Position numbers and translations under genes: made by a program | Shown: positions 1 through 64,000 of the stretch, one piece after another | Position numbering within the stretch: the stretch's first letter is position 1 | Layout of the letters: the number at the start of each line of letters is the position of its first letter | NCBI GenBank assembly: GCA_009780315.1 | Contig: WRAH01000013.1 | Location: forward strand, 1 to 64,000 | Direction of reading: 5' to 3' | Origin: Defluviitaleaceae bacterium | GTDB taxonomy: Bacteria; Bacillota; Clostridia; Lachnospirales; WQUN01 | DNA: 64,000 bases | Notes under the pieces: model-generated | Databases searched by the model: none | Told to the model about the DNA's origin: nothing | What the model saw: only the letters and a program-made list of their open reading frames with translations

Positions 1-1
1 C

Positions 2-109
2 AATATCAATAAAATAAAACGAATTAAACATACCATGTACGGCAGAGCAAGTTTCTCAACGCTTCGTACCAAAGTCTTAATGTTTGAAATATGGAAAATT
101 GTCAACTAA
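2..109 (+). CDS. C-terminal end of an ISL3-like transposase (partial, cut by window edge)
   Basis: The open frame enters from the left edge and ends at a TAA after 35 residues. It contains NKIKRIKHTMYGRASFSTLR, which resembles the conserved C-terminus of ISL3-family transposases (KxxKRxMYGRAxFxxLRxxVL). Only the tail is visible, so whether the element is intact cannot be judged. The stop codon lies within a few bases of a candidate terminal inverted repeat, as expected for the end of such an element. Family assignment is inference from a short tail. Confidence 0.5.
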   Translation, partial: NINKIKRIKHTMYGRASFSTLRTKVLMFEIWKIVN

Positions 110-123
110 TTTGGGAAAGAACC
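99..123. repeat. Candidate right terminal inverted repeat of the ISL3-like element
   Basis: The stretch ending GGGAAAGAACC directly follows the transposase stop. ISL3-type elements have ends that read GGTTCTTTCCC from the outside inwards, which matches the reverse complement here. The partner repeat lies outside the window, so this is suggestive only. Confidence 0.35.
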
Positions 124-446
124 AAATTATGCTTGACAACCCACCCCTGATGGCATGGGGTTTCATATGTATTTAACGTTCTGCCGAATGGCTATTGCAG
201 ACTTTCTTAGTAAAGCGTTATTTACCCCCTTAACAAATGACATTATTAGCATGTATTGCATCAGTTTTAAAAACTTTCAAATATACCTACAGTGAACAAG
301 ACTTTGATAAATTTAGTGTTCTTGCATTACCTGTATAGCGACCTCTTCAAAAGAAGATAAAAAAATAATCCTAGACCTTGCAACAACTTATTTGAGTAGC
401 CGCTACCCCAACACAGATAAAAAATAGCGTGAACACATTGCAAATT
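124..446. other. Gene-poor stretch between the IS end and gyrA
   Basis: No convincing gene. A 42-codon frame runs from ATG 167 to TGA 295 on the + strand, with GGGG a few bases upstream, but it resembles no family I know. A small inverted repeat (ACCCC/GGGGT) lies around 144-162. The stretch may be flanking DNA or decayed coding sequence disturbed by the adjacent element. Confidence 0.3.
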
Positions 447-474
447 AAAAAGGCATTCCAACGGAATGCCTTTT
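447..474 (-). terminator. Rho-independent terminator of gyrA
   Basis: A perfect 8-bp stem (GGCATTCC / GGAATGCC) with a three-base loop is flanked by A and T runs on both sides. It lies 16 bases beyond the gyrA stop and could act in both directions. Confidence 0.85.
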
Positions 475-489
475 ATAATATTTCTAAAT

Positions 490-2979
490 TTATTCTTCGG
501 TTACAATGGGAGGTACTTCTATTTCTTCTTCGCCCTCTTCAATGCCGCCATCAACTATTTTTGCCATGCTGACTACAGTTACGCCTTGGCTCATATTGAT
601 TAGCTTTACACCGGAAGCATATCGTCCTTGGACGGAAATGTCTGCAATGCGGATTCTTATAACAACACCTTCAGAGTTTATTATCATTAACCCGTCATTT
701 TCCCCTACAGCTTCAATGCCTACCAACTTACCTGTTTTTTCGGATGGTTTGTATACAATAATCCCCATACCGCCGCGGTTTTGACCACGGAAGTCTTCCA
801 GAGGGGTACATTTGCCATATCCATTGGCGGCAACGAGTAAAACCTGCCCGTCAGCTACAGTTGCGCCTATGATTTCATCGCCTTCACGCAGTTTCATTCC
901 TCTTACACCCATTGCAGTGCGCCCAGACGGCCTTACTAGGCTTTCACCGAAACGGATACCACGTCCTTCTTTTGTGCCTAGGAAGAGTTCCCGCGCACCG
1001 TCAGAACGAAGCACTTTTATTAGCGTATCATCTTCGCGGAAAGTAATTGCATTCAATCCAGATTTGTTAATTTTAGAGAACTGGCTAAGTGCTGTGCGCT
1101 TTACAAGCCCTTCCCGCGTCACCATAATGAGGAAACCTTCCCACTCGCCCTTTGTGACAGGAATCATGGACGCAATACCTTCTCCGCCACTTAGGTTCAG
1201 TAAGTTTACGAGAGGCATTCCCTTTGCCTGCCGTCCAGCTTCGGGTATTTCAAATGCACGAAGACTAAAGGCACGTCCTCTTGTAGTAAAGAATAAAATA
1301 TGGTCATGGGTATTTGCCACAAATAGGTCGGTTACAGCGTCTTCTTCACGTGTTCCCATACCCATTACACCCCTGCCCCCTCGTGCTTGACTACGGTAGG
1401 TATCCAGTGGAATACGCTTGATATAGTTCATGCCTGAAAGGGTAATGACGCTTTGTGCATCATCAATAAGGTCTTCAAGGTTGATGTCACCAGGGTCATG
1501 AAGGATTGCTGTACGACGTTCATCACCAAATTTATCGCGCACTTTGGTGAGTTCTTCTGTTAACACTTCCAACAAGTAATTTCCATCATTTAAAATTTTA
1601 CGAAGCTCTGCAATTAAAACTTGCAATTCTTCATACTCTTTTTCCAAGCGTGATTTTTCCAAACCTGTTAATGCACGCAGACGCATATCTACAATGGCTT
1701 GTGCTTGAATTTGTGTAAAATCAAATTGCTCGATTAAGCGTTCCCTCGCATGATTTCCGTCTTGACTAGAGCGGATGAGTGCGATAATTTCATCAATGAA
1801 ATCTTGGGCACGTAAAAGCCCTTCTAATATATGGGCGCGGCGTTCGGCTTTGTTTAAATCAAACTGAGTGCGGCGGGTAATGACTTCCTGCTGGTGGTCT
1901 ATATAATGTTGAATCAGTTGAGAAAGATTTAGGATTTTAGGTTCATTATTGACAAGTGCCAGCATGATAATGCCATAGCTGGATTGCAGGGGAGAAAGTT
2001 TATACAACTGATTTAAAACAACATTTGCATTAGCGTCTTTGCGCAACTCCACCACAATACGTACACCCATACGATTGGATTCATCACGAATATCTGTAAT
2101 GCCTTCAATTTTTTTATCCTTGACCAAGTCTGCCATGTGCTTTATCAGATTGGCTTTATTGACTTGGTAGGGTATGGCAGTATATCGAATTTGCTCCCGT
2201 CCAGTTTGCCCCGGAAGCGGCTCAATAACGGCATCGGCACGAAGAACGACCTTTCCGCGCCCTGTTTTATAGGCTTCCCGAATATACCCTGTGCCAAGAA
2301 TAGCCCCACCTGTCGGATAATCAGGTGCTTTTACAATATCAATAAGGTCTGTAAGAGGCGTTTCTACACCTTCTCGCATATCATTGATACGACGTAAAAC
2401 TGCATTGATAACATCTGTAAGGTTGTGCGGCGGAATGTTTGTGGACATGCCCACGGCAATACCTGATGTTCCGTTGACAAGCAGATTTGGAAAGCGGGCA
2501 GGCAAAACCGAAGGTTCCATAAATTCTTCGTCATAGTTTGGAACGAAATCTACCGTTTCCTTGTCTATATCCGCAAGCATTTCCATGGAAAGCCGTGCAA
2601 GCCGTGCCTCGGTATAACGCTCGGCCGCTGCGCCATCACCATCCATCGAGCCAAAGTTCCCATGCCCATCAACCAAAGTGTAACGCATGGAGAAATCTTG
2701 AGCCATGCGCACCATCGCATCATAAATAGAGGCATTTCCATGGGGGTGATACTTACCCATCGTATCGCCTACAATACGTGCAGATTTTTTATAGCCTTTG
2801 CTTGGGTCGAGGTTCAACTCGCTCATAGAGAATAAAATACGTCGATGTACAGGCTTTAGCCCATCCCGCACATCAGGTAAAGCCCGTGCCACGATTACGC
2901 TCATCGCATAGTCGAGGTACGATTTTTTCATTTCGTCTGCTATATCAATACCTTTTATTCGCGGTGTAAAATCACTCAT
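490..2979 (-). CDS. gyrA: DNA gyrase subunit A
   Basis: GyrA is the DNA-breaking and rejoining half of the GyrA2GyrB2 type II topoisomerase that adds negative supercoils. 829 residues is full length. The N-terminal half carries the catalytic tyrosine Y122 within [10 protein letters not shown], and the C-terminal half is the beta-pinwheel with a GyrA-box-like QARGGRG. The stretch [11 protein letters not shown] favours GyrA over ParC. The ATG has AAAGGAG ten bases upstream, and a TATAAT-like -10 box lies at 3017-3022. One oddity: numbering matches E. coli exactly through this region, and the quinolone-pocket residues read G81-N82-A83-S84, so the usual Ser/Thr83 is alanine while D87 is kept. It is a single-gene unit with its own terminator. 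Confidence 0.97.
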
Positions 2980-3123
2980 TAAGTATTTGCTCCTTTAGCA
3001 TGAGTTTCTTCCTAATATTATAGCAGAAATTTGAGATATTTGGTATACTTACTTAGACAAAACCTAGGCTGGTCGTTTCGTTGATGGGAAATGGCTTGCC
3101 CATGAATACAGGGAGGAACAAAA

Positions 3124-3498
3124 ATGGTAAAAGGCATTGAACATTTAGCGATTTTTTCTAGCAACACAGCACGGCTGAAAGACTGGTACATTTCCATGTT
3201 TGATTTCGTGCAGGTGTATGACAATGGGAAAGGCACCTATTTCCTAAAGGCACAAGATGGTGCAATGATTGAGTTTGTTACCGCGGAAAGCGATGGTACT
3301 GACCATGGCGCAAAAGTTTCTGGTATAAGACACATTGCAATAGCAGTCAATGATTTTGAGGGAATGCTTGAAAAATTGCAAAAAGAAAATGTAGATGTCG
3401 TTACAGAACCTACAGAATCTAAAGGGATAAAAACATTTTTCTTCCGCGATATTGACGGAAACATCTTACATTTAATTTACAGACCAAACCCGTTATAG
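3124..3498 (+). CDS. VOC/glyoxalase-superfamily protein
   Basis: A 124-residue protein with two beta-alpha-beta-beta-beta halves typical of the vicinal oxygen chelate fold. Candidate metal ligands are H7 (IEHLAIF), E50 (IEFV), H72 (IRHIAIAV) and a histidine in the last strand (ILHLIYR), where many relatives have Glu. Substrate cannot be told from sequence: glyoxalase I-like, antibiotic-binding or dioxygenase-like proteins all share this fold. GGAGG lies just upstream of the ATG. It is transcribed divergently from gyrA and appears to be monocistronic. Confidence 0.85.
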   Translation: MVKGIEHLAIFSSNTARLKDWYISMFDFVQVYDNGKGTYFLKAQDGAMIEFVTAESDGTDHGAKVSGIRHIAIAVNDFEGMLEKLQKENVDVVTEPTESKGIKTFFFRDIDGNILHLIYRPNPL

Positions 3499-3625
3499 GG
3501 GTTGCACTGTGAGGGGTGTAAATAACGCCGTTCGTATATCTTCGGCATGGAAAAGCTAAAGTTGTGATAAAATAGCTTTACAGGCTGAACTGATTATCAG
3601 CTTGTTATTTAATTAAACTAAAATG

Positions 3626-3658
3626 CGCACTTATGTACCACTACGAGTGGTACGTGCG
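3626..3658. repeat. Interrupted palindrome upstream of mtnN
   Basis: An inner perfect stem, GTACCACT-ACG-AGTGGTAC, is extended outside by CGCAC / GTGCG, with four unpaired bases (TTAT) on the left side only. No T tract follows, so it is not an ordinary terminator. It sits about 30 bases upstream of the mtnN start and could be an operator, an mRNA-stabilising 5' hairpin or a dispersed palindromic repeat. Confidence 0.5.
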
Positions 3659-3688
3659 TAATAAATATTTTTGATTGGGGTCAATCAG

Positions 3689-4381
3689 ATGAAAATAGGA
3701 ATTATATGTGCAGGAGATAGAGAATTAGAACCTTATTTACCTCATATTAAAGATTGCAAAACCTCAAAAAAGGCTATGCTAACTTTCTATGAAGGTACTA
3801 TTAACGAAGTAGATATAGTGACTTTGTTTTGCGGCGTTTGCAAGACAAATGCGGCTATTGCAACACAAATACTAATTGACAATTATCATGTTGATATGAT
3901 TATCAATGCTGGCACTGCCGGAGGAATGGATGATAGCTTAGATATTTTTGATACCGTTATATCAACCGAAGTAGCTCACCACGATGTACACGCAGGAATA
4001 CTAACAGAGTTTCATCCGTGGATGCCCTCTGTGTTTTTCAAATCGGATGATTTATTGGTGGAGCTATCTAAAATAGCAATAAAACGAATATCCTTAGAAC
4101 ATAAAATTTATTATGGCAGAATGGTTACAGGCGAATGTTTCATTACTGACGATGGGCGTGATGAGATTAATTTTGCCTTCAAGCCCTTGACTGTTGATAT
4201 GGAAACAGCAAGCATAGCCCATACGTGCTTTGTAAATGAAATACCTTTCGTTGCAATCAGAACACTAGCAGACACCTCAACTCATAGCGGGGTTGAAAAC
4301 TTTGACAAAAATGTTGTTACTGCATCAGAAATTTCAATGAAAATTGTCCTTGAACTTTTGAATGAGCTGAAACAAAAATAA
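3689..4381 (+). CDS. mtnN: 5'-methylthioadenosine/S-adenosylhomocysteine nucleosidase
   Basis: MTAN hydrolyses MTA and SAH to adenine plus the thioribosyl product, removing inhibitory by-products of SAM use. The protein is 230 residues if started at ATG 3689, which has GGGG nine bases upstream; a TTG 18 bases earlier is in frame but lacks a good site. Active-site residues are in place: E12 in the first loop, the M171-E172 pair in VDMETASIAH that contacts the ribose, and the acid D195 in RTLADTST. The glycine-rich NAGTAGG around residues 73-79 is typical of the PNP_UDP_1 fold. The window also encodes an S-adenosylhomocysteine hydrolase, so SAH has two possible exits here. It is convergent with the following methyltransferase. 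Confidence 0.88.
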   Translation: MKIGIICAGDRELEPYLPHIKDCKTSKKAMLTFYEGTINEVDIVTLFCGVCKTNAAIATQILIDNYHVDMIINAGTAGGMDDSLDIFDTVISTEVAHHDVHAGILTEFHPWMPSVFFKSDDLLVELSKIAIKRISLEHKIYYGRMVTGECFITDDGRDEINFAFKPLTVDMETASIAHTCFVNEIPFVAIRTLADTSTHSGVENFDKNVVTASEISMKIVLELLNELKQK

Positions 4382-4397
4382 TCGTTATTTCCACCCT

Positions 4398-5564
4398 TCA
4401 CAGATTACATACTAAAAGTTTATTGTCTTGCAAAAGTTTTAATAGTGTGGGCTGGAATGAAAATTCTTGCAAAATTTCATCTATATCATCTCTGCGCTTA
4501 TAAGATAATGGTGTAAGCCGTCGTTTTGCACGAATAAATAGATTTTTTGGCGTGTGTTCTAATCCTGTAAATTCAATGATTTGGACTTTATAACCTACGT
4601 ATTCTAATAATTTAGCGCGAATTGCATCTGTAGCTAATGATGCGATTCGCTCTTTTATTATTCCATACTCGGAAAAAATCTGCATTCGCCTTGGCTTCAT
4701 TTGACTTTTTAGTTCATGCTGGCAACATGGGACAGCACAAATTAAATCTGCATTCCATTTTACAGCGTTAAAAATCCCATAGTCAGTGGCCGTATCGCAA
4801 GCATGAAGACTAATGACAATATTAAAAGTACCCTCTGCGCCCCATGATTCAAGGGGCGGTTTTTCTTGAGAGCCAATGTCGCCAATTTTGAATGCAAGGG
4901 ATGTATAACCATATTTTATTGCCGCTTCCGTACATTGACTAACAACTTCCGGCTTCAAGTCTAACCCGCAAATATTAGTGTTTAACCTACGCACCACTGT
5001 AAAATAGTGATACACGAGAAATGTCAAGTATGATTTACCACATCCGAAATCTATAATATTGATTGTTTCAGTAATATTTTTCGTTTCATCTGCAAGCAAC
5101 TCTAAAAAACGATTGATTTGATGAAACTTATCCCGCATAGACGCAGCAACTTTTAATTCCTTTGTAAAAACACCCATGTCTATCAATACTGGAATATGCT
5201 CACCTTCGTTGATGATATGGTTTTTTTTACGGTTAAAAGTATTCCCTTCAAGCTTTACAGCCGTTGCGTTTTTTATCCCATGACGGCTGCTTAGTACTTT
5301 ACCCTTTTTCGTAACACGGGCTGAATATTCAAAAGCATTATCCCATGCATTGTATTGCAAAAAAGACGAGCCAAATAGCCCGCCTATAAAGTCTTTTACC
5401 TCATCCACATGATAGTTACGATGAAAGACTTGCTTTTTTGTATACATACTTGCTTGATATTTTTGCCCATCTGCACTACAAATAATTTCAACACGTGTAT
5501 ATTCTTGTTGTTTCGCGGGCTTGCTTAATATTATTTTATAAGCATTTTCATGAAAAATAGTCAT
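4398..5564 (-). CDS. Class I SAM-dependent methyltransferase (Methyltransf_32-like)
   Basis: A 388-residue protein whose middle carries SAM-binding motif I at about residues 169-181 (NIIDFGCGKSYLTF) followed by NICGLDLKPE (motif II) and a VISLHACDTATDYG segment. This pattern matches cytosolic methyltransferases of the Methyltransf_32/GSTCD-like type; an RNA or protein substrate is plausible but unknown. The N-terminal 120 residues form a separate domain, possibly for substrate recognition. It lies five bases downstream of mgsA on the same strand, so it is probably the last gene of the mre-min-rodA-mgsA operon. Confidence 0.75.
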   Translation of the reverse strand: MTIFHENAYKIILSKPAKQQEYTRVEIICSADGQKYQASMYTKKQVFHRNYHVDEVKDFIGGLFGSSFLQYNAWDNAFEYSARVTKKGKVLSSRHGIKNATAVKLEGNTFNRKKNHIINEGEHIPVLIDMGVFTKELKVAASMRDKFHQINRFLELLADETKNITETINIIDFGCGKSYLTFLVYHYFTVVRRLNTNICGLDLKPEVVSQCTEAAIKYGYTSLAFKIGDIGSQEKPPLESWGAEGTFNIVISLHACDTATDYGIFNAVKWNADLICAVPCCQHELKSQMKPRRMQIFSEYGIIKERIASLATDAIRAKLLEYVGYKVQIIEFTGLEHTPKNLFIRAKRRLTPLSYKRRDDIDEILQEFSFQPTLLKLLQDNKLLVCNL

Positions 5565-5569
5565 CGCGT

Positions 5570-5968
5570 CTACCTTCTTAAATTATTCCGCCAATCCAAG
5601 TCACCATTATCTAAGGCAATAAGCAATGCTTCCGCCGTTGCTAAATTGGTTGCCATAGGAATATTATGGACATCACAAAGGCGCATGAGTGAACCACTGT
5701 CTGGCTCAAACTGTTGCCTATTCAAAGGGTCACGCAGAAAAATGACCAAATCAATGTCATTTAAAGCAACTTGCGCACTCATTTGCTGTTGCCCCCCCAA
5801 GTGCCCTGCAAGATACTTTGACACAGGCAAATTTATAGCTTCTTCTACCAATTGCCCTGTTGTTCCCGTGGCATAAATTTTATGTTTGCTTAAAATATGC
5901 CTATAGGCAATACACAGGTTTTCCATCAGTTTCTTCTTGTTATCGTGCGCCATTAGTGCAACGTTCAT
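5570..5968 (-). CDS. mgsA: Methylglyoxal synthase family protein with altered active site
   Basis: 132 residues, the normal length for MgsA, which converts dihydroxyacetone phosphate to methylglyoxal and phosphate. Family marks are [10 protein letters not shown] at the start, YATGTTGQL at 32-40 and IFLRDPL at 76-82. Aligned with E. coli MgsA (offset of 11), H19 is kept as H8, D91 as D80 and D101 as D90. The catalytic base D71 (GGDQQ) is Gln60 (GGQQQ), and H98 is Phe87. Both substitutions are clear in the DNA. The enzyme may belong to a clade with a modified mechanism, or may have lost the classical activity. It is located between rodA and a methyltransferase gene, the usual place for mgsA in clostridial mre-min operons. 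Confidence 0.85.
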
Positions 5969-6017
5969 AACTCACCTCTTCATACAGTATTTTATTCATC
6001 TACATAGGAAGCGCGTC

Positions 6018-7193
6018 TTACGCGTCTTCTTCATCTTCAAAAATAGATTTTGGTTTTCGTGGAAGCCCCACATTCAGCACTATACCTATGGCAATCATGT
6101 GTACCCAAATCATCGAGCCGCCATAGGAGAGAAATGGAAAGGGCATTCCTGTGTTTGGTAGTAAATTTGTAGCCACCCCAACGTGAAAAAATGTTTCGAC
6201 AATTAACATCCCCGCAACACCTGCGGCAATTAAACGCCCTTCTAAGTCAACGGCGCGCAGTGCAATAAATATACACCGCACAATAATAAATCCAATAGAT
6301 GCTAATAATAAGACCGCGCCAACAAAACCAAACTGTGACGCGACTACAGAAAAAATAAAATCATTATGTCCAAGAATCACAAAAGGATTTTCTAAAAAGC
6401 CTCGCCCAGTAAGTCCGCCTGTGCCAATGGCATAAAGTGAACCCTGTGTTTGACGGAATGCATCAACAGAAAGTGTAGGGTCAAGGAAAATTTCAATACG
6501 CCGCCACTGAAAGTCACCCAAGAAACGTGTAAGAAACAATGGCTCTGCCCTTTGCATATCAAACCAAACCATAACCCCTATAGGCGCAAGTAAGATAAGC
6601 CCCACAAGAATAGTACGATAATAAAGACCGCCGATAAACAATATAATCATCGTGATAGACAAAATAACCAAACCAGCCGAAAGGGACGGCTGCAAGACAA
6701 CCAAAAATACAGGAACAGCAATACCCAATAGTACAACCCCTAACCAAAGGGGTTTATTAAATCGGTCATGGTGAATATCCAAAAACTTAGCCATGGAAAT
6801 TATCATAAAAATTTTTGCAAATTCTGACGGTTGCATACTTAGCCAACCCACAAACGGAAAAGGAATCCACAACCAGCGCGCAACATTTGTCGCATCATCT
6901 GCACCAATTAAGAGTACAACAATAAGCAAAGCAATCATGATGCCATAAATATAAATGTAAAACCGCGTTATATAGTGGTAGTCTATAAAAGACAATGCAA
7001 TCATTAGCACGCCGCCTGTGATGATAAATAATCGCTGGCGTGACCACAATGTATAGTGGTCTGCTGTAACACTTGCAGGAATACCATCCGCATGAATAGA
7101 CGCATAAATCATCACTACGCTAAAAATGCCAATGCCGATTGTAACCAGTGCCAGTAAATAGTCATACGATTTTAAAACTTGTTTCCAATTCAT
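6018..7193 (-). CDS. rodA: SEDS-family peptidoglycan glycosyltransferase RodA
   Basis: A 391-residue polytopic membrane protein of the RodA/FtsW/SpoVE family, which polymerises lipid II into glycan strands together with a class B PBP. About ten hydrophobic segments are visible. Conserved SEDS marks include LQPSLSAGLVIL, GTGGLTGRG and the extracellular GHNDFIFSVV loop with the functionally essential Asp. The C-terminus holds LPNTGMPFPFLSYGGS. Assignment as RodA, not FtsW or SpoVE, rests on the operon with mreBCD, PBP2 and minCDE. Its ATG overlaps the minE stop by four bases, so the two genes are translationally coupled. Confidence 0.93.
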   Translation of the reverse strand: MNWKQVLKSYDYLLALVTIGIGIFSVVMIYASIHADGIPASVTADHYTLWSRQRLFIITGGVLMIALSFIDYHYITRFYIYIYGIMIALLIVVLLIGADDATNVARWLWIPFPFVGWLSMQPSEFAKIFMIISMAKFLDIHHDRFNKPLWLGVVLLGIAVPVFLVVLQPSLSAGLVILSITMIILFIGGLYYRTILVGLILLAPIGVMVWFDMQRAEPLFLTRFLGDFQWRRIEIFLDPTLSVDAFRQTQGSLYAIGTGGLTGRGFLENPFVILGHNDFIFSVVASQFGFVGAVLLLASIGFIIVRCIFIALRAVDLEGRLIAAGVAGMLIVETFFHVGVATNLLPNTGMPFPFLSYGGSMIWVHMIAIGIVLNVGLPRKPKSIFEDEEDA

Positions 7194-7471
7194 GGTTTAC
7201 GCTTTCTCATGTTTTTAATGGGAATATTGGCATATAAAACAGGTACAGGTTCGTTATTGTCATTGGTTTCTGTAGATATGTTAATATCAAGGTCACTTGC
7301 CTCATCAACATCCATATATTTGGCAATGACTTGCAAGATATCATTTTTCATCATTTCCAAAAGCTCTGTAGAGCAGTTGGCACGGTCATGCATGAGTACA
7401 AGTTTTAGCCTATCTTTAGCAACACTGCTTGATTTTTGCTTAGGTTTGAAAATATTAGATAGCCATTCCAT
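7190..7471 (-). CDS. minE: Cell division topological specificity factor MinE
   Basis: 93 residues. MinE stimulates MinD ATPase and displaces MinC, giving pole-to-pole oscillation of the division inhibitor. The start contains an amphipathic membrane-targeting helix (MEWLSNIFK), followed by the anti-MinCD segment with AKDRLKLVLMHDRANCS and a C-terminal topological specificity domain. It lies downstream of minD and overlaps rodA. Its presence implies a MinE-type Min system, not one relying only on DivIVA. Confidence 0.93.
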   Translation of the reverse strand: MEWLSNIFKPKQKSSSVAKDRLKLVLMHDRANCSTELLEMMKNDILQVIAKYMDVDEASDLDINISTETNDNNEPVPVLYANIPIKNMRKRKP

Positions 7472-7526
7472 ATTTATAATGTACCCCCAAACGTCGTTTT
7501 AAATTTCATGTTAAATGTACCCCTCT

Positions 7527-8321
7527 TTAAGCTTTTGAGAATAACTTTTTAAATTTGGAAAAAAAGCCTGTATTAGCTTCTAAGTCCATAAGGGGTACGG
7601 TTTCACCAAGCATTCTGCGTACAATGTCACGGAACGCTTGTCCTGCAAAGGAGTTTGGGTCAGCAACGGCAGGTTCGCCGCGGTTGGTAGATATGACAAT
7701 GGTTTCATCATCCGGAACGACACCAAGCACATCAATTGCCAGAATTTCAGTGACTTCTTCCAGGGACATCATTTCGCCCCGCTCTACCATTTTAGGCTTG
7801 ATTCTGTTTAGCACAAGCAAAGGCGAACGGACTTCTGCGGCTTCAAGCAATCCGATGATTCTATCTGCGTCACGTACTGGTGACACTTCAGGGGTGGTTA
7901 CAACAATGGCTTTGTCCGCACCAGCAACTGCATTTTTAAAACCTTGCTCAATGCCCGCAGGGCAGTCTAATAAAATATAGTCAAAATCTTCACGCAATTG
8001 GTCGCACAACTTTCTCATCTGCTCAGGCGTTACGGCATCTTTATCCTTTGTTTGCGCCGCTGGAAGCAAATGCAATGTTGGGTAACGCTTATCTTTTATT
8101 AGGGCTTGCTTTAGGCGACAATTGCCTTCAATAACGTCAATAATGTCAAAAACTATACGGTTTTCAAGCCCCATGACCACATCTAAATTACGTAAACCAA
8201 TGTCAGCATCCACAAGCACTACTTTTTTTCCTTGCAAGGCAAGACCTGCCCCTAAGTTGGCAGACGTTGTCGTTTTACCAACACCTCCCTTGCCTGATGT
8301 TATTACATATACTTCACTCAT
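7527..8321 (-). CDS. minD: Septum site-determining ATPase MinD
   Basis: 264 residues. MinD is the membrane-binding deviant Walker ATPase that recruits MinC. The deviant Walker A (GKGGVGKTT) begins at residue 10, DADIGLRNLD gives switch I, and ILLDCPAGIE the Walker B region. The last residues (GFFSKFKKLFSKA) form the amphipathic membrane-targeting helix. It is located between minC and minE, as in most bacteria with the full system. Confidence 0.96.
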   Translation of the reverse strand: MSEVYVITSGKGGVGKTTTSANLGAGLALQGKKVVLVDADIGLRNLDVVMGLENRIVFDIIDVIEGNCRLKQALIKDKRYPTLHLLPAAQTKDKDAVTPEQMRKLCDQLREDFDYILLDCPAGIEQGFKNAVAGADKAIVVTTPEVSPVRDADRIIGLLEAAEVRSPLLVLNRIKPKMVERGEMMSLEEVTEILAIDVLGVVPDDETIVISTNRGEPAVADPNSFAGQAFRDIVRRMLGETVPLMDLEANTGFFSKFKKLFSKA

Positions 8322-8338
8322 TTAAAATACCCTCCCTG

Positions 8339-9040
8339 TTATAACGGTGCTACAAATACTTGCCCATCTTTTATATATGCATATGATGGATTATTTTCAA
8401 CTTTTTTGCCCTTTGGCGGTGCAGGAACATAGGAAATAATATCTGCGATACGCACTTGGGTTGGACGCAAATCTAATGCGGCGATGTGACATTGCAAATC
8501 GCCCTTTGCTCCTGCATGTGCCATACCTTTTAACGCGCCAAGCACCACAACATTTCCCCCAGCCACTACTTCACTACCAGGGTTTATGTCTCCCATAATC
8601 ACTACAGAGCCTTCAAATCTGATTGTCTGCCCAGAACGTAATCCCCCTTTGTAATATGCAGTATTGCTTTCTCTATAAGAAAACCCTGCCGGGAATTGAT
8701 TGCTGATTTTCGTCACGGAAGATACTGCACTTGAATACGCATTCATGCCAGTTTTACTTGGGCTTGCAGTAAGGGGCGGCGTAAATCCTTCACTTCTTAT
8801 AAAAGTGACATCCAGATTCGTCTCTTCCAATATAATGTCAATGAGATTTTGCTCTTCATCATCAGACATTTCACGTCCTGCAAATGAGACTGTACTGTTT
8901 GAGCCTTCAAAGAACTTTCTACCCCGCGACACTTTTTTACGCAGGTTTTCCTTTAGGATGTCAAAGTCAACGGCTTCATCCAGTGTAATGTTGATTCCGT
9001 CAAGCTGTCCTTTTATCATAACCGGCTGTTTGACTGCCAT
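8339..9040 (-). CDS. minC: Septum formation inhibitor MinC
   Basis: 233 residues. MinC blocks FtsZ assembly away from midcell when recruited by MinD. The N-terminal half is the FtsZ-interacting domain. The C-terminal half, from about residue 125, is the right-handed beta-helix with LRSGQTIRFEGSVVIMGDINPGSEV and a following GNVVVLGALKGMAHAG turn, diagnostic of MinC_C. It lies directly downstream of the PBP2 gene (gap of 20 bases) and upstream of minD (gap of 17). Confidence 0.94.
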   Translation of the reverse strand: MAVKQPVMIKGQLDGINITLDEAVDFDILKENLRKKVSRGRKFFEGSNSTVSFAGREMSDDEEQNLIDIILEETNLDVTFIRSEGFTPPLTASPSKTGMNAYSSAVSSVTKISNQFPAGFSYRESNTAYYKGGLRSGQTIRFEGSVVIMGDINPGSEVVAGGNVVVLGALKGMAHAGAKGDLQCHIAALDLRPTQVRIADIISYVPAPPKGKKVENNPSYAYIKDGQVFVAPL

Positions 9041-9060
9041 AGTTTTTTAATGCCCCCTTG

Positions 9061-11679
9061 TTATACCCTCAAATTATTGAGTGGTTCTGGATGTTCTGGT
9101 ACATCTGCAATCCCTAGTGCCAGTGCGAATAAGTCTCGTGCAATATGGGCTGACAGTTGAGAAAATGCCTGTGTCGAGCCAAAAGGAATATTTACATAAA
9201 TTGCAACTTGAGGATTTTCATAAGGCGCGAACCCACCAAATGCTGTGTGGGAGAATCTGCCGCTTTGCCCATGCTCCGCAGTACCTGTCTTTCCTGCAAC
9301 AGCAACTGGAAAATTGCGGAATACACCCACTGCCGTACCACCTACACCTGGTTGGGTTGCCAACCGCATTCCGTCAAACACTGCATCCCAAGTAGATTCT
9401 GAAACAGTCACGGTAAATTCCTCTGGTGTTGGCTCATGACGAAGCAGTGTTGTACCATGGCTATTTTCAATATTGCCAACGAGTGTAAGGGGTAATGTAT
9501 TGCCCCTATTGCCAATAATCGCCATGCCACGCGCCATTTGCGCCGCAGTGTAGGCATTATATCCTTGACCAAATGAAACTTGCACTGTATCCCCATCACG
9601 CCATGCGTGCTGTGTGCGTGCAGAAAATGGATTGTGAAGCATTCCCATGTGTTCTTTTAACTCGGGAGATGCCATTTGATTACCCTCAAAACCAGTACGC
9701 GCAAATTCTAAGTGACGTTCGCCAATTTGGACACCTGTGGGGCTATTTAGCCCAAAGAATGCCATATAATCATTTAGGGTTTGTATCCCTTGCATGGTTG
9801 TTCCTGTACGCGTGTTCCCAAGACGGAATGCCGACTCTGCAAAAAAGTAGTTACAGCTTACGGCAATTGCCTGTGCAACATTGATACTGCCATGTCCGCC
9901 CCTGTGCCAGCATCGTACAGGTGGGTTTCCAGCCGATGTGAAGTTTACACCGTCAAAAATTCTAGTGCTTGGGCCAATCGCACCTGCTTCCAGTGCCGCC
10001 ACAGCTGTAAACATTTTAAATGTTGAACCTGGTGCGATTGCCTCCATAAACGGGCGGTTTCGCATAGGATGCGTTGGGTCAAGGGTATTGATGTGACGGA
10101 AGTATTCGCTGTCAAAATCATTCACAAGGCGGTTATTGTCAAAGGATGGGTAAGTGACTGCCGCCAGAACATCGCCTGTTTGTACACACACTATCATTGC
10201 AGAACCTGTTGAAGGGTCTGTATTTAAGACATGGGGGGTCAATTCACGTGCGCGGATTTTTTCTATCAAGACATTTAAAGCACTTGCAGGTTGCTCTATT
10301 AACTGGGTGGCAATTGTGCCGTCAAGGTCAGTTATTTGCTCTGTACCTATCAAAGCCAGCAACATTTGTGCAGGAGTAATTCTTCCTGTGTGTATACCTT
10401 CAATGATTAACCCTTGGGTGTTTGAAATACTTTCCCTTTGAGTATTTGCTTCTGGGTCACGGGCTAGGATATATTGCAAAAGGGGATAAGCGTGATTGTC
10501 CGCTTCAACTTCCAAAAGCCGCCGTACATCAAGGTGATAACCACGAACATAGTTAATAAAAACATCTTGCAAGCTAACATGATGTGCCGAACCTGCATGG
10601 AAATTCAAACGGCGGATTAACGCCTCGCTAAGATAATCTTCCAACACATGAAAAGCGGCTTCCTGTAGTGCCAAGTCAATAGTTAAAAACACACGGCTTC
10701 CCGGTTGCGGTTCTTCATCCCATACTGGGGTAGAAATTCTGCGCCCTAACCCATCCACCTCAAAGGACTGAATGCCCGGTTGACCCCGTAAAAAATGCTC
10801 CATGGAAAGCTCAAGCCCTGCACGTCCAAAAAGGTCAAAGGCTGTGTAGCCCAAATGTTCGTTAGCCTCAAGTTGTGCTGCTGTTATTGGGCGCAAATAT
10901 CCAACCATGTGGGACATATACCGCCCTGCCGGATAGTAACGTAAGGTTTGTGTATCCACAAAAACCCCGGTAAATAGCGCATTATTTTCTTCGATAGCGG
11001 CAATGGTGGCATGAGAAACATCATATGCAAAAATAATTGGCATAGGCATATATGTGTCCCAATTATGAAGACGTTGCATGAAAATTGGCGCACGAAAATT
11101 TAAAATGCGCCGTGCATCTTCATCAGAAAGTGTCTCATCTATTCTAATATGCCGATTATCTGGTGAGCGCAAAAATTCCCAAGTTTCTTCTGCTGTAGCA
11201 TACCATGGATTGGGCACTGCCATGTCATCTTTCCAACGGTGTTCCTGACGGCGGATATTCTCTTCACTTGGGCCTGTAAACAAAAACTCAAAAGGTGCTT
11301 CCCGTGAAATTGGAAACTCGTCAACAAACCTTTCATCATTACGTTCAAATAATAATGCAAGTTCCAGCAAAGCCTCATTAGAAATTTCAACGCTTGGGTC
11401 CATTTTTACAACAAAAGAAAGCTGATTCACAGCCAGTGGCCGCCCGTGACGGTCATAAATTGTACCCCGAGGCGCGGCAATTGGGCGCGTTACTGTGGCA
11501 GTACGTGGGGGCTCGGGCTGGAAAGTGTCCGCTTCTACGATTTGCAGCTGAAAAAGCTGTGCCAGCAAAATATAAAAAAGCACTGCCGTTATCACCAGCA
11601 ACCAAAGTATGCGGTGAGAAAAGAAGCGAAAAAGCGTTTTGCCAATATCGCGCCCAAGTTCTTTAAACTCAAAACTCAT
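9061..11679 (-). CDS. Class B penicillin-binding protein 2 (elongasome transpeptidase)
   Basis: 872 residues, an elongation-specific peptidoglycan transpeptidase working with RodA. One transmembrane anchor lies at about residues 23-45, then the pedestal domain with RGTIYDRHGRPLA (71-83). The transpeptidase domain carries the catalytic S552-TFK, the SxN motif (SCNYF) and KTG in AGKTGTAEHG. It is some 200 residues longer than E. coli PBP2. Extra sequence lies in the pedestal (about 100-215) and between the FLTIDLALQ strand and the catalytic serine (about 345-480). The start overlaps the mreD stop by four bases. mrdA/pbpA would be suitable names. Confidence 0.94.
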   Translation of the reverse strand: MSFEFKELGRDIGKTLFRFFSHRILWLLVITAVLFYILLAQLFQLQIVEADTFQPEPPRTATVTRPIAAPRGTIYDRHGRPLAVNQLSFVVKMDPSVEISNEALLELALLFERNDERFVDEFPISREAPFEFLFTGPSEENIRRQEHRWKDDMAVPNPWYATAEETWEFLRSPDNRHIRIDETLSDEDARRILNFRAPIFMQRLHNWDTYMPMPIIFAYDVSHATIAAIEENNALFTGVFVDTQTLRYYPAGRYMSHMVGYLRPITAAQLEANEHLGYTAFDLFGRAGLELSMEHFLRGQPGIQSFEVDGLGRRISTPVWDEEPQPGSRVFLTIDLALQEAAFHVLEDYLSEALIRRLNFHAGSAHHVSLQDVFINYVRGYHLDVRRLLEVEADNHAYPLLQYILARDPEANTQRESISNTQGLIIEGIHTGRITPAQMLLALIGTEQITDLDGTIATQLIEQPASALNVLIEKIRARELTPHVLNTDPSTGSAMIVCVQTGDVLAAVTYPSFDNNRLVNDFDSEYFRHINTLDPTHPMRNRPFMEAIAPGSTFKMFTAVAALEAGAIGPSTRIFDGVNFTSAGNPPVRCWHRGGHGSINVAQAIAVSCNYFFAESAFRLGNTRTGTTMQGIQTLNDYMAFFGLNSPTGVQIGERHLEFARTGFEGNQMASPELKEHMGMLHNPFSARTQHAWRDGDTVQVSFGQGYNAYTAAQMARGMAIIGNRGNTLPLTLVGNIENSHGTTLLRHEPTPEEFTVTVSESTWDAVFDGMRLATQPGVGGTAVGVFRNFPVAVAGKTGTAEHGQSGRFSHTAFGGFAPYENPQVAIYVNIPFGSTQAFSQLSAHIARDLFALALGIADVPEHPEPLNNLRV

Positions 11680-12197
11680 TCAATAACTCCTCTGTTTCTG
11701 GCTTCAATTTTCGCGTTAATGACATGAAGCAGACTATATAGGGGAATAGAAAGTGATGCGGTGTAAATCGTCTGAGGCAACATAATCGTAATAAAGTAAT
11801 GCCAAAAATCAATCTGCCCTGTAATTAAAATTGTGGTGACATACAATGTAAATTGATATACCAAGCTAACGATAACCACCACTGCAAAGGGTAAAAAATA
11901 ATTATCTTTAAAAAAATCCTTAAAAGGCTTTCCGCACATATATCCTGTTAAAAATCCAAATAATGCAAAAAGCCCAATAATCATGCCTACCAGCATATCC
12001 TGCACAAGCCCCGTAAAAAATCCAAAAATTGCACCTTCAATTTCCCCCCGCAAAATCCCATAGCTTACAATAAGAATAAGTGCAGTGTCCGGCGTAACCC
12101 CAAGAATAGACAAATGAGGAAAAAGCGTCGTCTGCAAAATAAAATTGATTAAAACCAGTGCAATCATTGCAAAAACCCTAACCATCATCACCCTCAC
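11676..12197 (-). CDS. mreD: Rod shape-determining protein MreD
   Basis: 173 residues with about five or six transmembrane segments and no catalytic motif. MreD is the membrane component of the MreBCD elongasome that links cytoskeletal MreB to the wall synthases. The FGFFTGLVQDML segment and the length are typical. It overlaps mreC upstream and the PBP2 gene downstream by four bases each, indicating tight translational coupling. Confidence 0.9.
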   Translation of the reverse strand: MRVMMVRVFAMIALVLINFILQTTLFPHLSILGVTPDTALILIVSYGILRGEIEGAIFGFFTGLVQDMLVGMIIGLFALFGFLTGYMCGKPFKDFFKDNYFLPFAVVVIVSLVYQFTLYVTTILITGQIDFWHYFITIMLPQTIYTASLSIPLYSLLHVINAKIEARNRGVIE

Positions 12198-13036
12198 TCA
12201 TTAAAAAGCTCTGTAACCACTAAAACAATTTCGATATTATTTAGATTTGCAGAGGGTTCTATCACTGCATGACGGGTAAGTCCGTCAGGGTTTGTGTGGA
12301 TTTCCTGCACAGTGCCAACACGGATTCCCCTTGGAAACATTGTACCATGGGCAGATGTTTCAATTTCATCACCGGGTAGAATCTGCGCAGTAATATCAAA
12401 ATGTTCCATACGGAGCAACCCCTGTTGCATTAGGCGAACATCTCCGCGTACTGTCCCTACATCTTCTGTACGAACCCCTATGACCGCAGCTGCAAAACGA
12501 CTATCAATGATAGAGACGACTTGCGAAGAAGTAGGGTTAACATACCGAACTACACCTGCAAGCCCACCGCCGCCAAACACTGCCATACCCGGGGTAATCC
12601 CGTCACGGCTTCCCACATCTATTGTAAAACCTCTGTTCCAGTCATTTGGGTCATGGGCAATAACCCGCGCACCAATCGTGGGAAGTGCTGCATAACGCTG
12701 ATGCATATTTAAAACGGCATTGAGACGTTCGTTTTCTTCAGCGGCTTGTTGAAGCCTGTGGTTTTCCAATTGTAATAATGTGATTTCCTCTGTAAGGTCG
12801 CGGTTTTGAGCAATTAACCCTTGGTTATTTGCAAGGGCAGTAAAATGCCCTTGTACCCACGCAATGGTTGCACTCAGCCCCTGTTGTACAGGTGTGACTA
12901 CAACGGATAACCCGCGGGTTACTATATTTGTTCCCGTCCCTTGGCTTATGGTTAGCACAATGGCAACCAAGCATATACCAATTCCTGATAATAGAAATGC
13001 CTTCTTATGTCTTGTTAAAACGTCAAGACTCATCAT
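12194..13036 (-). CDS. mreC: Rod shape-determining protein MreC
   Basis: 280 residues. One transmembrane anchor (about 14-32), a coiled-coil around residues 70-110 (ITLLQLENHRLQQAAEENER), then the double beta-barrel with VIAHDPNDWNRGFTIDVGSRDG and GMAVFGGGGLAGVV, typical of MreC. It scaffolds PBP2 and RodA on the outer face of the membrane. It starts immediately after mreB and overlaps mreD. Confidence 0.93.
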   Translation of the reverse strand: MMSLDVLTRHKKAFLLSGIGICLVAIVLTISQGTGTNIVTRGLSVVVTPVQQGLSATIAWVQGHFTALANNQGLIAQNRDLTEEITLLQLENHRLQQAAEENERLNAVLNMHQRYAALPTIGARVIAHDPNDWNRGFTIDVGSRDGITPGMAVFGGGGLAGVVRYVNPTSSQVVSIIDSRFAAAVIGVRTEDVGTVRGDVRLMQQGLLRMEHFDITAQILPGDEIETSAHGTMFPRGIRVGTVQEIHTNPDGLTRHAVIEPSANLNNIEIVLVVTELFNE

Positions 13037-14143
<1,107 letters not shown>

Positions 14144-14181
14144 TTAACCATGATTAAACCCGTCACCATGCACAGGGGAAT

Positions 14182-14210
14182 ATTATCCCACAAAGTCACA
14201 AACTTTTCAA
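14182..14210 (-). promoter_or_regulatory. Promoter of the mreB operon
   Basis: On the minus strand, TTGAAA (14205-14210) and GATAAT (14182-14187) are separated by exactly 17 bases, a good sigma-A match. The -35 box overlaps the last bases of the upstream flavoprotein gene. The leader to the mreB start would be about 110 bases. Confidence 0.6.
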
Positions 14211-15460
14211 ATTTGTTTGACATTTTCTTGTTGACTTTTCATCATTGCCGCCTTTTGTCCCGCAAGCCAGCCTGTAGAGAATGCAATTTGCAGATTATAC
14301 CCACCAGTCATAGCGTCCACGTCAAGTACTTCACCTGCAAAAAACAAGTGAGGCACTTTTTTTGACATCATTGTGGACGGATTGACTTCATGTACACTCA
14401 CCCCGCCCTTTGTAATGACAGCTTCTTTGTATCCTGTTGTGCCTGTGGGGGTTAGGGTTAGTTGCTTTAAAAGGGTCACTAGACTTTGGCGTTCTTCTTT
14501 TGTGATTATATTTATTTTTTTATCCGGTGAAATTTTTGAAAGGTCTATGATTGTATTTATAAGCCGTTTAGGCAGAAGATTTCCTAAAGCGTTGGCAAAG
14601 TTTTTATTTTTGGTGTCTGCAAAATCTCTAAGTATACGTTTGTCTAATTGGTCATGGGAAAGTGCAGGCTTTAAGTCTATGTGTATGGCAGTGATTCCTG
14701 ATGTAAAAAAAGCACTTGTACGTAGAATGATTGGCCCTGTTACCCCTGTGTGGGTGAACATCATCTCCCCTGTTTCTTCATATATAGTACTATCGCTGTC
14801 ATTTTTTGCAGTGACTTTGACATTTCGCAGACTTAAACCTTCTAAGGCAGATACCCATGATTCGGCAGTGGTTATTGGCACTAAAGATGGTGACGTGGGT
14901 GTTATCCTATGTCCTAATGCTTTTGCAAAGGTGAAACCATCCCCTGTTGAGCCTGTTCCAGGGTAGGATAACCCGCCAGTTGCTATGATTACAGCGTCTG
15001 CGGTGATATGCTCCGCATGAGTACGCACTTGAAACGTATCGTTTACTTGTATTATCTCATGCACTTGAGAGCCTAATTTTATTTTTACATTGTTTGCATT
15101 TAAAAAGTTCATCAATCCAGTAATGATGTCACTAGATTTGTCACTTACAGGGAAAACACGTCCGCCGCGTTCTGTTTTTAATGGCACACCTTGTTTTTCA
15201 AAAAAATCCATTAAATCTGTTGCGTCCATTGCATAAAATGCACTATTTAAAAATCGAGGGTTGGTTAAGGTCTGTGACATTAACCCAGCAATATCGGTAT
15301 TGTTGGTTACATTACAACGTCCCTTGCCTGTAATGTATAACTTGCGTCCCAGTTTTTCGTTTTTCTCCAAAAGTATCACATCTGCACCTTGGGAAGCCGC
15401 CGAGCCTGCCGCCATCATTCCCGCCGCACCTGCACCAATGACAATTATTTTTTTTCGCAT
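14207..15460 (-). CDS. FAD-dependent flavoprotein of the HI0933/BaiN (YhiN) family
   Basis: 417 residues. The N-terminal Rossmann motif GAGAAGMMAA plus EKNEKLGRKLYITGKGRCN are hallmarks of the HI0933-like family. The C-terminal TKGGVSVHEVNPSTMMSK and LFFAGEVLDVDAMTGGYNLQ bind FAD. Members have been described as aminoacetone oxidases or as bile-acid dehydroxylation reductases, but most, including this one, have no assigned substrate. Its start overlaps the 3' end of the next gene upstream by 16 bases. Confidence 0.88.
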   Translation of the reverse strand: MRKKIIVIGAGAAGMMAAGSAASQGADVILLEKNEKLGRKLYITGKGRCNVTNNTDIAGLMSQTLTNPRFLNSAFYAMDATDLMDFFEKQGVPLKTERGGRVFPVSDKSSDIITGLMNFLNANNVKIKLGSQVHEIIQVNDTFQVRTHAEHITADAVIIATGGLSYPGTGSTGDGFTFAKALGHRITPTSPSLVPITTAESWVSALEGLSLRNVKVTAKNDSDSTIYEETGEMMFTHTGVTGPIILRTSAFFTSGITAIHIDLKPALSHDQLDKRILRDFADTKNKNFANALGNLLPKRLINTIIDLSKISPDKKINIITKEERQSLVTLLKQLTLTPTGTTGYKEAVITKGGVSVHEVNPSTMMSKKVPHLFFAGEVLDVDAMTGGYNLQIAFSTGWLAGQKAAMMKSQQENVKQI

Positions 15461-16383
15461 GTCAACCCCGTTTTTAATGAGCGATTACCGAATTTATTTG
15501 ATAAAGTTTCTGTCGGTAGCTCCCTATATACATATTTGTGTAAAAGCTCTACAAGTTCTATACCTTCTTCTACAGCCGCATTGTATCTGTCTAAAAAGCT
15601 GTCTGTAAATTTACATGGCTCAAATGGTGACTCCCATTCGCCGTGCTTTATATTCAAATAATCCATATCATCATGAACATGTGTTGTGTGTACCATACTT
15701 GAAAACAACGGCTCTTTGATAGTCAAGTTTTCAACCAGTTCCATCAGACGTTTGCGCTTGCCTTGGTTTGAATGCAAAAGACGTGTAATTTGAATCATAT
15801 GACGCATTGCTTTTTGTACAGCTTTGGGTGGCACATTGCGGTTATAAATTTCCTGCATGGCTTGGCTTAGTGCCGTTGCGGCTACGGTAAGCTGGTGGGG
15901 TGCGGCATTGATAAGCTCCCATTGTTTCATGGCGGCAGGCTTTTTTCCGCTGGTGAGTTTTAACATGGCAAGGTCTATTGATGTTTCAAATTTTCGATGG
16001 TCAGCACTGTTTTTTATTTTTGGTGCGTGGATGTTGTAAGTTTTAGCATAAACATATGGATGTGCATGGGCATCTAAGGTATAGTGCATGAGAAAGCCCG
16101 AAGTGTAAGCAAAAATAATATCTTTGTCATTCAGTTCCGTTGCATTTTTTGCGTGTTTTGCCATTTGCACCAAAAATAAACCCAAGTCAGAAATATGCAT
16201 CTGAACCCCTACCCCGCGGGAACGCTTGCGAAAATGCCCAGGCATATAGTAGAAAAAAAAGTCGGGGCCTTGTGCGCCAAGGTTATATAACTGTTCGCCG
16301 CTTTTTATCGGTTGCTGAATTTGCGGTGCAAGGTTTTGAAGCAGAGCTTTTCCTGCGATGTAATGTGTTAAAAATCCTGGCAT
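15445..16383 (-). CDS. Zinc-dependent phospholipase C-like protein
   Basis: 312 residues resembling the Zn_dep_PLPC family. The start MPGFLTHYIAGKALL, then LGAQGPDFFFYYMPG and YTSGFLMHYTLDAHAHPYVY provide the His/Asp cluster expected to bind zinc. There is no signal peptide, unlike secreted clostridial alpha-toxins, so it is more likely one of the cytosolic members common in Clostridia, whose role is unknown. It overlaps the downstream flavoprotein gene and follows the EIIC-like gene closely. Confidence 0.8.
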   Translation of the reverse strand: MPGFLTHYIAGKALLQNLAPQIQQPIKSGEQLYNLGAQGPDFFFYYMPGHFRKRSRGVGVQMHISDLGLFLVQMAKHAKNATELNDKDIIFAYTSGFLMHYTLDAHAHPYVYAKTYNIHAPKIKNSADHRKFETSIDLAMLKLTSGKKPAAMKQWELINAAPHQLTVAATALSQAMQEIYNRNVPPKAVQKAMRHMIQITRLLHSNQGKRKRLMELVENLTIKEPLFSSMVHTTHVHDDMDYLNIKHGEWESPFEPCKFTDSFLDRYNAAVEEGIELVELLHKYVYRELPTETLSNKFGNRSLKTGLTCEKK

Positions 16384-16392
16384 AATGTTTAA

Positions 16393-17409
16393 TCACGCTC
16401 CCAGAGACATATCCCCAAACTTAATCCACTCTTTTTTACGCATGTATTCCGAAATGACAAAAGATATGATTGCCGGCAGCATAAAATGCACCAACCCGAT
16501 TTGAAAAAATACTGTAGGTGATGTACCCATAGCCGTTATAGCACCAAATTGCCCAACCAACCCGCTTGTACCCATGCCCGCCCCTGTAGGAATATTCTCC
16601 ATACGGAACACCCCTGCTGAAATTGCACCTGTGATTGCACTTGCAATAATTGGCGGAATCCAAATGCGTGGATTTTTCATAATATTAGGAAGCTGTAACA
16701 TTGATGTACCCAGCCCTTGTGAAAGCAATCCATTCATCTTGTTTTCACGATAACTGCTTACAGCAAAGCCAACCATGTTTGCCGCTGTACCTGCCACTGC
16801 CGCCCCTGCGGCAATACCTTCAAGTCCTATCATAATGGCAATAGCCGCGCTGGAAATAGGACTTGTTAAAGCCATACCCATAACCACCGCAACCACTGCA
16901 CCCATGACCGCCGGCATTAAATCTGTAGCCCACATGACAAAACTACCAATACCCACCATCACTTGCCGAATAGGGTCGCCAATAAGCATTGCCGTTGCCA
17001 TGCCTGTAATCAGCGTTGTTGCAGGTGTTACGATAATATCAATTTTTGTTTCCTTTGAAACCAGTTTTCCAAACTCTGTACCAATTAACGCCGCCACAAA
17101 TGCCCCTGCAACATTATTTGGGCCCCCTACATATGCCCCTGCAAAGCCGACTGCCGCCGCCGCAAACATGACTAAAGGCGGGGCTTTTAGTCCATATGCA
17201 ACGGCTACACCCACAGCAAAACCCGTTGCGCCGCTTGCCCAGCTGCCCATGGTCATCAGCAAGTCAATGCCTGTGAGCCGACCTATTTCTAATAAAATCA
17301 AACCCATTATCAATGATGCAAAAAGCCCAAGTGTCATTGCACCCATCGCGTCTACTGCATAACGCTTAAATGAGATGGATATATCTTTCCTTGACAAAAA
17401 TGTTTTCAT
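16393..17409 (-). CDS. PTS EIIC-like membrane transporter (PTS_EIIC_2 type)
   Basis: 338 residues, strongly hydrophobic, with about nine membrane segments. The repeated glycine-rich segments (AAAAVGFAGAYVGGPNN, GTAANMVGFAVSSYRENK, GTSGLVGQFGAITAMG) fit the PTS_EIIC_2 family, which occurs without attached EIIA or EIIB domains. No other PTS gene is nearby, so phosphorylation partners and sugar are unknown, and it may act as a secondary carrier. Confidence 0.8.
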   Translation of the reverse strand: MKTFLSRKDISISFKRYAVDAMGAMTLGLFASLIMGLILLEIGRLTGIDLLMTMGSWASGATGFAVGVAVAYGLKAPPLVMFAAAAVGFAGAYVGGPNNVAGAFVAALIGTEFGKLVSKETKIDIIVTPATTLITGMATAMLIGDPIRQVMVGIGSFVMWATDLMPAVMGAVVAVVMGMALTSPISSAAIAIMIGLEGIAAGAAVAGTAANMVGFAVSSYRENKMNGLLSQGLGTSMLQLPNIMKNPRIWIPPIIASAITGAISAGVFRMENIPTGAGMGTSGLVGQFGAITAMGTSPTVFFQIGLVHFMLPAIISFVISEYMRKKEWIKFGDMSLGA

Positions 17410-17512
17410 ACACTGCCTACTTTCATTATACTAAGCTTTACCTTGATGTATTGTAATATACACGGGTTTTAGTATAGCGCATTTCTTAGATTGTTTCCAT
17501 GAAAATTTGCAT

Positions 17513-17548
17513 AAAAAAAACAGTAGACCTTTATCAGTCTACTGCTTT
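17513..17548 (-). terminator. Rho-independent terminator of the zinc-ribbon membrane protein gene
   Basis: A perfect 8-bp stem (CAGTAGAC / GTCTACTG), loop of eight bases, followed on the minus strand by a run of eight T. It lies ten bases beyond the stop of the gene. Confidence 0.88.
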
Positions 17549-17557
17549 TCAAATCAA

Positions 17558-18199
17558 CTATTCACTTTTTGGCGGTTTGCGTCTAAAAATAAGATACAAA
17601 CCAAAAACAATGGCTAAAACAGGAATAGCTACACCAATAAGATTAAATACAACGCCAAAAATCCTTCCTGCAAATGCAAGTACAATGATTGCCAAAATAG
17701 CAATGGTCAAGGGCTTGTTACGAAGCACAGTGCCTAATACATCACTAATGCCGTCTTGCACGACTTCACCTGCGTTGATACGGCGGCGAATATTAAATCC
17801 GTCAAAAATAACCGTAAGCACCAATACTGGAATTGCAAGGGCAAATAAGGTGGTCATCAAACCTGATGTCGCAACAATTGTCATATATATTAGAAGGAAA
17901 AATCCGCACATGGCTGCAAGCCCACGCTTGATAAGCCCCATATACATATAATTTGCCCCTGGTGGGAAGAAAAATGAGAAGAAAAACAACAGGCCTCCGC
18001 TTATGTTTCTGTAAGGCATAAGTGGGGGACGGGGTGCTGTTTCGGGTGTACCCGCTGGACTAGCATTTGCAAACTCTGCCAAACATGTACGGCACATTAG
18101 CCGTCCTTGTAAATCAACTGCGCATTCATCGCACAACCAGTTGCCGCAATGGTTACATGTATTTGCCGCTGGTCTTGTTGGATGTTTTATACATTGCAT
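17558..18199 (-). CDS. Zinc-ribbon/B-box-like membrane protein
   Basis: 213 residues if started at the ATG preceded by AAGGAG eight bases upstream. The N-terminus has a cysteine/histidine cluster (CIKHPTRPAANTCNHCGNWL, then C-DECAVDL and CRTC) that would bind two zinc ions like a B-box. A proline-rich linker follows, then about four hydrophobic segments and a basic C-terminus. Such proteins are common and uncharacterised in Clostridia. An adapter or scaffold role in the membrane is conceivable but not shown. Confidence 0.7.
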   Translation of the reverse strand: MQCIKHPTRPAANTCNHCGNWLCDECAVDLQGRLMCRTCLAEFANASPAGTPETAPRPPLMPYRNISGGLLFFFSFFFPPGANYMYMGLIKRGLAAMCGFFLLIYMTIVATSGLMTTLFALAIPVLVLTVIFDGFNIRRRINAGEVVQDGISDVLGTVLRNKPLTIAILAIIVLAFAGRIFGVVFNLIGVAIPVLAIVFGLYLIFRRKPPKSE

Positions 18200-18271
18200 A
18201 TTATCATCTCCTTGACAAGACATACGCCATAGGTGATAAAAAGTTTATTTAAACTTTCCAACTTGCAGAAA

Positions 18272-18721
18272 TTATATAATAGGAACGCAAAATTCACACT
18301 GACCAGCCTCCACTAGCCTGTGTTTATAACGCTCTAATATAGGTTTTGATTCATCATATTGCAAATTTTGTGCCATAAGCTTTTGAAATATAGAAGCCCA
18401 AAATGCTTGTACAGCTTCTGCTGTATGTGGAATAGTAAAAACTACATATTTACCGCTGGGAATTTCTCCATGCTGAACTTCACCATTTGCAACGCAATCA
18501 CGCTCTACAACTAAGCATACATCATATCGACATTGTTCATGCGGGGTATTTGTGGGATTGTCTTGGGCAATGCCATAAATGACACTGTTTTCAAACAAAC
18601 CTTTTTGTCTTGCCCATGTTTTTAAACTTTCCATTAGTTTGTGATTTTCAACCCCATATGCTCCAATTCTTCGCATATATAAAACAGGTAATGTTGGGAT
18701 ATGTTCACTCGTAAAATCCAT
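18272..18721 (-). CDS. GyrI-like/AraC effector-binding domain protein
   Basis: 149 residues from the ATG preceded by AAGGAG seven bases upstream; a Met five codons earlier is less likely. The protein is a stand-alone GyrI-like (SbmC/SOUL-fold) domain. Marks are LYMRRIGAYG near the start, a DVCLVVERD strand and IPSGKYVVFTIPHTAEAVQ, typical of the small-molecule-binding half of AraC-type regulators. No DNA-binding domain is present. Family roles include drug sequestration and gyrase inhibition; none can be assigned here. Confidence 0.75.
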   Translation of the reverse strand: MDFTSEHIPTLPVLYMRRIGAYGVENHKLMESLKTWARQKGLFENSVIYGIAQDNPTNTPHEQCRYDVCLVVERDCVANGEVQHGEIPSGKYVVFTIPHTAEAVQAFWASIFQKLMAQNLQYDESKPILERYKHRLVEAGQCEFCVPII

Positions 18722-18736
18722 AAAACGCTCCTTCAT

Positions 18737-19199
18737 TCCTCAAATTTCGCTCATGTTTAAAAATGCCGTAATTTAGAAAATCCTGCGACAGTATCATATA
18801 CGGCTTATACTAAATAAGCAAGCTGTGGACTACGCTAGTATTTTTGGCGTGATTGTCATATATTCGATAATTTTTCCTGCTAGACTAATGAATAAACAAA
18901 GATGGAGCGAAAGAACGACACGACTTAACACTCCTATCAAAAAGGGGCTTTATCAGTACACCGTCAATAAAGTGTTTAGACAGATAATTTCATTTACATA
19001 GACGGTCATTATTGCCGTAACGACCCCAGTTATTAACCCATAACGAATAGGGCTATAGCAACAAAGACCAAGGTGAACCCATAGAGGAGCTGCTGGCAGA
19101 AAATGCATTTCTGCACCCAAAGACAATCTAACGTTTGAGAAGCAATCGTGAACCCGACCATAAAACCGAAACCATACTTAAAAAAACGAGAGGATTGCA
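18737..19199. other. Gene-free scar stretch upstream of the truncated nucleotidyltransferase
   Basis: No intact gene. A short plus-strand frame ending at about 19130 (EPIEELLAENAFLHPKTI then stop) looks like the tail of a real protein but I do not recognise it. Several stops interrupt everything upstream. The stretch marks the left part of a region with other truncated genes. Confidence 0.35.
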
Positions 19200-19442
19200 A
19201 TGACTTTACACAAATATTTCGATTCACTGATTGACACCGTTTCAAGCATTGAAGAGGTCTTGGCAATCGGAAAAAGTGGTGGTGAAAAGCTACCAGTACA
19301 AAATGAAAGCGATATTGATATTTCTGTTTTTTGTAGTCAAATACCAAATCCAGAAACAAGGCAAGCCGCTCTTAAAAATTTAGGTTCTGCTATTTCAGAA
19401 ATTAGAATAAGTGATTTAGCGAGTTTACGCCCTTGCTTCTGA
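19200..19442 (+). pseudogene. Truncated nucleotidyltransferase N-terminus
   Basis: About 70 residues match the start of a stand-alone nucleotidyltransferase. GKSGGEK corresponds to the GxS region and NESDIDISVF contains the DxD metal-binding aspartates. The frame then runs for a few meaningless residues into a stop because it is joined to the tail of a recombinase gene in another frame (junction about 19412-19420). The second catalytic Asp and the whole C-terminal part are lost. A non-functional remnant is most likely. Confidence 0.6.
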
Positions 19443-19789
19443 ATGAGTTTGTGGAAAAAGTAATCGTCCACGAAGCCGACAAAAGCACAGGCAAGCGTAT
19501 TCAAAAAGTGGATATTCACCTGAACTTTATCGGCAACTTTGAACTTCCCCATACAGAAGCACCGCAAGAACCATTGCCCACCGTCCTATCAAAAGGACGC
19601 AAACCCCGCCGCCTTATGACGGACGAGGAACGAGAAGCTATGCGTGATTATGACCGCCAGCGGTACTCCAAGAAAATAGCGGCACGTTTAGCAAAAGAGG
19701 AAGCTGAACGTGCCAAGATTCTTGTGGGTACTTCGTTTGAAAAACTCTCGATAAAGCAGATTTCAAATGATACCCAAATTGCAGTTTAA
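19415..19789 (+). pseudogene. C-terminal stub of a large serine recombinase (DUF4368 region)
   Basis: In frame after a stop at 19412-19414, the translation reads SEFTPLLLNEFVEKVIVHEA, then KVDIHLNFIGNFELP and a basic tail. This is the conserved C-terminus of large serine recombinases of conjugative transposons and prophage-like elements. The catalytic resolvase domain and roughly the first 400 residues are missing. The fusion to a nucleotidyltransferase fragment indicates deletion of a mobile element. A TTG at 19433 could start a short peptide but no function is expected. Confidence 0.75.
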
Positions 19790-19818
19790 CAGCACACCAT
19801 AAAACTATACCACATCAG

Positions 19819-19850
19819 TCTGCCGCATTGTCGCTCCAACGACAAGGCAG
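19819..19850 (+). terminator. Probable terminator between the recombinase stub and the DUF3788 gene
   Basis: An imperfect hairpin, CTGCC(gca)TTGTCG / CGACAAGGCAG, is followed by GTTTTC. It lies between two convergent reading frames and could serve both directions. Confidence 0.5.
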
Positions 19851-19853
19851 TTT

Positions 19854-20273
19854 TCAATTCTCAAACTTGATTTTTAGTAGTGTTTTAATGACTTCCAACT
19901 GCTCCTCTCGGCTTATATCTATATCAACACTTCGTCCTTCAGCATAAGATGTTGCATTGCGATAGGATTCTTTAACTTCGTCGGGAAGGTCGGCGGTTTC
20001 CATGCAAGCAACAGCCTTTTCGCCCAGAACAATGCGTATTCTAAAGCAACCTCTAAGAGGAACAAAAAATAAAAGATTCCGTTTGTTGCTTATAAGTTTG
20101 AAAGACCAGCCAGCGGTCTTGCCATAATGCTTCCATTCTCCTGTGATACTTGGGTACGTTTCATGAATGTGGTTTTGCAAATCTTCCCACAATAAACTTG
20201 TACCCATAAGTGCAGCGACCACCATCTCTTTATCCGGCATTACAGATTTGTCATCAAATACACTGACAGCCAT
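19854..20273 (-). CDS. DUF3788 family protein
   Basis: 139 residues, a normal length for DUF3788. Recognisable stretches are LWEDLQNHIHETYP, EWKHYGKTAGWSFKLISNKRN, and DLPDEVKESYRNATSYAEGR followed by a DIDIS strand. The family is cytosolic, uncharacterised and often found near mobile elements or small-molecule resistance genes in Firmicutes. The neighbours (recombinase stub, PhnB-like gene) fit that context. Confidence 0.75.
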   Translation of the reverse strand: MAVSVFDDKSVMPDKEMVVAALMGTSLLWEDLQNHIHETYPSITGEWKHYGKTAGWSFKLISNKRNLLFFVPLRGCFRIRIVLGEKAVACMETADLPDEVKESYRNATSYAEGRSVDIDISREEQLEVIKTLLKIKFEN

Positions 20274-20340
20274 ATGCTATTCCTCCAAAATATAATTATT
20301 TGTCACATTACAATAATTTCGACATTACCATAAACACCCC

Positions 20341-20365
20341 CGCCTTGTCGATTCTCGACAAGGCG
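20341..20365. terminator. Strong hairpin between the PhnB-like and DUF3788 genes
   Basis: An 11-bp perfect stem (CGCCTTGTCGA / TCGACAAGGCG) with a three-base loop, 42 bases beyond the PhnB-like gene stop. The T tract on the minus strand is poor, so it may act as a weak terminator or processing signal. Confidence 0.55.
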
Positions 20366-20406
20366 GTTTAATCTAAAGCATATAGCCTTGCACATTCTTG
20401 AAATGC

Positions 20407-20847
20407 CTACTTCTTCTCATTGCTCATAAACTGCCAACGTGTGCCGAATTTATCGGTTAAGTAAACACACAATGAACAATATGCGGGGCTGTGCATGGGT
20501 TTGGTGATTTCTGCTCCATCAAGCAAGACTTCAAATGCCGTTTTCAACTCGTCATCTGTATCAAATTCAACAACAAGGTCAACTGCATATGAGTTGTAGC
20601 TGTTATTGTCTGTTCCGCCTTTCAAAATGCCGTCAGAATCATCAGCAATAAAAATTAGCTGTTCACCGATTGTAATTTGTGCATGGTAGATGTAGTCTTT
20701 TTCTTCATCTGTATACTGCAAGTCGTTTGGATTAGCCTTTGAAAAAGGCATTGTAAATTTGACCTCTGCACCAAAGGCATTTTGATACGCCTCTATCGCT
20801 TTAGCGGCTTTTCCTTTGAAGCATAGGATTGGTGTTAGCTTTGGCAT
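20407..20847 (-). CDS. PhnB-like VOC family protein
   Basis: 146 residues with the PhnB/3-dmu-9_3-mt type of glyoxalase fold: MPKLTPILCFKGKAAKAIEA at the start, then YHAQITIGEQLIFIADD and the end DKFGTRWQFMSN. Members lack an agreed function; some are fused to or near methyltransferases. GGAGG lies just upstream of the ATG. It is transcribed toward the DUF3788 gene with a hairpin between them. Confidence 0.85.
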   Translation of the reverse strand: MPKLTPILCFKGKAAKAIEAYQNAFGAEVKFTMPFSKANPNDLQYTDEEKDYIYHAQITIGEQLIFIADDSDGILKGGTDNNSYNSYAVDLVVEFDTDDELKTAFEVLLDGAEITKPMHSPAYCSLCVYLTDKFGTRWQFMSNEKK

Positions 20848-20960
20848 GGTTCATTCCTCCGTTTTTCTGTTAATTTTAGTATTACTATAGCACCTCAAAC
20901 ACGACAACTGTGTGTCTTATTTTTGAGAATAAATTTTCTACACTAATCAAATTGAGTAAT

Positions 20961-21068
20961 ATGAAAATCCTGCATTATGTCAATCTCAAAGACAAAAACG
21001 GGCGAAGTGCTTACGCTATATATGAATACCCCCGATTCACCCTTCCACTAAAATATAACACAAGATAA
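20961..21068 (+). CDS. Short coding remnant, 35 codons
   Basis: An ATG opens a 35-residue frame that contains KDKNGRSAYAIYEYPRFTLP and ends right before a strong terminator. Composition looks protein-like and the terminator follows by one base, suggesting the 3' end of a once longer gene or a very small gene. I do not recognise it. No clear ribosome binding site is visible. Confidence 0.3.
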   Translation: MKILHYVNLKDKNGRSAYAIYEYPRFTLPLKYNTR

Positions 21069-21069
21069 A

Positions 21070-21103
21070 CACCTATCGTCAATTTTGCGGTAGGTGCTTT
21101 TTT
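21070..21103 (+). terminator. Rho-independent terminator after the 35-codon frame
   Basis: CACCTATCG / CGGTAGGTG pair with one T-G wobble, followed by CTTTTTT. It terminates plus-strand transcription, yet no intact plus-strand gene precedes it, which supports gene decay here. Confidence 0.75.
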
Positions 21104-21181
21104 GTGCGCAGATTTTTTATACTATGCCCCGATTAAAAATGTCCTTGACAAAATGCGGCGGGATAAACTTGTGGCGGTTTT

Positions 21182-21340
21182 TTTATTTCATTTTCCCAGT
21201 CAAAAAAAGTTCCTCTTGACAAAAATCCCAATGAAAGCCTATGCGACTTTGCAAAGAAACTGGTTATGTTAAGGCGTGATGCAATTTTTACTGATAGAAT
21301 GCCAAAGTGCAGATATATCAAGCCAGCGGATAGAACTTAA
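21182..21340 (+). pseudogene. Unidentified C-terminal coding remnant
   Basis: An open plus-strand frame without a start contains KNPNESLCDFAKKLVMLRRD and then DRMPKCRYIKPADRT before a TAA. The residue pattern looks like true protein, not noise, but I cannot name the family. With the 35-codon frame and the recombinase stub it suggests erosion of an integrated element. Confidence 0.3.
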
Positions 21341-21390
21341 AAACGGATACCTTCTGCATGGACTGCACCCTGCATATCAATATTGACAAT

Positions 21391-21427
21391 AAAAAAAGCC
21401 CCTGCGATTTTGCACGCAAGAGGCTTT
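21391..21427 (-). terminator. Terminator of the xylanase gene
   Basis: AAGCC-CCTGCG pairs with CGCAAGAGGCTT around an eight-base loop with one bulge, and reads into a run of seven T on the minus strand. It lies about 30 bases past the xylanase stop. Confidence 0.8.
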
Positions 21428-21458
21428 TTTAATAGAACTATTGTAGAAATAAAACTAT

Positions 21459-24077
21459 CTATCCTATAACTATCTCTAATCCATCGTCCAACAATTCAAC
21501 TGTGCCGCCAAATATATTAGGGATAACCTCCATAAAAATCATCGCCCGCCCATTGATAATGTGTGGTACAAAAACTATCCCATGACCATCAAACCATATC
21601 GTTACCTCACCTGTGTCAGCATTCCAATCAGGCTCGGCTATGTCCAATGCCATAGTGAATGCCCTAAGAGGAATATACACCACACCCGATATCACTTGGG
21701 CAGGAACGTCCATATAAGCAGATAAATCTACACCTCGGGCTAAGTCTGCAAAACCTTCATTGGTATCAAAATACATACGAATATGCACCGATTCTAAAGC
21801 AGGACGCTCAACAGTGGCTAAAATAGCATGGAAAGCATCTTTTGCTTCAAAATCACCATTAAAAATTAACGGAGAACCCCACGCACGCCAACTTTGAGTA
21901 TCTGCCTTACCCCAGAAAGTCACACGCTCAATATAATCAGAAAATTCCACAAAGTATTCAAAAACACGGGCAAAATACTCTGCTTGCCGTGCTTCTTGTT
22001 CTGGCAAAAGTGGAATAGAGGGGTTGCCTTGTGTCCCAATGGTAATATCCAACTCTGTAATAGCCAAGACTGCCCCCGTTTGTGCAAAACGCTCTATTGC
22101 AGGGCGGATATTGTCAAAATTCGTTGCCCATTGGTCAAGATGGTGGTGAGATTGCAGTCCAATACCTTCAATTAAAAGCCGCCCATCATAGGATGGATGA
22201 TTACGCCAGCGGTCATTCATATACTCTACCATTTGCGCAATAGCCTCTCGTTTGCCCGGTTGTTCTTCGTTGTAATCGTTGTAGAACAAGGTTGCATAGG
22301 GGTCATATTGACGGGCAAAATAAAATGCATAGAAAATAAAATCATACCCTGCTTCCCCTGCGGCTGTATCTGCTCCATTGGCAAAGGCTTCGTACCAGCG
22401 CGGCTGATGGTCGGCAACCTCTAACCGAATATGATTGCGCCAATCCCCCGAAAACTCACCAACAGAACTAGATATGGCTTCATTCAGCACATCCCAAGCC
22501 TGCATACGCCCTGCATAACGCCCTGCAACAGTACGAATATACATATGCATATTTTCCATCGCTTCTGCACGGGTAAGCACATCTGTTGTGCCTGAAATAT
22601 TGGTAAGCCATGCAGGTGATTGAGAATGCCAGATTAAAGTATGCCCAATCATGGCAAGGTTGTTTTCCTCTGCCCAATCTACTATGGCATCTTGTGTTGA
22701 AAAATTCCATGTAGAAGGGTCTGTGGGGTCTGTGCCAGCACCTGCAATAAAATCTGGTTTATGATGATTTTCCGCCGTGACTGCATTAAAATGGTGCAAG
22801 AAAAAATCGTTGGTATTGCCAATATTCATTTGAATATTGCTGCTCCAAATATTACCTACCATGAAATAATCAGCAAAAACTTCTGCCAAAGACGGTAGAC
22901 TTAAATCCCATTCAGGAATAAAAACTTCTGCCACACCACGGCTGGAAATGAAAATATTATCGATATACAACACGCTGGGTTGCTGGGTATCATTGTTTAC
23001 CCTAAACCGAAAAAGGATATATTCCATGTCACCAATGTCTGGGCCTAATGTAAATTCTACAGTCGTGTTCACCCACGTGTCCATGGGAATTTCACGTCCA
23101 AGGTCGCCTGGCGCAGGTTGTGTATTGGTAGGCTGGTGCGCCGCAGAACCAAACACACCGTTAATATTGATACCTGGGCCTACAATGGTTCTATCACCCA
23201 AATTTTCTTCAGAAGGCACATATACATACCAAGAAACCTCTACTGTTGAACCTAGAGGTATGGATTGGGGAAGATTAAATTGCAAGTAATTTCCTTGCCC
23301 GCTGTAATAATTCCCTGTGACATTTTCTAAACGCATGGCATAATTATCATCTACACCATGATAGTCAACGATAAAGCCTTCCATTTGCGCCCCAGGTTGA
23401 AGATATAATTTAAAGGTATCCTCAGCAAAGTCTATAAAGAAGATATTGACCAGCGGCTCAAGATTTTCAGGGGCTTCTATCGTCGGAAGCGTTACAAGAC
23501 CTATTGTGTCTGATGATTCAATGACAATAGCTGGGCTTCCACTGGCTTGCAACAAAGCATGTCCCTCAAAAGTTGTTGCATTTAAAAGATTGCTTTGCAC
23601 ATATACATCTTCAGAAAGGGTATAAACCGTATCCCCATCCCGTGTCAGCACAATATCATCAATAAAAAAGGACATACTGGAACCCTCACCATTGGTTTGC
23701 ACACGGAAGCGTACAAATTGGTCTTCTTCCATATGATTATCACCAAGGACAATTTGCAGTACAAAAGATTGATTGGGGGTGTTGACTTCAGTATTATTTG
23801 CCCAATTCCATGGGCTTTCTGCACCGCCAAGTACCATTTGTGTACCTGGGGGAACAAAACCGCCTGTGCGCCCTGTGATAGTTAGCACATCCCCAAGTTC
23901 CATGTCAGTACGAAGAATGTCTACACCATCCCAAGAATTTGACCTGTTGGAAATATACAGAATGTGGCTGTCCTCTGCTGCATGTACAAGCATTGGGGGC
24001 ATTACAAAAGTAAATACCATGATGAGTGCCAGCATGAAGCTGACAGGGCGTTTAAGTCTTGCAAAAAAATGTGTCAC
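21459..24077 (-). CDS. Secreted GH10 endo-1,4-beta-xylanase, multidomain
   Basis: 872 residues, GTG start with AAGGAGG eight bases upstream. A signal peptide spans about residues 1-33 (cut near VHA-AED). Two carbohydrate-binding-like beta-sandwich modules follow (about 36-165 and 208-380, both ending in a FIDDIVL / YIDNIFIS strand, CBM4/9/22-like). The GH10 barrel covers about 392-755 with the acid/base E533 (WDVLNEA) and the nucleophile E675 (ITELDI). The C-terminal 100 residues (YIPLRAFTMALD, GEVTIWFDG) resemble the copper-amine-oxidase-N-like stalk domain found on clostridial exported proteins. It cleaves xylan outside the cell; the C-terminal module may attach it to the surface. Monocistronic, with its own promoter and terminator. 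Confidence 0.94.
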   Translation of the reverse strand: MTHFFARLKRPVSFMLALIMVFTFVMPPMLVHAAEDSHILYISNRSNSWDGVDILRTDMELGDVLTITGRTGGFVPPGTQMVLGGAESPWNWANNTEVNTPNQSFVLQIVLGDNHMEEDQFVRFRVQTNGEGSSMSFFIDDIVLTRDGDTVYTLSEDVYVQSNLLNATTFEGHALLQASGSPAIVIESSDTIGLVTLPTIEAPENLEPLVNIFFIDFAEDTFKLYLQPGAQMEGFIVDYHGVDDNYAMRLENVTGNYYSGQGNYLQFNLPQSIPLGSTVEVSWYVYVPSEENLGDRTIVGPGININGVFGSAAHQPTNTQPAPGDLGREIPMDTWVNTTVEFTLGPDIGDMEYILFRFRVNNDTQQPSVLYIDNIFISSRGVAEVFIPEWDLSLPSLAEVFADYFMVGNIWSSNIQMNIGNTNDFFLHHFNAVTAENHHKPDFIAGAGTDPTDPSTWNFSTQDAIVDWAEENNLAMIGHTLIWHSQSPAWLTNISGTTDVLTRAEAMENMHMYIRTVAGRYAGRMQAWDVLNEAISSSVGEFSGDWRNHIRLEVADHQPRWYEAFANGADTAAGEAGYDFIFYAFYFARQYDPYATLFYNDYNEEQPGKREAIAQMVEYMNDRWRNHPSYDGRLLIEGIGLQSHHHLDQWATNFDNIRPAIERFAQTGAVLAITELDITIGTQGNPSIPLLPEQEARQAEYFARVFEYFVEFSDYIERVTFWGKADTQSWRAWGSPLIFNGDFEAKDAFHAILATVERPALESVHIRMYFDTNEGFADLARGVDLSAYMDVPAQVISGVVYIPLRAFTMALDIAEPDWNADTGEVTIWFDGHGIVFVPHIINGRAMIFMEVIPNIFGGTVELLDDGLEIVIG

Positions 24078-24133
24078 TTGAAAAACCTCCTTTTGGTTAT
24101 GGACGATGCCCTAAAATATGTTAATTTAATGCT

Positions 24134-24162
24134 ATTATAAATAAAATCTATCTGCAAATCAA
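24134..24162 (-). promoter_or_regulatory. Promoter of the xylanase gene
   Basis: On the minus strand TTGATT (24157-24162) and a perfect TATAAT (24134-24139) are spaced by 17 bases. The leader to the GTG would be about 50 bases. Confidence 0.7.
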
Positions 24163-24363
24163 GAATAATTCATAAGTTTTTACAATTTAATGATATACTT
24201 ACATTGATTCATTGATGAAAAGTGCAAAAAACAGATGGCTTTCTTTCCTCTGAAGGCATCTTGTGAATGGTGAAAATGATATCAGGGGGTAAAGTTCGCC
24301 AATAGAATTACACGCAAGTCAAGCACGTTTAGACATTTTTGCTTGATAATTTGACAATTTTTG

Positions 24364-24392
24364 TTGACTTTCCAAGAATCACATGCTATGCT
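24364..24392 (+). promoter_or_regulatory. Promoter of the first peptide unit
   Basis: TTGACT (24364-24369), a 17-base spacer and TATGCT (24387-24392) preceded by TGC, giving an extended -10. A second TATACT and a TATAAT lie a few bases further on. The second unit keeps an extended -10 (TGCTATACT, 24521-24529) but its -35 is poor. Confidence 0.6.
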
Positions 24393-24423
24393 ATACTTAT
24401 AATAAATAAGGGAGTGTGACACT

Positions 24424-24507
24424 ATGATGTGGATTACATGCTTTTTGTCATTGATATTTCCATACCCAACGCCCCGCGGGCCAGGTGGTTTATGGCCCGG
24501 AAGTTGA
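24424..24507 (+). CDS. Small peptide ORF, copy A (27 codons)
   Basis: The frame begins MMWITCFLSLIFPY and ends PRGPGGLWPGS. GGGAG lies nine bases before the ATG. The N-terminal half is hydrophobic like a short signal or membrane helix; the C-terminal half is proline/glycine-rich with a Trp. Compared with copy B only one residue differs (Gly22 versus Thr22), while two other codons differ silently, which hints at selection on the peptide. It precedes a TPR-like/HTH regulator. A signalling or toxin-like peptide is plausible. Alternatively the locus is a structured RNA and the frame is incidental. Confidence 0.5.
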   Translation: MMWITCFLSLIFPYPTPRGPGGLWPGS

Positions 24508-24556
24508 ATATTCAATCACATGCTATACTTATAATAAATATAAGGAGTGTGACACT

Positions 24557-24640
24557 ATGATGTGGATTACATGCTTTTTGTCATTGATATTTCCATACCC
24601 AACGCCCCGCGGGCCAGGGACTTTATGGCCTGGAAGTTGA
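24557..24640 (+). CDS. Small peptide ORF, copy B (27 codons)
   Basis: Second copy of the peptide frame, ending PRGPGTLWPGS, with a better ribosome binding site (AAGGAG nine bases upstream). It is followed after 20 bases by a hairpin with a T tract and then the regulator gene. The codon changes relative to copy A are GGT to GGG and CCC to CCT (silent) and GGT to ACT (Gly to Thr). The hairpin inside the frame stays paired through a G-T wobble, so both peptide and RNA constraints are possible. Confidence 0.5.
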   Translation: MMWITCFLSLIFPYPTPRGPGTLWPGS

Positions 24641-24660
24641 ATATTCACATTGTGACGTTT

Positions 24661-24686
24661 CCCACTCTATTTGGGTGGGCATTTTT
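24661..24686 (+). terminator. Terminator or attenuator between the peptide units and the regulator gene
   Basis: CCCACTC pairs with GGGTGGG (one mismatch) around a TATTT loop and is followed by CATTTTTATT. It ends four bases before the regulator's ribosome binding site, so read-through would be needed to transcribe the regulator from the peptide promoters. Confidence 0.55.
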
Positions 24687-24701
24687 ATTGAGGTGATCGG
24701 A

Positions 24702-25631
24702 TTGAGAGGTAAAGATACAAAGGAATCACTGGTTCGTGAGTTTCTAAACATCATGGGTAATCATGATGCAAAAGTTGATAGCCTTATCAGAAGAATGACA
24801 GCGTATATGTCTGATAATCCAGACAGAGAGTTAGAATTTATGTTGATTACTATGCAAGTATGTAAAGAAAGCTACAAATCGAATAATTTTGAACTATGTA
24901 TACAAATGGCAAGCCCTGTATTTGAAAAAGTGATGAATATAAATAATGGGGGTATTCAGCCATTAAGCTTTCTTGAGCTTACTATCTTGGCTACCATTAT
25001 TGAATTTTCCCCAAATTTTAAAGTTGCAAGAGACTTGGCAAAAAAAATCTTAGCATTATTGGACACGGAATATAGTCATGAAAAAATGTGTAATGTTGCT
25101 AGAGAAATGGTTAGTCATAATATATTACCTGTACTTCTTCGCGCCAAATGCTATAAGTCAGAAGGAAATAGAGCAGAGGTACAATCTCTTTTTGACGAAA
25201 ATTTGAAAAAGGCAAGACTGGCAAATGAAAGGGCTAAACGCCATGCATATTTAGCATGGTTGCAAATTCAGGAAGGCATATTTTACGTGGATACTGAACT
25301 AGTTGACCAAGGTATTACATGGCTAAAAGAGAATGAGCGCAAAACATGGTATCCCTCTGCTGTCGATGAACTCCTGACATACTACAGGCATTTAGGCGAT
25401 GAAATTACAAAAAGTCAATTGGATATTTTGGTTGGCTATCGTATTAGAAAAATACGTGAATCACAGGAAATACACATAGAAGAAGCCGCAGAGTTTATAG
25501 GATTAACAGATAATGCTTTAGAGCAAATAGAGAGCGGACGAAGAGGGGCGAAGGGTATCCACTTGTATAAACTTTCCCATCTTTTTAAAGTTGACATCTC
25601 TTATTTTTATTATGGTGAAAAATGTGAGTGA
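24702..25631 (+). CDS. Helical-repeat (TPR-like) regulator with C-terminal XRE-type HTH
   Basis: 309 residues from the TTG at 24702, chosen because GAGGTGATC, a near-perfect anti-SD match, ends just before it; a GTG 27 bases earlier lies inside the hairpin. Residues 1-240 are almost wholly helical with paired amphipathic helices, as in tetratricopeptide sensor regions. Residues 245-305 form a helix-turn-helix (YRIRKIRESQEIHIEEAAEF, then IGLTDNALEQIESGRRG). Peptide-binding RRNPP regulators (Rgg, PlcR, NprR) have the HTH first and the TPR last, so this order is reversed. Located directly after the two peptide frames. Role as a peptide-responsive regulator is inference. Confidence 0.6.
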   Translation: MRGKDTKESLVREFLNIMGNHDAKVDSLIRRMTAYMSDNPDRELEFMLITMQVCKESYKSNNFELCIQMASPVFEKVMNINNGGIQPLSFLELTILATIIEFSPNFKVARDLAKKILALLDTEYSHEKMCNVAREMVSHNILPVLLRAKCYKSEGNRAEVQSLFDENLKKARLANERAKRHAYLAWLQIQEGIFYVDTELVDQGITWLKENERKTWYPSAVDELLTYYRHLGDEITKSQLDILVGYRIRKIRESQEIHIEEAAEFIGLTDNALEQIESGRRGAKGIHLYKLSHLFKVDISYFYYGEKCE

Positions 25632-25685
25632 TGCTGCACCACAGTCTCCGCGGGAGATACCCCTGTTTGTACGCTCTTCTCTAAT

Positions 25686-25720
25686 AGAAGCCCCAATCTT
25701 TTTATCAGTTTGGGGCTTCT
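25686..25720. terminator. Terminator between the regulator gene and dnaE
   Basis: AGAAGCCCCAA pairs with TTGGGGCTTCT around a 13-base loop, followed on the plus strand by ATTGTTTATT. The genes converge here, and the hairpin can serve the regulator and perhaps dnaE. Confidence 0.75.
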
Positions 25721-25742
25721 ATTGTTTATTGTACTAAGACAT

Positions 25743-28700
25743 TTATTTTGTGACAGTTTTTACTGTGCCTTCGCCTAACAAAGTTTCTAAGGCGTGATTG
25801 AGTGTATCGCTTGGAGACACCCAAAATTCACGATTGACTTGAAATTTCTGCCCTTGGGCTTCGTTGTAGATGATTACAGGCGTGTCGCCATGATAGGCAG
25901 ACAGGGTGTCTGTTATTGTTTTTGCTGGAACTTCAACGGCTTTAGGTATCTTTATCCAAAAGGTCGTCTTTGATGTAGACTGTGCTTGACTTTGTGCTTG
26001 CTGATGAGCTGATGGGGGGATATCCTCATAAAAAAGCATATCTTGGGAAACTATTTTTGTAGCTTCCTCTTCGCGGGCAGATACACGTCCTTGAATAACT
26101 AACACTTGGTCAACTTGTAAGCGGTTGGCGAACTTTTCATAAATTTTTGCAAAAACGATAACCTCCACTGCACCATACATATCTTCCACAGTAAGGAAAC
26201 AGAATGCTTTATTATCTGCTTTGGTATACATGACTTTTTTTGCGGTTATCATCCCGCCATATTTCACAGAATCACCGTCAGCCAAATGACGGGACGAGGC
26301 GGATATGCTCCCCACTTCTTCGCCGTCTTCATCCGTCACGATGGGGGAATCTTCTTCATTTTCTTCAAAATCCACACTGGTTGCAGTGGCATAAAGACGC
26401 AGTACGCCTTCATATTCTGCCAGCGGATGTCCGCTTACATATACACCCATGAGTTCCTTTTCATCAGAAAGCATGAGTTTCTTTGGAAACTCTGATATAT
26501 TGGGCAGATCATCTGTATCCGTTTCCTCAACCGCTGGTGCGTCATCAATATCAAAAAGAGAAAGCTGTCCTGACAGGGTAGATTTTTTTGTATGTGCCAA
26601 CCCATTTTGAATGATTTGATAGACGGCAATATATTGGGAACGCTTGCCGCCCAAAGAATCAAATGCACCTGAACGGATTAAACTTTCTAAACAGCGTTTG
26701 TTTACATCATAGTTTGACAGGCGGCGAATAAAGTCAGCTAACCCTTTATATTTTCCATTTTCTTCACGCTCTTTGACCAACGCATCAACTGTGGCACGTC
26801 CTACATTTTTAATAGATGCCAAGGCAAAGCGGATACTTTTGCCTGATACACTAAAGGTTGCAAAGCTTTCATTCACATCTGGGGGCAATAGTGGAATGTT
26901 CATTTTTTTACAGTCGCGGATATAGCCCGCCACTTTTCCGCTGGCATCCATCACAGATGTCATGAGTGCTGCCATAAATTCTACAGGGTGGTAGTATTTC
27001 ATCCATGCCGTTTGATAACTTATGACGGCATAACCTGCCGCATGAGATTTATTAAACGCATATGCCGCGAACTTTGCCATTGCATCAAAAATTTCCCCAG
27101 CGGCTTTTTCTGGCACACCATTTTTTACACAACCAGGTACCCCTTCGGATTCTAGCCCGTGGATGAAGTTTTTACGCTCTTCTGCCATGACATCATCTTT
27201 TTTCTTAGACATTGCACGGCGTATTAAGTCGCTTCGCCCTAGGCTATATCCTGCAAGGTCACGCACAATTTGCATGACTTGCTCTTGATATACGATACAA
27301 CCATAGGTTGCTTCTAGTATTGGCTTTAAGCTTGGATGTAGGTATCTAATTTTAGAAGGGTCGTTCTTTCCTTTAATGTATTGGGGAATGAAATCCATGG
27401 GGCCAGGGCGGTATAAAGATATACCTGCGGTGACATCTTCAAAACTTTTAGGTTGAAGCTCCCGCATGAAGGTGGTCATTCCGCCGCTTTCTAACTGAAA
27501 CACGCCGCTGGTTTTCCCTTGGGAAATCATTTCATATACTTTGGGGTCGTTATATTCCCAAGTGTCAAGGTCTATGTCAATCCCCTTGCCCCGTTTGACT
27601 TCTTCGGCGGCAATACGAATAACAGTTAATGTGCGCAGTCCAAGGAAGTCCATTTTTAATAGACCCAGTTCTTCTACTGTTCCCATTGGAAACTGGGTGG
27701 TAATTACGCCGTCATTCACATTGAGCGGAACATACTCGTACACAGGTTTATCACAAATAACAACCCCTGCCGCATGGGTAGATGAGTGACGGGGCAGTCC
27801 TTCTAGGCGAAGGCTCATGTCTATGAGGTTTTTGGTGTCTTCCTCTTCCATGTAGGCTTGTTTTAATTCGGGATTTTGTTTTAGGGCTTTGGTTAGGTTC
27901 ATGCCAAGGTCTGGCGGAATCATTTTGGCTACACGGTCTACATCAGCATATGTCATGGCTAGGGCGCGTCCAACGTCTCGGGTAACCGCCTTGGCTTTCA
28001 TGGTTCCAAAGGTGATGATTTGTGCCACGTGGTCATCACCATATTTGCGTATGACATAGTCAATCACTTCTTGGCGGCGTTCGTAACAGAAATCAATATC
28101 AAAGTCAGGCATGGAAATACGTTCGGGATTTAGAAAACGCTCAAACAGCAAATTGTATGGCAAAGGGTCAATGTCTGTAATACGCAGGACATATGCCACA
28201 AGACTTCCCGCCCCAGAACCACGCCCAGGGCCTACCATAATTTTATTATCGCGGGCATACTTTATAAAATCCCATACAATAAGAAAGTACGTGGTAAACC
28301 CCATAGAGCTGATGACATTTATTTCAAAATCTAAGCGGTCTTGATGTTTGGGTGCATCTTCACCATATCGTGCGATAAGTCCTGCATTGCACTGTTCTTT
28401 TAGATAGTCTGTAGCGTCACCATCATTGGGTACAACAAAAATGGGCAGTTTATAATTGTTAAAGGTCATTTCAATATTGCAACGGTCAGCAATTTTTTGT
28501 GTGTTTTCCAGTGCTTCTTTTGCATGGGGGAAAAGTTCATACATTTCGGCTGGGGATTTTAAGTAAAATTGGTCAGAACCATAACGCATTCTGTCCTCAT
28601 CTTTTACCGTTTTTTGTGTTTGAATACATAGCAAAATATCATGGGGCTGGGTATCACTTGCTTCAATATAATGCACGTCATTGGTGACAACCAAAGGGAT

Positions 28701-29294
28701 ACCTGTTTCTTCAGAGATTTTAATAAGCTGGGGGTTGAGGGTTTTTTGTTCGGCAAGTTGATGGTCTTGAAGCTCTAAGAAAAAATTGCCCCGCCCAAAA
28801 ATTTCATCATACAGTAAAGCGCGCGCCTTGCCTGCTTCATAACCCTGGGTCAATAAAATTTTTGGCACAACACCGCTCATACATGCACTAAGGGCAATAA
28901 GCCCTTTGCTGTGTTGGCGCAACACTTCCACGTCTACACGGGGTTTATAATAAAAGCCTTCGGTAAAGCCTATAGATACTAATTTTATGAGATTGCGATA
29001 GCCTTCTTCATTTTCTGCCAAAAGCACAAGATGGTGGAATGCACCTTCATCACGTCTTTCCTTTGTGTGGCGGGATGTAGGTGAAACGTAAACTTCACAG
29101 CCAAGAATCGGCTTGACACCTTCACTTTTTGCCGCTTTGTAAAAATCAATGACCCCAAACATTACGCCATGGTCAGTAATGGCAATGCTGTCCATACCCA
29201 TTTCCTTTGTACGAGAAGCCAGTTCTTTTATTTTTGCAGAGCCATCTAAAAGGCTATACTCTGAGTGTACGTGCAGATGTGCGAATTTTTGCAT
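25743..29294 (-). CDS. dnaE: DNA polymerase III subunit alpha
   Basis: 1183 residues, a complete DnaE. The N-terminal PHP domain starts FAHLHVHSEYSLLDG and includes ITDHGVMFG. The polymerase core has GPGRGSGAGSLVAYVL and the catalytic PDFDIDF (396-402). The helix-hairpin-helix and OB-fold regions follow (AKKVMYTKADNKAFCFLTVED around residues 1020-1040). In Firmicutes DnaE extends primers on the lagging strand before handing over to PolC. Nothing unusual in length or motifs. It is divergent from tatD and convergent with the HTH regulator. Confidence 0.97.
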   Translation of the reverse strand: MQKFAHLHVHSEYSLLDGSAKIKELASRTKEMGMDSIAITDHGVMFGVIDFYKAAKSEGVKPILGCEVYVSPTSRHTKERRDEGAFHHLVLLAENEEGYRNLIKLVSIGFTEGFYYKPRVDVEVLRQHSKGLIALSACMSGVVPKILLTQGYEAGKARALLYDEIFGRGNFFLELQDHQLAEQKTLNPQLIKISEETGIPLVVTNDVHYIEASDTQPHDILLCIQTQKTVKDEDRMRYGSDQFYLKSPAEMYELFPHAKEALENTQKIADRCNIEMTFNNYKLPIFVVPNDGDATDYLKEQCNAGLIARYGEDAPKHQDRLDFEINVISSMGFTTYFLIVWDFIKYARDNKIMVGPGRGSGAGSLVAYVLRITDIDPLPYNLLFERFLNPERISMPDFDIDFCYERRQEVIDYVIRKYGDDHVAQIITFGTMKAKAVTRDVGRALAMTYADVDRVAKMIPPDLGMNLTKALKQNPELKQAYMEEEDTKNLIDMSLRLEGLPRHSSTHAAGVVICDKPVYEYVPLNVNDGVITTQFPMGTVEELGLLKMDFLGLRTLTVIRIAAEEVKRGKGIDIDLDTWEYNDPKVYEMISQGKTSGVFQLESGGMTTFMRELQPKSFEDVTAGISLYRPGPMDFIPQYIKGKNDPSKIRYLHPSLKPILEATYGCIVYQEQVMQIVRDLAGYSLGRSDLIRRAMSKKKDDVMAEERKNFIHGLESEGVPGCVKNGVPEKAAGEIFDAMAKFAAYAFNKSHAAGYAVISYQTAWMKYYHPVEFMAALMTSVMDASGKVAGYIRDCKKMNIPLLPPDVNESFATFSVSGKSIRFALASIKNVGRATVDALVKEREENGKYKGLADFIRRLSNYDVNKRCLESLIRSGAFDSLGGKRSQYIAVYQIIQNGLAHTKKSTLSGQLSLFDIDDAPAVEETDTDDLPNISEFPKKLMLSDEKELMGVYVSGHPLAEYEGVLRLYATATSVDFEENEEDSPIVTDEDGEEVGSISASSRHLADGDSVKYGGMITAKKVMYTKADNKAFCFLTVEDMYGAVEVIVFAKIYEKFANRLQVDQVLVIQGRVSAREEEATKIVSQDMLFYEDIPPSAHQQAQSQAQSTSKTTFWIKIPKAVEVPAKTITDTLSAYHGDTPVIIYNEAQGQKFQVNREFWVSPSDTLNHALETLLGEGTVKTVTK

Positions 29295-29391
29295 TTTAAT
29301 TGCATTCCTTCCATATGCATTTCTTTTATGATAGTATAACAGTAAACTTGCACTTGGACAAAATCTTTATAAAGTAATAAAGGAGATTATA

Positions 29392-30222
29392 ATGAAATAT
29401 TTTGACGCTCACGCCCATTATCTCGACAGAAAATTTAACAGAGACAGGCATGACCTTATGCTGGATATGCATGATGAAGGGGTTAAGTATATTGTCAATT
29501 CCACCAGCAGCAAAGACCTTGAGCGCGGCTTGCAACTGGCCAAGAAGTACGACTTTGTTTACCTAAGCATACTAGACGACCACTATTACAAAGAAAATGC
29601 TGACATTGATAAGGATGAAGTATGGATTAACACTTTACTGGACGAATCCGTGGCAAAATTAAAAAAACTTTGTGGGCAAAATAAAAAAATTGTTGCCATG
29701 GGCGAATTTGGCATGGACTTTCGCAGAACACCCCTTACATCTGATGAACTGCGCAAGCAATCTTTTTGGTTTAAAAAAGACCTTGAAGCGTCACGTAGGC
29801 TAGAGCTTCCTGTGGTTATTCATTCCGGCAACGCATGTCAGCAGGTGTTTGATGCGTTAAAAGAAGCGGATATGCCTGATTATGGACATGGACGGGGTAT
29901 GATTCATTGTTATTTAGGTTCACCTCAAATGGCTTTGGATTATATTGAAATGGGCTATATCATTAGCGTGACAGGGTTGGTTACACACAGGTCTGTACGG
30001 GGAAAAAACTTAGTTGAAGTGGTGAAAAAAGTCCCGCTGAAACATATGGTGATAGAAACCGATTGCCCCTACCTTACCCCAGAGCCTTTTCGTGACAAAC
30101 GGAATGATTCCGGCTATCTCAGACTTACGGTAGAAGAAATTGCAAAAATAAAAAATGTATTCCCAGAAGAAGTTGCGGACATAACCACCGCCAATGCAAA
30201 AGCACTTTTTGGTATTCAATAA
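29392..30222 (+). CDS. TatD-family metal-dependent hydrolase
   Basis: 276 residues with the full metallo-hydrolase ligand set: H7 and H9 (DAHAH), E105 (GEFGMD), H144 (VIHSG), H172 (IHCYLG) and D224 (ETDCPYLTP). TatD enzymes act as 3'-5' DNA/RNA exonucleases or related deoxyribonucleases in the cytosol. AAGGAG lies eight bases before the ATG. The next gene, htrA, follows after 21 bases, so the two probably share a transcript. Confidence 0.9.
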   Translation: MKYFDAHAHYLDRKFNRDRHDLMLDMHDEGVKYIVNSTSSKDLERGLQLAKKYDFVYLSILDDHYYKENADIDKDEVWINTLLDESVAKLKKLCGQNKKIVAMGEFGMDFRRTPLTSDELRKQSFWFKKDLEASRRLELPVVIHSGNACQQVFDALKEADMPDYGHGRGMIHCYLGSPQMALDYIEMGYIISVTGLVTHRSVRGKNLVEVVKKVPLKHMVIETDCPYLTPEPFRDKRNDSGYLRLTVEEIAKIKNVFPEEVADITTANAKALFGIQ

Positions 30223-30243
30223 TCAATGAATGGAGTGATGTGA

Positions 30244-31398
30244 ATGAAAAAAATAGTATTGGCTTTCGTTGCAGTATGCCTTGGGGGCATAACCCTTGGT
30301 TTAGGGCTTGCCGCAGGAAATATGCTTATACAGCACCTTACACCAGAAGCAGAGATATCACCTGTACAAACAGAATTGGCACAACATATTACAACCGTTC
30401 GGGTCAACCCAATGGCAATACCCATTGACCCAAGCACTCCAGATTTTGTAGACATTATTCCCTTAGTCAAAGATTCTGTTGTAAGCATTAATGTCACCGC
30501 AATAAACACCCGCAATTTTGGGATAAGTGAAGCACCCGGCGCAGGTTCTGGCTTTATTTTTGCAGAAGATGAAGATTTTTTATTTATTGCAACCAACGCC
30601 CATGTTATCGAAAATACAAGCAGCATTACCATTTCTTTAGATGACAATGAACAAGTCCCTGCCGTAGCCATTGGTTCAGACAGAGCTTCTGATTTGGCAG
30701 TGCTGGCCGTTTCACGGGCAGAACTTGAAGCCAAAGGCGTTCCTTTTACCATTGCAACCTTTGGCGATTCAGACATAATGCGTATGGGCGACCCTGTGGT
30801 AGCCATTGGCAATGCCATGGGCGGCGGGCAAGCGGTGACACGAGGAATCATCAGCGCATTGGACTTAAACATTAACATTGACGACCCTCATACAAACTAT
30901 AGGCTCAACTTAAATGTACTGCAAACAGACGCGGCAGTTAACCGCGGCAACAGCGGCGGCCCGCTGATGAATCAACATGGAGAAGTCATCGGCATTGTCA
31001 CCGCAAAACTTTTAGGCGCAGACATTGAGGGCATGGGCTATGCCTTGCCATCCAATAATGTTGTGCCTGTTTTGATGGAGTTAAAGGAGTCAGGCTCTGT
31101 TCGTCAGCCATTTATAGGCATTAGTCACCGTGCCATGACAGAAGCCAACAGGGCGCAATTTAACTTGCCTGCCACAGGTATTTTGGTTTTAGATGTGAGA
31201 GAAAACACACCGGCAGAAGAAGCTGGATTACAGGTTCATGACTTGATTGTATATTTTGCAGGGCAACGCATCACAGATTTTGATACTTTTGTTGAGGTAC
31301 TCAACAAACACAGCCCAGGAGATACTGTTATCATAGGAATCTACCGAGACGGACAGCGGATGGATGTAACACTTACACTAGGCAGCATTATTCATTAA
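30244..31398 (+). CDS. HtrA/DegP-type serine protease with PDZ domain
   Basis: 384 residues. One N-terminal membrane anchor or uncleaved signal (about 4-30). The trypsin-like domain has the triad H120 (TNAHVIE), D150 (ASDLAVL) and S237 (GNSGGPL). One PDZ domain follows (about 290-375, TGILVLDVRENTPAEEAGLQ). Such proteases degrade or refold damaged exported proteins at the outer membrane face, fitting a cell that exports many very large proteins. It lies between tatD and ahcY, spaced by about 20 bases on each side. Confidence 0.94.
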   Translation: MKKIVLAFVAVCLGGITLGLGLAAGNMLIQHLTPEAEISPVQTELAQHITTVRVNPMAIPIDPSTPDFVDIIPLVKDSVVSINVTAINTRNFGISEAPGAGSGFIFAEDEDFLFIATNAHVIENTSSITISLDDNEQVPAVAIGSDRASDLAVLAVSRAELEAKGVPFTIATFGDSDIMRMGDPVVAIGNAMGGGQAVTRGIISALDLNINIDDPHTNYRLNLNVLQTDAAVNRGNSGGPLMNQHGEVIGIVTAKLLGADIEGMGYALPSNNVVPVLMELKESGSVRQPFIGISHRAMTEANRAQFNLPATGILVLDVRENTPAEEAGLQVHDLIVYFAGQRITDFDTFVEVLNKHSPGDTVIIGIYRDGQRMDVTLTLGSIIH

Positions 31399-31417
31399 CA
31401 TATAGGAGGCGTTTCCA

Positions 31418-32665
31418 ATGAGCAATGCAATTCGTGACATATCCTTAGCTCCTGCTGGGATAAAGAAAATCGAATGGGTAAAAGAGTATATGCCCGTTCT
31501 CAGGCAAATTGAGGAACAGTTCAAAAAAGACCAACCGTTCAAGGGCTTACGTATTGCTGTAAGTGTTCACCTTGAGGCAAAGACGGCATACCTTGGTCAA
31601 GTGCTGGCGGCAGGTGGTGCAGATGTTGCCATCACAGGCTCAAACACCCTTTCCACCAAAGACGACATTTGCGCAGGAATGGCATCCCTAGGTTATAAAG
31701 TATATGCTTGGCATGGCGCAACAGAAGCAGAGTATTGGGAACATCTGCGTCAAACATTAGCATTTAAACCTCACATTATCATTGATGACGGCGGCGATTT
31801 TGTAACCCTTCTTCAAGGCAAGTATAAGGAATATGCCGAAAACCTCCTTGGGGGCTGTGAGGAAACCACCACAGGCATTAACCGTTTAAAAGCCCGTGTT
31901 CGTGACGGTTCGTTGAATTTTCCAATGATGGCCGTCAACGATGCTGACTCTAAGCACCTTTTTGACAATGTTCACGGCACAGGGCAATCTGTATGGGATA
32001 GTATTATGTATACCACCAACGTCATGGTGTCTGGACGTGATGTAGTGGTTGCAGGATATGGCTTTTGCGGGAAAGGCGTTGCCATGCGTGCAAAGGGCTT
32101 GGGCGCACGGGTCATTGTCACTGAAATCAATCCTTGGCGTGCAATGGAAGCGGTCATGGATGGATTCCGTGTCATGAAAATGGATGATGCGGCTAGAATC
32201 GGTGAATTTTTTGTGACCGTAACAGGTTGTAAAGATGTTATCACCGCCCGCCATTATGAAGTCATGCGCCACAATGCATTTTTAGCCAATGCAGGGCATT
32301 TTGATTGTGAAATATCCAAACCCGACCTTGCCAAGCTATCCACAAAAGTAGAAGAACGCCGCCCCTTTATTGAAGGTTATCATATGAAGGATGGCAGAAT
32401 CCTCAACATGTTAGCCGATGGTAAACTGGTAAACATTGTTGCAGGCAATGGACACCCTGCGGATATTATGGACATGAGCTTTGCATTACAAGCCATGGGC
32501 GCACTCCATATTGCCCAAAACGGCAAAAATATGAAACCCGACCTTTACTCTATCCCCGTAGAAGTTGACCGTGAAGTCTCTCTCATGAAAGCGAAAGCCA
32601 TGGGATTAGGACTTGATACACTCACCCCAGAACAAGATGCGTATATCAACGGATACGAACATTAA
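31418..32665 (+). CDS. ahcY: S-adenosylhomocysteine hydrolase (adenosylhomocysteinase)
   Basis: 415 residues, the shorter bacterial form. It reversibly splits SAH into adenosine and homocysteine using bound NAD. Marks: VSVHLEAKTAYL near residue 50, the catalytic CEETTTG, NDADSKHLFDN with the Lys and Asp-Asn of the active site, the NAD-binding VVAGYGFCGKGVA and NAGHFDCEI. AGGAGG precedes the ATG. It ends the tatD-htrA-ahcY unit and is followed by a terminator. The window also carries mtnN, an alternative SAH-consuming enzyme. Confidence 0.96.
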   Translation: MSNAIRDISLAPAGIKKIEWVKEYMPVLRQIEEQFKKDQPFKGLRIAVSVHLEAKTAYLGQVLAAGGADVAITGSNTLSTKDDICAGMASLGYKVYAWHGATEAEYWEHLRQTLAFKPHIIIDDGGDFVTLLQGKYKEYAENLLGGCEETTTGINRLKARVRDGSLNFPMMAVNDADSKHLFDNVHGTGQSVWDSIMYTTNVMVSGRDVVVAGYGFCGKGVAMRAKGLGARVIVTEINPWRAMEAVMDGFRVMKMDDAARIGEFFVTVTGCKDVITARHYEVMRHNAFLANAGHFDCEISKPDLAKLSTKVEERRPFIEGYHMKDGRILNMLADGKLVNIVAGNGHPADIMDMSFALQAMGALHIAQNGKNMKPDLYSIPVEVDREVSLMKAKAMGLGLDTLTPEQDAYINGYEH

Positions 32666-32783
32666 ATAAGTGCAATGGGAGATATTGTGCTTATCCCATC
32701 TATAGTTTTATTTTATGGCACATACATTTCACTTGGGCTGTTTGTAGTAAGATAACTTTTACCAATATCATTACTACATCACA

Positions 32784-32830
32784 AAAACCCCCTGATATCC
32801 CATTGCTTTTGGGGATAATCAGAGGGTTTT
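32784..32830 (+). terminator. Terminator downstream of ahcY
   Basis: A long stem, AAAACCCCCTGATATCCC against GGGATAATCAGAGGGTTTT, with one bulge and one mismatch, followed by GTGGTTTTT. It lies about 120 bases past the ahcY stop. Confidence 0.8.
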
Positions 32831-33130
32831 GTGGTTTTTCGACGAGAAAAGTAAAGGATTTAGTATAGATGAAGGGTAAGCAAAGAAGAATCAGAGAGGG
32901 AATCCAAGTCTAGGATAAAAGGCATGAGGATGTGATGCAGAAGGGTGAAGGAGATGTATTCATATACGTTTTCTGTAAAAATGTCAAGGTCGTACCCTTC
33001 TACAATGCTGCGTTAGCCATGTAGACTTTATGATTGGTTCACCTTGCTTACAAGTCACAGGCAAAACCTATGATGGGCAACACGTTCAAGTCTCTACTAA
33101 TTGGTGAGTGGACGATTTAAGTCACAACAA
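32831..33130 (+). other. Intergenic stretch with a possible decayed coding fragment
   Basis: No intact gene. Between about 32960 and 33110 two plus-strand frames, offset by a frameshift near 33022, give KNVKVVPFYNAALAM and then VDFMIGSPCLQVTGKTYDGQ. The pattern faintly recalls the copper-amine-oxidase-N-like stalk domain of exported clostridial proteins. It may be the stub of a lost surface protein. Evidence is weak. Confidence 0.25.
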
Positions 33131-33135
33131 AAAGA

Positions 33136-33178
33136 GGATGTCTTGCTAAGAAGAAAAGCAAGCCATCCCCTTTCTTTT
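33136..33178. terminator. Bidirectional terminator, GGATGTCT-type hairpin
   Basis: GGATGTCTTGCT pairs with AGCAAGCCATCC (one wobble) and is followed by CCTTTCTTTTTTT; A runs on the left serve the minus-strand MerR gene, whose stop is close by. The stem is a diverged relative of the hairpins at 48.4 and 52.4 kb. Confidence 0.8.
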
Positions 33179-33179
33179 T

Positions 33180-34085
33180 TTATTTAAGCTTTATAGGCAA
33201 CAGCAAGTCTAGTTGCCTTTCACTGTCTGGGGTAGATGGTGACATAAACATTTCATAATCCATGACACGTTCTTCCAGCCATTGATTGGTTAAATCATTT
33301 TCATATTTTTCATTTTGTGTACTCCATTGGAACAGTGCATCCCAACGCTCCCCTATTTCATTTAGACTTGCGGAAATAGATGCATATTTTCCGCCGCCAA
33401 ACTGCTTTTTTACCAAAGGCGCAGGCACTTCAAAATCTTCGGGGATTGTCGTCCACAGTTCGTATCCATACACGGGGCTTTCGTTTGAAGGGTCGGGGTT
33501 GTTAAAGCCAAAGCTTCGATGTCCGCTTCGGGTATGAAGATTGTGCTTCAACATCACTTCATCAAAGACTTTTGAACAGTCCGCTTCAGGTGTTTCGCTG
33601 AGGACACAGTACGACATGACTGTCATTGGGGGCAAGTCTAGGATTCTTACATTTTTTAAAGTTTCCATAGCTAATATCCTTTCAGGGCGTTGAATTTTAG
33701 GTGAGGGCTTGCTTTCTTGCTGTTCAATGTGTAAAAAAATTTCTTCAAGGTTTTGACTTTGCTGAATATTGCCTAAAAGATTTTCTACAATGGCGGCAAG
33801 TGCGTTATATAGTTTGGCATTTTGCTTCAAGTCTGCAAGGTAGCTTGTTAGTGCGTCTATAGCCACACAATAGCTGTTTGCAATAAAAATCCGCTCAATG
33901 TCGGCTATGGGCATTTTTAGCTTGCGCAGTAAAATAATTTGGTTTATACGCGCCACATTTTCACTATCATAATAGCGGTATCCATTTTCTGTTCTTTTAC
34001 TTTGCAGTACACCGACTTCTTCCCAATAGCGTAAAGTACGGTTGGAAATGCCATATTTCTTAGCCACTTCACCGATTCTAAGCAT
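33180..34085 (-). CDS. MerR-family regulator with GyrI-like effector domain
   Basis: 301 residues from the ATG preceded by GGAGG. The N-terminal winged HTH begins MLRIGEVAKKYGISNRTLRYWEEVGVL, diagnostic of MerR. A helical linker (about 75-130) leads to a C-terminal GyrI-like/AraC effector-binding domain (about 145-300, with PVYGYELWTTIPEDFEVPAP). The architecture is that of BmrR-like multidrug sensors that activate efflux genes. No efflux gene is adjacent, so the target is unknown; autoregulation is possible. Confidence 0.88.
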   Translation of the reverse strand: MLRIGEVAKKYGISNRTLRYWEEVGVLQSKRTENGYRYYDSENVARINQIILLRKLKMPIADIERIFIANSYCVAIDALTSYLADLKQNAKLYNALAAIVENLLGNIQQSQNLEEIFLHIEQQESKPSPKIQRPERILAMETLKNVRILDLPPMTVMSYCVLSETPEADCSKVFDEVMLKHNLHTRSGHRSFGFNNPDPSNESPVYGYELWTTIPEDFEVPAPLVKKQFGGGKYASISASLNEIGERWDALFQWSTQNEKYENDLTNQWLEERVMDYEMFMSPSTPDSERQLDLLLPIKLK

Positions 34086-34145
34086 TGCGCACCCTCCTCC
34101 CATGACAAGAATAAACCTTTCCGTAAGGGAAAGGTCAAGAGATTT

Positions 34146-34724
34146 TTATAAAATTTCTGTGGCAGTATAACCATAGCTTATTTCCTGCATAAATTGGGGC
34201 AGTTGGGCTTCTGTTATACTCATGGTTAATGTGCAATCACTTGTATATTCCACATCTAAAATTTCAAAGCCTAATTTGTCAAAGTTGTATTTTGTTTTGT
34301 CCAATAGCGCATAGGCGCAGGTGACTTTGAAAGTTTTGCGAATGACCAATGCTTCCGGCTCGGCTGCGTCCATTGCGCCTTTTGCGGCTTTGGAATAGGC
34401 ACGTACAAGACCCCCTGCCCCAAGGAGCGTTCCGCCAAAGTAGCGGGTGACTACACATACATAATTTATTATGCCCGATTTTTCATACACATTTAAAATC
34501 GGCATTCCGCCTGTGCCTTGGGGTTCGCCATCATCACTCATTCTTGGAATATTATTTACACAGTAGGCATATACATTGTGATTTGCCTTGGGGTGGGCAA
34601 CGCGGATTTTAGCAATAATTTGCTTTGCACCCTCTTCACTATCTATCGGGGTGCAGTAGCCTATAAATTTGGAACGCTTTTCTTCAAATGCATATTCGCC
34701 AGACTTTGGCAAGATTAACGGCAT
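34146..34724 (-). CDS. yigZ: YigZ/IMPACT family protein (UPF0029)
   Basis: 192 residues. The N-terminal UPF0029 domain shows FEEKRSKFIGY, AHPKANHNVYAY, DDGEPQGTGGMP and the RYFGGTLLGAGGLVRAYSK signature. The C-terminal DUF1949 part is shorter (about 125-190). Members are related to eukaryotic IMPACT, a regulator of translation kinase signalling, but the bacterial role is undefined; nucleic-acid binding has been suggested. It lies six bases downstream of the lipoprotein gene. Confidence 0.9.
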   Translation of the reverse strand: MPLILPKSGEYAFEEKRSKFIGYCTPIDSEEGAKQIIAKIRVAHPKANHNVYAYCVNNIPRMSDDGEPQGTGGMPILNVYEKSGIINYVCVVTRYFGGTLLGAGGLVRAYSKAAKGAMDAAEPEALVIRKTFKVTCAYALLDKTKYNFDKLGFEILDVEYTSDCTLTMSITEAQLPQFMQEISYGYTATEIL

Positions 34725-34729
34725 GACAA

Positions 34730-35392
34730 CTATCTCCTGATAAATGCAATGTCATTATAATACAATATGTCAAAGCCACTTTCAAAATTAAGACTAATGT
34801 CAGCAAATGTTGTTGCTAATATATGATTTAATGCATTGTAAAAATTATCTCTTTCTAAAATAAGTTCTGCTAGTGTAACTTCTGCCAACAACGCGGCAAG
34901 TGCTTCGATATCTTCGTCTTCATCAGTCACTACATAGTGCAAAAACATTTCTTTTGACAAATTAAACAGAAAGTCAAAAGCTTCTTCATCGCTTACATTA
35001 TTGAAGAAAAATTCACTATACACAAAAGCAATTAAATCCAGTTCTATGGGGTCAGCATCAAATAAGCCTATTTGAATATCCCGTGTAAATACAAGGGCGT
35101 CTTCAATAAATGTGTCGCCATCCACTGTAAGATTGATTATGTTTGTCTCGTTATTTACTTCATATGTGCCTCTTATTGTAAAATCAGTATATTGAAGCAA
35201 TGTAAGCACATATCCTACATCTTGAGAGGGTAATGTAAGTGTAAAATTGTTATCTGTAAAAGTGAAAACCCACCCATTCAAATCCTCGCTAACAAACTCG
35301 CCCTCCAGTGCTGTATTTCCGCACGCCCCAAGGGCTAGTGCCATGACGGACAGCAACACAATTATTCCAATGTTTCTAAAAAATTTCTTCAT
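34730..35392 (-). CDS. Putative lipoprotein of unknown function
   Basis: 220 residues from the ATG preceded by AGAGGAA. The N-terminus MKKFFRNIGIIVLLSVMALA ends in the lipobox LGAC (C24 lipidated). The mature part begins GNTALEGEFVSEDLNGWVFT, a short beta-rich module often seen in clostridial lipoproteins, followed by an acidic helical region (about 130-200). It should sit on the outer face of the membrane. Function unknown. It lies between spoIIE and yigZ on the same strand. Confidence 0.7.
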   Translation of the reverse strand: MKKFFRNIGIIVLLSVMALALGACGNTALEGEFVSEDLNGWVFTFTDNNFTLTLPSQDVGYVLTLLQYTDFTIRGTYEVNNETNIINLTVDGDTFIEDALVFTRDIQIGLFDADPIELDLIAFVYSEFFFNNVSDEEAFDFLFNLSKEMFLHYVVTDEDEDIEALAALLAEVTLAELILERDNFYNALNHILATTFADISLNFESGFDILYYNDIAFIRR

Positions 35393-35497
35393 GATTTTGC
35401 TTCCTCTCGATTTTGAAATATTTGTCGGAAGCTTATCACATAATCTGCCAAAAAGCAATTTCCAGCAGCTACCCATTGTCTTTGCAAGATGTGAATG

Positions 35498-37894
35498 CTA
35501 AACTTTTTCCCATACCCTTGCTGTAAGCACGGTCATGTCGTCTTTTGGTATTTTTCCGTAACGACGGGTGGCTTCCGCTAGAATATGGTCAGCAAGGTCT
35601 TGGGGGTTGGCGTATCTACAGGTGGACAGTGCTGGTTTTAACCAATCCTCTTCTGCGTCGGTAATGCCATCTGTCACCATGACGATGATATCGCCGTGTT
35701 TTAATTCCCGCTCGGTTATTTCAAGGTCTACATCATTCAGCATTCCAATAGGGAGAGATGATGAGCGAATAACAGAAACCCGCCCATCACGCAACAAAAA
35801 TGTTTCTGCCGCGCCAATTTTAATAAATTCTGCTTGACCTGTATATAAATCAACAGAGCAAATGTCCAAGGTAGAAAATGATTCTTCATTACTTTTGAGT
35901 ATAAGCACAGAGTTTATCATACGCACTGCCAGTTCCTTATCAAATCCGCTTTCAATAAAGTCTTCAAGCAGTCCAACCGTTGCCGCACTTTCTCGTCTAG
36001 CCCGTTCGCCACTGCCCATGCCATCAGATAGTACAAGCAAGGAAGAGCCGTTTCTAAGCTCCATGGCAGAATAACTATCCCCCGATGGGCGGGAGTTTTT
36101 TGCCCGATGGGCTACGGCACTGGTAATTTGTAATTTTTGTTCCTCTATAAAACGGGTATGACAAGTTGCACCGCGAATTTCACACTCATTTCCTTCTACG
36201 CGCATTTTACGTTTTAGCACAGAGTTTAGCACAGGCAAAATTTCACGCACACAGGATTTTTTGCCGTGGCATGGGCTGTGGTTTATCGATACACGATATT
36301 TTCCCTTGTTGTCTTCAAGAACAATCACACTGCCAACTTCAATTTTCTGCTTGAGCAGTGCCATAATCATTTCTTCCTCTAGCCCCTCATGGAAGCGTAG
36401 TGACATATCTATTTCATCAGATAAGCACTTTACAATGCCTGATACACCATGTAATTGCTGGCTGATAAGTTCACGGCTTTCTGCAATGCGGTTATGCCAG
36501 CGCAAGTCATTGCGATACAGGTTGAAAATTGAATTTAACTCATGCAAAAGTGATTCAGGCGACTTACATTCCTTACGAAAAGCGTCACTCATGTCCGTAA
36601 GTTTTGCACCACCGTTTGCAGAACAGGCATGAAGCATGGAAAATATTTGTTGATGTGTATTATATAAATCTTCTTCCCAGCACCATTCTTGACTGGGGCA
36701 AGATGCACAGGCGCGGCTTGAAAGGTCGTCAATAAGTACAGCAATATCATGTTTATTCAATCCTGTTTTAGGCTTAGAAAGTCCGCTGAATGTATCTGCC
36801 AATTTTTCAAATGCAGAGGAAAATCTATCTAAACGGCGTGTGGTTTCTTCCTTTATCTTATCCATGTAATCGTCTGCACTATCCAGCACAGGATTGATGG
36901 CAGACGCTACATTAAAATAAAACGATTGAGGTGTAAGCACAAATGCCAGCCCGCCAGCAATAAGGGCATAGATAAAAGAAAACCCAAAAGAAGACCGTGC
37001 CAGCATAAACAGTGCAACCCCGCCAATGATACCCACCCCTGCAATAACCCCAGGGCGTGTCCATGTTTTGCTGATATTTTTAGCAAAGCCGCCGCCCAGC
37101 CCTGCCAGCCCAAGAATAGCCGCCCAAGAAATATCCCAATACCCTGCAAGATGTAGAAAAAAGCCCATAAGCATTCCTGCCGCCGTTGCCATAGAAGCCC
37201 CGCCGCGATATGCAACAATACATAGAACGTACACACAGAAGAATATTCTAAGGGGCATTGCACCAACATAAATATCAGATGCGCCAGCAATGACACCAGA
37301 TAATATGATGGTAATAGAAGCAATATCCTCCCCAGAAAGCAAATTGGCTCTGCGCCGCCGTCCTGTAAGAATCACATGGGCGCGCTTTAAAACCAGTGTG
37401 AGTGTCCCAACAACAATCGTTTCTAAAACTGCCACCGTCAAAAGGAATGGACTCATATCATAAAGTACTGCCACAGTAACGCCTGACACAAAAGTAATTG
37501 CCGCCGCCGCCAGCCCCACATAGGGCAGTTTCAACCACCCCCGTTGCTCGCCCATAAGCTTTGTGCCTATAAAATAGTATAAACACATCAGCCCTACTGC
37601 CATTAAGTACCGCATCGTCAGCAAGTCACCCATACGTGTAAAAAGTCCTAATGAGACTAAAACCGCTGTAAAATAAAACCCTTTTGTATTGCCCATAAAC
37701 GCCGCCAAAAACGGCAACGCCAACGGGTTTATAAATGTAAAAACCGTTGCTCGTCCAATAAAAAAGCCAAACGCGCCAATAATTAGCGATGCAATTTCAT
37801 TTTTGCCAACGCGGGCACGGGGGGGATGTTCAGGCTTTGAAGTCTTTAATCCCTCTCTGGAAGCACGAGAAGGCACTCTTACAGGCATATCCAT
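35498..37894 (-). CDS. spoIIE: Stage II sporulation protein E (PP2C phosphatase)
   Basis: 798 residues from ATG 37894, which has GGTGG eight bases upstream; a GTG four codons earlier is also in frame. The N-terminal half (about 40-330) has roughly ten transmembrane helices. A central cysteine-containing region (CASCPSQEWCWE) and the C-terminal PP2C-type phosphatase domain (about 590-795) follow. The phosphatase holds SGDSYSAMEL, LVLSDGMGSGERA and VTDGITDAEED with the metal-binding aspartates. SpoIIE dephosphorylates SpoIIAA to switch on sigma-F in the forespore. This is the best indicator that the organism belongs to an endospore-forming lineage. Confidence 0.95.
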   Translation of the reverse strand: MDMPVRVPSRASREGLKTSKPEHPPRARVGKNEIASLIIGAFGFFIGRATVFTFINPLALPFLAAFMGNTKGFYFTAVLVSLGLFTRMGDLLTMRYLMAVGLMCLYYFIGTKLMGEQRGWLKLPYVGLAAAAITFVSGVTVAVLYDMSPFLLTVAVLETIVVGTLTLVLKRAHVILTGRRRRANLLSGEDIASITIILSGVIAGASDIYVGAMPLRIFFCVYVLCIVAYRGGASMATAAGMLMGFFLHLAGYWDISWAAILGLAGLGGGFAKNISKTWTRPGVIAGVGIIGGVALFMLARSSFGFSFIYALIAGGLAFVLTPQSFYFNVASAINPVLDSADDYMDKIKEETTRRLDRFSSAFEKLADTFSGLSKPKTGLNKHDIAVLIDDLSSRACASCPSQEWCWEEDLYNTHQQIFSMLHACSANGGAKLTDMSDAFRKECKSPESLLHELNSIFNLYRNDLRWHNRIAESRELISQQLHGVSGIVKCLSDEIDMSLRFHEGLEEEMIMALLKQKIEVGSVIVLEDNKGKYRVSINHSPCHGKKSCVREILPVLNSVLKRKMRVEGNECEIRGATCHTRFIEEQKLQITSAVAHRAKNSRPSGDSYSAMELRNGSSLLVLSDGMGSGERARRESAATVGLLEDFIESGFDKELAVRMINSVLILKSNEESFSTLDICSVDLYTGQAEFIKIGAAETFLLRDGRVSVIRSSSLPIGMLNDVDLEITERELKHGDIIVMVTDGITDAEEDWLKPALSTCRYANPQDLADHILAEATRRYGKIPKDDMTVLTARVWEKV

Positions 37895-37906
37895 ATCAAT
37901 CACCAC

Positions 37907-38296
37907 CTAATATAATGAAATCAATGAGAAACGGTCTTGACAAAGTGACACTCGAAAACGCGAGATAAGCGTTTTCGAGGGTTCTTGTCACGATAGGCAA
38001 GTCCGTTTTCAAATTATTTAATTATCCTCACCATTGTATCCTTGAACAACGCGCGTCTTTTGTAAAATTTTGGACAGGCTCTATAAAATATTATGACAAA
38101 ACTTGTTTTATGCCCCATTTCGCAAAAAGTGTAACACATGTGCAATATAAACTACACAATGAGAAATGAAACATATGTTCTATGTATTTTCCCTAGACAT
38201 TTTCCGATATAATGATAGCGGGAAGGTCTGCGCATTTGCGCGTTAATAATGTACTTGACTATATGAACATAAAAATTAGACCCTGGGGGTAAAAAT
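37907..38296. other. Intergenic region between spoIIE and the giant surface-protein genes
   Basis: A 390-base divergent region. It holds the long nested hairpin at 37945-37991, an AT-rich stretch, a TATAAT at about 38209 and a small GCGCA/TGCGC hairpin near 38230. GGGGG lies just before the ATG at 38297. I saw no match to a riboswitch I know, including c-di-GMP types. Confidence 0.5.
37945..37991. repeat. Nested inverted repeat upstream of spoIIE and the surface genes
   Basis: An 11-bp perfect stem (CTCGAAAACGC / GCGTTTTCGAG, 37951-37979) is enclosed by GTGACA / TGTCAC with a short bulge. No T tract follows closely. It lies between divergently oriented genes and so may be a regulatory site or an insulator. 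Confidence 0.6.
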
Positions 38297-41200
38297 ATGA
38301 AAATATTGCATAGCTTCAAAAAAAGTGTAGCCTTTTATATGGCAGTGATTATGGTATTTGGGTTAATCGCACCCTTTGCTATGCGTCCTGTAGAAGTGCT
38401 TGCAGAAATACAAACACAGGCAGGACCCCTTCGTGCCTCCTTTTTTCAAAGGCTGGTGGATAATGAAGCGGGTACAGTTGTGTCTATTGAAAATGTACCA
38501 GCAGGCATAAGTAATAATGATGTCATGTTGATTTGGCCAATCAACATCAGCCATGACCCAACTGCCGAGGGTCTTTATGTATTGCGTTATTTTACTGAAA
38601 CTGAAAAAGTAGAAATCCGTGTCTCGCGCAGACCGGGTGCGCCGCCTATGTTAGATGTTGAATATCATGTGTACAGCAGAATAACAGGACTTGCAAGTCC
38701 TGCGCTTCCCACCACACAAATATATACCCATACAGACAGTATGATTTTTCCCAATATTCCGCCAACTGGTTTTGGCAGTTTTCCATGCCCTGTTATTCCC
38801 GGTGTGCATATTCGATTTTTATGGGGTGCGCCCTTGGGTGCAGGGGGGCAAAATGATTTTCATGTTTTCATAGAAGATGGACTAAGAGAAGGTTTTATCC
38901 ACGACTTTACCATGGAATTTTATCCATTGACAGGCAACCCAACGGTTGTTGCAAATTATAATGCAAGTGCTATGCGTTATTACGCATGGCGGCCTAATGC
39001 TGTAAGCCCAATTCACCCCGGCTTTATTGCCCGTGAACCTTCTTGGCCCCAATATGATGAACTTAGAAGCAACAGAATATTTGTATTCCCTGGGCTTCGC
39101 CCCATTGATATGACTGTATTCCCCTTCGCTGCCGCGCCAAACTCCGCCACACAAGATTCGCATACAATCCCCAGCGGCGGCGCAGGTATTCGCGTATTCC
39201 CAGCATGGGGTGTGCCTACTTTCGGCCCAACGGCGGCAGACCTTCCCCAATATGCAACAGGCCCGCTTCGCTTGTTTGACAATGAGTTTCCTGCCGAAGA
39301 GGACAACGGACTGGATATTCGTGTACAAATGCCCACATTCTTTAGTGAAGCCACAGGTCGGTTTGACTTGGTGTTTGAAGACGGCAGACAACAACATGGA
39401 CTTGCCGACATGGGTATGACTGTCATCGTTGGTCCAGGCACTTCACCCTATGCATTTACCATCACATCAACATTAGAAGAATTAGAACATTATCCCCTTG
39501 CAGGTCGTGACCCTGTTCCGACAGGCACAACCATTTTATCATCAGGGGGCGAAGTAGAGATTCTTGATGCGGCATATGTTATGCAAGGTGCAAATACTGC
39601 GGCACGATTTAAAGTTGCAGGGCTGCCCCCCAGCATTTTCTTTGAAAATATTGAAGTGAGAATTGACCAAGTGGGTGCAGGTGCTGTTACAGGCTTCTTT
39701 GGAAGAGCCACCACAGAGGTATTCACCCCAGCAGAAGGGCTTGGGCCTAGACTGCACACATTTTTAGATTTTAGAATAGACCCACCCCTTGCAGGCGTTT
39801 CAAACCTTGCAATCACACCTTTCCGTAACCATGCGGGCGGATTTATGTCAGGCTATTATCACATTTATATTTGGGCAGAAACTTGGCCGATTATGCCAGC
39901 GGATACACAGCCTTTGCGGATACGGTTTAATGGAGATGCCAACGAAATAAGTGTACCCCTTATGGAAACAAGTGGCGTACACATTGCCATTGACTTTTTC
40001 CCAAGTGCCACCCGTGCAATGCTTTCTCAAACAGTTGTGTACAGACCCGATAGTGTTGTGACCATAGGCCCGCCAAACTTCTTTAGGGTAGTAGAAGAAA
40101 GTATTGAATTTACCCCCAATAGACTTTACGCCCATGACATTCCTGTTGCACGTGCAGATTTAGCTTTTGATGTACAGTGGCAACTTGGACTTGAAGCAGA
40201 TATTTGGACGATGGCAAGCGGCGGTTCAGTTGTACTGCGTTATCTGCTTAACCGTGATATTGCCCCCAATCCAGAACTCCCGCCTTTTGCAGAAGTTTGG
40301 ATGGAAATTGAAGCCCTGCCCGCCCCGTCAGGTTCACCTACAGGAAGCGTGCAAGTTGTTGATTATCTCATTGTTTTCCTTGATGAAACAGACCCTGATA
40401 TACGTTATGTCACCCCTTCATCCACACCGCCTAGGGTTAGTACATTTGTTCACCCTGTCGGCTTGTTGCGTGCATCTTTGCGTATCGAATCCGATGCGGT
40501 TCATATTGAACTGGGCGACAATATGGCATCATCACCATGGAACAATCCATTCCGCTTCCCTGGTGCGCCATATTATATGAACATGCAAATTCTCGGGCAA
40601 TATCATGTTATTGGAGACACCAGTGACAGCAACCGTATTGCAAGCTTTACCCTTTGGCCAATATCCCCTAGGGATTATCTTGTACTGGATGATTTTGGTC
40701 GTGCAACGCCTCCACCACCGTCAAACTTCCGCGTAAGTGGGAATGACGACCCAACAACACCGCCTTCAATGGATGTTAATTTTGATGTAGCCGCCAATGC
40801 ATTTAATGCATGGTTAAATAGGCAATATGTATTTGACCCATTGATAAGTGTCAATGTTTATATCAGCACCTTTCAAAATGCAATTACAACCTTTGCCGCT
40901 GTAGACCCATTGTCCCTAGATGGTGCAGAGCGCGGTGTTGCCCTTGCAGTTGATTACGCGGATGTTGTTCATGTGGCAGGAGGTGTATCTACCATTGATA
41001 TGTCTGCGTCTGCCATTCAAAGCACGTTACGCGGCGGCGGCAGTAACGGTGTCGTGCGCATAGAAAATATACCTATTCCCCTAAACCGCAGTACCACCGA
41101 CAGTACAACAGCCTTGGCGCAAACACGCAACTGGTTAGACCCCAGTACAGGCACACCCACCCAAGCGGTGAACTTCACGCTTAATAACCTAGACGAAAAC

Positions 41201-43642
41201 GTACAGTTCTTCCTTTTTGCAGACTTAGTTGTAGACCGTTTTATTTCAAGCGGTACAGCACTTTTACCAGGGGAAGTCATTGGTGATGATTTGGATAGAC
41301 GTGACCGTTCTGTTTCTACATCTATTGCCAGTGATACAACCGTTGGCACCCCAGGTTTACCAGGGCCAGACGAGGTTGACCCCTCTGCCCCCACAGGGTT
41401 AAGTCATATTCGCCCAACAGCTGAAACATCTGCAATTTTGTATTGGGACGCTGTACGCTCTACAAACCCTGAAATCATTACGTTCTTTGAATTGATACGT
41501 GTGTCTGACGATGCAATGGATTTGGCAGAGTTAAACCACCCAGACTATCGTGACCGCGCCCTTTCTTCATGGGTTACAGGCCGTACAGATGCCAAGGGCT
41601 GGCGAACAGGTGTTGGTGCAGATGGTCATTCTCTTGCAGTGTATACCACTTCTGCAACCCCTCAAATACACCCATACAATGACCCTGTTTACACCTATCG
41701 TGACCCTTCCGAACATGAAGATTTAACACTCAATCAAGTGTCACTGACTGACAGAAGCTTACGCCCCAACAGTCTCTATTTTTACTATGTGCGTGTTGTG
41801 CGCCGTGTGTATATTGATGGAGAATGGATAGAAACCCGCTCATCTTGGGTTGAAGATAGTGTTACCACACAAGTTGTTCAGCCGCCATATAACCTTAGAG
41901 AAGAAGATGGTACTGAACGGGCTGGCTTTGACTTATTTAGCCAAGCCTTTGTAAGCTGGCGGCACACAGAACTTGAGAATATTATTCTTGACGCAGGGGA
42001 AAACTTTACTTTTCAAATCCAACTCCGTGCAGATGGCGAAGAGTGGGGAGATATTGTAAGCATCAATAGAAATCAATTGATAAACGCCAACAATTTCCGC
42101 GGCGGCAGATTCTATTACATGGTATCTGGCTTACGTCACAGCACTGTATATGAAATGCGTGTAAGACTCTTTGATATTGCAAGTGACGATGCATCTTTAT
42201 GGTCAAATGTGATTACATTCATGACAGGACATTATGATGATGGCCGTCAAGAAGAAGATGACTGGTTAAACCATATCGACCGCTATTTGCGTGAATTATT
42301 ACGCCGTCCCCATTGGTTTGCACAAAATACACCTACACGCTCAGTCATGGTGATTCGTCCTGATGAAATTTTTGCGGGACAAATGTTAGGTCATGCAGGA
42401 ACACCTGTGCCGCTGTACAACACCGATGTCAACAGTATCAGATATTATATTCCTGCGTCAGTTTTTAGAGATGCAAATGAAAACCGCAGAGGATTTACCA
42501 CCACTTACAGCGATTTGCAGATTCAATTTGCACCCAGTTTCCTAAGTTCTGCCCATAATCAAGCAGTGCTGGATATGTTGCGTACGCTGGATACAAGAGG
42601 CAGTAACCTAAGTGATTACTTTGTGCGGATGGATTTAGAGCGCGCACCTATGGCACCTCTTCACGGGCAGGAAGGATTAACAAGACAAACCGATGTACAG
42701 CTTACCCTTGTAGGCACAAACACATCTATCCGCAATTTGCGCACATGGGACGGCAATGTACTCACCCGTGCAGAACGCGTTGTTGACAATATCATGTCAG
42801 ACCCAGTGCTTCGCCAAAATATCCGCAACTTGCTTAATGACGGAACATCCAATGAAGATATGCTTGATTTTGTTGCAAGTGTTGTCACCCGTGCAGACAA
42901 TCAAATTACCCAAATGGTTGGGAATTATATGAGAGTACAGTCAGGTGGAATCCTTACCAACACAGAAATGCGCGTGCAAGCCTTTGACGCGGCAGTGAAT
43001 ATGGTGGTGACAAATCTTGAGCCTAATACTTCTGTTAATGCATTCAGGCTTCAATCAGGACAGTGGGTTCCCCAACCTCTTGTGGAATTTTACAATGGGC
43101 AAGCGGCTATCACCCACGCCCCTGGCACTATTGCATTTACAGGCAGTGTCGTAAATATTCATGGTGCAAATGCACAGCCACAGGGCGGTGCAATGACTTC
43201 AATCGTCGCCCGCTTTAGTTTAGAAAGTATTTTTGGGCAAAATATTGACCTTCAACAAAATGCGAACCGTCATATGGTTGTTGGTTCTGTTGCCCGTATT
43301 GCTGGTGCGCCCCATGGTGCAGACCCTATGACATGGGCAGTGACAAACCTTAATGTAGACATGTCTTCACGCAATGCAGACGCTTTAATTTCAAGACAAG
43401 AAGCAATTGCAGTGGTGATGGCATTGTACGAACGCAGGACAAATACCCGTGTAGATACAATAATGATTCGCAACTTCCAAAACACCGCAGGCATGACCCT
43501 TGACCCACGATATGCCCAAGCGGTACGCGCCGCCTTTGAAGTCGGCATTATCACAGATAATCACTTCGACCCTAGCGGCGCAATCACCATTGGAGAATTT
43601 CTTGACATGTTGGCTTCACTTGGCAACAGAGTAGGACTGTAG
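38297..43642 (+). CDS. Giant exported surface protein 1 (FN3-like modules, SLH-like C-terminus)
   Basis: 1781 residues. A signal peptide occupies about 1-36 (cut near VLA-EIQ). Residues 40-1000 are beta-rich and of unknown family. Two fibronectin-III-like modules follow at about 1028-1190 (APTGLSHIRPTAETSAILYW) and 1192-1312 (PPYNLREEDG, later YMVSGLRHSTVYEMRVRLFD). A mixed C-terminal region follows, and the last 95 residues (ISRQEAIAVVMALYERRTN, RYAQAVRAAFEVGIITDNHF) look like a divergent S-layer homology repeat. Likely exported and attached to the wall. 18 bases separate it from the next, similarly built gene. Function unknown. Confidence 0.75.
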   Translation: MKILHSFKKSVAFYMAVIMVFGLIAPFAMRPVEVLAEIQTQAGPLRASFFQRLVDNEAGTVVSIENVPAGISNNDVMLIWPINISHDPTAEGLYVLRYFTETEKVEIRVSRRPGAPPMLDVEYHVYSRITGLASPALPTTQIYTHTDSMIFPNIPPTGFGSFPCPVIPGVHIRFLWGAPLGAGGQNDFHVFIEDGLREGFIHDFTMEFYPLTGNPTVVANYNASAMRYYAWRPNAVSPIHPGFIAREPSWPQYDELRSNRIFVFPGLRPIDMTVFPFAAAPNSATQDSHTIPSGGAGIRVFPAWGVPTFGPTAADLPQYATGPLRLFDNEFPAEEDNGLDIRVQMPTFFSEATGRFDLVFEDGRQQHGLADMGMTVIVGPGTSPYAFTITSTLEELEHYPLAGRDPVPTGTTILSSGGEVEILDAAYVMQGANTAARFKVAGLPPSIFFENIEVRIDQVGAGAVTGFFGRATTEVFTPAEGLGPRLHTFLDFRIDPPLAGVSNLAITPFRNHAGGFMSGYYHIYIWAETWPIMPADTQPLRIRFNGDANEISVPLMETSGVHIAIDFFPSATRAMLSQTVVYRPDSVVTIGPPNFFRVVEESIEFTPNRLYAHDIPVARADLAFDVQWQLGLEADIWTMASGGSVVLRYLLNRDIAPNPELPPFAEVWMEIEALPAPSGSPTGSVQVVDYLIVFLDETDPDIRYVTPSSTPPRVSTFVHPVGLLRASLRIESDAVHIELGDNMASSPWNNPFRFPGAPYYMNMQILGQYHVIGDTSDSNRIASFTLWPISPRDYLVLDDFGRATPPPPSNFRVSGNDDPTTPPSMDVNFDVAANAFNAWLNRQYVFDPLISVNVYISTFQNAITTFAAVDPLSLDGAERGVALAVDYADVVHVAGGVSTIDMSASAIQSTLRGGGSNGVVRIENIPIPLNRSTTDSTTALAQTRNWLDPSTGTPTQAVNFTLNNLDENVQFFLFADLVVDRFISSGTALLPGEVIGDDLDRRDRSVSTSIASDTTVGTPGLPGPDEVDPSAPTGLSHIRPTAETSAILYWDAVRSTNPEIITFFELIRVSDDAMDLAELNHPDYRDRALSSWVTGRTDAKGWRTGVGADGHSLAVYTTSATPQIHPYNDPVYTYRDPSEHEDLTLNQVSLTDRSLRPNSLYFYYVRVVRRVYIDGEWIETRSSWVEDSVTTQVVQPPYNLREEDGTERAGFDLFSQAFVSWRHTELENIILDAGENFTFQIQLRADGEEWGDIVSINRNQLINANNFRGGRFYYMVSGLRHSTVYEMRVRLFDIASDDASLWSNVITFMTGHYDDGRQEEDDWLNHIDRYLRELLRRPHWFAQNTPTRSVMVIRPDEIFAGQMLGHAGTPVPLYNTDVNSIRYYIPASVFRDANENRRGFTTTYSDLQIQFAPSFLSSAHNQAVLDMLRTLDTRGSNLSDYFVRMDLERAPMAPLHGQEGLTRQTDVQLTLVGTNTSIRNLRTWDGNVLTRAERVVDNIMSDPVLRQNIRNLLNDGTSNEDMLDFVASVVTRADNQITQMVGNYMRVQSGGILTNTEMRVQAFDAAVNMVVTNLEPNTSVNAFRLQSGQWVPQPLVEFYNGQAAITHAPGTIAFTGSVVNIHGANAQPQGGAMTSIVARFSLESIFGQNIDLQQNANRHMVVGSVARIAGAPHGADPMTWAVTNLNVDMSSRNADALISRQEAIAVVMALYERRTNTRVDTIMIRNFQNTAGMTLDPRYAQAVRAAFEVGIITDNHFDPSGAITIGEFLDMLASLGNRVGL

Positions 43643-43660
43643 GGAGGGTTTTATAAAAAT

Positions 43661-46600
43661 ATGAAAAAACAACTATTAAAAACAGCGGCGTTCTTCCTTG
43701 CGCTGGTTATGGCGGCTGGGTTTATACCTGCAAGAAATGCTTATGCATTTCCCATACCTCAACCTGCCACGCGGCTTCCTGTCAGTGAAATTACAATAGC
43801 CCCCCAGCCAGAGCCAGGTATAGAAACAGGGCAAGGGCCATATGCTATTGAATTTATTTGGACTCAACCCAATGCAGGGCCAAGTGACAACCGAGGTGCA
43901 GGGGGAAATGCGGCGACCCTTGGCGTGCATGGCGGCGACCCTGAAACAGGTGACCCCAATGCCACATGGACACGGTACGCGTCTCGCTATATCTTTAACT
44001 TTGCTAACCGTACCCTTGGCACAACATTTCCAGAGGTGGTACTACGGCGTACAGATGTAGGCGTACAAGAGCGCGCCAATGCTGCCGCACCATGGGGTGC
44101 AGTCACGCCTTATGGTGTGGGCAATGAATTGCCCCCTGGTCATCAGCTGAGATGGCAAACCACCCGTGCGTTTCAAACCAGTAGTTTTTATGAAATTTCA
44201 ATAGAACCACAGCATTTTACACCCATTTGGATTCCACCTGTTCTAGTGGATGGAACGATACAATCAGGCACAAATGTATGGACCTATGACATTGCCAATT
44301 GGGGCAGTGCCGCCAATAATCAAAGCACACCCATGATTTTTATGAGTGATATAGAGCTGGTGCGTGCAGACGGCGGCGGCGGCGAAATTGTTATTGAATG
44401 GTTAAACCCTCTTTGGAATGGCGCAAATGTTTTTGATAACTGGAATATTACAGTGCTTAACGCAATCACAGGGGGCAATGTGCTTTCACGCCCTATTTTA
44501 GACCCTGCCAACGATATTGAAGTACTTGACGGTGGAAGACGCTTGCGCTACACCATTGTCAGCAATAATCTTCAAATTGGCGGAAGTTATCACGTGCGTA
44601 TAGAGCCAATGATTGGGACACAAAATGCCCGTACACTCAGTAGCATCACCATGCCAGGCGATGCCAGAACCTTCTTTTTTGCATATCGCGCCAGCGGACA
44701 ATTCCCTTATCAAACAGAAACACCAGTACTCATGATTCCAACTCTTAATCTTGTTCAAGAGGGTGAAAACTTCATCCGCTTGCTGTGGGACCGTATGGCG
44801 GCCGCGGCTGTAGGACGTATAGAGATTGAACAATGGGCAGATGCCAATGAACCGAATCCTTCCCCAGATGTTAATGATATTACAGCCATGGGGCGGCGTA
44901 CGGTGATTGCATCCATTCCCGCGCCCCAAGCAACGGTCATTACCCAATGGCCTGTGGGTATAATCAACCCACCAAGACCCATGGCATGGAGTATTGTTGT
45001 ATTTGACACGAATAATGTTCCCCTTGCCCGAAGCAATATTGTGCATTGGCGACCGGGTGAAGCACATTTCACCCCCTATGCGCCAGAGCTTGAACCCATT
45101 GTAGGGCGCACTATTGCAGGAACAGGAAGTTTCGACCTTGTGTGGCGTGCATTTACCCGCCCTGCATATACCGACGCAGAGGAAGCGTTGTTAAATACAC
45201 CCCCTCACTCAGATTTCAATAATGTACTGGTTGACCATGAAGATTATAGACGGCATTTTATTGATGATGAAATTCGCTTTCATATTTTTGTGGCAAACAC
45301 TTGGGCTGATTTGCAGAACATGCCCCTAGATAATCCCACCATCAATATTCCTGCAAACCTTGGAATGCTTATTCCTGCGGCAAACTCTCCTGTAGAGGGT
45401 GTTCCGTTTTACCGCATGGAAGGTATATCTGTCTTTTCAAGACCTGACGGCGCAGGTGGATTTACACATAATCATGCTGTCCAGCCGAACGAAACGTACT
45501 TTATACGAATCATAGCCATGCGCGACCGTGTTGGGTTGGATGCATTGCCGTCACGCCCATCGTATGGCACAGTGGTTATTCCACCGCCAGAAGATGGTAT
45601 TATCACCCGTCCAGAAATGATTGCCGCACCGCCATTTACAGGCTCTGCCAATGGGGCAGGACAGCCCCCTGAACTTTTCCTAGAATGGCCATTGCGTTTT
45701 TTAGAAATTTATGATACATCGGCAACCAGTCCAGAAGGGCGCGGATGGTATGCGTCTGCGGGTATTCGCAACGGTGATTTGGCTTTTGGCAGACGTGCAG
45801 GACGGCTTGCCGATGTTGAAAGATGGCGTGTGCTTAACCAAATGCTTTCAACTGAAAACAGACGCGTACTTGAAGCAGATAGAGAGGGCAATCCTCTAAA
45901 CACTGCCGCCAGTGTGAACACATTTTTACAAAGTGCATGGACTGATATTTCCAGCCATTTAGGTTATACAGGCACAACGGCTTCGGCTGGAGCATTGCGT
46001 ATTCAAGACTTATATCTTTACAGCTATCAAATTCATGTGGTCACTTATGATGAATTGATGACTTTTGGAGCTGACATTGAAACGGCTTTTGAAAACTATC
46101 GTGACCAGATGGTGGCATCAGACTGGAGCGTGCCTTTTAGACCCACACCTGATGACAATGGTATCATGCGTCATAGATTCACAAACATGATTGCGGCAGG
46201 GGCAATTCAGCCAAACACTACCTATGTCGTGTTAATGCGCCCTGTTGAAAGCAGAAATTATGGGTTACATGCATTTTATCCATCGTATACCATTATAACC
46301 ACCCCTGATGACAGCGAAGCCGCAACACCCACCCCAACAACACCTGTATTGTTTCCCCATGTGCCTATTGGAATGGATCACATTACTGTACGTTGGCGCA
46401 GACAGTCAGGCATTCAGTATGAACTCCGTTGGAGTGAAAACTTGAGCGACTATCCAACTGGCGGTACGTTGATTGCGTGGGAGGATATTGAGGGCGAATA
46501 TGTATTGTATCCAGACCCTACTGCTGGGCCATTTATGGCATTGACCATTGATGGACTGTTCCTTGATACGCGTCACTATGTATGGGCGCGGGCAGTCAAT

Positions 46601-48358
46601 GCAGATGATGTCACTTCTGGCTGGTCTAACCCGGTGGATATGCGCACCCTTGATATTTCACCGCCGGCACCGCCTATTACCCTTGGTCTTGCAGGGCAAA
46701 ACTTGCTTGACAGATACAATAGAGAAAATGATGGGGAGTATCGCTCTGTTGAAGCCGAGGCAATCACCGTATCATGGTCACGTATTATTGCGGATATGCG
46801 CAATGGTGACGAAAAGGCAACAGGCGGCAGTGCCACGGGTGGAACGGCTGTTGATTTAGACATTCCTGGGCTTGAAAATATTTATGTTGTTCGCTTTTCC
46901 GAGCTTCAAGCCAACCGTGATTTTTATGTTCGTGCAAGAACCGTATTGACGGTTCAGCGCGGCGCGCCTGGTGAAACAGAGATGACCTATAGCTATATTG
47001 TTCAGCTTGCGGATAATCCTGACTTTCTTGATGCGATTACTTTTGAAATTCCAGCCCTTGAACCTGTTGATTCAAATAATATGAGAAGGGCATATTCGGA
47101 CTGGGTAACGATTGAAACAAGAACCGCCCCGTCAGATGATGAATTTGACGGCGCATACCGTCCAGACCAATTCCCATTGCCTGACAGAGATTTTGAAGTC
47201 ACGTACACCCCAGGCTCACAAACTTTACAATGGCGTTTTCGCACAAATCAAATTGGTGCAGACGGCAGACCAGACCAAAATGTTGACCAACGGTTTATCT
47301 CAAGGCTTATCACCGAGCGGACATTTATTTACACCATTGACATGTCACAGTATCATATCAACCCGACTGTGCCGATTTCCAACAGGGAAATTATCGTTCC
47401 CCTTTCAATCATCCGCGCCTTTAATGAGCGTCAGATTACACTGGAAGTCAATGCAGGCGATTTGATTTACCGTATACTACCAGGTGCATTTGATACGGCT
47501 GAAATGCGCAACTTACAAATGGGAACTGGAAGTTATGTTCACATGACCATGACATCAAACCCAACAGACATGCCAACCCTTGGTACAAATCTTGCCCATG
47601 CTATGCCGCCCCAAAGGCTGGCAGTGAGGGCGCAAACCCCACAACGTAACGTCACCATGACAACATTTGCCCGCCCCATTGAAATTATTTTGCCAATGGA
47701 TAACCATGTTTCACCTGCCGGCACAACAGCCGCGCTATTCCACAGCGGCGCAGGTGTGCAAGGCTGGCAAGACATGAACGGTCATTTCTCATTTGCAAAT
47801 AATCAATTAACTGCAACAGTAAGTAGTCCAGGAACATTCTCTGGTGTGACACGTCATGCACCACCTACACAGGGTACAGGCGGCACAACAACTGCACCCG
47901 TGGCTAATCCAGCCTTAACAGGTGTAACATCACGGCTGAATATTACAGACTTGCATACCTTTAATCCAAACCAAGGGGTATCAGCCAATGCTTTTAACAA
48001 CATCATTCATGCAGTGGCACATCGTCAAACCACTGCAACCATGGGCGGGACGCTAACACCTGCACAAACCCAAGCACTACAGCGCAGTAATCTACTTGCA
48101 CCCAATGTGCTGATCAGAGAAACTGCAATTGACATTCTTGTGCGCCTATACGGCTTACAAACTGGGCAAGTACTCACCCCCATGACTGCCGAAACATCCA
48201 TTCCCGGCATTGGGAACGCGTCACAAGAACTTAGAAGAAATATTCGCATTGGAGCAGATATCGGTTTCATTTCTGGTCCGCTAGACCCTCAAGGAAATTT
48301 AACCATGGGCGATTTAATGCATATGTTAAACATCCTTATGATTGACGCTGGATGGTAA
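43661..48358 (+). CDS. Giant exported surface protein 2 (FN3-like modules, SLH-like C-terminus)
   Basis: 1565 residues with a signal peptide (about 1-29, cut near AYA-FPI) and AGGGAGG upstream. Repeated beta-sandwich segments recur about every 120-200 residues; the clearest fibronectin-III-like ones begin near 890 (HITVRWRRQSGIQYELRWSE) and 1000 (SPPAPPITLGLAG). The end (about 1430-1565) has RETAIDILVRLYGLQTGQ and NIRIGADIGFISGPLDPQGN, again a degenerate SLH-like pattern, as in its upstream neighbour. The pair probably arose by old duplication and is co-expressed. They could be S-layer or sheath components, or adhesins. A strong hairpin follows the stop. Confidence 0.75.
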   Translation: MKKQLLKTAAFFLALVMAAGFIPARNAYAFPIPQPATRLPVSEITIAPQPEPGIETGQGPYAIEFIWTQPNAGPSDNRGAGGNAATLGVHGGDPETGDPNATWTRYASRYIFNFANRTLGTTFPEVVLRRTDVGVQERANAAAPWGAVTPYGVGNELPPGHQLRWQTTRAFQTSSFYEISIEPQHFTPIWIPPVLVDGTIQSGTNVWTYDIANWGSAANNQSTPMIFMSDIELVRADGGGGEIVIEWLNPLWNGANVFDNWNITVLNAITGGNVLSRPILDPANDIEVLDGGRRLRYTIVSNNLQIGGSYHVRIEPMIGTQNARTLSSITMPGDARTFFFAYRASGQFPYQTETPVLMIPTLNLVQEGENFIRLLWDRMAAAAVGRIEIEQWADANEPNPSPDVNDITAMGRRTVIASIPAPQATVITQWPVGIINPPRPMAWSIVVFDTNNVPLARSNIVHWRPGEAHFTPYAPELEPIVGRTIAGTGSFDLVWRAFTRPAYTDAEEALLNTPPHSDFNNVLVDHEDYRRHFIDDEIRFHIFVANTWADLQNMPLDNPTINIPANLGMLIPAANSPVEGVPFYRMEGISVFSRPDGAGGFTHNHAVQPNETYFIRIIAMRDRVGLDALPSRPSYGTVVIPPPEDGIITRPEMIAAPPFTGSANGAGQPPELFLEWPLRFLEIYDTSATSPEGRGWYASAGIRNGDLAFGRRAGRLADVERWRVLNQMLSTENRRVLEADREGNPLNTAASVNTFLQSAWTDISSHLGYTGTTASAGALRIQDLYLYSYQIHVVTYDELMTFGADIETAFENYRDQMVASDWSVPFRPTPDDNGIMRHRFTNMIAAGAIQPNTTYVVLMRPVESRNYGLHAFYPSYTIITTPDDSEAATPTPTTPVLFPHVPIGMDHITVRWRRQSGIQYELRWSENLSDYPTGGTLIAWEDIEGEYVLYPDPTAGPFMALTIDGLFLDTRHYVWARAVNADDVTSGWSNPVDMRTLDISPPAPPITLGLAGQNLLDRYNRENDGEYRSVEAEAITVSWSRIIADMRNGDEKATGGSATGGTAVDLDIPGLENIYVVRFSELQANRDFYVRARTVLTVQRGAPGETEMTYSYIVQLADNPDFLDAITFEIPALEPVDSNNMRRAYSDWVTIETRTAPSDDEFDGAYRPDQFPLPDRDFEVTYTPGSQTLQWRFRTNQIGADGRPDQNVDQRFISRLITERTFIYTIDMSQYHINPTVPISNREIIVPLSIIRAFNERQITLEVNAGDLIYRILPGAFDTAEMRNLQMGTGSYVHMTMTSNPTDMPTLGTNLAHAMPPQRLAVRAQTPQRNVTMTTFARPIEIILPMDNHVSPAGTTAALFHSGAGVQGWQDMNGHFSFANNQLTATVSSPGTFSGVTRHAPPTQGTGGTTTAPVANPALTGVTSRLNITDLHTFNPNQGVSANAFNNIIHAVAHRQTTATMGGTLTPAQTQALQRSNLLAPNVLIRETAIDILVRLYGLQTGQVLTPMTAETSIPGIGNASQELRRNIRIGADIGFISGPLDPQGNLTMGDLMHMLNILMIDAGW

Positions 48359-48382
48359 AAAGATTGTATAGACACTAAAAAG

Positions 48383-48471
48383 GGTTGTCTCGCTAACATA
48401 AAAAAGCGAGAGTTGTGTGGTTTTTTTCTCACACTTCTCTCGCTTTTTTAGTGGGGCTTAATGAGACATCC
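48383..48471 (+). terminator. Composite nested hairpin terminator after the surface-protein genes
   Basis: Inner stem at 48400-48449: AAAAAAGCGAGAG-TT-GTGTG against CACAC-TT-CTCTCGCTTTTTT, a strong rho-independent terminator. Outer arms GGTTGTCTC (48383-48391) and GAGACATCC (48463-48471) also pair with one mismatch. The left part, 48386-48411, is identical to the reverse complement of 52355-52380. Confidence 0.85.
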
Positions 48472-48489
48472 CCAGTTTTATATTGTGGT

Positions 48490-48600
48490 TTAGGAAATTT
48501 TGCTGGTTTCATCTTCATGTTTGTTAAGTTTTAGTCCTTCTGCGACTAGCGTAACAGATTTTAAGATAAATTTTCGTTCAATTGTGTTTTCCCTGCTACA
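48490..48600 (-). pseudogene. Unidentified C-terminal coding remnant
   Basis: An open minus-strand frame of about 36 residues ending in TAA contains ERKFILKSVTLVAEGLKLNK and a charged tail. It has no start and abuts the relaxase remnant. The pattern is protein-like but not recognised; it may be the tail of a mobile-element gene. Confidence 0.25.
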
Positions 48601-48629
48601 TAGGCTTTCAGACGGGTTATAAAAAGGTC

Positions 48630-49324
48630 TTCATAGCTGCTGCCGCTTACCGAGCGGGCGAAAAAATCACAAATGAACAAACTGGAATCATTCACGATTA
48701 TACAAAAAAACAAAGTGTTGCGAAATCGGTAATTATTTTGCCAGAAAACGCACCCGAGGAATATTATAATCGCTCCACACTTTGGAATACAGTTGAAAAA
48801 ATGGAAAAGACTTCTAATAACCAGTTGGCTAGAGAGATTGAATTAGCATTACCCAAGGAACTATCATACTTCCAAAATACATCACTTGCTTTTGAATATG
48901 TAAAAGAAAATTTTACGAGCAAAGGCATGGTTGCCGATATAAATTTTCACAACATGAAATCTGATAATCCCCATGTTCACATCATGCTAACAATGCGACC
49001 ATTTAACGAGGACGGTACTTGGGGCGATAAGCAAAAGAAAGTTTACCACCTTGATAAAAATGGTGATAAAATTTATGACCCTGTAAAACGCACTTACAAA
49101 TGTTCCAAACAGCAAACAACCGACTGGAGCGAACGCCACAAAACCGAAGAATGGCGAGAATCATGGGCTGGACTATACACATTACTGCCATGCGTGAAGC
49201 GGAGCAACAACGAAAGCGTGATGAAGTTATTAGGCAACGAGAAAGCCGTGACCGTTATAATGCGGAGCGTAGGGTTAAGCGGTTGGAGAATCCGAGTAGG
49301 GGTAAAGATGAACAGAGTTTATAA
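48630..49324 (+). pseudogene. MobA/MobL-type relaxase remnant, truncated and frameshifted
   Basis: The frame from about 48630 to 49180 matches MobQ-family relaxases: AAAAYRAGEKITNEQTGIIH near the start, and the metal-binding NPHVHIMLTMRPFNEDGTWG. The first 20 or so residues, which hold the beginning of the catalytic domain, are missing and no proper start is present. After HKTEEWRESWAG the frame breaks. A Glu/Arg-rich tail (REAEQQRKRDEVIRQRESRD) continues in another frame to a stop at 49324. So the N-terminus and the centre have been lost. It is a relic of a mobilisable plasmid or element. Confidence 0.75.
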
Positions 49325-49382
49325 AAGCAAGCGGGGCAAATCTCACTATTTCCGCATGAGTGTATATATGGTATACTACCCA

Positions 49383-49440
49383 TGCGAAAAAATTTTTTGC
49401 GAATTTCTGATTAGGACTTTACCCCGAACGATTTTTCGCA
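49383..49440. promoter_or_regulatory. Inverted repeat upstream of the serine hydrolase gene
   Basis: TGCGAAAAA at 49383-49391 and its reverse complement TTTTTCGCA at 49432-49440 bracket a 40-base AT-rich segment. A TGG-TATACT extended -10 lies just upstream (about 49368-49376). It could be an operator pair or a folded leader. Confidence 0.4.
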
Positions 49441-49500
49441 CATAATGAAAGGATAATGATGTTTGGAGGAAGAAATGCATTTTTACAAATCAACAATAAT

Positions 49501-49511
49501 GGGGGGGGGGG
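49501..49511. repeat. Run of eleven G at the serine hydrolase translation start
   Basis: Eleven consecutive G lie six bases before the ATG at 49518. Two upstream ATGs with better ribosome binding sites (49459 and 49475, GGAGGA between and before) lie in the two other frames. Losing one G would fuse the 49475 frame to the hydrolase; gaining one G would fuse the 49459 frame. This geometry is that of a phase-variable contingency tract, or an assembly homopolymer error. Confidence 0.7.
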
Positions 49512-49517
49512 CGACTG

Positions 49518-50993
49518 ATGAAAAATCGCAAAACAAGTAAAATCGTAACTTTGCTAATGTTGGTATGCTTGCTCATGCCAACATTAGCGATGTTTGCAAG
49601 TCAAGCGATAATAAGCAACGAAGCCGAGCGGCATATATTAGGTGAACTTAACAGAGCCAATATTCCAAAAGCCACTATTGCCGTTATCCAAAACGGCGAA
49701 ACATCGTACATTCTCAAAGATAGCCAGCATGACACCTTATTTCAAATAGGTTCTGTTTCAAAGTCTTTCACAGGCTTTGGCGTGTTGCTCTTAGAAGATA
49801 TGGGGTTGCTTTCTGTGAGTGACTCCGTAAATCAGCATTTGCCGTGGTTTACTGTGAATTATAACGGTGTGCCTGTGCCGCATGGGGATATAACCATTTA
49901 TACACTTTTGCAGCATTCAAGCGGATTTACGAGTGATGAAAGACGTTTTCCGGCTTCGTATGTTACTGACTTAAACAGATTTATATCGCAAGTTACAGGT
50001 GCAGAGCTTGCGTTCTACCCCTCTCATGACCATGTGTACGGTAATATAAATTACGTTATCTTGGGGCTTGTTATCAAATCTGTATCGGGGCAAAGCTATG
50101 ATGATTTTATGACCGAGAGTGTTCTGTACCCACTTGGGCTTTATAACACATTTGCGAATGTGGAACGTGCAAGAGCTACAGGGCGTACAGTTAGCGGTCA
50201 TCGCTATGGCTTTTTCCGTCCAAGAGCCACCGATGCATATTTTCCTACCTTGTCAATTCCGACAGGCGGCATATATTCAAGCATATCAGATATGGCTCGT
50301 TGGGCAGGGATTCATCTTGGCACAATCGAGATAAATGAGCAATTCGCAAGGATTGTACAGCGTTCGCATGAAAATAATCACACCGCACAAAATCCTTTTG
50401 CCGACACAAATTTTCATCCAGGGGCTGGATGGAATATTTTGCATGATGACAGCGACTTTGGCAATCTCGCCTTTGATGATATGAAAATAATGCACGGTGG
50501 CTCAGGCTTTGGAAATATCGCATATATCGGCATAATTCCCGAACGTGATATGGCTGTTATATTTCTCTTGAATCATAGGCATATGAACGTGCCGGCGTGG
50601 ATTTTTATGATTTGGGATGCTTTAGATGGCGTATTTAATCCAATAGGAACTGACCTTTTTGCAATATTTGATATAGTTTTCGTTGCCATAACTGCCGTGG
50701 GCGTTTTGTTTATTGGTATGTTTGTGCGTCTTATTGTAAAAGTAAACAAACAACTGCCCAACGAATGGAGAGCAAAGCCTACATTAAAGATTAGATGGCT
50801 TATTGTTCCTATATTTTCGATTATAGGCGTACTCATTTTTCACGTTGTCATGCCTATGCTTTTCATAATGCCACTTGGAATACTTTTACTATTCTCGCCT
50901 GCAAGTGCAATCACGGCAATTATAGCTATGTGGGTAATGGCGGTGTACTCTTTGTTTTCATTGTGGACAAAAGCGTTCGTTAATCAACGATGA
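49518..50993 (+). CDS. Exported serine hydrolase (beta-lactamase/PBP4*-like) with membrane tail
   Basis: 491 residues. A signal or anchor segment lies at about 8-30. The hydrolase domain of the beta-lactamase superfamily (class C-like) follows: S79-VSK82 as the SxxK motif (FQIGSVSKSFTGFG), a YGN motif in HDHVYGNINYVILG, and HGGSGFG near 330 in the position of KTG. The last 110 residues hold about four transmembrane helices, an arrangement seen in clostridial serine hydrolases of unknown substrate. Roles in peptide or wall metabolism, or resistance, are possible. The ATG overlaps the stop of a short upstream frame (TGATG), and the 11-G tract precedes it. Confidence 0.85.
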   Translation: MKNRKTSKIVTLLMLVCLLMPTLAMFASQAIISNEAERHILGELNRANIPKATIAVIQNGETSYILKDSQHDTLFQIGSVSKSFTGFGVLLLEDMGLLSVSDSVNQHLPWFTVNYNGVPVPHGDITIYTLLQHSSGFTSDERRFPASYVTDLNRFISQVTGAELAFYPSHDHVYGNINYVILGLVIKSVSGQSYDDFMTESVLYPLGLYNTFANVERARATGRTVSGHRYGFFRPRATDAYFPTLSIPTGGIYSSISDMARWAGIHLGTIEINEQFARIVQRSHENNHTAQNPFADTNFHPGAGWNILHDDSDFGNLAFDDMKIMHGGSGFGNIAYIGIIPERDMAVIFLLNHRHMNVPAWIFMIWDALDGVFNPIGTDLFAIFDIVFVAITAVGVLFIGMFVRLIVKVNKQLPNEWRAKPTLKIRWLIVPIFSIIGVLIFHVVMPMLFIMPLGILLLFSPASAITAIIAMWVMAVYSLFSLWTKAFVNQR

Positions 50994-51073
50994 ACAAGTC
51001 GACATAGATGGTAGACTATATAAAACGGTCTGAAACACTCACCCAAATAGTTGCAAAGAGAGGGCGATATGCC

Positions 51074-51943
51074 ATGAAGAAAAACGAAATTGAAAACTTA
51101 ATCATAGACTACTCCCTGTTAATGGATTTGAGGGTAGACTTTGCGTTTAAGACTTTTGTAGAGGGCAATCCCGAAGCACTTATATCATTACTCAATGCCA
51201 TTTTTGCCAACGCAAAAATCAAACGTGTTGTAAAAAATGTACTCTTGAAAAATCCCAACTTGGACAAAAAATCTATTGAAGATAAGCTATCCATTTTGGA
51301 TGTTCGTGCGGAGTTAGATGATGGCACGGACATCTTGATTGAAATGCACCTACATGGAGTAAGCCAGATTAAAGCAAAAATAATTCGTTCATGGGCGAGA
51401 GCCTACAGCGAGGAACTAGAAGCTGGGCAGAAATATACATCACAGCCCCCAACCGTAACGATTGCATTTGTGGATGGAGCAGTTGACCCACTTGTAAAGC
51501 CCGAAAATGCTACGGACAAAATCCATAGGGTATGTATGATAATGGATAAAGATGACAGTGCTGTGTTCACCGAAGCAATGGAACTGCACTTTATCAATAT
51601 GAAAGCCTTTGCAAAGGCTATAAATGAAGCCAACAGCATAAACATAAAAGAAGCTACAGACGATATGTTTGTGTACTGGCTTTCTGTAATAACAGAAAAA
51701 GAAATCGTGAACAAGGACATTATAGAGAACGCTCGTAAGAAGAAGGAGGTTATCCATATGGCGGTATCAGCAATAGCAAGGCAAAGTGAAGATAAAATCA
51801 TGCGGCAAGCCTACCAACGCAGGAAAGATGAGATTTTTTTTAACAACATGAATGAGCAACGAGCAGAGCAAGCAGAAGCAGAAAATGTTATACTCCGTAA
51901 GGAAATTGAAAAACTCCAAGCCCAACTCGCAGAGAAAAAATGA
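51074..51943 (+). CDS. Rpn-family recombination-promoting nuclease/putative transposase (PD-(D/E)XK)
   Basis: 289 residues from ATG 51074; an in-frame ATG 66 bases earlier is less likely because family members begin near here. The N-terminal region has RVDFAFKTFVEGNPEALISL and the catalytic strand pair LDVRAELDDGTDILIEMHLH typical of PDDEXK_2. The end is a coiled-coil (AEAENVILRKEIEKLQAQLA). E. coli Rpn proteins promote RecA-independent recombination; many clostridia have dozens of copies. It is a full-length copy with its own terminator. Confidence 0.85.
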   Translation: MKKNEIENLIIDYSLLMDLRVDFAFKTFVEGNPEALISLLNAIFANAKIKRVVKNVLLKNPNLDKKSIEDKLSILDVRAELDDGTDILIEMHLHGVSQIKAKIIRSWARAYSEELEAGQKYTSQPPTVTIAFVDGAVDPLVKPENATDKIHRVCMIMDKDDSAVFTEAMELHFINMKAFAKAINEANSINIKEATDDMFVYWLSVITEKEIVNKDIIENARKKKEVIHMAVSAIARQSEDKIMRQAYQRRKDEIFFNNMNEQRAEQAEAENVILRKEIEKLQAQLAEKK

Positions 51944-51955
51944 TTTTTCACCACG

Positions 51956-52003
51956 AAAAAGCCCGACATATAAGGCATTACAAGCCTTTATGTCGGGCTT
52001 TTT
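51956..52003 (+). terminator. Terminator of the Rpn-family gene
   Basis: AAAAAGCCCGACATA-t-AAGGC pairs with GCCTT-TATGTCGGGCTTTTT around ATTACAA. The stem is 20 bp with one bulged base, flanked by A and T runs, so it is strong and probably bidirectional. Confidence 0.92.
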
Positions 52004-52023
52004 CTATGAAATCCAAAATTTCA

Positions 52024-52095
52024 TCATTGACAACTTTCTCCCGAGGGGCATAGCAATATCAAACCTAACTTATCAGATAAACTGTTATTTTCCAT
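52024..52095 (-). CDS. Short frame downstream of the small membrane protein (possibly truncated gene)
   Basis: A 23-codon frame starts one base after the stop of the preceding small gene and has GGAGGG six bases upstream. It begins MENNSLSDKLGLILL and stops soon after. The good translation signal with a very short product suggests a gene truncated by the adjacent insertion, or a tiny peptide. Not recognised. Confidence 0.3.
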   Translation of the reverse strand: MENNSLSDKLGLILLCPSGESCQ

Positions 52096-52096
52096 T

Positions 52097-52273
52097 TCAA
52101 GCCCTCCTTCGATAAGCGATTAACCCATTAGTAATAGTTGCTATTCCAGCAATGCAACTTGCGATACCCCAAATATTCCTGTTCATTACAACGACAATGC
52201 CGAACACAATAAGCCCTATACCAAGAACGAAATTTGTGTACTTGCCTATTGTAAAACCTATTCTACTAGCCAT
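52097..52273 (-). CDS. Small membrane protein, 58 residues
   Basis: The ATG is preceded by AAGGAGG with ideal spacing. The product has two predicted membrane helices (YTNFVLGIGLIVFGIVVVMN and IWGIASCIAGIATITNGLIA) and a basic end (YRRRA). Such tiny two-helix proteins are easily missed by gene finders. No homologue comes to mind. It is followed by a second short frame. Confidence 0.65.
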   Translation of the reverse strand: MASRIGFTIGKYTNFVLGIGLIVFGIVVVMNRNIWGIASCIAGIATITNGLIAYRRRA

Positions 52274-52350
52274 TCTGAAACCTCCTTAAAAGTCAAATAT
52301 ATAATAGTTGATTACATCATGACTATATCATCATTTTTGCATAAAAAAAG

Positions 52351-52382
52351 GATGTCTCGCTTTTTTATGTTAGCGAGACATC
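52351..52382. terminator. Hairpin between the accessory block and queA
   Basis: GATGTCTCGCT / AGCGAGACATC, an 11-bp perfect stem flanked by A7 on the left and TCTTCTTT on the right. It likely ends queA transcription on the minus strand. Its core is an inverted copy of the sequence at 48386-48411. Confidence 0.85.
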
Positions 52383-52468
52383 TTCTTTAATTTGTGTATT
52401 GAACTGTTTTACATCGAAAAATCACAAAATGTGGGCTTGCCTGTTGTTTTACAATAAAAAAATATTTT

Positions 52469-53494
52469 TTAGTTTATCAACATGGCATCACCATAGCTAA
52501 AAAATCTATAGGCTTGCTTAACGGCTTCCTCATAAGCGGCTAAGGTGTGTTCCCTGCCTGCAAAGGCTGACACAAGCATGACCAATGTAGATTCTGGCAG
52601 GTGAAAGTTGGTAAGCAATCCGTCCATAACTTGAAATGTATAGCCAGGGTAGATGAAGATATCTGTCTTGCCTGCGCCAGCTTCTACGTGTCCACGGCCG
52701 TTTTTGGCGGCGCGGCTTTCTATTGTGCGGCAGCTTGTTGTGCCTATGGCAATAACACGCCCGCCGCTGTCTTTTGTCGTATTTATGATTTCTGCCACTT
52801 CAGGCTCTATGCGGCAATATTCACTGTGCATGTGATGATTGGTGATATCATCTTCTTTTACAGGACGGAAAGTGCCAATGCCTACATGAAGGGTTACGGT
52901 TGCTATTTTTACACCATAGGCTTTAATTTCCTCAAGAAGTTCTGTTGTAAAGTGCAATCCTGCGGTGGGGGCGGCTACAGAGCCGTCATTTTTTGCATAA
53001 ACCGTATTGTATCGAGTGGTATCGGTCTGCTTTTCTTCAATATAATGGGGCAAAGGCATTTCGCCTATGTCCATGAGCAACTGCTCAAACTCGCCTTCGT
53101 GTTCCAGCAAGACAATGCGTAAACCATCTTCAATAATTTCTTGAACCGTGGCTTTTAAACGCCCGCCACCAAATGTAAGTATATCCCCTTCACGGGCTTT
53201 GCGCCCAGGCTTTACCAAAATCGTCCAGCGGTTTTCTGCACCAGCTAACCGTTCGTGCAAAAGCATTTCTACATTATTATCACTCATGAGACGGGCAGGA
53301 ATAACCCGTGAATCATTTATCACGAGACAATCACCAGGGTTTAGCAATGATTTAATGTCTTTAAACATTTTATGCTGAACTTCACCTGTGACACGGTTTA
53401 AATGCATAAGACGTGAACCGTCCCGTTGTTCAATGGGTTGTTGTGCAATCAAATGCTTTGGTAGGTCATAGTAGTAATCTTTTTTGTTTGTCAT
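52469..53494 (-). CDS. queA: S-adenosylmethionine:tRNA ribosyltransferase-isomerase
   Basis: 341 residues. QueA transfers the ribosyl part of SAM to preQ1 at the tRNA wobble position to give epoxyqueuosine. Motifs: YDLPKHLIAQQP at the start, DGSRLMHLNR, ARLMSDNNVEMLL, AAPTAGLHFT and TNFHLPESTLVMLVSAFAG near the end. Its ATG shares a base with the stop of the upstream SpoIID-like gene, so the two are cotranslated. No tgt gene is seen downstream, although it often follows. Confidence 0.96.
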   Translation of the reverse strand: MTNKKDYYYDLPKHLIAQQPIEQRDGSRLMHLNRVTGEVQHKMFKDIKSLLNPGDCLVINDSRVIPARLMSDNNVEMLLHERLAGAENRWTILVKPGRKAREGDILTFGGGRLKATVQEIIEDGLRIVLLEHEGEFEQLLMDIGEMPLPHYIEEKQTDTTRYNTVYAKNDGSVAAPTAGLHFTTELLEEIKAYGVKIATVTLHVGIGTFRPVKEDDITNHHMHSEYCRIEPEVAEIINTTKDSGGRVIAIGTTSCRTIESRAAKNGRGHVEAGAGKTDIFIYPGYTFQVMDGLLTNFHLPESTLVMLVSAFAGREHTLAAYEEAVKQAYRFFSYGDAMLIN

Positions 53495-54828
53495 TATCGT
53501 ATTTCAACTCCTGTGTAATAGTGGTGTAAAATTTCGCGGAATGTAAAGCCCATCCGTGCCATACCTTCTGCACCAAGCTGGCTCATGCCCACGCCATGAC
53601 CCCACCCCCGTCCTTCCAGTGTAATGCCGCTTCCGCCGCTGGCAATGGTTGGGGTAGATTCTAAGCGGCGCATGGCATTTCCGTCAAATACATATGCCAT
53701 GTGGACAGTGGAAATTGCACCATTTGGGTCTAGGGCTTGTAAATGATTAAGGGGTGCATGAAAATCTTGCAAACCGCTGGTGACATTCACCGCCTGTGTT
53801 GTGGGGCGCGCGCCTACAATGATAAAATTAGCACTGGGCAATGGTCCGCCAACTGCCGAAAAGAAATTGCGAATATTATTTTCGCGGCTGATGGTATGGT
53901 TGCCATTTGTGCCATGAATGGTAAGGGCGTTGGCACGTCCAGATGCCCCCATGCCTGATATAGACACCCCTGTGACTGTGCCTATGTTGGCATTGATATT
54001 TGCAGCGGCGGTGGTGAGTTGCTGCCAAGTGAAGTCCCGCGTCCACACCATTGGGTTATGCTCTGTTATTTCATTCACACTGCGCAAATATGGGCGGGAT
54101 TCAAACCACACCAACTCAGAGTTTTCTGTTGCACCGCCGCTGGAAGAAAAGTAAGCGGCTAAAATCGGATTTCCACCATGAAAAATCATAAGCCCTTCTG
54201 TTTCACGGACTGCACGGGTGGTGTTTTCATGTTCCCGCTCTGTTCCTCTATGCACTTGGCAATGTGTGCCGTCACACAAGTCAAAACCCTGCGCCGCATG
54301 TCTGCGCTCGCTTACGGCAGTATGGGCAAAAGTCCGCGCGGCAACGGCTTGGGCTTTTAAGGCTTCCATATGAAAGGTGGGCGACATTTCTGACGGCAAA
54401 ACCCCATATAGGTATTCCTCCATAGACAGTACATTGATGGCGGTAATCCGTCCGCCATATGGGCGAAATTCAATTGCCCCGCGATAAGCATATCCTTCCA
54501 TGGTTATCGGGTTGCCGTTTACGTCAGCAATTTGCCCACCGCCACCAGTGAATGTGTGAACAACTTGTCCACCCACCACAAGCTGGACTTGGTTTCCTTG
54601 GGCGCGTGCGGTAAACCCATTGGGTGAATGCAAAGTTTGCACAGGCATAAATCCTTGGGCTGTGCCATATCCTGCAAAAATATTTGTGTTGGCAATAGCA
54701 ATGCTGTCACGATTGGAAAAAGAACGGACAAGCCCTATGCGTACTAAGTTTGATTCTTCCGCATAAGCTGTCGCAGGGAAAAGGATTAAAAACATTAAAA
54801 CACTCAAGATGATACTATATTTTTTCAT
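53494..54828 (-). CDS. SpoIID/LytB-type lytic transglycosylase domain protein
   Basis: 444 residues with a signal peptide (about 1-23, cut at AYA-EES). The SpoIID domain has YLYGVLPSEMSPTFHMEALK with the catalytic Glu, then AQAVAARTFA, CDGTHCQ, YFSSSGGATENSE and the end GRGWGHGVGMSQLGAEGMA. SpoIID cleaves glycan strands during engulfment; paralogues act in wall metabolism of vegetative cells. The gene is coupled to queA, an arrangement also seen in other clostridia, so it may be the vegetative SpoIID/LytB-like type. Confidence 0.9.
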   Translation of the reverse strand: MKKYSIILSVLMFLILFPATAYAEESNLVRIGLVRSFSNRDSIAIANTNIFAGYGTAQGFMPVQTLHSPNGFTARAQGNQVQLVVGGQVVHTFTGGGGQIADVNGNPITMEGYAYRGAIEFRPYGGRITAINVLSMEEYLYGVLPSEMSPTFHMEALKAQAVAARTFAHTAVSERRHAAQGFDLCDGTHCQVHRGTEREHENTTRAVRETEGLMIFHGGNPILAAYFSSSGGATENSELVWFESRPYLRSVNEITEHNPMVWTRDFTWQQLTTAAANINANIGTVTGVSISGMGASGRANALTIHGTNGNHTISRENNIRNFFSAVGGPLPSANFIIVGARPTTQAVNVTSGLQDFHAPLNHLQALDPNGAISTVHMAYVFDGNAMRRLESTPTIASGGSGITLEGRGWGHGVGMSQLGAEGMARMGFTFREILHHYYTGVEIR

Positions 54829-55004
54829 TACAACACCTGCTTACATATTTTATGAACGACCAAAATCTTATACTTAGTCTAACATATTTTGCGCGTATTT
54901 TACAGCTTTTAATAAATTTAAGGCGTATTTCCATAATGGAAGCACCAAAGTCAACCCTTTGGAATATTCATGGCAAAACAAAAAAACCATAGTCTGTATT
55001 GATT

Positions 55005-55051
55005 AAAAAACGCCGCCAAACCAAATGATTATTGGTTTGGCGGCGTTTTTT
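55005..55051 (-). terminator. Terminator of the beta-helix surface protein gene
   Basis: A 20-bp perfect stem, AAAAAACGCCGCCAAACCAA against TTGGTTTGGCGGCGTTTTTT, abuts the stop codon directly. Flanking A and T runs make it bidirectional. Confidence 0.95.
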
Positions 55052-57934
55052 CTAGTCTTCAATGGGGCTTATAGCCGTAATAATCACCACAACATGACCC
55101 TCTTCGTCTTCATCAATAATATAAGACCACTCAACATCTGCTGTTCCCAAGGCGAAGGGTTCACTTCCTTCAACGAAGACACTATACATTCCGCCAAAGG
55201 GTATGATTAGCGGCGGTCTGTTCTGTCCGTTGATGAATGGCCCAACGGGGGAACTGGGTGCTTCACCAATAATAATCCAACCCATGCCAGGGAAATATAT
55301 CCCTTGCCATAGGATATACCAAAATTGTTCTTCCACCCTATACGTAATATCTAAGCCCGCCTCTGTTAGGGTATGGGTTATTATGCTTGTATGGAGATAT
55401 TCAATGAGTTCCCCACTTTCTAAACGGACAAGGGTCGTGCGCGCGCCATTAACATCAAAAGCCATGATTCTAAACGCGCTTTCTCCATGCCCTGCTTCTC
55501 CATGGGCAATCGTGGTTATTATCGGCTCAATAACAATGTCAGCCCCAACTTCCACCGCTATTGCTTCGCCATGTTCAACATACATAACATGAATATCTCC
55601 GTCTGGCATTGTAGCCGTTACCCTTGCAGTATTGTTTCCTGATGTATTCCCAGTAGATACTACATTCCATGACACTGTGACTTCTGACATAGCGGCTGTA
55701 TCTGCAGGGCGGCCAATATTATTATCAATATCATGATTGTTGAACAAGTGAAAGCTCTCTTCAATATTTCTTGCGCCGCCAACACTGTTTGTTCCGCTCC
55801 AATGTATATTGTTGTGGATATCACCTGCAAATTGTTGAACTTGCCCAACGGTAAGACCCAATGAACCTTCACTTGCACTGTTCAAGTTGAATATTACATT
55901 TTCGCCAATCACCAAATTTGCACGGGTCGCCTGCACGCTGGCTTCATTGATTACGTTACTGGCTGTGGCGTTTGTAAAGATTGCACCACCATTGTATGTT
56001 GCCGTATTGCCTATCATACGACCGCCAGTGATGGTAATAGGAAAACGTTGATTTCCGCGCGCAATGCCGCCACCGTTGCGGTGGGCTGTATTGTTATACA
56101 CTTGACCGCCATGTATAAAAAGTGTGCCGCCAGTTGATACACCGCCACCATCTAAAATTGCCGTATTGTCCATAATCATACCATCATGCATTGTAAATAC
56201 ATTGTGGGCTTGATTTGTCGCTGATGTGTGTACACCACCTCCCATATTTGCTTCGTTGTTATCAATACTTCCACCATACATGGTGAAATGATTTGTAGCC
56301 GCCGCTATACCGCCTGTACTGTTTACACCGCCCCCATTAGCCCCAGCCACATTGTTAAAAATGCGTCCATCTTCCATAGTAAAGGTGCGGGTGTTATGCA
56401 CTCCGCCGCCATGACCAACACCAGCGTTGTTTGTTACTGAATTATCATGGATAAGCCCATTCACCATGGTAAAATCAGCCCCGTTATACACACCGCCGCC
56501 ACTTGCTGTAAATCCTGACCCATATGCACGGTTGTGACTGATAACACCGTACGCCATAGTAAATGTGCCACTGTTTCCATTGTGAACACCAGCACCATTA
56601 TCAAGGGTGGTGTTATTGTGAATCGTTCCGCCATACATGGTAAACACTGCCGTACTGCCAGAGTTGTTGACACCGCCGCCACGCCCGCTTGATTCACCTG
56701 AGCCGGGAAAGTTTGCCCTATTGTTGTAGATTTCTCCGTCATACATCGTAAATGTACCGCTATTGTCTACGCCGCCCCCTGTGCTTGCAGTATTATTGTT
56801 AATGTATCCGTCAACAAAGTTGAAAACACTTCCTAAACCAACGTTTACACCGCCCCCATTGCCTTGGTTACGAGTGGGGCGCAGGGCTGAATTGTGGTGA
56901 ATACGTCCACCATACATATGAAATACAGCTTGAGAACCACCAACATGCACACCACCGCCTCTTGCACCGTGGGTGTCACCAGCTCTATTGTTGTGAATAC
57001 TGCCACCATACATAGTGAAACTGCCGCGCCAGCCAATATTTACACCGCCCCCTGTTTGTGTGCCGCCAGCAATGCCTGTTGTATTGTGATGGATTTCACC
57101 ATTATACATAATAAAAGTACCCGAAACATCTACACCAGAAGAATGATTATTGTGGATTCTGCCATTATGCATAATGAAAGTACCTGTAGCACCTACACGC
57201 ACACTATTTTCAGCAGTAAATCCTGTATTTGGTGCGGCTACAATTATACCTCTGTTATTGCGTATTTCACCGCCATACATAATGAATGTACCGCCGACGT
57301 GGTTATTACCTGCCGGGCCAACAGAAACAGCACCTGCCATATTGTCTTCAATATAACCACCGTACATGATGAAAGTACCCTCTCTGCGGATGCTCACACC
57401 ACCACTCGGGTGCCAGTTTGAACCGCCGCCATTGGCATGACGGATACGCCCTGCGTTCATAACAAAAGTGCCGCCGTCAACACCAACGCCCCCATTAAAA
57501 ATAAACCCACTGTTGTTAAGCCCTGATAGCGTCACGTCATGACTGTCTAAAACAAGGGTTGAGCCTGTGTGTATGACAAAGTGCTTGGTAAGTAATCTTT
57601 GATTATCGCCCCAGTTTAAGTTTGAAGTGGCATGATTTATACTGCGTGTCATGGTTAATACAACATGACTGCCCCCTGAAACCAGTGTGATGTATGAATC
57701 GTTTTGAATTTGCACAGGGCGCGTCATGTCAAAAGACTCCATAATTCTAAGGGTTCTCCTACCGCCCAGTGCAATTTCTCTTTCTAAATCTTGAAAAGTA
57801 TAAATATCGTCACTACTTTCTGTTGCAAATCCGCCGATAGGAAATGCGCCGATAACAAGTGCAAGTGCAAGCAACATGCTTATCACCCATTGGGTCATGG
57901 TACGTCTTTTGTCATGTACATTCTTTTTAAACAT
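55052..57934 (-). CDS. Exported right-handed beta-helix protein with about 17 rungs
   Basis: 960 residues from the ATG with AAGGAG eight bases upstream. Signal peptide about 10-40 (cut near GFA-TES). From about residue 145 to 640 a motif of the form GGxFxMYGGxIxxNxA with GGGV between repeats about 17 times (FIMYGGYIEDN, FTMYGGSIHNN, FTMYDGEIYNN and so on). It resembles the Pmp/pectate-lyase-like repeat (GGA-I and FxxN types) of polymorphic outer membrane proteins. The C-terminal 300 residues are beta-rich without clear homology. No SLH or LPxTG anchor is seen. Likely an adhesin or a glycan-binding surface protein. Confidence 0.75.
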   Translation of the reverse strand: MFKKNVHDKRRTMTQWVISMLLALALVIGAFPIGGFATESSDDIYTFQDLEREIALGGRRTLRIMESFDMTRPVQIQNDSYITLVSGGSHVVLTMTRSINHATSNLNWGDNQRLLTKHFVIHTGSTLVLDSHDVTLSGLNNSGFIFNGGVGVDGGTFVMNAGRIRHANGGGSNWHPSGGVSIRREGTFIMYGGYIEDNMAGAVSVGPAGNNHVGGTFIMYGGEIRNNRGIIVAAPNTGFTAENSVRVGATGTFIMHNGRIHNNHSSGVDVSGTFIMYNGEIHHNTTGIAGGTQTGGGVNIGWRGSFTMYGGSIHNNRAGDTHGARGGGVHVGGSQAVFHMYGGRIHHNSALRPTRNQGNGGGVNVGLGSVFNFVDGYINNNTASTGGGVDNSGTFTMYDGEIYNNRANFPGSGESSGRGGGVNNSGSTAVFTMYGGTIHNNTTLDNGAGVHNGNSGTFTMAYGVISHNRAYGSGFTASGGGVYNGADFTMVNGLIHDNSVTNNAGVGHGGGVHNTRTFTMEDGRIFNNVAGANGGGVNSTGGIAAATNHFTMYGGSIDNNEANMGGGVHTSATNQAHNVFTMHDGMIMDNTAILDGGGVSTGGTLFIHGGQVYNNTAHRNGGGIARGNQRFPITITGGRMIGNTATYNGGAIFTNATASNVINEASVQATRANLVIGENVIFNLNSASEGSLGLTVGQVQQFAGDIHNNIHWSGTNSVGGARNIEESFHLFNNHDIDNNIGRPADTAAMSEVTVSWNVVSTGNTSGNNTARVTATMPDGDIHVMYVEHGEAIAVEVGADIVIEPIITTIAHGEAGHGESAFRIMAFDVNGARTTLVRLESGELIEYLHTSIITHTLTEAGLDITYRVEEQFWYILWQGIYFPGMGWIIIGEAPSSPVGPFINGQNRPPLIIPFGGMYSVFVEGSEPFALGTADVEWSYIIDEDEEGHVVVIITAISPIED

Positions 57935-58168
57935 ATACTTTCTCCTTTTCAATTATATGTTTCTTGTCGCGCAACATTATAGCACGCCCCATGAACATGT
58001 CAAGCACATATAGATATTTTAGTATAAAAATAATCACTGAATGTAAAGTTCTGACACACTTCAAGGATAGTTTGAAACTTTGTCTTTCTGCATAGAAAAA
58101 CTAGACGATTATCTGCGGCTATGGTAATCTATTCATAAGGAAATGTCATAGGATAGAGGTCGGATAAA

Positions 58169-59149
58169 ATGAGCGAACATAAGAATACAAGCACAATACA
58201 AAACAGTGAACATGCAGTGCGCTGTATGCGGGCAATTATTTCCAATGTAGAGAAAGTCATCGTGGGTAAGCGTTTTGCCATATCCCTTGTCATGACCACC
58301 CTTGCCTGCCGCGGGCATGTACTCATTGAAGACGTACCTGGGGTAGGCAAAACCAGCCTTGTTGCGGCTTTGGCGCGTTCGGTCAATGGCAGTTTTAAAC
58401 GGATTCAGTTTACGCCAGACATCATGCCCAGTGACATTACAGGATACTCTGCGTTTTCGCCCAAAACAGGCGAGTTTGAATATCGCCCAGGTGCGGTCAT
58501 GAGCCAATTTGTTCTGGCAGATGAAATAAACCGTACCTCACCAAAAACCCAATCTAGTTTGCTTGAAGTCATGGAAGAAAATCAAGTCACCGTGGATGGG
58601 TTGACCTATGCTGTGCCTACCCCCTTTATTGTACTGGCAACACAAAACCCTGTAGAGTACTTGGGTACATATGCCCTGCCCGAAGCACAGCTGGATAGAT
58701 TTTTTATGAAAATTACTTTAGGTTATCCTGACAGTCGTGAAGAAAGCCGTATGCTTGAACGGTTTAAAGGGCGGCATCCTATGGAAGAATTAGAACCTGT
58801 GGCAAGCGGTGATGATATTATCCGTATACAGGCACTTGCCGAACAAATCCATGTTGATTCAGAAATTAGTGAGTTTATTGTGGCAGTGGCAAGTTATACC
58901 CGCGAGCAAGGGGATGTACAACTTGGCGCAAGCCCTCGGGCAAGTCTTTGTTTATTCCGTGCCGCCCAAGCATGGGCGTTGTTTAACGAGCGGGACTATG
59001 TTGTTCCCGACGATGTGATTCATATGGCACCTCATGTTTTAGGACATCGCATTCTTATGAAACAGGAAGCCAATGTAAAAAAAATACGTGTGCAGGATAT
59101 TATTTTTAAAGCATTAGAGCTTGCGGGCAATAGGATTTCAACCCGATGA
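58169..59149 (+). CDS. MoxR-type AAA+ ATPase
   Basis: 326 residues. MoxR ATPases act as chaperones in maturing exported or metal-containing complexes and pair with DUF58 proteins. Walker A in EDVPGVGKTSLVAAL, Walker B in FVLADEINRTSPKTQS, sensor ATQNPVEYLGTYALPEAQLD, and the lid near the C-terminus (GASPRASLCLFRAAQAWALF). Its stop overlaps the next start by four bases, so it is the first gene of a MoxR-DUF58-transglutaminase unit. Confidence 0.93.
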   Translation: MSEHKNTSTIQNSEHAVRCMRAIISNVEKVIVGKRFAISLVMTTLACRGHVLIEDVPGVGKTSLVAALARSVNGSFKRIQFTPDIMPSDITGYSAFSPKTGEFEYRPGAVMSQFVLADEINRTSPKTQSSLLEVMEENQVTVDGLTYAVPTPFIVLATQNPVEYLGTYALPEAQLDRFFMKITLGYPDSREESRMLERFKGRHPMEELEPVASGDDIIRIQALAEQIHVDSEISEFIVAVASYTREQGDVQLGASPRASLCLFRAAQAWALFNERDYVVPDDVIHMAPHVLGHRILMKQEANVKKIRVQDIIFKALELAGNRISTR

Positions 59150-60303
59150 AAGCCAATCGCATTTGGTATATTATTTTTTTAATAGGCACAGGCGTGTATG
59201 CATGGCTTAGTGGCGAAAGAATACTTTATGTCACTTTCATTGTGCTTTTTGCCCTGCCCTTGGTTAGTTATGTACTCACATTGGTGCGTATTAGAGGACT
59301 GCGTATTAAACAAAATATTCCTGATGCTGTTTTAAAAAATGAGACGGGACAAATCACCGTCACTTTACATAATACAACCCCTATACCCTTTGGCATGGCG
59401 GAAGTGGTTATTTTAAGCGATGAATTTGCAGTGAAAATTAACCAGAATCATACTGCAAATTTACGCCCCCTTTGCGCGACCCTTTGCAAAGTTGAATTTA
59501 AAGGCTTGTATCGCGGGCAATATGATATTGGGCTGGCATCTATCACGGTCATGGACATGATTGGTCTTTTTAAGCTTAGGCGAAAATTTAGCCAAGTAAA
59601 AAAAATCACCATTTTGCCCAATGTGCCTGATGTTTCTGATTTCCCCTTAGCTATGAATTTAATGACCCAAGCCCATTCACGATATGACATGCGCGATGAA
59701 GATTATTCTACGATTTCTGACATTCGGCAGTATATTCCAACGGATTCTATTAAGCGTGTTCACTGGAAGCTTACAGCAAAGCGGCATGAGTGGTTGGTTA
59801 AAGTGTTTCAATCCAATGCACTCAATCAAGTTTCCTTGATTTTGGATACCACAAGGCAGGATTTAATGCCCAAAGATTGTTTAGCCATGGAAGACCAGAT
59901 GGTAGAAATGTCCCTATCTATTGCAAAATTTTGTCTTGGCAAAGGAATGCCTGTAGATTTTCATACTACAGAGGGTTTTAAAGCCAAGACGCGAGTTTTA
60001 CCAGAGTTTGATGTTATTTACAACGCGGCAGCAGAACTTACCTTTGAAGTACAGCCATCCCTTGACAGTTTAAATATTCTTTCACATGTACTCAATGACA
60101 CCACAGGGTATGTGAATGCGGTTATTTTTACGGCACAGCTTAATGCAGAACTATACGACCGCATTATCAATGCCGTCAACAATGGACACCATATTGCAGT
60201 CACCTATTTTGTGCCTAAATTTTCAAACACTGAATATGAACGCGTGTATCGCCTAATTGTTGAAAGCGGAATACCTAGTTTCAGAGTAACGACTGGAGGA
60301 TAA
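59146..60303 (+). CDS. DUF58 domain protein
   Basis: 385 residues with two N-terminal transmembrane segments (about 5-22 and 24-45). A beta-rich extracellular domain follows, and the DUF58 hallmark ISDIRQYIPTDSIKRVHWKL at about 190-209, then a von-Willebrand-A-like region. DUF58 proteins are the usual partners of MoxR ATPases. The start is fused translationally to moxR. Confidence 0.9.
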   Translation: MKANRIWYIIFLIGTGVYAWLSGERILYVTFIVLFALPLVSYVLTLVRIRGLRIKQNIPDAVLKNETGQITVTLHNTTPIPFGMAEVVILSDEFAVKINQNHTANLRPLCATLCKVEFKGLYRGQYDIGLASITVMDMIGLFKLRRKFSQVKKITILPNVPDVSDFPLAMNLMTQAHSRYDMRDEDYSTISDIRQYIPTDSIKRVHWKLTAKRHEWLVKVFQSNALNQVSLILDTTRQDLMPKDCLAMEDQMVEMSLSIAKFCLGKGMPVDFHTTEGFKAKTRVLPEFDVIYNAAAELTFEVQPSLDSLNILSHVLNDTTGYVNAVIFTAQLNAELYDRIINAVNNGHHIAVTYFVPKFSNTEYERVYRLIVESGIPSFRVTTGG

Positions 60304-60308
60304 CCACT

Positions 60309-63053
60309 GTGACAGATAATCATGAACAAACTGCCCCTTTGAAACATACCCGAGGGGATTATATCTTTTGCATTATCGTGGGCAGTTTATATATGTTTGC
60401 CATAAACCGTGCAATCATTACGTCCACATTTATTACTATACCTCCAGAGCAAATGTTTTTATTTGGCATAGTGTCTATCATTGTTTTTTTGCTGATTTTG
60501 TACAATCGTATCACCCGTATTGCAAGCCTTGTTATCCTGTTGATTGCCACGGCTTTTTTCGTGTTTTGGGTGGGGTTGAGCAATATGTATTATCAATTTC
60601 CTCATTTGCATGATTTGTTTCTTATGGTGTCTGGTCAGATTCCATATAGAAGTGATTTAGGTGTCACGTTGGTTTGGGTGATTAGCTTATTGCTGGCATT
60701 TGTTGTTGTTGTGTTTATGTTTCACCAGTTTAATTTTTATATTTTGGCGGCGGGGGGTATTGGGGCGATTGGTATTCCTTGGATTGCTGGATTTTCTCGT
60801 GATGAACTTTCGTTCTTGATTTTCTTACTTAGTTTTTTATTGCTTTTCATTCGCAAAAACAATAAAAATATGGTGACTGCGGCTGCCCCTGTTTGTTTGT
60901 TTTTAATCATTGGCGTTCAGCTTTTTTTACCCTCGGAGAATGATTTTTTCCAAGGCAGACGTATCAATGATGCCACGTCTGCCGTTGGGGACTTCTTTTT
61001 TGAATTATTTACACCCACATACTTTTCATTTCAATCCACTGGATTTTCTGGGGCTGGCGGGGTGCTTGGCGGCCCAGTGACACCAAATAACCGAAGTGTC
61101 ATGACTGTACGCGCACCTGGGCGAACATATTTGGCAGGTGCAACCAGCAACACCTATACAGGTGATCGATGGATTTCTACACTCAGTCATGATGATATAA
61201 ACACCCACGGACTTGCACCCGGGCATTTTGAACAGATGGAAACGGCGGCGGCACTCATGCGTGGCGCAACATTTATTGATGATACCCACAGCACTGTTCA
61301 AAACATGGCACTTTTGGGGCTTAACGCACTGGCATTAGATATTAGTGACACACGGCATATGCATGTGGGTCATTTTGCAACCCTTGGCGCAACCCTTCCT
61401 CATTTTGCAGGGACATACTACATGCACACCTATTTGCCTGTGGAAAATATGACCATTGTGATGGGAACCAACCGAACAGGCACGATTTTTCGCCCTAATC
61501 GTATGTCACTTTTGTGGTTTTATGCTGGCAGTGCAGACTATGCCCGTGTAGCCGCCGTTTCCCCCACGGGAGATATTCGTACACCCAGCTTCATGTCCCA
61601 TGGCACGACATATCACATGCAGTTTTTAGATGTCAACACACAACTTTCATTTATAGAGGATATTTTGCGTCACACAAATGAGGGTGTATACGTTATAAGA
61701 GGTGGTGAGTTGGATGAACAGCCTTCTCGCCCCACCTTTGGAAACAGAGAAAACCCAGACCTTCAATTTGTTTCAGAAGCCCTGTGGTTTAATCAATTCC
61801 CCGCACCTATTACGATTTTGGAAACAGATGAATTTGGTATGGAGGAAATGAATCTGTTGTTTGAGTTCTTTTTCCACGGTGAATCCCTTGGTGGCGGACG
61901 CGGCATGACGCACAATTATATTTTGAATGAATCACAGCTTATTGCGTGGTTAGATATTTTCTCCTATGAAATTTTAACAGCGTATGCCCGTCAAGTGCGT
62001 GAACATTTTATGTATGTGCCAGATATTACACCCCAGCGGGTGTGGGATTTAACAGAATCAATCGTTGAAGGACATACCAATGATTTTGACCGTGTCATGG
62101 CTATTCGTGATTTTCTTTTGCAATTTCCGTACACACTAAGTCCTGCACCTGTTCCTCGGGGTGTTTGCTTTGTTGACCATTTTCTTTTTGACGGACAGGA
62201 AGGCTACTGCACTTACTTTGCATCAGCCATGGCTGTGATGGCACGTATGGCAGGTGTGCCTTCCCGCTATGTTGAAGGTTTTGTTTTGCCCCCGTCCGCA
62301 GGCAATGAAGCCACAACCGTCACAAACCGCATGGCACATGCATGGGTAGAAGTTTATTTAGAAGGCTTTGGATGGAAAATCGTCGAAGCGACACCAACCT
62401 ATGCTTTTTTGATGAACCCCGACATTGTCATGCCTCCAACCATTGATTTGAATATTGACTGGAGCAATGGCTGGCAAGACATGCTTCACGACTGGGATTT
62501 TGACCTTTATGAAATGGAACAAATGATGCAAGCCAGCGGTGCAACGGCAGGAGCTGCCGGCACAAGTGGGGCAGAAACCATTGAAACCCGCACAACGATT
62601 ACAGCAGGGCATATTATTTTAGCCCTTATAGGCGCAGTGATGTTCATGCTTGTGGGCTTTATCCTTTTTATATGGGCAAGACGCTGGTATATTGCCTATA
62701 AATTACGCAGTGTAAAATCCCTTGCCCCCAACGCCCAAATCAAAGTGTATTTTGCAGGTATTATGGACATTGTAGGTTTTCACACCAAACCCCTCTCATC
62801 AGGTGAAACACCCCTTGCATACAGCACACACATGGGTAAACGCTTTGCTTTTCAAAACGATTCTGTATTTTTGCGCGACATCATTGCCCTGTACTACAAG
62901 GCAAAATATTCCGCACATGAAGCCACCCAAGATGAGGTTGCCCTTATGGAAGAGGCGTACCACGACATGGTACGGTTGCTTGCGCAAACCAGAAGACAGT
63001 CTCAATTTGTTTATTTAAGATATGTAAAATTGCTGGGCATGGTTTTGAGATAA
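60309..63053 (+). CDS. Membrane transglutaminase-like protein (TgpA type)
   Basis: 914 residues, GTG start. Six or so transmembrane helices (about 18-205), a large extracytoplasmic region, then the transglutaminase core with C634 (GYCTYFASAMAV), H677 (AHAWVEVYLEGFGW) and an acidic residue E693 where Asp is usual (IVEATP). One more membrane helix (about 775-797) and a cytoplasmic DUF4129-like tail follow. It is the third gene of the MoxR-DUF58 cluster, as in many bacteria; a peptide- or wall-modifying role is likely. Glu in place of Asp keeps the charge. Confidence 0.9.
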   Translation: MTDNHEQTAPLKHTRGDYIFCIIVGSLYMFAINRAIITSTFITIPPEQMFLFGIVSIIVFLLILYNRITRIASLVILLIATAFFVFWVGLSNMYYQFPHLHDLFLMVSGQIPYRSDLGVTLVWVISLLLAFVVVVFMFHQFNFYILAAGGIGAIGIPWIAGFSRDELSFLIFLLSFLLLFIRKNNKNMVTAAAPVCLFLIIGVQLFLPSENDFFQGRRINDATSAVGDFFFELFTPTYFSFQSTGFSGAGGVLGGPVTPNNRSVMTVRAPGRTYLAGATSNTYTGDRWISTLSHDDINTHGLAPGHFEQMETAAALMRGATFIDDTHSTVQNMALLGLNALALDISDTRHMHVGHFATLGATLPHFAGTYYMHTYLPVENMTIVMGTNRTGTIFRPNRMSLLWFYAGSADYARVAAVSPTGDIRTPSFMSHGTTYHMQFLDVNTQLSFIEDILRHTNEGVYVIRGGELDEQPSRPTFGNRENPDLQFVSEALWFNQFPAPITILETDEFGMEEMNLLFEFFFHGESLGGGRGMTHNYILNESQLIAWLDIFSYEILTAYARQVREHFMYVPDITPQRVWDLTESIVEGHTNDFDRVMAIRDFLLQFPYTLSPAPVPRGVCFVDHFLFDGQEGYCTYFASAMAVMARMAGVPSRYVEGFVLPPSAGNEATTVTNRMAHAWVEVYLEGFGWKIVEATPTYAFLMNPDIVMPPTIDLNIDWSNGWQDMLHDWDFDLYEMEQMMQASGATAGAAGTSGAETIETRTTITAGHIILALIGAVMFMLVGFILFIWARRWYIAYKLRSVKSLAPNAQIKVYFAGIMDIVGFHTKPLSSGETPLAYSTHMGKRFAFQNDSVFLRDIIALYYKAKYSAHEATQDEVALMEEAYHDMVRLLAQTRRQSQFVYLRYVKLLGMVLR

Positions 63054-63103
63054 CATGTGGAACAAGTCTTAGTTTTTTTCGTTTTCTATTATGAAAGGGG
63101 TGA

Positions 63104-63919
63104 TTGTTTCTGGAGAAATTGTTTGAATTAACTGGTGTACGAAAGGTTTACCGCATGGGTGATGAAAAAATTGTTGCCCTTGACCATATTGACTTAACCT
63201 TTGAAAGAGGAAAGGTTTACTGCTTGCTTGGGACAAGCGGCAGTGGAAAATCTACACTTTTAAATCTTTTGGCAGGGCTTGAGAAGCCCACAAAGGGAAG
63301 CCTAAAGTTTATGGGCAAACCATTGGAGAAACTTAGCGAAACACAACTGGCTTTATATCGTCAAAAATATATTGGTTTCGTTTTTCAATCCTACAACTTA
63401 CTCCCCACTTTAACTGCCCTTGAAAATGTGACACTACCCCTTATTTTCAGGCGTGTCACAAAACGTCACCGTGTTAAAGCCGCACGTAAAATGCTAAAGG
63501 CTGTGGGTCTTGGGCATCGCTGGCGGCATAAACCAAGCGAACTTTCAGGCGGGCAACAGCAACGTGTCAGTATTGCCCGCGCATTTGTCAACGACCCCCA
63601 AGTGGTTTTTGCCGATGAACCTACAGGTAACTTGGACACCAAAACAACTTATGAAATGATGGATTTAATTACAGGCATGGCAAAGAAAAATAATCAAACA
63701 CTCATTATAGTCACCCATGATATAGAAATCTCCCAATATTGTGACCAGATTATTAGTATTAGAGACGGTAATGTTGAAAGCATAACCGATGTGGAAAAAA
63801 AGGAGAACGAGGATGAGGGCAATCAGAAAAATGAAGCAACTGCAAAAGACACTGACAGTGCTTATGTTCATAACATTATTAGCGATAATAGCAATTCCCC
63901 AGATAACAGTACAGGCTAG
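63104..63919 (+). CDS. ABC transporter ATP-binding protein (MacB/LolD/FtsE-like)
   Basis: 271 residues from a TTG with AAAGGGG just before it, although spacing is short and a second TTG five codons on is possible. Walker [11 protein letters not shown]-loop [11 protein letters not shown], signature [14 protein letters not shown], Walker [13 protein letters not shown] and the switch His in IVTHD. This subfamily drives MacB/FtsX-type permeases. The core ends near residue 228; the last 35-40 residues are Asn/Asp/Ser-rich and atypical, and that part of the DNA also encodes the start of the next gene in another frame. Confidence 0.92.
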
Positions 63920-64000
63920 CCTTGCACCTGCGCCTACGGCTACACCTGAACCAGGGCCCCAAGGTCCTCCAGGGCCCCAGGGTCCACAAGGCCCTCCAGG
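63813..64000 (+). CDS. N-terminus of an exported collagen-like protein (partial, runs off window)
   Basis: ATG with AAGGAG seven bases upstream. The first 38 residues form a signal peptide ([20 protein letters not shown], then a hydrophobic core ending VQA-SLA). A Pro/Ala/Thr linker follows, and then collagen-like Gly-X-Y triplets (GPQ GPP GPQ GPQ GPP G) up to the window edge. It overlaps the 3' end of the ABC ATPase gene by 107 bases in another frame. Bacterial collagen-like proteins form trimeric stalks on the surface or on exosporia. What follows the repeats is not visible. Confidence 0.8.
   Translation, partial: MRAIRKMKQLQKTLTVLMFITLLAIIAIPQITVQASLAPAPTATPEPGPQGPPGPQGPQGPP

Follow-up and report, generated by a model that had tools for sequence, protein, structure and literature searches.

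What is the role of two almost identical mini-genes, each coding for a 27-residue peptide, that lie in tandem upstream of a regulator whose XRE-type DNA-binding domain is C-terminal? The question is raised by a locus in the 64,000-nucleotide stretch of contig WRAH01000013.1 of a Defluviitaleaceae bacterium (GCA_009780315.1), referred to below as the window, its source being the home genome. The original prediction, made from the sequence alone, was an undescribed peptide-sensing family related to the RRNPP quorum-sensing systems with the domain order reversed, or a small toxin under its own regulator. The best explanation, to which we assign a probability of roughly 0.75, is that the locus is a peptide–receptor cassette, RRNPP-like in the manner of Rgg/SHP, with a permuted receptor, and belongs to a family of cassettes that radiated within genomes.

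Organization of the locus

The following features are distinguished, all on the + strand:

24364–24397, +, promoter candidate of peptide unit 1, TTGACT and extended −10 TGCTATACT, graded likely
24388–24514, +, direct-repeat unit 1 with extended −10, Shine–Dalgarno (SD) site and peptide frame
24424–24507 (stop included), +, peptide 1, MMWITCFLSLIFPYPTPRGPGGLWPGS, 27 aa; SD GGGAG at 24410–24414
24520–24647, +, direct-repeat unit 2 with extended −10, SD and peptide frame
24557–24640 (stop included), +, peptide 2, identical to peptide 1 except for T22, 27 aa; SD AGGAG at 24543–24547
24661–24679, with a T-rich tail to 24689, +, terminator-like hairpin separating peptide 2 and the regulator
24702–25631, +, receptor (regulator) gene, 309 aa; inferred TTG start at 24702, with GAGGTG (24690–24695) 6 nt 5' of the start
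24705–25391, +, N-terminal helical-repeat sensor domain, model residues 1–229
25410–25619, +, C-terminal XRE-type HTH, model residues 236–305

The tandem arrangement described in the original prediction is confirmed: two units of ca. 127 bp form a direct repeat, both containing an extended −10 (TGCTATACT), an SD and a 27-residue frame, and the frames differ in one residue (codon 22, GGT/ACT, G to T) and two silent codons (21, GGT/GGG; 25, CCC/CCT). A promoter scan finds TTGACT-17-TATGCT at 24364 and TTTCCA-17-TATACT at 24369, the region 24050–25750 giving 14 promoter-like sites against 6.7 expected. Since 12 of the 48 peptide-bearing cassettes described below have tandem copies, some of them almost identical, the second copy is as likely to provide an extra dose as a second signal, and the reading of the G22 and T22 forms as two signals is a proposal. 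On the opposite strand lie a long gene starting at 24077, which we take to be a GH10 xylanase gene, and a downstream gene (25743–29294) that is presumably dnaE.

The hairpin and T-rich tail (24661–24689) between peptide 2 and the regulator would suit a leader peptide or attenuator, in which the frames and the hairpin set read-through into the regulator via ribosome position or RNA structure. However, by a script rule such a hairpin precedes the receptor in only 10 of the 48 cassettes, and some of these are weak; whole peptide genes in tandem would be pointless for attenuation; differences between the peptide genes show a third-position bias (see below); and the single Rfam match in 24050–25750 is weak, lies 3' of the regulator (25683–25723) and is under the gathering score. 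Attenuation is thus regarded as very improbable.

The regulator is built as predicted, of an all-helical N-terminus and a C-terminal XRE HTH: PF01381 matches residues 247–301 of a 308-aa query starting at 24705 (E 5.7e-9), and the predicted structure comprises an all-helical sensor and the HTH (pLDDT 86). The HTH is also C-terminal in six relatives with HTH matches, and the family alignments agree. Judged by the RRNPP(A) criteria, the receptor lies within the 250–500 aa size range (309 aa; intact relatives 295–388 aa from the match start) and has an adjacent propeptide gene, but its HTH is not at the N-terminus. None of the Pfam TPR families matches the window protein or the relatives scanned.

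Distribution of the receptor family

Searching the home genome with the regulator reveals 18 paralogues, of which two are truncated at contig ends and the other 16 are full-length, so that there are about 19 receptors in total. The closest paralogue (contig C33) is 57% identical, and the peptide encoded directly upstream of it is 72% identical to the window peptide. A 27-row profile finds full-length members in 3 of 38 genomes of the bacterial family and, among the best five candidates per genome, in 13 of 392 genomes of the order sample, home included; 41 genomes of this sample give matches, which in 28 of them are limited to the HTH part or its vicinity. In the class sample (391 genomes, again the best five candidates per genome) full-length members are found only in the home genome, and the single congener searched has none. 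The named relatives carrying the family are termite-gut Defluviitaleaceae MAGs. The multiplication of the cassettes within genomes hints at a high density of peptide signalling among the uncultured Clostridia of termite guts. A genome-contig scan with receptors from the other-family genomes gives 13 loci, and one with the home-genome receptors gives nothing, the home-genome records possibly lying outside the scanned set.

The set analysed further comprises 58 receptors from 13 genomes, including G000:C28 and G000:C15, whose HTH is cut by the contig end, and G498:C5, which has a broken frame. Left out were G010:C15, G051:C122, C23, C86 and the second C145 copy, as well as C-terminal pieces and fragments (G051 C138 and C30; G000 C69, C45, C18 and C8), and six HTH-less G051 genes were counted apart. 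G000:C15 and G000:C28 are both cut at contig base 1 within closely similar HTH sequence, and C69 and C45 end at that point too and probably carry the missing tails. The HTH-less G051 genes (L075, L076, L077, L079, L080, L081) code for sensor-only paralogues of 204–238 aa from the match start; one of the six has an SD-preceded upstream frame, unlike the family peptides. They are possible Rap-like effectors or decoys. An additional C-terminal domain is found in two G010 receptors (L187:1588–2751 on C115 and L064:1771–2934 on C57); it is an RNA polymerase alpha-CTD in L187 (PF03118, E 1.6e-14), and the L064 tail is similar by eye.

A phage or plasmid origin and a role in defence were considered and rejected. 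For three receptors the PHROGs matches are confined to the HTH part, except for one to residues 25–118 of the window protein (E 0.0007), and so are the PADLOC matches, except for one at residues 25–67 (E 0.0096). The window protein has no tblastn match among phages and plasmids at E 1e-5, and one pattern scan of viral contigs with the relatives' receptors found none.

Linkage of peptide genes and receptors

One to four short peptide frames, chosen by eye, lie upstream of 48 of the 58 receptors, giving 64 peptides. The original prediction named homologues devoid of a nearby peptide frame as evidence against it; a recognisable peptide is indeed absent at ten receptors, but these are a minority. 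In the home genome 16 of the 19 loci have peptide frames, 23 in all and at most four in tandem (C36); of the other three, C15 and C25 have upstream regions that by eye look like broken frames, and C14:10128 has none.

A fixed rule, independent of the by-eye list and demanding an SD and a 15–52-aa frame within 450 nt upstream, is passed by 39 of the 58 receptors in the sense orientation, by 8/58 in antisense and by 10 of 30 other XRE genes, which means that a third of ordinary upstream regions also qualify. Better separation is obtained when a broad core motif (see below) is added to the rule: 33/58 in sense, 1/58 in antisense and 2/30 among the XRE controls (Fisher p 2e-6 for 33/58 versus 2/30). 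For the controls 31 XRE genes were viewed, one of which, with a short upstream region, was not counted; loci repeating an entered gene or with frame breaks, plus one further gene, were left out. It is worth mentioning that at L160 (G496:C99) a truncated copy of the receptor start lies between two tandem peptide genes, 232–142 nt upstream of the receptor match; the duplicated segment may thus comprise the peptide gene plus the 5' end of the receptor gene.

The peptides

The 64 peptides have a median length of 27 aa (range 15–46) and differ by genome, as exemplified by MMFLSLFTRLFMPFTWCCCDGIVED in G498, MLYFLYVASQLCDKYDWIIGPLTWKVGC in G512, MRIEIKIRPLDANISEGWD (19 aa) in G471 and MKAPIVVIPFGGGGKPNLPEDE in G496. 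A central core, [IVLFM]xP[FL], selected after all the peptides had been read, is present in 43 of the 64 (shuffled sequences: mean 9.4, maximum 20) and in 25 of the 41 from beyond the home genome (shuffled: mean 3.2, maximum 10). Third codon positions carry 342 of 662 differences in 38 overlapping peptide pairs and 64 of 126 in 11 non-overlapping pairs, an excess expected of translated frames. Of 455 changed codons as many as 281 lead to another residue, hence the peptides evolve fast.

Hydrophobicity is concentrated in the first half of the peptides (mean GRAVY 1.2, against −0.1 for the second half). In 46 of the 64 there is no K or R within five residues after the start, and by eye only one of the 64 has a Sec-export look. 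The G471 and G496 peptides are 15–31 aa long, and several have little of a hydrophobic leader. In contrast to the other peptides, the one of cassette L146 (G490:C34), encoded 199–58 nt upstream of the receptor match and 46 aa long, has a leader (MKGKKRGIIAVLLALVMVATLATPLVADEA...) that looks like a classical secretion signal.

The scarcity of classical leaders bears on the alternative that the peptide is never exported and acts as an intracellular microprotein cofactor, a co-repressor or anti-repressor, in a cell-autonomous switch. It is favoured by the absence of an early basic residue from most peptides, by the single Sec-type one and by the short G471 and G496 peptides. On the other hand, the first half is hydrophobic, the G490:C34 cassette has an apparent secretion leader, the home genome codes for seven SBP_bac_5 (oligopeptide-binding type) proteins, and streptococcal SHPs, according to PMC9765709, are small, leave via PptAB and were missed by the first search of that study. 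This alternative shares the peptide–receptor pairing with the RRNPP-like cassette, so the odds of the two overlap; as most peptides lack a classical leader, it is retained as an unlikely but serious one.

The fold of the sensor half

Helical-repeat matches of the window model include Rgg3–SHP3 (Z 11.7) and NprR–NprX (Z 11.5), but unrelated eukaryotic TPR proteins tie with them (APPBP2, 12.5), so the window model alone does not decide the fold kinship. Foldseek, run with the window model only, gives no PDB or BFVD match at E≤0.001, its leading rows being HTH matches. A relative, the G505:C35 receptor (locus L184), was modelled as well (pLDDT 85.9). Its best match is Rgg144, with Z 18.2 over 205 aa at 3.4 Å, and the other Z values are 17.3 for Rgg3–SHP3, 14.8 for PlcR–PapR, 13.9 for RopB, 13.4 for ComR and 13.1 for Rap. 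Named RRNPP receptors take up 18 of the top 20 structural rows (Z 12.9–18.2), and the remaining two, 4ryk from Listeria (16.1) and 9lth from S. salivarius (14.3), we take to be RRNPP kin. The next rows are Deinococcus 3gw4 (12.8) and LGN (12.5), so that the first row not recognised by us as RRNPP has a Z of 12.8. Residues 1–230 of the relative align with residues 76–287 of Rgg144, C-terminal to the HTH of the latter, while its own HTH occupies residues ca. 238–305.

A receptor profile of the home genome, G010, G013 and G051 aligns over its full length with one of the other-family genomes, with which it shares no rows (hhalign E 4e-82), and through this link the RRNPP-like fold may be carried over from the relative to the window protein. 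The N-terminal halves of three relatives match Rgg_C at E 9.7e-6, 0.0012 and 0.0022, all under the Pfam cut-off (the best score is 25.8 bits versus 27). Across nine genomes there are eight Rgg_C matches, none of them above the cut-off and all eight in the permuted-receptor family (of these, one lacks the HTH and another has a broken frame); the home genome has no match, and Rgg_C also matches in two archaeal control genomes. The models and profiles assign to the sensor half a predicted RRNPP-like helical-repeat fold in permuted order, sensor first and HTH last. The main proposal, of an undescribed RRNPP-like family of reversed order, is supported by the linkage, by the sensor fold of a relative and by the weak Rgg_C matches; the original prediction as a whole is partly supported.

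The sensor also bears on the toxin named in the original prediction, considered here as a toxin–antitoxin or bacteriocin system in which the hydrophobic peptide would be a small membrane toxin and the adjacent XRE regulator its repressor. Small hydrophobic frames in front of an XRE gene, in tandem copies in a quarter of the cassettes (12/48), would agree with it, but the partner is an RRNPP-type helical-repeat sensor with many paralogues, some peptides, such as the 19-aa MRIEIKIRPLDANISEGWD, are not membrane-spanning in look (the shortest has 15 aa), and the PADLOC and PHROGs matches, save the two given above, are confined to the HTH. We consider a toxin highly improbable.

Relation to known systems

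The cassettes resemble the streptococcal Rgg/SHP systems in that a short hydrophobic peptide gene adjoins the receptor and that the sensor half of the relative matches Rgg144, Rgg3 and Rgg2 (Z 14.4–18.2). They differ in the HTH, N-terminal in Rgg and C-terminal here, in the lack of an early basic residue in most peptides and in having one to four peptide genes per receptor. An adjacent peptide gene is also shared with PlcR/PapR, ComR/ComS and Rap/Phr, whose receptors are among the top 20 structural rows of the relative, and with NprR/NprX, whose receptor is among the window-model matches. According to PMC9765709, RRNPP transcription-factor members have an N-terminal HTH, and in the PlcR, NprR, ComR and Rap systems the HTH or three-helix bundle, where present, is N-terminal; RRNPP receptors all contain a C-terminal TPR according to PMC7425212. 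Because its HTH is C-terminal, the window receptor is not assigned to any named RRNPP subfamily and is filed as a domain-permuted variant working like RRNPP systems.

A large single-genome expansion of peptide–receptor pairs, with orphan receptors and degenerate peptides, is also known from AloR/AloP of Paenibacillus, where there are up to 40 receptors, 27 of them with peptides (PMC7425212). There, however, the TPR is C-terminal, the receptor gene precedes the peptide gene and the peptides have an N-terminal hydrophobic secretion helix. Several pheromone copies per receptor occur in phage Rap systems as well, but there they lie inside one propeptide (PMC11343458), whereas in the cassettes each copy is a small gene of its own, preceded by its own SD. 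At least one published RRNPP screen (PMC10075063) excluded clusters in which the TPR region was N-terminal or the propeptides were atypical, and the permuted family could thus have been missed. Among the matches listed in the open-access literature covered there is no C-terminal-HTH version of RRNPP. That one genome carries about 19 receptors with swapped halves suggests a branch of peptide signalling in bacteria that is as yet undescribed.

Evolution of the cassettes

In the receptor tree (57 rows, G498:C5 left out) the 19 home-genome receptors form one group with support 98/96. The G051, G471, G505, G496, G498 and G536 receptors each group likewise, while those of G010, G512 and G490 do not. 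This genome-wise grouping indicates that the cassettes mostly multiply within lineages and then diverge. In 14 home-genome cassettes peptide similarity correlates with that of the sensor (Mantel r 0.53) and of the HTH (0.60); as the correlation with the HTH is at least as strong, joint duplication, rather than sensor–peptide co-evolution, may explain it.

The same values could arise by linked duplication alone if the frames were non-functional and the peptide frames and the receptor mere neighbours duplicating together, and MAG assemblies can garble tandem repeats. Against this, the core motif recurs with distant receptors elsewhere (25/41 peptides), the codon differences show the third-position bias, and the fixed rule separates sense (39/58) from antisense (8/58). 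Mere neighbourhood is therefore judged very improbable.

A comparison of the window receptor with its C33 sister shows 75% shared in the HTH region but 52% in the sensor, and judging from these sequences different signals could feed similar DNA sites. Comprising 58 receptors and 64 accompanying peptides, in which a recurring core is set in variable flanks, the family constitutes a natural data set for the evolution of signal specificity.

Proposed mechanism

In the RRNPP-like cassette the receptor would begin with a helical-repeat sensor of Rgg/PlcR type and end with an XRE HTH, opposite to the order usual in RRNPP receptors, and the upstream genes would be translated into its ligand, a small peptide with a hydrophobic first half. 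The central xP[FL]-like core and the variable tail would fit the sensor groove. The peptide would be exported, probably via an ABC transporter or by another route, and re-imported by Opp. Its binding would change the DNA affinity of the receptor, acting on the promoter of its own peptide gene and on a few targets in trans, with autoinduction as in Rgg/SHP. Provided that the peptide–receptor pairing is correct, we somewhat favour signalling between cells. A broader and more tentative proposal, which we hold at slightly less than even odds, is that of a separate class of domain-permuted RRNPP-like pheromone receptors radiating in single genomes into private, largely leaderless peptide codes (at home 19 receptors and at least 23 peptides), with spin-offs such as the sensor-only paralogues and the alpha-CTD fusions. 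If so, a receptor–alpha-CTD fusion could let a peptide gate polymerase recruitment directly.

Regulation and candidate targets

The word TGTCGA/TCGACA is found in 12 of 17 upstream regions of the f19 genomes, compared with 0.6 expected. An operator-like pattern, TGTCGAWWWATGYYR, chosen after the sequences had been seen, occurs seven times in G505, four times in G536 and twice in G498, its reversed control being absent from each, and has no match in three of the six genomes searched. Seven of the 13 sites precede cassettes (four in G505, two in G536, one in G498), and four seem to lie inside genes, maybe by chance. By eye, a weak −35 follows the element at a distance of ca. 25 bp in G505 and G536, and the element falls between −35 and −10 in two of the four cassettes from G498 and two of the three from G512; from position, the former may be read as activator-like and the latter as repressor-like. 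The k-mer search for operators in the home genome gave nothing distinguishable from close paralogy, SD or promoter words.

No common flanking target gene is found in the home-genome cassettes viewed and 13 named loci, whose neighbours differ. The home genome has one exception, recurrent divergent small AbrB/MazE-like genes (e.g., L165:6454–6777, L168:5821–6168 and L172:838–1128); PF04014 matches the three that were scanned, one above the cut-off and two below. In G505:C35 (L198/L184) the candidate operator TGTCGAAAAATGTTA precedes two genes with secreted-looking products, directly downstream of the receptor, which makes them a candidate target operon. In G498 an operator-like element (L190; C7:63479–63493) is located between the −35 and −10 of a P-loop gene (GTGGIGKS), NACHT-like by eye.

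Follow-up and report, generated by a model that had tools for sequence, protein, structure and literature searches.

A candidate slippage-prone G tract at the start of a gene for an exported serine hydrolase in a poly-G-rich clostridial family

Phase variation by poly-G tracts has been studied mostly in pathogens, and the known clostridial phase switches are DNA inversions. Poly-G contingency loci are described in Campylobacter, Neisseria and Helicobacter (e.g. PMC2823697, PMC5953494), and runs of G or C were generally under-represented in a survey that covered 99 genomes (PMC2831843). In the sortase-pilus switch of Bifidobacterium breve, a Sec signal and a surface-protein body lie in two reading frames that are joined by a G9/G10 tract (PMC9187656). 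This switch is of the ON/OFF type because the second ORF has neither a Shine-Dalgarno sequence nor a signal peptide of its own. Gardnerella carries genus-wide G/C tracts upstream of surface-protein genes, and their length variation has been verified between colonies (PMC11287997). A recent review describes inversion switches for Clostridioides and names no Clostridia with poly-G switches (PMC11868660), and no paper connecting termites or Defluviitaleaceae with homopolymer phase variation was found within the open literature searched. The mechanism discussed below is already known, and it is the lineage that appears to be new for it.

A tract of 11 G residues (49501-49511, forward strand, as are all features of the locus) lies just upstream of the ATG at 49518 of a gene for an exported serine hydrolase (49518-50993) in the window, that is, the whole 64-kb stretch of DNA that was analysed. 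No other homopolymer of the window is as long; the remaining G runs reach at most 7 residues, as at 37819, and runs of A or T at most 8, despite A and T being commoner. Two leader ORFs run into the tract from ATG codons that occupy the two frames not used by the hydrolase. At the assembled length, leader 1 (49459-49518; MFGGRNAFLQINNNGGGGD, then a stop) ends in the overlap TGATG (49516-49520), in which its stop codon TGA (49516-49518) shares a nucleotide with the hydrolase start, whereas leader 2 (49475-49540) reads MHFYKSTIMGGGATDEKSQNK before its stop. On re-reading, the tract, both off-frame leader starts and the overlap lie exactly where the original prediction had placed them; a further ATG at 49499, which abuts the tract, had been missed. 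A GGAGGA begins at 49465, and its GGAGG (49465-49469) is a Shine-Dalgarno sequence placed 5 nt before ATG 49475 with a pairing energy of -9.3 kcal/mol. The position of a weak promoter-like site, TTTACC-17-CATAAT (49418-49446), is suggestive only, and the 14 promoter-like matches in the region against 7.8 expected are not a significant excess. If this promoter is real, GGAGG would be the first full Shine-Dalgarno sequence in the mRNA, and we infer that translation of a leader would start at 49475 in preference to 49459. The leader was not found with other genes or in relatives, and the exact leader has no match in IMG/VR.

The products were computed in silico for tract lengths from 8 to 14 G. 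With 8, 11 or 14 G neither leader is in frame with the hydrolase; with 9 or 12 G the leader from 49459 is joined to it, and with 10 or 13 G the leader from 49475 is joined, as is the ATG at 49499. The prediction that a gain or loss of one G fuses one or other leader to the hydrolase is thus confirmed. The alternative products would begin with MHFYKSTIMGGG or with MKNRK. Among the hallmarks of a homopolymeric (SSR) contingency locus are a G or C run of no fewer than 8-9 residues and a position at which single-base changes affect a gene; this run has 11 residues and is placed such that every change by one G alters the leader fusion. The most likely reading is that slippage-prone G residues form a contingency tract where the gene for an exported, membrane-anchored serine hydrolase begins, and we give this reading about an even chance of being correct.

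The hydrolase ORF from 49518 stays open at every tract length. Moreover, at all lengths from 8 to 14 the G run itself, 3-8 nt upstream of 49518, can pair with the anti-Shine-Dalgarno sequence at -10.7 to -14.3 kcal/mol. Homologues with 47-69% identity begin at the position equivalent to 49518, which is thus the ancestral start of the hydrolase. Because the tract supplies a strong Shine-Dalgarno sequence at all lengths and the start is ancestral, no coupling is needed at 49518, and the earlier claim that translation must start there by coupling through TGATG is not borne out. For the same reason the arrangement does not imply clean ON/OFF switching: in every phase the hydrolase retains its start and a poly-G Shine-Dalgarno sequence, and a switch would alter the leader and the level of the protein. 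Neither leader nor tract lies upstream of these homologues, so there is no sign of a conserved arrangement.

The Shine-Dalgarno pairing of the tract also opens a rival explanation, in which the run is only a strong Shine-Dalgarno sequence of the hydrolase that has grown by slippage and is tolerated in an untranslated leader, with the upstream ATGs unused and the length devoid of regulatory meaning. Strong pairing at all lengths just before the ancestral start may indeed make tract length irrelevant. Runs at the same Shine-Dalgarno position are found before a DUF3021-like gene of the same genome, a permease gene of the same genus and a flagellin gene of another genome (G011), where the names DUF3021 and permease come from sequence reading and not from a family search; and runs of at least 9 are about as frequent in the window's own genome as expected. 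Against this, GGAGG is perfectly spaced before ATG 49475, whose frame enters the tract, and a plain Shine-Dalgarno sequence would not require 11 G. We regard this explanation, the main rival, as possible but somewhat doubtful.

The 491-residue product has a signal peptide and a hydrophobic C-terminal part. It belongs to the PF00144 serine hydrolases (beta-lactamase/PBP-like), as seen from a match of 165.9 bits against a cut-off of 27 and from the catalytic motifs S79xxK82, Y174xN176 and H326xG328 (SxxK, YxN and HxG), which are invariant in the alignment of homologues. Among proteins of solved structure, S. aureus Flp and the membrane-anchored peptidase ClbP are closest to it. A class C beta-lactamase, that is, a resistance enzyme, was considered and rejected, with 76 bits for NF033085 being far under the equivalog cut-off of 415. 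Just upstream lies a gene for a MobQ-type relaxase whose C-terminal part is unmatched (48582-49445), and downstream an Rpn-type PDDEXK nuclease gene (51008-51943); given these neighbours, the hydrolase gene may be part of what is left of a mobile element. Farther upstream, a 1565-residue protein with a signal-like hydrophobic start (43661-48358) matches no Pfam or NCBIfam family.

Geometric extrapolation from the short runs predicts 0.0086 G/C runs of at least 11 residues in 64 kb of sequence and 0.39 in the whole 2.9-Mb genome of the window (G000). This genome holds four such runs, two of them at contig ends. The length of the tract therefore stands out within the window (P about 0.009) but is marginal for the genome, in which the two internal runs give P=0.06. 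Runs of at least 9 show no enrichment in the genome, with 9 observed against 7.3 expected. The two runs at contig ends, one of 15 C (L011, 9514-9528) and one of 23 G (L015, 3185-3207), are followed by low-complexity sequence, so the assembly seems to break down where G runs are long. Since reads degrade at such runs, the assembled length could be wrong; the true dominant length could then be 10 or 13, in which case one leader would be permanently fused and there would be no switch. Indel errors can also produce frame-broken genes in MAGs. However, the G11 tract is internal with clean flanks, and the tract would remain even if its length were misassembled. In the four-colour chemistry of HiSeq instruments, dark cycles are not written as G. 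Related MAGs come from the HiSeq 2000/2500 (PMC7024585), which also speaks against a wrong length. A wrong length seems unlikely to us.

The GTDB family of the window includes termite-gut MAGs named Defluviitaleaceae. Homologues of the hydrolase occur in three same-family genomes, G032 (WQSR01), G031 (WRGY01) and G033 (WQRQ01), all of them termite-gut MAGs, and the window's own genome is likely to come from a termite as well. G/C runs of at least 9 are present in 37 of the 38 family genomes. Runs of at least 10 occur in all 21 well-completed family genomes compared with 96 of 273 others of the order (P=1e-9), with medians of 6 per well-completed family genome and 0 elsewhere in the order. Such tracts had been called unusual in this kind of clostridial genome, which is true of the order but not of the family. 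The trait is not exclusive to the family, because a few other lineages are also rich in tracts (G053, G152, G081). G053, a member of another family of the order (f18), has the highest count of the order with 89 G/C tracts of at least 10, which may mark a further lineage rich in poly-G or else reflect faulty assembly. Loss of mismatch repair was rejected as a cause of the tracts, MutS1 and MutL being present in G000 and in nearly all relatives.

About 100 loci around tracts were taken from five genomes, which had been selected because they are rich in tracts, and were assessed by a simple ORF rule; tracts at contig ends (e.g. of 56 and 99 G) were left out as likely artefacts. Internal runs of at least 12 are above expectation in three of the five genomes. 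Of the runs of at least 11, 12 of 32 fall at the 5' end of a long ORF, against 23 of 166 for runs of 6-8 in the same DNA (P=0.003; window itself excluded), and the frame is broken in 5 of 11 cases against 5 of 72 (P=0.003). Among the five cases with a broken frame, at least two (L033 and L105) may be neighbouring genes, since different Pfam families lie on the two sides. Both enrichments support switching but do not prove it. The genes at tracts in the family encode polysaccharide pyruvyl transferase, AlgX, FkbM and TylF methyltransferases, glycosyltransferase 2, an RfbA-type transferase, an epimerase, flagellin and a methyl-accepting chemotaxis protein (MCP), and classical contingency loci involve genes of the same types.

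Apart from the Shine-Dalgarno position, tracts of relatives are placed in two other modes. In the frame mode, five paralogues of RCC1-repeat secreted proteins in one genome (G002) carry G9-G12 just past the ATG, within the signal-peptide leader; one is in frame and four are out of frame. These genes resemble the hydrolase locus in that the tract directly follows the leader ATG. Two TylF-type methyltransferase genes, from different genera, have a tract at the same place. In the promoter mode, four sites of the form TTGACA-N-G(7-11)-TATAAT in G002, with none in reversed controls, have a spacer whose length varies with the tract, and one of them drives a gene for a methyl-accepting chemotaxis protein. 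The promoter mode was seen only in G002 and was rejected as a family trait.

A stronger candidate for phase variation than the hydrolase is an adhesin gene of the same genome. A tract of 11 C on the coding strand (C2:190013; 3514-3524 of L009, G000:C2:186500-193500) precedes the adhesin body. The adhesin of 912 codons is Ser/Pro-rich, with pAdhesive_15 and a PQTG-type sorting tail; the tract separates the signal peptide from the body, which is out of frame at the assembled length. No orthologue was found in the same genus.

If the hydrolase tract is a contingency tract, replication slippage by one G would shift the gene among three forms. With 8, 11 or 14 G, the hydrolase would be translated by itself from 49518, the G run serving as Shine-Dalgarno sequence; with 10 or 13 G it would be fused to the strongly initiated leader from 49475, and with 9 or 12 G to the leader from 49459. 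Cells would then differ in the level and the N-terminus of the hydrolase, with no strict ON/OFF state. The tract, the frames, the products for each length, the Shine-Dalgarno pairing and the poly-G loci of the family are observed, whereas length variation in the population, translation of the leaders, and differences in level or export among the forms are inferred. Of the phase-variable switch originally proposed, the slippage-site anatomy at the 5' end of a gene for an exported protein stands and gains a family background. More tentatively, the family may possess a poly-G phasome acting through frame, Shine-Dalgarno position and promoter spacer, of which the hydrolase would be a three-state variant that is never fully off, its tract serving both as slippage site and as ribosome-binding site; we consider this whole picture rather doubtful. 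A clostridial family with poly-G tracts at surface-glycan, adhesin and flagellar genes would open phase variation to testing in the gut symbionts of insects, with phage or host pressure as its driver in place of mammalian immunity.

The locus and its counterparts in the family resemble those of Campylobacter, Neisseria and Helicobacter in tract length, in tract positions (5' end of ORFs and promoter spacer) and in the surface-glycan, flagellar and adhesin genes concerned. However, those bacteria are Gram-negative, whereas the tracts described here belong to uncultured Clostridia with MutS1 and MutL. Gardnerella is similar in its abundant G/C tracts and as a Gram-positive host associate, but is a member of the Actinomycetota. 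The B. breve switch shares poly-G slippage in a Gram-positive commensal of the gut, and the adhesin at C2:190013 is of the same build. In B. breve, length variation has been measured and the second ORF lacks a Shine-Dalgarno sequence and a signal peptide; in contrast, slippage at the hydrolase locus is putative, and the hydrolase, with ATG 49518, a poly-G Shine-Dalgarno sequence and a signal peptide of its own, does not show the split-signal arrangement of bifidobacteria.
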